From the NCBI GenBank assembly GCA_003646415.1, contig QNFS01000006.1, forward strand, positions 1 through 33,045: 33,045 bases of DNA. The letters run 5' to 3'. The stretch is from Gammaproteobacteria bacterium. Its GTDB lineage: Bacteria > Pseudomonadota > Gammaproteobacteria > Pseudomonadales > Halieaceae. This document shows, one piece after another, positions 1 to 33,045 of the stretch. Numbering within the stretch: the stretch's first letter is position 1; every line of letters starts with the position of its first letter. The notes below the pieces were generated by a model, which saw only the letters and a list, made by a program, of their open reading frames with translations, had not been told where the DNA came from and did not search any database. The translations under genes were made by a program, and so were the position numbers.

Positions 1-1122
1 CTTTTTGTAGTAGGCATCGTAGTAACCGGCGGATAAAGCATAGGTGCCTACCAGGATACGGCGCTTCACCTCATCACCAAAGCCCTCTTCGCGGGTGCGC
101 GTGTAGAGATCATGCAGGTCAGTGGGGTTGTCGCAGCGGTGGCCGTAACGCACGCCATCAAAACGGGACAGGTTGGTGGAGGCCTCCGCCGGGGCGATGA
201 TGTAATAGGTCGGGATCGTCAGCTGGCTGTGGGGCAGCGATACGTCCACCAGCGTCGCGCCCTGGGCTTCCAGTTCCTTAAGCGCGGCATTGATGCACTC
301 CCCGGTTGCTTTATCGAGCCCGTCGCCGAAGTATTCACCGGGCAGGCCAATACGCAGACCGTCCAGGCTGTTGTCGAGTCTGGTGCGGTAGTCCTCCACC
401 GGCATCTCTGAGGAGGTGGAGTCCAGGGGGTCCAGCCCGGCCATGGTATTGAGCAGCAGGGCGCAGTCCTCGGCGCTGTGCGCCATGGGGCCGGCCTGGT
501 CCAGGCTGGAGGCGAAGGCCACCATGCCCAGGCGCGAGACACGGCCATAGGTGGGTTTGAGGCCGGTGATACCGCAGAAGGCGGCCGGCTGGCGAATAGA
601 TCCCCCCGTATCTGTGCCGGTGGCTGCGGGAGCCAGCAAGGCGGCTACTGCGGCGGCTGATCCGCCGGAGGAGCCACCCGGCACAAGATCTGTATCCCAG
701 GGGTTTTTTACCGGGCCGTAAAAGCTGTTTTCGTTGGAGGAGCCCATGGCGAACTCATCCATATTGGTCTTGCCCAAAATTACCGCGCCGTCCCTTTTGA
801 AATGCTGGATCAGGGTGGCATCGTATGGTGGTATAAAGTTATCCAGCATGCGCGAACCGCAGCTGGTGCGCATGCCCTTGGTGCAGAAGATATCCTTATG
901 GGCAATGGGTATACCGGTCAGGGTGGCGGCATCACCGCCGGCCAGCTGCTTATCCGCGGCTTTGGCAGCGGTCAGGGCCGATGCTTCATCCACGCTGATA
1001 AAGCTGTTGTACTGGCTGTCGTGTGCCGCGATGCGGTCCAGGAAGCAGCGAGTAACTTCCACGCTGGAAAACTGTTTCTCGCGCAGCCCCTGTACCAACC
1101 GGGCGACAGATTTATTGTGCAT
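1..1122 (-). CDS. gatA: Aspartyl/glutamyl-tRNA(Asn/Gln) amidotransferase subunit A, 3' end truncated by window edge
   Basis: Reverse-strand translation [25 protein letters not shown]...[22 protein letters not shown]...[15 protein letters not shown]...[30 protein letters not shown]: amidase signature with Ser-Ser-Lys motifs; adjacent to gatC. Confidence 0.96.
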
Positions 1123-1149
1123 TATGGCAGTCCTGGCGGCGTCAGCCGT

Positions 1150-1437
1150 CTAATCGATAACTTTGGGAACCAGATAAAGGCCGTTTTCCACGGCGGGGGC
1201 AATGGCCTGGAAGGCTTCGCGATGGTCGAACTCGGTGACTTCATCCGCGCGCAGGCGTTGGGTGGCGTCCAGCGGGTTGGCCATAGGTTCGATATCACGT
1301 GTGTCCACGGCCTGTAACTGGCCCATCATCTGCAGTATCTCGGTGATACGCTCGGTCACCTGGCCGATTTGCTCGCTGGATATGCGGATACGCGCCAGCT
1401 CCGCTATCTTTTCAATCTCGTCTTGCTCTATAGACAT
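1150..1437 (-). CDS. gatC: Aspartyl/glutamyl-tRNA amidotransferase subunit C
   Basis: MSIEQDEIEKIAELARIRISSEQIGQVTERITEILQMMGQL...PLDATQRLRADEVTE; upstream of gatA. Confidence 0.95.
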   Translation of the reverse strand: MSIEQDEIEKIAELARIRISSEQIGQVTERITEILQMMGQLQAVDTRDIEPMANPLDATQRLRADEVTEFDHREAFQAIAPAVENGLYLVPKVID

Positions 1438-1654
1438 GCTCACAACCACAAAAAGTCGCCCTCAGGCGGCGGGGGGCGTAAACTTATCACATTTGCGCCT
1501 TGCCCAAAATCCCCGTGATTGATACAGTTGCGGGAATAATACAACTACAAAAAAAGATCATCTCCGCCCGCTTCCCGGCCGGGAATGCCGAGCGGCCAGG
1601 GAAGCATGCAGGACTCCCCAAAAAGAGTTCCCCGTTGTCGTCATAAGGTAGTAG

Positions 1655-2698
<1,044 letters not shown>

Positions 2699-2760
2699 CG
2701 CGCCGACTGAGGCTTTCTCAACTGGCTGCGGTGCACTGACCGGGAAATTGAGGTTCCGAC

Positions 2761-3597
2761 ATCAAGCCGCTATTCGTCAAAGAATCCTCCCTGGGCTTGC
2801 GTATGTTGCTCGCCACTCTGGCAGTTGTGCTACTGATCACGGCAGACCTGCGCTTCAATCGTCTGGAAACTACTCGATCTCTGCTCGATACAGTGGCAAC
2901 GCCTGTCTACTGGCTTGCCGACCTCCCCACGCGCCTTGGCGATTGGAGTGAGGTCCATATCCAGTCCAGGTCTCAACTGTTGGCGGACAACGAACGCCTG
3001 CTCCAGGAAAGTCTGGTATTAAAGGGTCGTTCTCTCCAGATGTCTTCATTGCAGGCGGAGAATGTGCGCTTGCGAGCTCTTTTGAATTCCACCGCCCTGT
3101 TACGCGATGATGTTTTGGTTGCTGAGCTTGTAGGAATCTCTCCAGATCCCGTGCGTCACCAGTTGGTGCTCAATAAGGGAGCGAGAGACGGTGTTTTTGT
3201 CGGCCAGCCGCTGATTGATTCCGATGGTCTAATGGGGCAGGTTGTGGGAGTCAGCGCCGGAAACTCTCGCGCATTGCTGATTACTGACGTTACCCACTCT
3301 ATTCCGGTGCAGGTCAATCGTAATGGTGTGCGCGCCATCGCCGAGGTCACAGGGGCACTGGGCTCGCTGGAAATTCGCCACGTATCAGCCACTACCGATA
3401 TTCGTCCGGGGGATCTGTTGGTGAGCTCTGGCCTGGGCGGACGCTTCCCTGTGGGGTATCCAGTTGCGGTTGTCAGTGAAATCGAGCGGGACCCGGGGCG
3501 GGCTTTTGCACGCATCCTGGCTATTCCCAGTGCGGCGCTGGATCGCAGTCGCCACGTGCTGCTGGTGTTTACCTCTGGCGCGGACGAGGAAGGTTGA
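2761..3597 (+). CDS. mreC: Rod shape-determining protein MreC; start uncertain (ATC at 2761 or TTG at 2797)
   Basis: mreBCD order; IKPLFVKESSLGLRMLLATLAVVLLITADLRFN...LVLNKGARDGVFVGQPLIDSDGLMGQV; the conserved IKPLF N-terminus lies upstream of the first canonical start. Confidence 0.92.
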   Translation: MKPLFVKESSLGLRMLLATLAVVLLITADLRFNRLETTRSLLDTVATPVYWLADLPTRLGDWSEVHIQSRSQLLADNERLLQESLVLKGRSLQMSSLQAENVRLRALLNSTALLRDDVLVAELVGISPDPVRHQLVLNKGARDGVFVGQPLIDSDGLMGQVVGVSAGNSRALLITDVTHSIPVQVNRNGVRAIAEVTGALGSLEIRHVSATTDIRPGDLLVSSGLGGRFPVGYPVAVVSEIERDPGRAFARILAIPSAALDRSRHVLLVFTSGADEEG

Positions 3598-3600
3598 TCC

Positions 3601-4089
3601 TTGGTAGACCAGGAGTCACATGGCTATGGGGTCATACTGCTAACTTTTTTTGTAGCCTATGTGCTGGCGGTGCTGCCGCTGCCCCAGTGGCTGCTGTGGG
3701 GCCGCCCCGAGTGGCTTGCACTGGTGCTCATCTACTGGACTATCGCATTGCCGGCACGGGTAGGGGTTGTGACTGGCCTGTTGCTGGGCGTGGGGCTGGA
3801 TGTGTTGGAGGGGGCCGTGCTTGGCCAGAATGCCTTCGCGCTTGTGGTGGTCGCCCTGTTATCTGTGATCCTGTACCAGCGCCTGCGGGTCTATAGCCTG
3901 TGGCAACAGGCGGGGGTGGTATTTGTCCTGGTGGGAATCAACCAGTTGATCTGCCAGTGGGTGCAGAACCTGCAGGGGGTTGGTGCTCGTTCGCTGTTCT
4001 TTATGCTGCCCGCTGTTTCCAGCGCACTGTTGTGGCCGGTGGTGTTACATACCCTGCGCGGGTTGCGCCGCTACTACCGGGTGAACTGA
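3601..4089 (+). CDS. mreD: Rod shape-determining protein MreD (TTG start)
   Basis: Small polytopic membrane protein directly after mreC; SD-like GAGGAAGG upstream. Confidence 0.9.
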   Translation: MVDQESHGYGVILLTFFVAYVLAVLPLPQWLLWGRPEWLALVLIYWTIALPARVGVVTGLLLGVGLDVLEGAVLGQNAFALVVVALLSVILYQRLRVYSLWQQAGVVFVLVGINQLICQWVQNLQGVGARSLFFMLPAVSSALLWPVVLHTLRGLRRYYRVN

Positions 4090-4090
4090 T

Positions 4091-4699
4091 ATGACTGGCA
4101 CTCGTTTGATATTGGCTTCCGCTTCCCCGCGCCGTCGGGAATTACTGAATCAGCTTGGCGTAAGCTATTTGTGTGATCCGGCGGATATCGATGAGGCGCC
4201 ACTGGCAAGCGAGGCCCCTGAAGACTACGTACAGCGCATGGCGCAGGAAAAGGCAAGCGCCGTGGCTACCCGCTATGCGGTGCCGGAACACGCGGTGCTC
4301 GCTGCAGATACTATTGTGGTTATCGATGATAAAGTTTTGGGTAAGCCGCGGGACCACTTCCATGGCCTGGCGATTCTGGCCCGCCTCAGCGGTCGCCAGC
4401 ATTCGGTATTCACGGCGGTCTGCCTGTATAGCGTTTCTGGTCTGTGCTGTGAACTGGTGGAAACCCAGGTAGAGTTCACGCAGTTGAGTCGGGAAGTATG
4501 CGAGTCCTATCTGGCCACGGAAGAACCCTGGGATAAAGCCGGTGGCTACGGCATCCAGGGCCTTGGTGGCGCCTTTGTCAGGTCAATCCAGGGCAGCTAC
4601 AGTAATGTGGTGGGCCTGCCTCTGTGCGAAACATGGCAGTTACTGGTGTCCAATGGCATAACAACCGCACTGGGCCCTGGTGACGAGGTGCATGAGTGA
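4091..4699 (+). CDS. maf: Maf/YhdE nucleotide pyrophosphatase
   Basis: LILASASPRRRELLNQLG...EAPEDYVQRMAQEKA...VLAADTIVVIDDKVLGKP. Confidence 0.95.
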   Translation: MTGTRLILASASPRRRELLNQLGVSYLCDPADIDEAPLASEAPEDYVQRMAQEKASAVATRYAVPEHAVLAADTIVVIDDKVLGKPRDHFHGLAILARLSGRQHSVFTAVCLYSVSGLCCELVETQVEFTQLSREVCESYLATEEPWDKAGGYGIQGLGGAFVRSIQGSYSNVVGLPLCETWQLLVSNGITTALGPGDEVHE

Positions 4700-6174
4700 G
4701 TGAGGAAATCCTGGTCAATGTCACCCCGATGGAAACACGGGTCGCCGTGGTGGAAAATGGTGCAATCCAGGATATTCAAATCGAGCGTGCTGCCAATCGC
4801 GGCATTGTGGGAAACATCTATGCTGGTAAGGTAGTGCGTGTTCTGCCCGGTATGCAGGCGGCCTTCGTTGATATCGGTACTGAGCGCACCGGCTTCATCC
4901 ACGCATCAGATATTATCAGCGTTGATGGCAATGGTCGGGAAGACAGAAATCGCCACTCACAAAATATCAGGGATCATTTGTACGACGGTAAGACGGTGGT
5001 GGTGCAGGTTACCAAGGACCCTCTGGGCAGTAAGGGCGCCCGCCTTACCACGCAGTTGTCAGTTTCCACTCGTTATCTCGTGTTAATGCCGCAGACTGAT
5101 CACGTGGGCGTATCTCAGCTTATCGAGGACCCCGCCGAGCGAGAGCGGTTACAGCAGGCGCTGGCTGAAGGGCTTGTGAGTGAATACATGGAGGCAGCGG
5201 GCGGCTTTATTCTGCGCACTGCCGCGGAAGGGGTTGGTGTCGAGGAAATCAGGGCTGATTTGCGTTTTCTCAAGCGTCTCTGGGCTGCGATCTCACGCCG
5301 CGCCAGGGGGCCGGCCAGGCCCGAATTACTGTATGAAGACCTGCCCCTGTACCTGCGCACTATCCGCGACCTGGCACGACCCTCGGTAGAACGCATACTG
5401 ATCGACAGCCGAGAGGGGTTTACCACCCTGCGGGAATTTTGTGGGGAGTATGTGCCGGAGGTGTCGGGCTTGCTGGAACACTACAGCGGCGAGCGGCCCT
5501 TGTTCGACCTGCATGGGGTCGAGGATGAAATCCAGCGCGCGCTGGGTCGCAGGGTCGAGCTCAAGTCCGGAGGCTATCTGATCATCGACCAGACCGAGGC
5601 CATGACCACGATAGATGTCAATACAGGGTCGTTTGTGGGCAGGCACAATCAGGAAGAGACAGCTTTCAGGACTAATATGGAAGCGGCTACCGTACTTGCG
5701 CGTCAGTTACGGGTGCGTAATCTGGGCGGTATCATCATCGTTGATTTCATTGATATGAACTCTCAGGAGCACCGCCGCCAGGTGCACCGGACACTGGAAA
5801 AGGCCATGCAGGGTGATCCAGCCCGCAACAAGATCACCGGCGTATCCGACCTGGGCCTGGTACAGATGACGCGCAAGCGCACCCGAGAGAGCCTGGAGCA
5901 GACGCTGTGTGAGGAGTGTCCGGTTTGCCGGGGCCGCGGTATGTTGAAGACGGCTGAGAGTATTTGCTATGAAATTTTCCGGGAGATCATGCGTGATGCC
6001 AGAGCCTACGAAAATGCAACGCTTATGGTGCTGGCTGCGCAGGCTGTGGTTGACCGCTTATTGGACGAGGAGTCAGCCAATGTGGCGGACCTGGCGGATT
6101 TTATCGGCAAAACGATAAGTTTTCGGGTAGAACCGACTTACTCCCAGGAACACTTCGACATCGTACTACTGTGA
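4696..6174 (+). CDS. rng: Ribonuclease G (GTG start overlapping maf stop)
   Basis: EILVNVTPMETRVAVVENG...GNIYAGKVVRVLPGMQAAFVDIG...CPVCRGRGMLKT: RNase E/G family with S1-like N-terminus and CPxC zinc motif. Confidence 0.97.
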   Translation: MSEEILVNVTPMETRVAVVENGAIQDIQIERAANRGIVGNIYAGKVVRVLPGMQAAFVDIGTERTGFIHASDIISVDGNGREDRNRHSQNIRDHLYDGKTVVVQVTKDPLGSKGARLTTQLSVSTRYLVLMPQTDHVGVSQLIEDPAERERLQQALAEGLVSEYMEAAGGFILRTAAEGVGVEEIRADLRFLKRLWAAISRRARGPARPELLYEDLPLYLRTIRDLARPSVERILIDSREGFTTLREFCGEYVPEVSGLLEHYSGERPLFDLHGVEDEIQRALGRRVELKSGGYLIIDQTEAMTTIDVNTGSFVGRHNQEETAFRTNMEAATVLARQLRVRNLGGIIIVDFIDMNSQEHRRQVHRTLEKAMQGDPARNKITGVSDLGLVQMTRKRTRESLEQTLCEECPVCRGRGMLKTAESICYEIFREIMRDARAYENATLMVLAAQAVVDRLLDEESANVADLADFIGKTISFRVEPTYSQEHFDIVLL

Positions 6175-6264
6175 AGCGCAGTACTGTAATCTACACTTTA
6201 TCTGGATAGAGGCTGTGACGCTTGCCGCGGCCATCATTAAAAGCATCATAGCGCAGGATAATCA

Positions 6265-9200
6265 TTGCAAAACTCATTTTTTCACAGGCTGAGCAGCTTA
6301 CTCTGGGGTGTTATCGTCACTCTGATTGTAGTGCTGGCGATCTACGTCAGCCTGGGCCGTATGCTCGCCTTCAACCTGGGCGCCTGGCAAGTGGAGATTC
6401 TGCGGGAACTCAATAGTCGTATGCCCTTTACCGTTGAAGCCAAGGGAGTCAGTGGCGAGTGGCAATCCTTTACCCCGATAATTGTCCTTAAAGGCCTGAG
6501 CCTGAGCGCCCCCGGCAGTGCCGCCCCCCCCCTGGAATTGTCCGAGGGGCGTATTGGCGTGGATGTGTTCAACAGCCTGCGCACGCGCTCGCTGCAGATG
6601 ACGCGTGTGGCTCTGGATGATCTCAGTTTGTACGGTGAATTCACCGCCCAGCGTAAACTGCGGATCAGGGGGCTCGACGGTGGTGGTGGGCAGATAGGCG
6701 AGTGGCTTCGGGAGTTTCTGTTGAATGTCGAGTTGGTCGCTCTGCGCAATAACTCGTTGCAGTTGACCATGCCCAACGGTGATGTGCGCGACCTGTCCCT
6801 GGACTTGCTCCTGTCGCGAGACGGCAGTCACCGACAGATGGAAGCGAGCCTGCTGTCAACTGCGGGCACTGATATCACCATACTTGCTGAGGGCGTGGGT
6901 GACCCGTTCGAGCCGGATTTATTCAGCGGAGAATTGTATCTGGATATCCAGTCCACCAATATGGGGGCGGTAAAGGATATGTTGGTTGTGCCGCCGGCTG
7001 TCTGGGCCGACGGCACTCTGGAACTGGAGCTGTGGCTGGCCTGGAACAAGGGCAAACCGACAGTTGAGGCGCGGCTCGAGGCCCGTGATTTGCTCATAGC
7101 CGGGCAGGACCAGTCCTGGCAGGTGCCGCTGGATCGTATTGCGGTAGAAGCAAGACTGCTGGAGCGCAGGAATCACTGGACCTTGTTTGCCTCGGGTCTG
7201 GAAGTGGAGAAAGACGGGGTGGTGGTGCAGCTACCCAGATTGCAGTTCGATACATGGGGTGACGCGGTGCGCTTGCGCACCACCGATGTGTCGCTGGTGC
7301 CGATCAATGACATTGTGACGGGTCTGGACGCCATTCCGGTGGCACTGGCCGATGTGCTCCGTGTACTGCAGCCGCGTGGCACACTCTCGTCCCTGCAGTT
7401 CAGTATGGGTGATATTGCGGCGCCGGTGAAAGACTGGGAGGTAGAGGCCAACTTCGAGGGGCTTGCGGTGGACTCATGGAAGGGAGCGCCGGGGGTGACC
7501 TCCGCCAGCGGTTATGTGCAAATGGCCCCTGGGGGTGGTTTTGTAGTGCTCGATAGTCAGCAGCTGACGATGGATTTTCCCACGATCTATAAGCACCCTC
7601 TGCGCTACGAGGACTTCCATGGGACCATAAATATCGATTGGGGCGCGGATACCCTGAGCTTGTCCAGTGGCCTGGTCACCGCGCTGGGTGAGGAGGGTAC
7701 GGCACAGGTATTATTTGGCTTGAGTGTTCCCCTGGTGCCCACCGATATCGGTATCGAGATGGACTTGTTGGTGGGCCTGGAGGATTCCCATCCCACGCAC
7801 CGGGTCAAGTATGTGCCTGATGTTCTTAATCCGGTCCTGAGGGGCTGGTTGTCCGATAGTATCGGAGAGGGACTCGTAGAGCAGGGCGCTTTCGCGTGGC
7901 GCGGTACGGTCCGGCCCAATACCGCACCGCTGCACACCATCCAATTGGCATTCAATGTCGCAGATACTGGTCTCAATTATCATCCGCACTGGCCTCCTGT
8001 AACGATTTTGGACGGTATCATCCTGATTGATGATGTCAATGTCAGTGTGTGGGCCGATCACGCCAGATTGTTTGAGTCTCAGGTAGAGCATTTGTCTGTG
8101 GAAACCTGGTTAAATGAAGCCGGTCAGCTCATGTTGGCTGTCGATGGCATGGTGCGGGGGCCGGCGGCGGATGGTTTGGCCGTGCTGAATGATTCGCCGC
8201 TTACCCGAATAGTGGGAGGCGCATTTGCCGACTGGGAATTGATGGGCGACCTGCACACTGATCTCAAGCTACAGATGAACCTCACCGACAAATCCACACT
8301 CCCCAGAGTCGATGTCACGACCCGGTGGTATGACGTGGGCCTGGATATTACTCCTGGGAATTTGCCTGTTCGTAAACTAAATGGGGAGTTTGCCTACAGC
8401 ACTACTGATGGGTTCAGTTCCACAGACCTGGCCGGAGAGCTGTGGGGTGTGCCCCTCAATGCCAGTGTGGGACAGCGCAACCCGGGGTCGCGTGACAGGT
8501 ATGACCCGGGCAGTTCAGTGGTGGAAGTCGCCATTGCTACCAAAGCGGATATGGCGGATGTGCGGCAGTGGCTGAACCTGGAGCCCCTGGCCTTTGCCCA
8601 GGGGAAAACCGCAGCCGATATCAAGGTACTGGTCGCTCCCGGGGAGTCTCCACTTCTCATTGTGGACAGTGCACTGGCCGGTGTCAGCCTGGATCTCCCG
8701 CGGCCCTGGCGAAAGTCTGATACCGATGAAAGACAGTTTCACCTGGAGATGCCCCTGGCCGGAGGTGGCAACCGCTTGTCGCTGACCCTGGGAGAGCAGC
8801 TAAAGCTCGAGCTGGATGTGGCGGATGGAGCGCTTCGTGCTGGCGCTCTGGCCATCGCGGCTGAGCCGGGCCTCCTGGAGGAAGGTGTTTTGCGCATCAA
8901 TGGCCACGTGCCACTGATACAGGGGGATGAGTGGCTGCGCTTTGCTTCAGAATATTTTATCGCCGACTCCGTAGTGCACGATGAAGCGGCGGCCACCGGG
9001 ACAAAAGTCGCCCCGGAATCGGCACTGGCGGTAGATCCGGCAGTGGTGGCGGGCAGTGTGGGTGAAGATAGCCGGAGCCGGGAATTGGCGATTATCATCG
9101 ACCAGTTGCAGGTGGATACCCTGGTGATAGGGGGGCAGGAGCTACAGGATGTGCGGTTCAGCCTGGCGATCGAGTCCGCTTTATGGCGCCTGTCCTTTGC

Positions 9201-10302
9201 TACGGATTGGGTGCGGGGTAAGTTGCTTTTGGCACAGGATGACACGGTGTCACAACTGGAGATCGAATACCTGGACCTATCAGCCCTGGACCAGTTGGAG
9301 CTGGCTGTAGAAGAAAATCAACCGGTGCTGGAACTGCCCGCTATAGATGTGACGATAAATGACCTTTACCAGGGCGATCAGCGCCTGGGGGAACTCGCTT
9401 TTGACCTGCGCAGCCAGGGCGCGGTACTGACGGCAAACAATATCATTGGAGAGTTGGCCAGTATTCAGTTGCGCATCGAAAGTCCGGGGCGACTGGTCTG
9501 GAGGCAGGGATCGGACAGCCAGAGTGAGTTGCAGGCCACCTTTAGCTTTGATGACCTGGGACAGACCCTGGCCTATTTTGACTACCAGAAGATCATGGAG
9601 ACCAAAAAGGGAAAACTCGATGTCAACCTGCGATGGCCAGGCCCTCCACAGGGGCTCTCCCTGGCAACCGGGCGGGGCGTGATGCAGATTGATATAGGCC
9701 ACGGCAGTTTTCTGGAGGCCCCCCCCGGCGCAACCGGCGCGCTCAGGGTGGTGAGTATTCTCAATCTTGCCGATATAGTCAGGCGCTTGAGTTTGTCCCA
9801 CATGTTCGAATCGGGGATCCCCTTTGACAGTGTGGACGGCGAGGTATTCCTGCACGGTGGTACCATTGAAGTTGCGCGGATGGATGTGAAAGGTGGCTCC
9901 AGCTTTCAGTTCAGTGGCGTCTCCGAGGTGACGGCCCGAAGCCTGGACGGCGAACTGGTGGCGACGTTGCCAATGGCCAACAACCTGCCCTGGATAGTGG
10001 CGCTGGCAGCCAGCTTGCCGGTAGCGGCGGGTGTGTATGTGGTGAGTAAGATATTTGACAAGCAGGTGAATCGCTTGTCCAGCGCTGTCTACAGTATCAG
10101 TGGCTCCTGGGATGATCCCCAGGTGGAGTTTGACCATATTTTCGATGCGTCTTCACAGCGCACCGGTAGCGCGGCGGCACAACAGATAAAAGATGACCAA
10201 ACGCCGCAAGCGGGCCCTGCTGCGGGTGGGGAGTTACCGCACAACGCTCCAGATTCACAGGCGCCAAATCCCCAGACCCCGGATCAGTCGGGCGTACCGT
10301 AG
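6265..10302 (+). CDS. yhdP: YhdP family AsmA-like envelope protein (TTG start)
   Basis: 1345 aa, N-terminal TM then long beta-rich AsmA-like body; located directly after rng as in other gammaproteobacteria; C-terminal region LNLADIVRRLSLSHMFESGIPFDSVDGEVFLHGGTIEVARMDVKG. Confidence 0.92.
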   Translation: MQNSFFHRLSSLLWGVIVTLIVVLAIYVSLGRMLAFNLGAWQVEILRELNSRMPFTVEAKGVSGEWQSFTPIIVLKGLSLSAPGSAAPPLELSEGRIGVDVFNSLRTRSLQMTRVALDDLSLYGEFTAQRKLRIRGLDGGGGQIGEWLREFLLNVELVALRNNSLQLTMPNGDVRDLSLDLLLSRDGSHRQMEASLLSTAGTDITILAEGVGDPFEPDLFSGELYLDIQSTNMGAVKDMLVVPPAVWADGTLELELWLAWNKGKPTVEARLEARDLLIAGQDQSWQVPLDRIAVEARLLERRNHWTLFASGLEVEKDGVVVQLPRLQFDTWGDAVRLRTTDVSLVPINDIVTGLDAIPVALADVLRVLQPRGTLSSLQFSMGDIAAPVKDWEVEANFEGLAVDSWKGAPGVTSASGYVQMAPGGGFVVLDSQQLTMDFPTIYKHPLRYEDFHGTINIDWGADTLSLSSGLVTALGEEGTAQVLFGLSVPLVPTDIGIEMDLLVGLEDSHPTHRVKYVPDVLNPVLRGWLSDSIGEGLVEQGAFAWRGTVRPNTAPLHTIQLAFNVADTGLNYHPHWPPVTILDGIILIDDVNVSVWADHARLFESQVEHLSVETWLNEAGQLMLAVDGMVRGPAADGLAVLNDSPLTRIVGGAFADWELMGDLHTDLKLQMNLTDKSTLPRVDVTTRWYDVGLDITPGNLPVRKLNGEFAYSTTDGFSSTDLAGELWGVPLNASVGQRNPGSRDRYDPGSSVVEVAIATKADMADVRQWLNLEPLAFAQGKTAADIKVLVAPGESPLLIVDSALAGVSLDLPRPWRKSDTDERQFHLEMPLAGGGNRLSLTLGEQLKLELDVADGALRAGALAIAAEPGLLEEGVLRINGHVPLIQGDEWLRFASEYFIADSVVHDEAAATGTKVAPESALAVDPAVVAGSVGEDSRSRELAIIIDQLQVDTLVIGGQELQDVRFSLAIESALWRLSFATDWVRGKLLLAQDDTVSQLEIEYLDLSALDQLELAVEENQPVLELPAIDVTINDLYQGDQRLGELAFDLRSQGAVLTANNIIGELASIQLRIESPGRLVWRQGSDSQSELQATFSFDDLGQTLAYFDYQKIMETKKGKLDVNLRWPGPPQGLSLATGRGVMQIDIGHGSFLEAPPGATGALRVVSILNLADIVRRLSLSHMFESGIPFDSVDGEVFLHGGTIEVARMDVKGGSSFQFSGVSEVTARSLDGELVATLPMANNLPWIVALAASLPVAAGVYVVSKIFDKQVNRLSSAVYSISGSWDDPQVEFDHIFDASSQRTGSAAAQQIKDDQTPQAGPAAGGELPHNAPDSQAPNPQTPDQSGVP

Positions 10303-10820
10303 AACTCCTGCAACTCCCTCAGGTAACGGAATAGCTTGCGGCTCGCCGCCGGTGGTTTTCCCCGTTTTGTCTCCCGTTGGTGTTGCAACACCAACTGTCG
10401 TAGCTGTTGCCTGTCAGCCTCGGGCCAGCGCGCGGTCGCCAATTCCACCCCGGATACCCCCGCCGCCAAAATATCCTCGCGCAGTTGTTCCAGCTGATGG
10501 AAGACATTGTCATTTTTTTGCTTACCCCGATGTATGGCCGCCATGGCGCGTTCTATCGGCTGCGGGTCGATGTGGCGCATCAGTTTGCCGATGAATTGCA
10601 GGTGGCGCTTGCGGGCGCTGTTACTGTGTATCTGGCGGGTTTCGCGCAGGGCCAGCAGCAGTTGTTCATCCGCGATGGGAAGCTGCGCCAGTTGCTTATC
10701 ATTCAGTTCAAGCAGTGATTCTCCCAGTTGCTGTAATGCCAGCATCCGGCGTTTTACCGCGCTTTTACTGGGAGGGAGTTGCTCTTCGAGATCGGCGGAA
10801 TTGTTGTTCGCATCAGGCAT
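10284..10820 (-). CDS. darP: Ribosome-associated protein DarP/YjgA (DUF615)
   Basis: PPSKSAVKRRMLALQQLGESLLELNDKQLAQLPIADEQLLLALRETRQIHSNSARKRHLQFIGKLMRHID; overlaps yhdP 3' end by 19 nt. Confidence 0.93.
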   Translation of the reverse strand: MPDANNNSADLEEQLPPSKSAVKRRMLALQQLGESLLELNDKQLAQLPIADEQLLLALRETRQIHSNSARKRHLQFIGKLMRHIDPQPIERAMAAIHRGKQKNDNVFHQLEQLREDILAAGVSGVELATARWPEADRQQLRQLVLQHQRETKRGKPPAASRKLFRYLRELQEFYGTPD

Positions 10821-12165
10821 AGAACAGGGTCGCAAGTCCGAGGAAGGAAACAAAGCCGACCACATCAGTGACCGTGGTGAGGACCACCCCACCGGCCAGG
10901 GCGGGGTCGATATTGAAGCGGGTCATCAGCAGTGGCAGAACTGCGCCGGTAAGTGCCGCCGTCACCAGGTTGATGACCATGGCGGCGGCGATGATAAAAC
11001 CGATATTCCAGTCGTCAAACCAGAGGGAGGCGGCTACAGCTACCACAACGGCCCAGAGTATGCCGTTCATCAAGCCGATCAGTAATTCCCGTTTAATCAG
11101 CCAGGTCTGGTTGTTCCTGCCGATCTGGCCCATGGCGATACCCCGTACCAGTACCGTGAGCGTCTGGGTTCCGGCGATGCCACCCATGGAGGCGACGATG
11201 GGCATCAATACAGCCAGGGCGACCACTTTTTCGATAGTACCCTGGAACAGGTTAATGACTGAGGCCGCGATAAAAGCGGTGATGAGGTTGACACCTAACC
11301 ATATGGCTCGCCGGGGCGCAGCGCGGTAGAGCGGGGCGAAAGTGTCCTCTTCTTCATCCAGGCCGGCCATGGACATGAAGGAGTGATCTGCGTCCTCACG
11401 TATGACGTCAACCACGTCATCAATGGTGATCCGGCCCAGTAACCGACCGTTGCCGTCTACCACTGGCGCGGATACCCAGTCATTGCGCTCGAACAATCGC
11501 ACCACCTCAGTGTCCGGCATATCAACCGGGATGGGCTCCACGTTGGTGACCATCATCTCCCGCACTGATGCCGAGGGATCGGATACCAGCAGGGTGCGCA
11601 GGGGCAGTAGCCCGATGAACTGATCTGAGCGGTTGACCACGATCAGGTTGTCAGTCATCTCGGGGATTTCATTGAGGCGCCGCAAATAGCGCAGCACCAC
11701 GTCCAGGGTCAGCCTGGCCCGGATGGTGATGGTGTCAGTATTCATCAGGCCGCCAGCGATATCATCTGGGTAATGCATCACCTGTTCCAGGCGAGCCCGG
11801 TCCTGGTGGTCCATGGCGTTGAGTACTTCCCAGGTGACGCGGCCGGGCAGTTGCTGCAGGATATCGGCGATATCGTCGTCTGCCAGGTCCTCGGTAATGA
11901 GGGCTACCTCGGCGGCATCCATATCACTGAGAAAGTGCGCCTGAAGTTCGTCGCTCAGTTCACCAAGCACTTCACCTTCGCGCTCTACCTCTACCATCTG
12001 CCACAGAATATGGCGGAATTTGGGCGGTGAAGATTCCAGCAGGTGGGCGACCTCGGCAGAGAGCAGGCCGTTCAGCATGCGCCGTACATCCATCAGAGTG
12101 CCACTGTCCAGGGCCAGGGACAGCTTGTTGAGAGTTCTTTGGGATGTCACTTGTGGCTGAATCAT
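10813..12165 (-). CDS. mgtE: Magnesium transporter MgtE
   Basis: MgtE N domain, CBS pair (VSAPVVDGNGRLLGRITIDDVVDVI) and TM core (PIVASMGGIAGTQTLTVLVRGIAMGQI). Confidence 0.95.
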   Translation of the reverse strand: MIQPQVTSQRTLNKLSLALDSGTLMDVRRMLNGLLSAEVAHLLESSPPKFRHILWQMVEVEREGEVLGELSDELQAHFLSDMDAAEVALITEDLADDDIADILQQLPGRVTWEVLNAMDHQDRARLEQVMHYPDDIAGGLMNTDTITIRARLTLDVVLRYLRRLNEIPEMTDNLIVVNRSDQFIGLLPLRTLLVSDPSASVREMMVTNVEPIPVDMPDTEVVRLFERNDWVSAPVVDGNGRLLGRITIDDVVDVIREDADHSFMSMAGLDEEEDTFAPLYRAAPRRAIWLGVNLITAFIAASVINLFQGTIEKVVALAVLMPIVASMGGIAGTQTLTVLVRGIAMGQIGRNNQTWLIKRELLIGLMNGILWAVVVAVAASLWFDDWNIGFIIAAAMVINLVTAALTGAVLPLLMTRFNIDPALAGGVVLTTVTDVVGFVSFLGLATLFYA

Positions 12166-12264
12166 TGTTATTCCCGAAAACCCCCCTCAGAGCTGGTTGC
12201 CTGATTGTTTGATTATCCGGAAATGAATTGGCTACAACAACGGGATTAGTAACAGATTTGACGC

Positions 12265-12534
12265 TTACTCGGTCTCGTCGAAGCGGTTTTCAATCAGTGT
12301 TTTCAGGGCCGCCAGGGCCGCCTCTTCATCACTGCCGTGTATTTTAAGGTCCAGTATTGTGCCTTTGCCCGCAGCCAGCATCATGACTGACATGATGCTT
12401 TTGGCATCAACCAGCTGGCCGTCCTTCCCTGCCTCAATGCTGCTGGAAAAAGAAGAAGTACAGTTCACGAATTTTGCCGCCGCCCTGGCATGCAGTCCGA
12501 GTTTGTTTATGATTGTCAGCTGGGTCTGGATCAC
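12265..12534 (-). CDS. npr: HPr-family phosphocarrier NPr (GTG start with GGAG upstream)
   Basis: LTIINKLGLHARAAAKFVNCTSSFSS...DAKSIMSVMMLAAGKGTILDL; next to rapZ-ptsN. Confidence 0.93.
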   Translation of the reverse strand: MIQTQLTIINKLGLHARAAAKFVNCTSSFSSSIEAGKDGQLVDAKSIMSVMMLAAGKGTILDLKIHGSDEEAALAALKTLIENRFDETE

Positions 12535-12580
12535 AAAGTGCTCCAACTATCTGATCCTAACTTATCAGGTGGTTGCAGCA

Positions 12581-13450
12581 CTATCGCAGTTCCCTATGTC
12601 TTATATGTATATTTGGAAATTGCTCCCGGTAGTGCCGGAACAAACGGTCAGCCAGGTATACTGACCGATGTTGGCCGCCGGTACAACCCAGAGCCACGGT
12701 TATGTAGCTGCGGTTGCTATCGCGGTAGCGCGGTAGCCAGTTATCCAGATAGTGACAGATGTCGTGGTACAGTTCTGTCGTCATGGGTTGGGATTCAAGG
12801 AAGGACTGTACCTCACCGTCGAGGCCATTTTGCAGGCGCAGCTCCTTTACCCAGTGTGGATTAGGCAGCATTCGCACATCGAAAACCAGGTCTGCATCCG
12901 CGGGTACGCCGCGCTTGAAACCGAAAGACTGCACCAGTATGGACATTGTGCCGGAGGTTGTTCCGAGTAACCGCTGTTTGATAGTGTCGCGCAGTTCGTA
13001 AATGGTCATCTGGCTGGTATCCAGTGCCAGTGAGGCATTGCCGGCTATAGCTTCAAGCAGTTGGCGCTCCTTGTCGATGGCTTCGGCCAGGGAGGTGATC
13101 TCACTGCTCAGGGGGTGCCGGCGTCGGGTTTCGCTGAAACGTTGGATCAGGGTGGCATCCTGGGCGTCGAGAAACAGGATTTGAGTGTCCACTGACTCTG
13201 GCAGAGAGTCGAGAATAGCGGTGAAATCCTCCAGGTCTTTGCGGGCATTGCGAGCGTCGATGCACACTGCTGTACCCTGAAAGTGGTGAAATTGTTCACC
13301 GCTGGCCTCCTCCATCAGGGATGGCAACAGGGCCACCGGGAGATTGTCGATGCAGTAGTAACCCTCATCTTCCAGCTGGTGCAGCGCGGTACTCTTTCCC
13401 GAGCCGGAACGGCCACTGATAATGATCAGTTGCATGCCGTGGTCACTCAC
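12581..13450 (-). CDS. rapZ: RNase adapter RapZ
   Basis: MQLIIISGRSGSGKSTALHQLEDEGYYCIDNLPVALLP...SFGFKRGVPADADLVFDVRMLPNPHW...ALGCTGGQHRSVYLA. Confidence 0.97.
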   Translation of the reverse strand: MSDHGMQLIIISGRSGSGKSTALHQLEDEGYYCIDNLPVALLPSLMEEASGEQFHHFQGTAVCIDARNARKDLEDFTAILDSLPESVDTQILFLDAQDATLIQRFSETRRRHPLSSEITSLAEAIDKERQLLEAIAGNASLALDTSQMTIYELRDTIKQRLLGTTSGTMSILVQSFGFKRGVPADADLVFDVRMLPNPHWVKELRLQNGLDGEVQSFLESQPMTTELYHDICHYLDNWLPRYRDSNRSYITVALGCTGGQHRSVYLADRLFRHYREQFPNIHIRHRELR

Positions 13451-13905
13451 GTAGTCTGGCTGTTGGCGATGTCGTACAGCGCCTGATGATCAGGGGCTGC
13501 GCGCAATCGCTGGCAGAACTCAGCCTGGCTGAACAGGCGGGCAATGTTGGCCAGAATATCCAGGTGTTGCTGATGAGCCTCTTCTGGCACCAACAGCACG
13601 AACAACAGGTCCACAGGCTTGTCATCCGGTGCGTCGAAATCTATGGGATCTTCCAGGGTGAGTAGAGTGCCCAGTGGCAGGGTGCAATTGCCAGCCCGAC
13701 AGTGGGGAATGGCAATGCCCTGGCCGAGTCCGGTGCTGCCCAGTTTTTCTCTGGCGATCAGGTGGTCCAACACCTCGTCATAGGGCAGGGACAGTTGATC
13801 TTCACTGATAATTCTGGCGATGGTTTCAAGTAATCTTTTTTTACTGACCCCCGGGGCGCGACAGACTGTGCGTTCAGGGGTCAGGATTTGGCTTAGAGAA
13901 TGCAT
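13447..13905 (-). CDS. ptsN: PTS IIA-like nitrogen regulatory protein
   Basis: LIAREKLGSTGLGQGIAIPHCRAGN...DFDAPDDKPVDLLFVLLVPEEAHQQHLDILANIARLF. Confidence 0.96.
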   Translation of the reverse strand: MHSLSQILTPERTVCRAPGVSKKRLLETIARIISEDQLSLPYDEVLDHLIAREKLGSTGLGQGIAIPHCRAGNCTLPLGTLLTLEDPIDFDAPDDKPVDLLFVLLVPEEAHQQHLDILANIARLFSQAEFCQRLRAAPDHQALYDIANSQTT

Positions 13906-13915
13906 AGTGCAGGGT

Positions 13916-14203
13916 TTAGTGTCCTCTGTGTTTCTGCTTGTGCTTGATTAGCTGGCGGTCGAGTTTGTCAGCCATGGCGTCGATTGCGGCATACATGTCC
14001 TCGGATTCTGCGTGCGCGAAGAGATCGGCACCTGCGATGTGGACCGTCGCTTCGGCTTTTTGCACCATTTTCTCTACAGTCAGGATCACATGGGTGGTGG
14101 TGATCTGGTCAAAATGTCGTTGCAGGCGTTCAAATTTACTCTCAACGTATTCCTTCAATGGAGTTGTAACTTCAAGGTGGTGACCAGTAACATTTAGTTG
14201 CAT
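13916..14203 (-). CDS. hpf: Ribosome hibernation promoting factor (short form)
   Basis: MQLNVTGHHLEVTTPLKEYVESKFERLQRHFDQITTTHVILTVEKMVQKAEATVHIAGADLFAHAESEDMYAAIDAMADKLDRQL. Confidence 0.96.
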   Translation of the reverse strand: MQLNVTGHHLEVTTPLKEYVESKFERLQRHFDQITTTHVILTVEKMVQKAEATVHIAGADLFAHAESEDMYAAIDAMADKLDRQLIKHKQKHRGH

Positions 14204-14272
14204 AAATAGCTCCTTTGCTTTGTTAAATCGGGCCAGCCCGATACCGGTAATGCCGGGTTTCTACCATTAATT

Positions 14273-15775
14273 CTAGACCAATCTCTTGCGCTCGTTCGAT
14301 GGCGGTATAAATAATGTGTCCCGGTACTTGGCAATGGTGCGCCTGGCCACTTTGATGCCCTGTTCTTCCAGCAATCGAGTGATCTTGTTGTCGCTCAGCG
14401 GTTTGCGGGGGTTCTCTGCCGCCACCAGTTTTTTGATCAGGGCGCGAATAGCTGTGGATGAACACTCGCCGCCAGATGTGGTCGCCACATGGCTGGAGAA
14501 GAAATACTTCAGCTCAAAAATACCGCGGGGTGTGTGCATATACTTCTGTGTAGTAACTCTGGATATGGTGGACTCGTGCATTTCTATCGCTTCAGCGATG
14601 TCATGTAGCACCAGAGGCTTCATCGCCTCTTCGCCATATTCAAGGAAATTCCGTTGGTGTTCAACAATTTTACTGGCTACTTTCATTAGTGTTTCGTTGC
14701 GGCTGTGCAGGCTTTTCAGGAACCAGCGCGCCTCCTGCAGGTTGTCACGCAGGAAGGTGTTATCGGCGCTGCTGTCCGCCCTTTTGATAAGGCTGGCGTA
14801 GCCGGCGTTTATACGTAATTTCGGAGCGATGTCCGGGTTTAGCTCCACCAGCCAGCGGCCATTTTTCTTGCTGACAAATACATCCGGCACCACATAGTCG
14901 ATAGTGTCCGGCACGGCGGATTTTCCCGGATTGGGGTCCAGTGTTTGTATCAGGGCCAACACTTCTTTCAGCTCAGGTTCCTTGAGTCGGGTGCGCCTCA
15001 AAATCTGGCTGTAATCGCGACTGCCCAGTTGATTGATGTGGCGGCTGAGAATCGATTTGGCCTGTTCAAGCCAGGGTGTGGACGGGGGTAGTTGCTGCAA
15101 CTGCACCAGCAGGCATTCCTGCAGGTCGCGTGTGCAGACTCCGGCTGGTTCAAACTGCTGCAGGCGATGCAGTACGGCGACCACCTCGTCCAGGTCTATA
15201 TCCAGGTCCGAGGGCATGGAATCGTGAATGTCTTCGACGCTTATAACGAGCCGCCCATTGTCGTCAGTGTCATCGATAATGGACAGGGCGATCAAGCGGT
15301 CGGTGTCGGATAAGCGGGTAAGGCTGAGCTGCCACAGCAGCTGCTCTCGCAGGGTCTCACTGGCGGAGTTGCGGCCCTCGAAATCCATATCGCTGAAGTC
15401 ATCGCCCTGGGGAGGAGGGGCGGAGGCAGAGGGCAGCAGATCTTCCCACTGGGTATCGACGGGCAGTTCGTCCGGCAGGGTCATTTGTGCGGTGTCTGAA
15501 TCCCACTCGGTACCGTCACCGGAGGCATCCGTGGCTGCCTGCTCGAGGCTCTGTAGCGGGCCGTCACCGGTGGCGGCCTCTATTTCGTCACGCTGCTCCG
15601 GGGGTGTCCCGGATTCTTCCTCTTCGGACACTTCCAGTAGGGGGTTGCTCTCCAGAGCTTGCTGGATTTCCTGTTGAAGATCCACAGTGGACAACTGCAA
15701 CAACCGGATAGCCTGTTGCAGCTGCGGTGTCATCGTCAGCTGTTGGCCCAGTTTTAGTTGGAGCGATTGTTTCAT
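14273..15775 (-). CDS. rpoN: RNA polymerase sigma-54 factor
   Basis: [38 protein letters not shown]...; C-terminal RpoN box [24 protein letters not shown]. Confidence 0.98.
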
Positions 15776-15950
15776 GTATGCGTTTGGAGTACTCCGGTGC
15801 TGCGGCTGCGCCGCACTGTTTTCCCAGGGTTTATGCCGTCAGTGTAGCGCCGGCGGCCCGTGTCTGGCAACACTTTGGCGCGAAAATTGCTTGCGGGGAA
15901 ATATGGAGGGTTGCTGGCCGATTCTTTCACGTCATCGATACCCTCTACGG

Positions 15951-15966
15951 GGCTGATATATCAGCC
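15951..15966. repeat. Perfect 16-bp palindrome GGCTGATATATCAGCC in lptB-rpoN intergenic region
   Basis: Read directly; self-reverse-complementary. Confidence 0.8.
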
Positions 15967-15981
15967 GGAAGGGGTACCTGC

Positions 15982-16713
15982 CTACATGCTGAACTGGTCG
16001 CCCAGGTAAACCTGGCGAACACGCTCACTCGCCAGTATCTCCCCTGCGGTGCCGGCGGCGATGATATGCCCCTCACCGACGATATAGGCCTTTTCACAGA
16101 TATCCAGGGTATCGCGCACATTGTGATCGGTAATCAGGATACCAATACCGCGATCACGCAGGTGATTGATGATCTGCTTGATGTCGTTGACCGAGATGGG
16201 GTCTACGCCGGCGAAAGGTTCATCCAGCAGGATGAATTCGGGCTCCGTGGCCAGGGCCCGGGCGATTTCAATACGGCGCCGCTCCCCGCCGGACAGGGAC
16301 TGTCCCAGGTTGTCACGTAAATGCTCGACATGGAACTCCTCCAGGAGTTCGTCTTGCCGTACCCGGCGCTGTTTCTTGTCGAGGTCACCTCGGGTCTCAA
16401 GAATGGCCATGATATTGTCCCCCACCGTGAGTTTCCGAAAGATGGAGGCTTCCTGTGGCAGATAGCCTATGCCGCGCCGGGCCCGCTCGTGCATGGTTCG
16501 TGCGGTTATATCCTCGCCATTGATAGTGATGGTGCCGCGATCCGGCCGGACGATACCGATGATCATGTAAAAACAGGTGGTTTTGCCGGCGCCATTAGGC
16601 CCCAGCAGGCCCACGACCTGCCCGCTGTCTATCTGCAGTGACACATCCTGCACTACTTCCCGGCCACCGTAAGCTTTGGCCAGGTTACTCGCTATCAGTT
16701 GCGCCACTGGCAT
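15982..16713 (-). CDS. lptB: LPS export ABC transporter ATPase LptB
   Basis: [26 protein letters not shown]...[19 protein letters not shown]...[36 protein letters not shown]. Confidence 0.97.
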
Positions 16714-17350
16714 CCTCTTTCTCTGTTGATTCCTCGGGCGGAGTGCCTTCTTCTTGCACTGTGCCATCGGGCACGGTGCCTGCTGGTGGCAGGGGCTTGC
16801 CGGATGGGGTATTGACCTTGGTTTTAGTACCCTGGCCCGGTTTGGCTGCGTCGGACTGACTGCTGGGCGGAATCACCACATTCACCCTGTTGCCTTCCAC
16901 GGTCTGATCTGAATCTGCCTTGACCAGTTGTTCAGTGATTAAGTAGTCGATGGAGTCACCACTAACCACGGCGCCATCCTGTTCGATTCGGGCGTTCGTT
17001 TGCAGGTGTACCCGATCTTCGCTCCTGAAAAACTCGATGACGCTGGCATGGGCGTAAACCACTCCATTATCCAGTTCTGGCTGTTGTTGCATTTTGGCCG
17101 GCCTGCCTTCCGCCACGACCTTGTCCACCTCATCGATGACGTGGTAAATGGTCAGCTTGTCTGCTTCCAGGCGCATGCTGCCCTGTGCCATCTGCACGTT
17201 GCCACTGTATACAGTGAAGCCTTGCTTTTCGTCGCGCAGGGCTTTATCGGCGCTGATATGGATGGGCTGGTCCCGGTCGTCCGGCAGGGCCTGGACCAGG
17301 CCTGTCGTCAGGATCAGCAGCAATAATAGTACCAGACTGCGGCTGGACAT
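16685..17350 (-). CDS. lptA: LPS periplasmic transport protein LptA with low-complexity C-terminal tail
   Basis: Signal peptide [64 protein letters not shown] (OstA-like); overlaps lptB start; GGAGG SD upstream. Confidence 0.93.
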
Positions 17351-17368
17351 AGATGGCCTCCACCTTGG

Positions 17369-17445
17369 TTGGATTGTTTCTGTCTCTAAATTGGTGATCA
17401 TGCCATACACCCGGGTTTTACTGTATTCATTAGTTTAGTGCGCAT
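17369..17445 (-). pseudogene. lptC: Possible residue of lptC (start-like MRTKL at 17445 and LptC-tail-like EYSKTRVYGMITNLETETIQ from 17428)
   Basis: SD-like AAAAGGAG plus ATG at 17445, terminating after 15 codons; overlapping second frame resembles the GMxxNLxxxxI tail of LptC; correct position upstream of lptA. By-eye resemblance only. Confidence 0.35.
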
Positions 17446-17518
17446 CCGGAAACTCCTTTTTTTGTCATCCCCGCGCACGGCGCGATTTTGGGCGGTAGTC
17501 ATTAGCGGTGATTCCGTA

Positions 17519-18499
17519 TCAGGCAATGCCTGCGTGTAGCAGGTGTACAAGGTGAATGACCCCGGTCATCGCGCCGCTGTCGTCCAGCACCACCAGCGAA
17601 CTGATCTCGTTTTCTTCCATAATGCGCAACGCCTCTGCTGCCAGCATGTCAGGCATGGCCGTTTTCGCACCGGTATGCATCAGTTGCTCGATGGGCGTTT
17701 CGTTGATATCGATGCGTTCATCCAGGGCCCGGCGCAGGTCGCCGTCGGTGAAGATTCCGGCCAGTTCATCATTGGCACCGACCACGGTGGTCATGCCCAG
17801 CCCCTTGTTGCTGATCTCCAGCAATGCCTCGGATAGTTTTGTGGCCAGCCCCACCCTGGGAATGGCGTCGCCCGAGCGCATGATGTCTTCTACCTTGAGC
17901 AGTAGTTGCTTGCCCAGGGTGCCACCGGGGTGGGAGAAAGCGAAATCGTCTGCGGTGAAGCCACGGGCTTCCAGCAGTGCAATGGCCAATGCGTCGCCCA
18001 TCACCAGGGCGGTGGTGGTGCTGGAAGTTGGTGCCAGGTCCAGCGGGCAGGCCTCGGTCTCCACGCCTGTATCAAGATGAACATCCGAGGCCAGGGCCAG
18101 AGTCGACTGCTGGTTACCGGTCATGCTTATCAGTGGGATCCCCAGTCTTTTCAGCAGGGGTAACAGGGTGATGATTTCTGCCACAGAGCCGCTGTTAGAC
18201 AGGGCGATCACCGCATCTACCGCAGTGATCATACCCATATCCCCGTGACTGGCTTCGCCCGGGTGTACGAAAAAAGCGGGTGTTCCCGTGCTGGCCAGCG
18301 TGGCGGCGATCTTGCGTGCGATGTGTCCGGACTTACCCATGCCGGTGACGATGACCCGGCCTTTGGTCTGGAGCAGGAGGTCGCAGGCACGATTGAAATC
18401 CACGCCGATACGCTGTTCCAGTGCGGCCACGGCAGCGGACTCCATGCTGATGGTGCGTCGCGCTGAGCTTGCATAGCTGATGGAGCTTTGCTCCGGCAT
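17519..18499 (-). CDS. kdsD: Arabinose-5-phosphate isomerase KdsD (SIS + CBS domains)
   Basis: GKSGHIARKIAATLASTGTPAFFVHPGEASHGDMGMIT...APTSSTTTALVMGDALAIALLEARGF...DFAFSHPGGTLGKQLL. Confidence 0.97.
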   Translation of the reverse strand: MPEQSSISYASSARRTISMESAAVAALEQRIGVDFNRACDLLLQTKGRVIVTGMGKSGHIARKIAATLASTGTPAFFVHPGEASHGDMGMITAVDAVIALSNSGSVAEIITLLPLLKRLGIPLISMTGNQQSTLALASDVHLDTGVETEACPLDLAPTSSTTTALVMGDALAIALLEARGFTADDFAFSHPGGTLGKQLLLKVEDIMRSGDAIPRVGLATKLSEALLEISNKGLGMTTVVGANDELAGIFTDGDLRRALDERIDINETPIEQLMHTGAKTAMPDMLAAEALRIMEENEISSLVVLDDSGAMTGVIHLVHLLHAGIA

Positions 18500-18513
18500 A
18501 AAAAGTTCCTTTC

Positions 18514-19488
18514 CTATATGGATACGTGTAACCAGTAATAATACAGTGCATAGAATGACACTAACAAGGTTCCTACAGTGCGTCCCAGGTAGGAATGACC
18601 AGCGCTGGATTTCACGCGTTTGCGGCTGACGAAAATAGCCATGGCGAGCAGTACAGTCAGAAAAGTCATGACCGGATAATCCCGCGATATCACCGCGGAT
18701 TCCAGTTGTTCTGGCCCGACAATTCCCGGAATAGACATCACGGCCAGTAAATTGAACATGTTGGAACCGATTATGTTACCCAGGGCGATCTCGGTGTGTC
18801 CGCGCAGGGCACTGGTGACAGTAGCGGCCAGTTCGGGCAGGCTGGTACCTACCGCTACAATAGTGAGGCCGATAACGAGTTCTGATACACCCAATTCTTT
18901 TGCTGTAAACACAGCGCTCCAAACCAGCATTTTGGAGCTCACCACCAGCAAGGTCAGTCCGACCAGGAAGCTGAGCCAGGCTCTCAGTGGCTTCAGGTGG
19001 TGCAGGGGCTCCTCAATTGCCTCAGTCAGCATGCCCCGGTCTTTTTTCTGCCCGCGTACCATTTGTGTCACGATGAGTACCAGGGCGCCCAGCATCAACC
19101 AGCCGTCGAGGTTGGACAGAACCCCGTCCAGGAGCAGCATGCCGACGGCGGCTGTGGTCAGCAACAGCAAGGGGACTTCTTTTTTCATGCAGCTCTGGTT
19201 TACCATCAGGGGTGAAATCAATAGCGTGACACCCAATACGAGACTGATGTTGGCGATATTGGAGCCGATAGCATTGCCGACGGCCAATTCACCGGAGTCG
19301 GCCAGGGACGCGGTGAGTGATACCAGGATTTCCGGTGCTGAAGTGCCCAGGGAAACAATGGTCAGGCCTATGATGATAGGCGACATCCCCATATTTTCCG
19401 CGATTGATGCGGCGCCTGCCACAAACAGGTCGGCACTCCAGATCAACACAATGAAACAAAGTAGAATGGTTGCTGCAGCTAACAGCAT
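18514..19488 (-). CDS. yrbG: Calcium/sodium antiporter YrbG family
   Basis: Two antiporter repeats: IIGLTIVSLGTSAPEILVSLTASL...GNAIGSNIANISLVLG and VIGLTIVAVGTSLPELAATVTSAL...GNIIGSNMFNLLAVM; start chosen at internal Met of a longer ORF. Confidence 0.92.
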   Translation of the reverse strand: MLLAAATILLCFIVLIWSADLFVAGAASIAENMGMSPIIIGLTIVSLGTSAPEILVSLTASLADSGELAVGNAIGSNIANISLVLGVTLLISPLMVNQSCMKKEVPLLLLTTAAVGMLLLDGVLSNLDGWLMLGALVLIVTQMVRGQKKDRGMLTEAIEEPLHHLKPLRAWLSFLVGLTLLVVSSKMLVWSAVFTAKELGVSELVIGLTIVAVGTSLPELAATVTSALRGHTEIALGNIIGSNMFNLLAVMSIPGIVGPEQLESAVISRDYPVMTFLTVLLAMAIFVSRKRVKSSAGHSYLGRTVGTLLVSFYALYYYWLHVSI

Positions 19489-19674
19489 ATAGGCGAGTTT
19501 CCTGTTAAAGTATGCGCCGTGCAGTGCCCTGGAACTGCCGGAGCAAACCCGTTGTCGTATAAAGGTGGGGGCAGCGTCTGCTGCCGGGGTGGTCAGTGTC
19601 ACCTTTTTGCAGGGGTAGATTATACAGTGCATTGCGGCTTGGGGTAGTCACTAATTAGGGTTATGGAGGTGGGA

Positions 19675-20346
19675 ATGTTGTTTCGCGTATACAGAGGTTG
19701 GGCGGTGAGCTTTTTGCTGCTTGTATCGGGCGCCTGGGCGCAGCAGTCTACGGATGTGCCAGATGCTTACGCCCTTGTGCAGAACACTACCATGGCAGTG
19801 ATGGACGTGCTGGTGGCAGCGGATGAGTATGCGGATGCGGATCCGGAGCGCTATTACCAGGCGGTTCATGAAGTGCTCGACCCGGTGATCGACTATCGCG
19901 GTTTTGCCCGCAGCGTCATGGGCCCCTACGCTAACAGTGACCGGTATCGCTCGCTGGACGCGGTGGGGCGCACCCGGTTGCGGGAACAGCTGGACCGCTT
20001 TACCGAGGTGATGCGCTTGAGCCTGGTGCGAACCTACAGCAAGGGGTTGCTGGCCTTCGGTGGATCGCACATTGAGGTAGTGCAACCCGTAAGCGATGTA
20101 TCCGGGGTGTCCAGGGTGTCCGTGCGTCAGCTGATTTACAATGAGAATCCCGAGCCCTATGTGATGATGTACCAGATGGGTCGCAACAAGGCCGGTAGCT
20201 GGAAGCTGCGCAACGTCATTATCGAGAGTGTTAATCTGGGTGAAATCTATCGTAACCAGTTCCAGGCGGCGGCACGCAAGCACGATGGGAATCTGGACAG
20301 CGTTATTGACGGCTGGATTACAACTGCGGTTGAAGTGGAAACCTGA
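19675..20346 (+). CDS. mlaC: MlaC-type phospholipid-binding periplasmic protein (Ttg2D family)
   Basis: Signal peptide ending SGAWAQQ; DPERYYQAVHEVLDPVIDYRGFARSVMG...FTEVMRLSLVRTYSKGLLAF...NVIIESVNLGEIYRNQFQAAARKHDGNLDSVIDGW; GGAGG SD. Confidence 0.93.
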   Translation: MLFRVYRGWAVSFLLLVSGAWAQQSTDVPDAYALVQNTTMAVMDVLVAADEYADADPERYYQAVHEVLDPVIDYRGFARSVMGPYANSDRYRSLDAVGRTRLREQLDRFTEVMRLSLVRTYSKGLLAFGGSHIEVVQPVSDVSGVSRVSVRQLIYNENPEPYVMMYQMGRNKAGSWKLRNVIIESVNLGEIYRNQFQAAARKHDGNLDSVIDGWITTAVEVET

Positions 20347-20517
20347 TTGGATGGCGCACCGCTTAAGCAATGCCGGATAGGGAATGTTAGTCCCGCACCG
20401 TGCAGCTACCACGGTCATGCACACTAATTAGCACCGCCGGAAGTAGCGGCAAGGGGACATAGCCAATTTCGCTTTAAGTCAGTACCATTCGAACCCGGAT
20501 ATTTTGGAGAATTACTT

Positions 20518-20763
20518 ATGGACGCCGCCACAGTCAAAGCACTGCTGCAGGATCACTTGAGCGAGTGTGAATTCCATGTCCAGGGAGAGGGCAACCACTA
20601 CGATGTTGTAGCGATCGGGGCTGTGTTCGATGGCCTGCGCCCGGTGAAGAAGCAGCAGCTGATTTACGCTGCCCTCAATGAGCAAATTGCCGATGGCAGC
20701 ATTCATGCGGTCAACATACGCACATACACCCCGGCCCAGTGGCAGGCAAGCTCACCAGCTTAA
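20518..20763 (+). CDS. ibaG: BolA-family protein IbaG
   Basis: LLQDHLSECEFHVQGEGNHYDVVAIGAVFDGLRPVKKQQLIYAALNEQIADGSIHAVNIRTYTPAQW. Confidence 0.93.
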   Translation: MDAATVKALLQDHLSECEFHVQGEGNHYDVVAIGAVFDGLRPVKKQQLIYAALNEQIADGSIHAVNIRTYTPAQWQASSPA

Positions 20764-20793
20764 GGCGCGCGGCGCCCCGGCGCAACGGTTACT

Positions 20794-21444
20794 ATGAATA
20801 AAAAACTGACTCTTGCCCTTACCAAGGGGCGTATTCTCAAAGAGACTCTGCCGCTGCTGGCCAGGGCCGGTATTGAGCCGCTGGAGGATGTCGGCACCAG
20901 CCGCAAGCTGGTGTTTGAAACCCGTCGCAGTGACGTACAACTGGTGATTATTCGTGGCACCGATGTGCCAACCTACGTGCGACATGGCGCTGCCGACATG
21001 GGCGTGGTAGGAAAAGATGTGCTGCTGGAGCATGGCGCCGAGGGTCTGTATGAGCCCCTGGATTTGGGTATTGCCCGTTGTCGATTGATGACCGCCGGGC
21101 CGGTGGGCTGGCAGGGTACGGGAGCGCGCATCAGGGTGGCGACCAAGTTTGTCAATATTACCCGTCGCTACTTTGCCCGCCAGGGGGTGCACGCTGAACT
21201 GATCAAACTGTACGGCGCCATGGAACTGGCGCCCATTATGAACCTGGCCGACCTGATTGTGGATATCGTGGATACCGGTAATACCCTGCGCGCCAATGGG
21301 ATGGCTCCGCTAGCGGAAATTGCCAGTATCAGCTCACGGCTGGTGGTGAATAAGGCGGCCATGCGTTCGCGGTACTCCACCATCGCGCAGCTTATCGATG
21401 ATCTGACAGAAATTGTTCAAGACAGTGAAAATGCAACGGCTTGA
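20794..21444 (+). CDS. hisG: ATP phosphoribosyltransferase (short form)
   Basis: [24 protein letters not shown]...[20 protein letters not shown]...[20 protein letters not shown]. Confidence 0.97.
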
Positions 21445-22735
21445 TACCACTCAAGCGGACTTCGAGGCGCGCCTGGCGCAACTGACAGCGTGGCAGGAAG
21501 ACCAGGATCCGTCTGTTGCCGATACGGTAGCGGCGATCATTGCCGATGTGTCAAGGCGCGGCGATGCCGCTGTGATGGGGTACACAGCTCGTTTCGACCA
21601 ACTGCAGGTGGCTGCGGTCGCTGATCTGGAGGTCTCCAGGGGCAGGTGGGCGGCGGCACTGGGCAAGATCAATCCGACCCACCGCCAGGCCCTGGAGCGC
21701 GCCGCCCACCGCGTGCGCAGTTACCACGAGCACCAGTTGCAGCGCAGCTGGCAGTATCATGACGAGTCGGGCAATCTGCTGGGTCAGCAAATTACCCCCC
21801 TGCAACGGGTGGGTATTTATGTGCCCGGGGGCAAGGCCAGCTATCCCTCTTCGGTGCTGATGAATGCGCTGCCAGCGAAGGTCGCGGGTGTACCAGAAAT
21901 TATTATGATGGTGCCGGCCCCGGCCGGTGAATTGAATGAGTTGGTGCTCGCCGCGGCCCATATAGCCGGGGTGGACAGGATGTTCACCATCGGCGGCGCC
22001 CAGGCTGTGGCCGCTCTGGCCAGTGGTACCGAGACCATACCCGCGGTGGACAAGATAGTGGGGCCGGGTAATATCTACGTGGCCACTGCCAAACGGCAGG
22101 TGTTCGGTCGGGTAGGTATTGATATGGTCGCGGGGCCCTCGGAGATTCTGGTGATTTGCGATGGCGGCACTGATCCGGACTGGGTCGCCATGGACCTGTT
22201 TTCCCAGGCCGAGCACGATGAAAATGCGCAGTCCTTATTGCTGTGCCCCGATAGCGCGTACCTGGATGCGGTGCACTCCAGTATAGAGCGCCTGCTGCCG
22301 GGTATGGACAGGGTGGATATTATCCGCTCCTCACTGACAACTCGCGGGGCAATGATTAAAACCCGTGACCTTGCCGACGCCATTGCTGTGAGCAATAACC
22401 TCGCGCCAGAGCACCTGGAACTGTCAGTGGCAGACCCCGAGAGCCTGCTGCCACTGGTGCAGCATGCCGGTGCGATTTTTATGGGGCCCCACACCTGTGA
22501 GTCTCTGGGAGATTATTGCGCCGGCCCCAACCATGTGCTGCCGACCTCCCGTACCGCCCGGTTTTCCTCTCCGCTGGGTGTTTATGACTTCCAGAAGCGC
22601 AGCTCTGTCATTATGTGCAGTGAGCGGGGTGTACAGGAGTTGGGTGGGGTGGCCTCGGTATTAGCCAGGGGGGAATCGCTGACCGCCCACGCGCGCAGCG
22701 CCGAGATGCGTCTCAAAGGCGGTGCAGCAGAGTGA
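21431..22735 (+). CDS. hisD: Histidinol dehydrogenase
   Basis: [39 protein letters not shown]...[39 protein letters not shown]; overlaps hisG by 14 nt. Confidence 0.98.
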
Positions 22736-22743
22736 ACCCGGCT

Positions 22744-23853
22744 TTATTCGCCGCTTGACTGGCGCAGGGCGCCCACTACTGCTCTGAGCTCGAAACTCTG
22801 CGCGTCGCGCTGTACCGACACCGCCACGGTGTCCCCGGGCCGCAGCAGAGCGATGCGGTGCATGGTCAGCCTGCCGTCCCGTACCGGTTCGCCGTCGATA
22901 TGGGTGATAATGTCGTCTGGTCGCAAGCCGGCTTTGTGGGCCGGGCTGCCCTGTGCTACCGCCACCACGCGCAGTGCCTGGCCCAGTGCATCGGTTGTAG
23001 ATACAGTGCCAATGGGCTCTACACTAACGCCCAGCCAGCCTCTGATGACCTCGCCGTAATCGATAAGGTCCTGCATCACAAAAACCGCAAGATTCACCGG
23101 AATAGCCAGGCTGATGCCAATACCTGTGGCGGTGTTTGTTGCCTGGTTGGGGGCGGTATAGATGAGTGTGTTGATGCCCAGTAAACGCCCGCGGGTGTCA
23201 ATCAGCGCACCGCCAGAATTGCCCAGGTGAATGGTGGCATCGGTCTGGATGTAATCCTCGTAGGTGTTCTGCTGCAGGCCGTAGCGCCCCAGGGCGGAGA
23301 CAATGCCCTGGGTCACAGAATGCCCGAACCCCAGTGGATTGCCTATGGCCAGCACTACATCGCCGACCCGGGCCGTATTGGAGTCCCCCAATTTAATGGA
23401 CTGTAGCCCGGGCAGCTCTATTTGCAGTACCGCCAGGTCAGTGGCGGGGTCTGTGCCGATAACGACAGCATTGGCCGAGCGACCATCGTGCAGTAGCACC
23501 TGTATGGCGTCGGCTCCGGCAATCACGTGGTTGTTGGTCAGTATGTGGCCCCGTGCCGTCATGATGACCCCCGATCCGAGGGACTGCTCCAGGCGCTGAC
23601 GTTGCGGCGGGACAAACTTGCGGAAATACTTATCCTCCAGTAGCGGGTTGCGTCTGGTACTCACCAACTTGGCAGTATAGATATTGACCACCGACGGTGT
23701 GGCATCGCGCACGGCGAGGGCATAACTTACAGGTTCCTGGGCTAGCCCGCCAGCAGCTGGAATATTGGGCAACACCCAGCGATCCAGGATTAACAGGGCT
23801 GCCAGCAGGCCCGCAATTGCGGGCCATGTGATAAATTTCAGGCTGTCTTTCAT
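22744..23853 (-). CDS. DegS/AlgW-like trypsin-PDZ periplasmic serine protease
   Basis: N-terminal TM; GSGVIMTARGHILTNNHVIAGAD; TDLAVLQ; QTDATIHLGNSGGALIDTRGRLLGINT; single PDZ domain. Confidence 0.94.
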   Translation of the reverse strand: MKDSLKFITWPAIAGLLAALLILDRWVLPNIPAAGGLAQEPVSYALAVRDATPSVVNIYTAKLVSTRRNPLLEDKYFRKFVPPQRQRLEQSLGSGVIMTARGHILTNNHVIAGADAIQVLLHDGRSANAVVIGTDPATDLAVLQIELPGLQSIKLGDSNTARVGDVVLAIGNPLGFGHSVTQGIVSALGRYGLQQNTYEDYIQTDATIHLGNSGGALIDTRGRLLGINTLIYTAPNQATNTATGIGISLAIPVNLAVFVMQDLIDYGEVIRGWLGVSVEPIGTVSTTDALGQALRVVAVAQGSPAHKAGLRPDDIITHIDGEPVRDGRLTMHRIALLRPGDTVAVSVQRDAQSFELRAVVGALRQSSGE

Positions 23854-23941
23854 TGGGCGCCAGGTGTGTTGAGAGCATCTGGCACAGTACTTCTCCCTGA
23901 AACACCGGTTTATCGATATCTATAACCCGGTTTAGACGCGC

Positions 23942-24604
23942 TCAGGCGGCTTTTTCGGTTTCCTCTAAGCTTTTGGGGCCTTCGGGGCTTTCGGGGCTTT
24001 CGGGGCTTTCGGGGCTTTCGGGGCTTTCGAAGCTTTCGGGGCCTTCGAAGCTTTCGGGGCTTTCGAGGCTTTCGGGGCTTTCGAGGCTTTCGGGGCTTTC
24101 GAAGCTTTCGGGGCTTTCGAAGCTTTCGGGGCTTTCGAAGCTTTCGGTGCCTTCGAAGCTTTCGGGGCTGGACTCAGTTGGTTCCCGCTCCAGGCCAAAC
24201 TCCTCGTTGAGCATGCCCTTTTCGTCGGGGGATGTCTTGGGGGCGTAGTCCAGGGGGGGGTGAATGTCTGCCAGAGCTGCGGGGATCTCCGCCATGTTCC
24301 GTCCATCATCAAGACGATCCAGCGAGACCGGACCCTCACCCTGACAGAGGGTGGCGGCACCCTTAGCGAGGTGGTCGTGCACATCCCGGTAGCTTTCAGT
24401 CAAGTTGTTGAGGAGCTTGGCGGTATCTGTGAAATGCTCGACTACCTCATCCTCATAGCCTTTCTTATCCTGCAATGTTTGGTCAAGTTTGCTTTCTACG
24501 TCCCGATATCTTTGCCCCCCCGGTGATGTGCGCAGACCGAATAATACCCCTATTCCCAGACCCACGATGAGCACGACGGTGCCCGACCCGATCAAGGTTC
24601 CCAT
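23942..24604 (-). CDS. yhcB: YhcB/ZapG family (DUF1043) membrane protein with repetitive acidic C-terminal tail
   Basis: MGTLIGSGTVVLIVGLGIGVLFGLRTSPGGQRYRDVESKLDQTLQDKKGYEDEVVEHFTDTAKLLNNLTESYRDVHDHLAKGA, next to degS-like and zapE; start codon uncertain (GTG upstream possible). Confidence 0.85.
   Translation of the reverse strand: MGTLIGSGTVVLIVGLGIGVLFGLRTSPGGQRYRDVESKLDQTLQDKKGYEDEVVEHFTDTAKLLNNLTESYRDVHDHLAKGAATLCQGEGPVSLDRLDDGRNMAEIPAALADIHPPLDYAPKTSPDEKGMLNEEFGLEREPTESSPESFEGTESFESPESFESPESFESPESLESPESLESPESFEGPESFESPESPESPESPESPEGPKSLEETEKAA
23969..24170. repeat. 9-nt tandem repeat array (coding strand GAAAGCCCC / GAAAGCTTC variants) inside yhcB
   Basis: Read directly: tttcggggc / tttcgaagc / tttcgaggc units; encodes (E-S-P/F/L)n. 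Confidence 0.95.
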
Positions 24605-24785
24605 GTCAATCACAACTGATTCCACAAATACTACCTCATGTTGATACCACAAAGACGGCGAGTATACTCCTAAAGTCGTGCGGACTGGTAGTGGTTTGTG
24701 TGTCGTGCAGGTGATATTGCCAATGGCGGAGCCTCTGGGTAAAGTGTGCCGCTGGCAAGTAACCCGGGACGGGACAGCCCTCCAC

Positions 24786-25886
24786 ATGACGACACCCTGG
24801 CAGCGCTATCAGGCAGACCTGCAGCGCGAGGACTTTTCCCACGACCCCGCCCAGGAGCAGGCAGTGCGCCTGTTGCAGGATCTGTTCGAGCGGCTGGTCG
24901 CGCGCCGCCAGAGACGTAGCGCGGGCATGCTGAGGTGGTTGTGCGGGTTACGTGGTGACAAGCCTGAACCTGAAATCGGTTTGTATTTTTGGGGTGGCGT
25001 GGGCCGGGGTAAGACTTACCTGGTCGATACGTTCTATGACTGTCTGCCGTTTCAGCAAAAGATGCGTGTCCATTTTCATCGCTTTATGCAGCGTGTTCAC
25101 GCTGAGTTGAATAGCCTTGAAGGCGAGAAAAACCCACTGGAAATTGTCGCGGATCGGCTTGCCGACGAGGCCACCATAATTTGCTTCGACGAGTTCTTTG
25201 TGACGGATATCGGCGATGCGATGATCCTGGGAGGCCTGATGGAGGGGCTCTTCGCCCGCGGCGTAACCCTGGTGGCGACCTCCAATATTATGCCTGCAAA
25301 GCTGTACGAGAACGGCTTGCAGCGTCAGCGCTTCCTGCCGGCGATCGCGCTGGTGGAAAAATACACCAAAGTGGTGAATGTGGATGCCGGCGTTGATTAC
25401 CGGTTGCGCACCTTGCAACAGGCCGAGTTGTACCATTTTCCGTTGGATGAGGGGGCCGACGAGAGCTTGCAGGACAGTTTCAACCGCCTGGCGCCACAGC
25501 CGGGAAAGCATTGGGAGCGGCTTCAGATTAATGGCCGCTACCTGACCTGCCGTTGTGTTGCGGACGATGTGGCCTGGTTTGATTTTGCAGAATTGTGCGA
25601 TGGCCCCCGCTCCCAGAATGACTATATCGAACTGGCCCGTATTTTCCACGCGGTGCTGATATCCGGGGTGCCGGAGTTTGTGCCGGGCAAGGATGACCAG
25701 GCCCGCCGCTTCGTCAGCCTGGTCGACGAGTTCTATGACCGCAACGTCAAACTGGTGCTGGCTGCGGCCAAACCCGTGCTGGAGTTGTACGGCGGTAGCC
25801 GGCTGGAGTTTGAGTTCCAGCGGACTGTATCGCGGCTGCAGGAGATGCAGTCTTACGAGTATCTGGCTCGGGAGCATAAGCCCTAG
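24786..25886 (+). CDS. zapE: Cell division protein ZapE (AFG1-like ATPase)
   Basis: MTTPWQRYQADLQREDFSHDPAQEQAVRLLQDLFERL...GLYFWGGVGRGKTYLVDTFYDCLPFQQKMRVHFHRFMQRVH...IICFDEFFVTDIGDAMILGGLMEGLF; start placed at internal Met. Confidence 0.95.
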   Translation: MTTPWQRYQADLQREDFSHDPAQEQAVRLLQDLFERLVARRQRRSAGMLRWLCGLRGDKPEPEIGLYFWGGVGRGKTYLVDTFYDCLPFQQKMRVHFHRFMQRVHAELNSLEGEKNPLEIVADRLADEATIICFDEFFVTDIGDAMILGGLMEGLFARGVTLVATSNIMPAKLYENGLQRQRFLPAIALVEKYTKVVNVDAGVDYRLRTLQQAELYHFPLDEGADESLQDSFNRLAPQPGKHWERLQINGRYLTCRCVADDVAWFDFAELCDGPRSQNDYIELARIFHAVLISGVPEFVPGKDDQARRFVSLVDEFYDRNVKLVLAAAKPVLELYGGSRLEFEFQRTVSRLQEMQSYEYLAREHKP

Positions 25887-26080
25887 TGTACCTCGTCACT
25901 CATAATGTAACATTCATAGCCTCCCAATTCGCCCGCTGTCGCGTTGCACCTCCCGGAAGCAGCGGAATGTAAGCGCCCCTGGGGACCGTGAATTTTATTT
26001 GATTTACCGCTTGAAATGGGCCCACCCTTTGATTAGTATTCGCTCCCTCGAAATTGGACTCCTCCAAGAGGCGGTTATTG

Positions 26081-26509
26081 ATGAAAACTTTTAGCGCCAA
26101 AGCAGAAGATGTCACCCGCGACTGGTTCGTGGTAGACGCTGCTGACAAGACCCTGGGTCGATTGGCGAGCGAGATCGCGCATCGTCTGCGTGGCAAGCAC
26201 AAGGCAGAATATACCCCTCACGTGGACACTGGTGACTATATCGTCGTGGTCAATGCCGAAAAAGTGCGGGTAACCGGCGCCAAGACAACCGATAAAATAT
26301 ATCACCACCACACCGGATACCCGGGTGGGTTGAAGTCGATATCCTTTGAGAAGTTGATCGACAAGGCCCCTGAACGGGTAATCCAGAGTGCGGTAAAAGG
26401 TATGTTGCCACGCAACTCCCTGGGGCGCGCCATGTTTAAAAAATTGAAGGTGTACGCCGGCGGTGAGCATCCACACACAGCGCAGCAGCCGCAAGCACTG
26501 AACATCTAA
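26081..26509 (+). CDS. rplM: 50S ribosomal protein L13
   Basis: [66 protein letters not shown]. Confidence 0.99.
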
Positions 26510-26521
26510 CGGATTTAATTT

Positions 26522-26914
26522 ATGTCAGCTACCCAATATTACGGAACCGGTCGTCGCAAGACTTCCACTGCCCGCGTTTTCCTGAAGAGCGGTGACGGCA
26601 GCATCACCATCAACAAGCGCCCGCTGGATCAATACTTTGGTCGCGAAGTGGCCCGTATGATCGTGCGTCAACCGCTGGAGCTTGTTGAATTGAAAGACAA
26701 ATTTGATATTAATGTGACAGTGGCGGGTGGTGGCAGTTTTGGCCAGGCCGGCGCTATCCGCCACGGTATTACACGTGCCCTGATGGAATACGACGAGTCC
26801 CTGCGGGGCGCCCTGCGCAGTGCCGGTTATGTGACCCGTGATGCCCGCGAAGTGGAGCGCAAGAAGGTTGGCCTGCGCAAGGCGCGTAAGCGCCCGCAGT
26901 ACTCAAAGCGTTAA
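26522..26914 (+). CDS. rpsI: 30S ribosomal protein S9
   Basis: [37 protein letters not shown]...[15 protein letters not shown]. Confidence 0.99.
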
Positions 26915-26960
26915 GTTGGCGGTATCCCCGGTACCAGTGGGGCTGTCCAAAGAACCAGAA

Positions 26961-26993
26961 ACGCCCGGTTGCTTTGCAAACCGGGCGTTTTTA
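26961..26993 (+). terminator. Rho-independent terminator after rpsI
   Basis: ACGCCCGGTTGC-TTT-GCAAACCGGGCGT followed by TTTTATTT. Confidence 0.9.
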
Positions 26994-27014
26994 TTTGGTG
27001 GTGCGCCAGGGCAT

Positions 27015-27032
27015 GGCGGGAGTAATCCCGCC
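27015..27032. repeat. REP-like hairpin GGCGGGA-GTAA-TCCCGCC flanked by CTCCTAC
   Basis: Perfect 7-bp stem; reverse complement GTAGGAGGCGGGATTACTCCCGCCATG has REP-like character. Confidence 0.55.
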
Positions 27033-27192
27033 TCCTACCCGATCCAAAAACTCAGTGAAATCAAGGCGTTTTCCTTGTAACAACACGGCAAAATCATTAA
27101 CATTTGCACCTTTTTGAGAGGTGCGGTCCCGGTCGTTGATATCGGTCGTTGATAAATGGCCGCAATAGGATCTGTAATCCGGAGAGAAAAGC

Positions 27193-27325
27193 ATGAGCAG
27201 CGATGGCGTAAGCACCGGCAGGAGGCAATTCCTGACGGTGGCCACGAGCGTGATTGCTTTTTATCGCCCTGTTTACGGTGTTCGCATGGTTGCTCAATCG
27301 CGAGTACTGGAAAGACGTACACTAG
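27193..27325 (+). pseudogene. petABC deletion scar: 5' end of petA (Rieske protein) fused to 3' end of petC (cytochrome c1)
   Basis: Frame 1 from ATG 27193: MSSDGVSTGRRQFLTVATSVI (PetA N-terminus). Second frame ending at TAG 27323-27325: LLFIALFTVFAWLLNREYWKDVH* (PetC C-terminus). Lies between rpsI and sspA, where petABC normally sits. Confidence 0.85.
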
Positions 27326-27372
27326 TCGCCGCACTGCGGCATTTTCTGTAGAAAATAATTGAGGAATTCCTG

Positions 27373-28005
27373 ATGGGTGTAGTGGCAAGACGGTCTTCGA
27401 TGACATTTTTTTCTGATAGCACAAGTCATTACAGTCACCGTGTGCGTATTGTTCTGGCCGAGAAAGGGGTCACAGTGGAAATGATAGAGGCGAACGCGGC
27501 TCACCCACCGGTGGAGTTGGCTGATCTCAATCCCTACAACAGCTTGCCCACTCTGGTGGACAGGGACTTGGTATTGTACGAGTCCAAGGTGATGATGGAG
27601 TACCTGGATGAGCGTTTTCCACACCCGCCCCTGTTGCCGGTATACCCCGTGGCCAGAGCTGAGAGTCGCCTGTACATCCACCGCATCGAGAAAGACTGGT
27701 GCGCCCTGGTGGATGCGATCCAGCACACGCGCAGTGAAAATGTGGTTAAGAAATCCACCAAGGAATTACGCGATAGTATTATGGGCATAGCGCCTATTTT
27801 TGTTGAAAAGCCGTTCTTTATGAGTGACGAATTCACCCTCGTGGATTGCTGCATCGCACCCATCCTGTGGCGCCTGCCGTTCCTGGGGATAGACATCCGT
27901 TCCAGCAAGCAATCCAAGCCGCTGCTGACCTATATGGATGTCCTGTTCAACCGGGAGTCCTTCCAGGAGAGCCTGTCTGAGCAGGAGCGGGAAATGCGCC
28001 TTTAG
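27373..28005 (+). CDS. sspA: Stringent starvation protein A
   Basis: [83 protein letters not shown]...SLVDCC-like block [20 protein letters not shown]. Confidence 0.97.
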
Positions 28006-28036
28006 GGCGCACTCCCCGTCGCTGTACCTTGTTGCT

Positions 28037-28423
28037 ATGACATCCAGTCGCCCCTATATTATGCGCGCACTCTATGAGTGGATCGTAGACAATGACTGTA
28101 CGCCCTATGTGCTGGTCGATGCGTCCGGCGAAGGCGTAATGGTGCCCCAGCAATTTGTGAAGGACGATCAAATCGTTCTCAATATCTCTCCCGGCGCGGT
28201 CATGGACCTGAATATCTCCAACGAAGCGGTGGTCTTCAACGGCCGTTTCGGTGGTGTGGCCACGGATGTCTTTGTGCCGGTTTCAGCGGTGGTGGGTATC
28301 TACGCCCGCGAGAATGGCCAGGGCATGGTATTTGAGCCTGAGGAGCCCACTGAGCCGCCGGATGATATGCCGCCGGAGCCGAGCAAGATCGAAGGGCGGC
28401 CCTCCCTTAAGATCGTCAAGTAG
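28037..28423 (+). CDS. sspB: Stringent starvation protein B (ClpXP adaptor)
   Basis: SSRPYIMRALYEWIVDNDCTPYVLVDASGEGVMVPQQFVKDDQIVLNISPGAVMDLNISNEAVVFNGRFGG. Confidence 0.96.
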   Translation: MTSSRPYIMRALYEWIVDNDCTPYVLVDASGEGVMVPQQFVKDDQIVLNISPGAVMDLNISNEAVVFNGRFGGVATDVFVPVSAVVGIYARENGQGMVFEPEEPTEPPDDMPPEPSKIEGRPSLKIVK

Positions 28424-28447
28424 CACTAAGGTAGTCGCCGGACTTCC

Positions 28448-29020
28448 CTAATCCACCAACTCAAACAAGCGCACCACCCGCTGCACACCGGAAATACCCG
28501 CTGTTTTATCGGAAACCCGCTGGGCTTCGGCGCGTGTGGCCAGGCCCATCAGGTAGACCACGCCGTTTTCAGTGACGACCTTGACACGGGTGCCCTCGCT
28601 GTCAGGACTGCCCAGCAACCAGGATTTCACCTTGGTGGTGATCCAGGTGTCGCTGGTGCGGGTCATCCCGGAGCTGGGAGAGGCAATTTCCAGCTCATTG
28701 TAGATTCGCCGGACACCATGGACCTTGCGTACCACCTCAGTAGCCCTGGCTTTCAGTTTTTCACTGCTGACCTGGCCCGCCAGGAGTACGTAACCGTTGT
28801 AGCACACGACCGTTATATGGGCGTCGTGGAAGGACTCATCGGCGGCGTGGATGTTCACCGTGGCTTTAGTTTCTATGTTGTCGTCTTCGAGCATTTGCCC
28901 CATGGTGCGTTCCACCGGCTCGTCTTCGATGGTGTCAACTTTCATGGTGGCGAGGAAACTGCCGCAGCCGGACAGGACGAGTGTGCCGCAGGTGAGCAGC
29001 ACTATGGAGAGTTGCCTCAT
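28448..29020 (-). CDS. BON-domain outer-membrane lipoprotein (DolP/YraP-like)
   Basis: Lipobox LVLSGCG; two BON-like repeats with VRRIYNELEI and VVTENGVVYLMGL; neighbour of SIS protein, yraN and lpoA. Confidence 0.9.
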   Translation of the reverse strand: MRQLSIVLLTCGTLVLSGCGSFLATMKVDTIEDEPVERTMGQMLEDDNIETKATVNIHAADESFHDAHITVVCYNGYVLLAGQVSSEKLKARATEVVRKVHGVRRIYNELEIASPSSGMTRTSDTWITTKVKSWLLGSPDSEGTRVKVVTENGVVYLMGLATRAEAQRVSDKTAGISGVQRVVRLFELVD

Positions 29021-29023
29021 GTT

Positions 29024-29620
29024 TTATTCCTGGTAGGTTCCGAACAGGCCGTGATCAATCAGTTCGCACAGGCAATGGATCGCCATGGTGTGCAGCTCCA
29101 CTATACGGGGTTGACGCCGGGTGTCGACACGCAGTTCCACATCTTGTGCGCGTATTAGCGTACTGAACTCGCTATCGCCGGTATTGGACAGTGCAACCAC
29201 GGTCATGTTCCTCTCGTGGGCTGCCTGTACGGCTCGCAACAGGTTGTTGGCGCCACCTGAACTATTGATGCACAGCAGGACATCACCGGCCTGGCCCAGT
29301 GCGCGCAATTGTCTGGAAAAAATATTGACAACACCGCTGGAGTGAGTGATGGCAGTGATACTGGCGCCATCACCCCCCAGAGTCAGCGCGGGGAGGGCTG
29401 GTCTTTCGTGTTCAAAGCGGCTCAGCAAGTTGCAGGTAAACAGTTGTGCCAGTGCCGCATCCACGCCATTGCCGCAGGCTATGATCTTGCGGTCTTCCAG
29501 CAGTGCCCGGGTCATTAATTGGCTGCCCCGCTCTATGGGTTCTGCCAGGTTGTCAACAGACAGAGCGATGGTCTCGATGGTGCTCTGGAAATTTTCAGCG
29601 ATAATAGGGTAATGGTCCAT
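29024..29620 (-). CDS. SIS-domain phosphoheptose isomerase-like protein (DiaA/GmhA family)
   Basis: ACGNGVDAALAQLFTCNLLSRFEHERPALPALTLGGDGASITAITH...LGQAGDVLLCINSSGGANNLLRAVQAAHERNMTVVALS. Confidence 0.9.
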   Translation of the reverse strand: MDHYPIIAENFQSTIETIALSVDNLAEPIERGSQLMTRALLEDRKIIACGNGVDAALAQLFTCNLLSRFEHERPALPALTLGGDGASITAITHSSGVVNIFSRQLRALGQAGDVLLCINSSGGANNLLRAVQAAHERNMTVVALSNTGDSEFSTLIRAQDVELRVDTRRQPRIVELHTMAIHCLCELIDHGLFGTYQE

Positions 29621-29656
29621 TCAGTCTGTTCCGACTATTTTATGTTAGCGCTTATG

Positions 29657-30016
29657 TCAGGCGGTAAAGGCGCTGCGAATCCAGTGAATTTCGGGGCTGG
29701 TTGTGGATTGTCGCGGCTCGAAGGCAATCACGTCAAATCTGCAGGGCATATTCGCCAGGCCCGGGTGGCGCTGCAGGAACAACTGCGCAGTGCGCAAGAT
29801 ACGCAGTTGCTTGCGCCTGTCCACCGAGGCGGCGGCACTGGCAAAGTAGCGGTTGTTGCGCGCCCTGACTTCGACAAATACCAGGGTGTTTTTGTCTTTT
29901 GCCACGATATCAATTTCGCCGGTTTTACCCTTGTAGTTGCGCACCAGTAATTGTAGGCCCTGGTCCTGTAGCCACTGTACTGCGCGGGTCTCATAATTGT
30001 CCCCCAGCGATTTCAT
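29657..30016 (-). CDS. yraN: YraN family (UPF0102) endonuclease-like protein
   Basis: YETRAVQWLQDQGLQLLVRNYKGKTGEIDIVAKDKNTLVFVEVRARNN. Confidence 0.93.
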   Translation of the reverse strand: MKSLGDNYETRAVQWLQDQGLQLLVRNYKGKTGEIDIVAKDKNTLVFVEVRARNNRYFASAAASVDRRKQLRILRTAQLFLQRHPGLANMPCRFDVIAFEPRQSTTSPEIHWIRSAFTA

Positions 30017-30052
30017 GGTGATACATCACACTGCTGTTTCCCGTAACAATGC

Positions 30053-31870
30053 TCATTCTAGCTCTTGTGACTTTAGGGCGCCTCCATCAAATGTCGCCAG
30101 CGACAGTTCCCTGTGGATACGTAATTGCGGGTCCATGCTGAGCAGGCCTGTGTTGCCCCTGAGTAGCCAATCGGGGCCAGCCTGTAACCGGCGGAAGCCC
30201 GATTGCAGCAGGAAGGCATCTGCGCCCAGGGCATTGAGGCGGGTGTAATTGTCGCTGCCGGTATCACCGGCAGCTATGGCTACTCGCAGGCCGGGGTTGG
30301 AGCCCAGCAGCCAGGGTGTTTCCACCAGGTTAATACCGTTCAAGTCCCTGTCCCGCGCATCGGGAATGCCACTGTAAATACTGGAAGTGGCGTAGACCGG
30401 GAGGTTTCCGGCGTAGTGGAAAGCCAGTAACGGTTTGATGGAGCGTGTCTCGGCGCCATTGCGGCTGAGCAGGAATATCACTTCGGGGTCCTGGCGGCGG
30501 CGGGCGGTAAACTCGATATTGGTGGCCAGCATGCTGCGCACATCGCGCGCCCTCTGTTCACTGGCGGGAAGGCCCAGCGCACTTTTTACAGTGGAGGAGT
30601 ATTCATCCTGGTTGGTGTAGGTAACACTGTTGGTGACAGCGCCACCCAACGCTGTCCAGCGCGTCTGCAGGGCCTGCTGCACCTTGTCACCCCAGCCCCC
30701 GGCAGGTCGCACGATCAGCGCTGCGCGGGCGCCCTGGCCAAAGGCGAGCTCAGCGATGCGCTCTGCCTCGTCTTCAGGCGCCAGTGACAGCTGTACCAGG
30801 GCGCTGCCGGTGGCGGGCAGTACCTGATCAATACGGTTTAGCGCCAGTACCGGGATGGGGCGCTCCAGCCGTGTCCCCAACTCAGCCACAGCTTGCTTGC
30901 TGAGAGGTCCGACCACCAGATTCGCGCCTTGACGCAAGGCGTCATCGTAAGCGGTGTTGGCGGACTCGTAGTTGTCCATATCCAATACCAGTATCTCGTA
31001 GTTGCCCTGGCCGGCGGCCCGTGCGGCGTAGTAGTTGGCCAGGTAGCCATCGCGCACCGCCTTGCCCGCAGGGGCCAGTCGCCCACTGAGGGGGAGCATA
31101 AGTGCGACCTTGTCCAGTGGTGGGGCCTGTTGTAGCAGGTAGTTGAGGCCGCCGGGGAGGGGTGTTGCCGCCGGATGCCCCGCATTATTACTACGCCACA
31201 CGGACAGGCTGTTGTTTGCCAGGCTGTGGCTATCGCGGCTGAGCAGGGCGAGTTCCAGCCAACCCCACCACTGAGGTTCTGTTGCAGCAGACAACGCGGT
31301 TTGCAGCTGCCTGGTATCGACTCGCTGCAGGTCTCGCCAGATGCCGCGTTTCAATGCGGCGGCACTTTCCGCGGGCGCCCGGCGCAGGATTTGGTCTGCC
31401 AGCTGAGCGCTTTGAAGGTTATCCCCCGACATTTCTATAATGTGACGCCTGAAGTTGAAGATGCGGTACTGCAGGGCGCCATTCATTCCGGCGTAGGTCA
31501 ACTGTTTGAGTTGTGCCAGGGCCTGTGCCTGGTGGCCACGGGAATACGCAATGCGAGCCTCCAGGTAACCGAGGTAGATGCGGTCATCGGCAGTTAACTG
31601 CTCTGGTGGCACATCTTGCAGGGCGACGCTGGCCGACATCCAGTCAAACCCTGCGAGAGAGTGCTCGGCGCTGCTGAATTGCACACTGAACTCGCTGTGA
31701 GGGAGTGTCAGGGAAATACTCTGTTTCTGCGGCTGCACAACCACCGGAGGTGGTGTCGGTTCGGTGCTCTTCTGTTCAGGTGTGCCAGAGCAGCCCCACA
31801 GGCCCAGGATTAGCAGGGTCATGCTTATCGCCGGGAGGCGGTTCTGTCGCTTGGGTGGAGAGTGCCTCAT
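30053..31870 (-). CDS. lpoA: Penicillin-binding protein activator LpoA
   Basis: Lipobox ILGLWGCSG; TPR-like N-domain, periplasmic-binding-like C-domain VALMLPLSGRLAPAGKAVRDGYLANYY...LVVGPLSKQAV. Confidence 0.93.
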   Translation of the reverse strand: MRHSPPKRQNRLPAISMTLLILGLWGCSGTPEQKSTEPTPPPVVVQPQKQSISLTLPHSEFSVQFSSAEHSLAGFDWMSASVALQDVPPEQLTADDRIYLGYLEARIAYSRGHQAQALAQLKQLTYAGMNGALQYRIFNFRRHIIEMSGDNLQSAQLADQILRRAPAESAAALKRGIWRDLQRVDTRQLQTALSAATEPQWWGWLELALLSRDSHSLANNSLSVWRSNNAGHPAATPLPGGLNYLLQQAPPLDKVALMLPLSGRLAPAGKAVRDGYLANYYAARAAGQGNYEILVLDMDNYESANTAYDDALRQGANLVVGPLSKQAVAELGTRLERPIPVLALNRIDQVLPATGSALVQLSLAPEDEAERIAELAFGQGARAALIVRPAGGWGDKVQQALQTRWTALGGAVTNSVTYTNQDEYSSTVKSALGLPASEQRARDVRSMLATNIEFTARRRQDPEVIFLLSRNGAETRSIKPLLAFHYAGNLPVYATSSIYSGIPDARDRDLNGINLVETPWLLGSNPGLRVAIAAGDTGSDNYTRLNALGADAFLLQSGFRRLQAGPDWLLRGNTGLLSMDPQLRIHRELSLATFDGGALKSQELE

Positions 31871-31956
31871 GCTATGCTTCACCGCTGTGTGTGGGATCCA
31901 TTGTGTGGGTGCTACGTTTGTTGGATAGTAATAGTTCAACATTATAAGGGGAAAAT

Positions 31957-32811
31957 GTGGACTGCGGACTCTATGTTGTAGCGACACCCATTGGCAACTT
32001 CGGTGATATGTCACAACGGGCAGTCGATGTGCTGCAGGCGGCAGACCTTATCGCTGCAGAGGATACCAGACACAGCCAGCGGTTGTTGCAACATTTCGCG
32101 GTCGACACGCCTGTCATGGCCTACCATGATCACAGCGACGAGTGTGCTCAGGGCAGGATCGAAGCCTGTTTGACAACTGGAGGTAGTGTTGCGCTGGTGT
32201 CCGATGCGGGGACGCCGCTGATCTCCGATCCCGGTTACCGCCTGGTGCGCTTCGTGCAGGAGCGGGGCTTTGCCGTGCGGCCTGTACCCGGCGCCTGCGC
32301 CGCCATCGCCGCACTGAGTGTCTGTGGCCTGGCGACGGATCGTTTCCTGTTCGAGGGGTTCCTCCCGGCCAGGAGTGACGCCAGGGCCAATCGCCTGGCC
32401 GGGTTAGAAAGGGAGAACGTCACTCTTATTTTCTATGAGGCACCCCATCGGATAGAGGCCTGTCTGCAGTCAATGGTTGAGGTGCTCGGTGGTGAGCGGG
32501 AGGTGGTAATGGCCAGGGAGATGACCAAGACCTTCGAAACAATCAGGCGGGGTACGCTGGCGGAACTGGCGGAGTTTGTCGCCGGTGATAGTAATCAACA
32601 GAAGGGGGAAATTGTACTGGTGGTTGCCGGCAAGGAGAGAGTCGAGCAGGAACTGGGCGCCGATGTGGCGGCGCTGCTGTCGCGGCTGGCCGAGGAGTTG
32701 CCCGCCAGCCGTGCGGCGGCGGTGGTGGCTGATTGTACCGGCCTGCGTAAAAAACAGTTGTACCAGTACCTCATCGCCATGAAAGAAGATAATGGTAGGG
32801 GTCAGGTCTAG
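31957..32811 (+). CDS. rsmI: 16S rRNA (cytidine-2'-O-)-methyltransferase RsmI (GTG start)
   Basis: GLYVVATPIGNFGDMSQRAVDVLQAADLIAAEDTRHSQRLLQHF...VALVSDAGTPLISDPGYRLVR...VPGACAAIAAL. Confidence 0.97.
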   Translation: MDCGLYVVATPIGNFGDMSQRAVDVLQAADLIAAEDTRHSQRLLQHFAVDTPVMAYHDHSDECAQGRIEACLTTGGSVALVSDAGTPLISDPGYRLVRFVQERGFAVRPVPGACAAIAALSVCGLATDRFLFEGFLPARSDARANRLAGLERENVTLIFYEAPHRIEACLQSMVEVLGGEREVVMAREMTKTFETIRRGTLAELAEFVAGDSNQQKGEIVLVVAGKERVEQELGADVAALLSRLAEELPASRAAAVVADCTGLRKKQLYQYLIAMKEDNGRGQV

Positions 32812-32887
32812 CATTGTAGCCTTTAGCGGTCAGTTACCTGGTCAGGTCCGGTATTAAGGCTACAATGCTAGACCTGACCCCTACCAT
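32792..32887. repeat. Perfect 32-bp inverted repeat (arms 32792-32823 and 32856-32887, 32-nt spacer), REP/MITE-like
   Basis: ATGGTAGGGGTCAGGTCTAGCATTGTAGCCTT ... AAGGCTACAATGCTAGACCTGACCCCTACCAT read directly; GGGGTCAGGTC motif typical of RAYT-associated REP elements. Confidence 0.93.
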
Positions 32888-32889
32888 GC

Positions 32890-32918
32890 TTGCCCTGATT
32901 GCCCACTGTCTGTAGTCT
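32890..32918 (+). promoter_or_regulatory. Candidate sigma-70 promoter for rnpB (TTGCCC - 17 nt - TAGTCT)
   Basis: Spacing and position about 7 nt upstream of the apparent rnpB 5' end. Confidence 0.4.
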
Positions 32919-32925
32919 TGTTGCC

Positions 32926-33045
32926 GAGTCGGTCAGGTGATCGCTTTTCAATCACTCTCGAGTGCTTGGGGGGAGGAAAGTCCGGGCTCCACAGGGCAGG
33001 GTGCCAGGTAACGCCTGGGGGGCGCGAGCCTACGGAAAGTGCAAC
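32926..33045 (+). ncRNA. rnpB: RNase P RNA (5' part, truncated by window end)
   Basis: GGGGAGGAAAGTCCGGGCTCCACAGGGCAGGGTGCCAGGTAACGCCTGGGGGGCGCGAGCCTACGGAAAGTGCAAC: hallmark bacterial type A RNase P RNA core. Confidence 0.97.

Follow-up and report, generated by a model that had tools for sequence, protein, structure and literature searches.

The window, which is the whole 33-kb contig C6 (33,045 nt) of the 367-contig genome bin G000, carried a scar between rpsI and sspA in which the start of petA, encoding the Rieske protein, was joined to the end of petC, encoding cytochrome c1, and the rest of the petABC operon for the cytochrome bc1 complex (complex III) was missing. The bin is a metagenome-type draft of an uncultured marine gammaproteobacterium with a completeness of 87.8% and a contamination of 6.2%, and the relatives retrieved via sspA were Halieaceae. 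The scar is present in the assembled sequence. A single deletion in the assembled genotype, made by illegitimate recombination and perhaps not fixed, was given a probability of about 0.5 as its origin, and on this reading the presence of the junction in real cells is inferred. The features of the locus are listed in Table 1.

Table 1. Features of the rpsI-sspA interval in the window.
Feature	Position	Strand	Evidence
rpsI (ribosomal protein S9), intact upstream neighbour	26522..26914	+	78-95% identity to Halieaceae relatives; gene order rpsI-petA-petBC-sspA as in relatives
petA ribosome-binding site GGAG, retained	27181..27184	+	Alignment with petA leaders of 20 relatives
petA remnant with the twin-arginine signal start (Rieske protein, first 20-21 codons)	27193..27255	+	tblastn 81%, residues 1-21; alignment of relatives
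Deletion junction, exact base ambiguous, apparent overlap no more than about 4 nt	27252..27257	+	Comparison with petA starts and petC ends from relatives, among them the sister MAG (L033)
petC remnant with the cytochrome c1 membrane anchor (last 23 codons) and stop codon	27254..27325	+	tblastn 91%, PetBC residues 657-679; 94% DNA identity to sister MAG (L033)
Run-on ORF, out of frame, 52 codons, probably non-functional	27193..27351	+	Translation
sspA, intact downstream neighbour	27373..28005	+	93% to sister MAG (L033); 75-91% to other relatives compared

The open reading frame at the scar began with ATG behind the GGAG motif and encoded MSSDGVSTGRRQFLTVATSVI. In tblastn, the first 21 residues of PetA from Haliea alexandrii (L067) matched the start of this frame, and the last 23 of the 679 residues of its fused PetBC matched 27254-27322, which was followed by the stop codon TAG (27323-27325). 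The petC end was recovered with E = 1.9e-6 and the petA start with E = 9e-4 in whole-genome searches, and a chance match of two short peptides was ruled out by these values together with synteny. The two stubs lay in different reading frames. The petA match ended at about 27252-27255 and the petC match started at about 27253-27256, and without an intact parent sequence for comparison the junction is ambiguous to the exact base. These results bore out the preliminary description, which had read 27193-27325 as a petA-start/petC-end fusion behind a normal ribosome-binding site, and they placed its out-of-frame junction, assigned there to 27251-27262, at 27252-27257.

In the petA stub, Q12 and V16 were unusual, being rare or absent at conserved positions in 50 relatives, most of which had no or one such residue; a third unusual residue, I21, may come from the petC side. 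Judged by this comparison, Q12 and V16 weakly suggest relaxed constraint and cannot date the event. The petC stub showed neither unusual residues nor decay when compared with the relatives. In the spacer between rpsI and petA, a 29-bp stretch (27015-27043) recurred at 97% on another contig of the bin (G000:C175:5050-5078), and it is perhaps a small dispersed palindromic repeat.

In other genomes petA and petBC were found directly upstream of sspA in 69 of 80 sspA loci, confirming that this interval normally holds petABC; the contig ended inside petABC in ten loci, and petABC was absent in one (L082). The earlier reading identified the operon correctly; petB and petC formed a single fused ORF of about 679 aa in Halieaceae (most of the 80 loci; L067:3884-5923), which also occurred in several other families of the order. 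From the petA ATG to the petC stop, 2,636-2,642 nt were counted in 15 relatives versus 133 nt in the window, and 2,503-2,509 bp were missing from the window as judged from these relatives. Neither cytochrome b nor a haem-binding part was left between rpsI and sspA, as had been stated before. Both ends of the operon were homologous and syntenic, with the interior missing, which is the pattern of a remnant.

Both flanks of the junction matched one genus. Upstream, ZapE and the HtrA-like protease were 93% and 89% identical to those of the same-genus sister MAG (G001), and downstream, SspA (93%), SspB (94.5%), YraP (92%), DiaA (87%), YraN (89%), LpoA (84%) and RsmI (91.5%) matched a contig of that MAG (L033). 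The tetranucleotide usage of the two sides was correlated at 0.927. A chimera of two organisms was ruled out, since both flanks matched the same sister MAG at similar identity (84-94%). The end of the window contig (33045) lay about 5.04 kb past sspA; about a dozen of the 80 relative contigs stopped at the same place (4.9-5.1 kb), and this suggests a conserved assembly-breaking element directly after rsmI.

This arrangement is best explained by one deletion of about 2.5 kb that ran from petA codon 20/21 to the final 23 codons of the petBC fusion. Its ends would have been joined by illegitimate recombination, with little or no homology. All redox-active parts of cytochrome bc1 would have gone, while the neighbours sspA and rpsI stayed intact. 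The earlier proposal of a single internal deletion held in so far as the sequence looks like one deletion keeping both ends, but the loss of complex III in a living cell, which it included, could not be established from a metagenome-type bin. The short junction overlap fits illegitimate recombination and not a simple k-mer collapse by the assembler; chimeric reads and faulty gap closure remain compatible with it. A misjoin of two places by a de Bruijn assembler needs an overlap of k-mer length, far above about 4 nt.

An assembly artefact is a serious possibility, though not the favoured one. In that case petABC would be intact in the organism, its two ends would have been brought together by a chimeric read, strain mixture or wrong gap closure, and the interior of about 2.5 kb would lie in an unbinned contig; the usual length limits for binning lie near this size. 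The region does assemble badly, because the sister MAG breaks here and contig ends are commoner in petABC: ten of the 80 relative contigs ended within the 2.6 kb of petABC, compared with three in an equal stretch downstream of sspA. In the sister MAG one contig ended just after zapE and another (L033) started in the middle of petB, and a search of that MAG gave no petA or rpsI sequence, so the deletion could not be dated. The petABC region is thus prone to assembly trouble, which elsewhere was seen as breaks and not as clean joins. The retention of two cytochrome c oxidases in the genome also favours an artefact, while the lack of the long overlap needed for a graph misjoin, the lack of any petABC interior fragment in the bin and the single genus on both flanks argue against it. 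No paper on chimeric contigs was found in a narrow literature search. A true deletion is considered slightly more likely than an artefact.

Cytochrome c1 was present in 128 of 141 genomes of the family (76 of 79 among the good ones). Recurrent loss of bc1 in the family was rejected, as the three good genomes without cytochrome c1 look like assembly gaps: petA and part of petB were present in G102, with the contig end inside petB, the contig of G138 ended beside rpsI, and neither rpsI nor a true sspA match was found in G002. Nothing directly relevant to bc1 loss in Halieaceae or Gammaproteobacteria was found in the open literature.

No other bc1 was identified in the binned contigs. For cytochrome c1 there was no PF02167 match in the bin, and only the last 23 residues were left at the locus. 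The Rieske protein with its 2Fe-2S domain was absent, with only PetA residues 1-21 at the locus, no match to the Rieske N-terminal family PF10399 in the bin and no PetA match elsewhere in it. PetB-type cytochrome b with haem-binding helices was found neither at the locus nor elsewhere in the bin. Beyond the stubs, searches of the bin with PetA and PetBC returned only one sub-threshold match of 33 residues and a distant cytochrome b. The latter, the only cytochrome-b-like gene, was a cytochrome b/ferredoxin/FlpD fusion in an unusual oxidase cluster, divided between contigs C106 and C110.

Two cytochrome c oxidases were revealed in the bin, a cbb3 type (CcoN, CcoO and CcoP operon on C29) and an aa3 type (on C94, where the contig end truncates subunit I). 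No match to cytochrome bd was found in the bin, nor any PF03916 match for the NrfD-family membrane subunit (ActC/ActF) of alternative complex III. The preliminary description had expected respiration via quinol oxidases only, or a bc1 or alternative complex III encoded elsewhere; the first is not supported, given the cbb3 operon and aa3 oxidase, and neither of the others was found in the bin, itself only 87.8% complete. No route from quinol to cytochrome c was identified in the assembly, and this either speaks against a settled loss or means that the bin lacks a part. If the junction is real, both oxidases would have to draw on a different electron source or on a bc1 outside the captured bin, and therefore the deletion may be a variant of recent origin or of a minority rather than a settled loss.

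The deletion is favoured by the PetA and PetC end matches at the syntenic site, the overlap of at most about 4 nt, the one-genus flanks and the lack of bc1 elsewhere in the bin. It is opposed by the fragmented and incomplete bin, the cytochrome c oxidases kept without an identified quinol:cytochrome c route, the near-universal cytochrome c1 of good family genomes, the gap of the sister MAG at this place and the undecayed petC stub. A stronger version, in which a Halieaceae lineage has recently become devoid of complex III by one deletion, kept cbb3 and aa3 and reduces cytochrome c in a different way, perhaps with the help of the cluster of oxidase and cytochrome b-ferredoxin-FlpD genes on C106 and C110, is unlikely.

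This conserved cluster encoded a divergent heme-copper oxidase (subunits II and I), a Sco-like protein, the cytochrome b-ferredoxin-FlpD fusion, a second weak COX1-like protein and a TlpA/ResA-like protein, with a NosR-like protein nearby. It was common to G000, G001, G002 and G155 at 60-90% (L116:1-3507 and L117:1-3934, from C106 and C110 of G000; L121; L122; L152:2695-9926). In addition, the bin may be contaminated by contig C1, on which a 784-aa COX1-family protein is encoded; the C1 stretch L120 (G000:C1:8000-20000) had a GC of 0.49 and a tetranucleotide correlation with the window of only 0.52.

Also unlikely is a relocation or replacement, in which the native petABC would have been deleted and bc1 supplied by another petABC in the missing 12% or so of the genome. 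The model for it is G155 (Halieaceae bin SI047_bin19), the bin of L082, whose contig C181 (L152:14063-16658) carried a divergent, unfused petABC, 49%, 59% and 38% identical, about 4 kb from an oxidase cluster sharing 60-90% identity with its counterpart in G000. Provided that this bin is clean, a native petABC can disappear from a genome that has a second copy. However, G155 has a size of 5.4 Mb and is possibly a mixed bin, calling for caution, no second petABC copy was found in G000, and the same oxidase cluster stood in G002 without an adjoining petABC.

A petABC scar is ordinary in kind and would be of interest only with read confirmation. A real and fixed scar would mean that complex III was lost recently, with the trace still readable, in a family that otherwise respires via cytochrome c, raising the question of what reduces cytochrome c in that lineage. 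An artefact, on the other hand, would warn that an apparent gene loss in a metagenome bin can stem from a junction error in a conserved operon.

Compared with the petA-petBC operon of Halieaceae, whose fused PetBC resembles fbcH of Bradyrhizobium, the window had the same position, PetA start, PetC end and neighbours, but was without about 2.5 kb including all cofactor-binding parts. L082 likewise lacked petABC between rpsI and sspA; its spacer was a clean 61 bp (L082:3049-3109) without stubs, with the divergent petABC elsewhere in the bin, whereas the window kept both stubs. Bacteria naturally without bc1, such as Escherichia coli, depend on quinol oxidases. The bin resembled them in having no complex III, but differed in its cytochrome c oxidases of the cbb3 and aa3 types and in that cytochrome bd was not detected.
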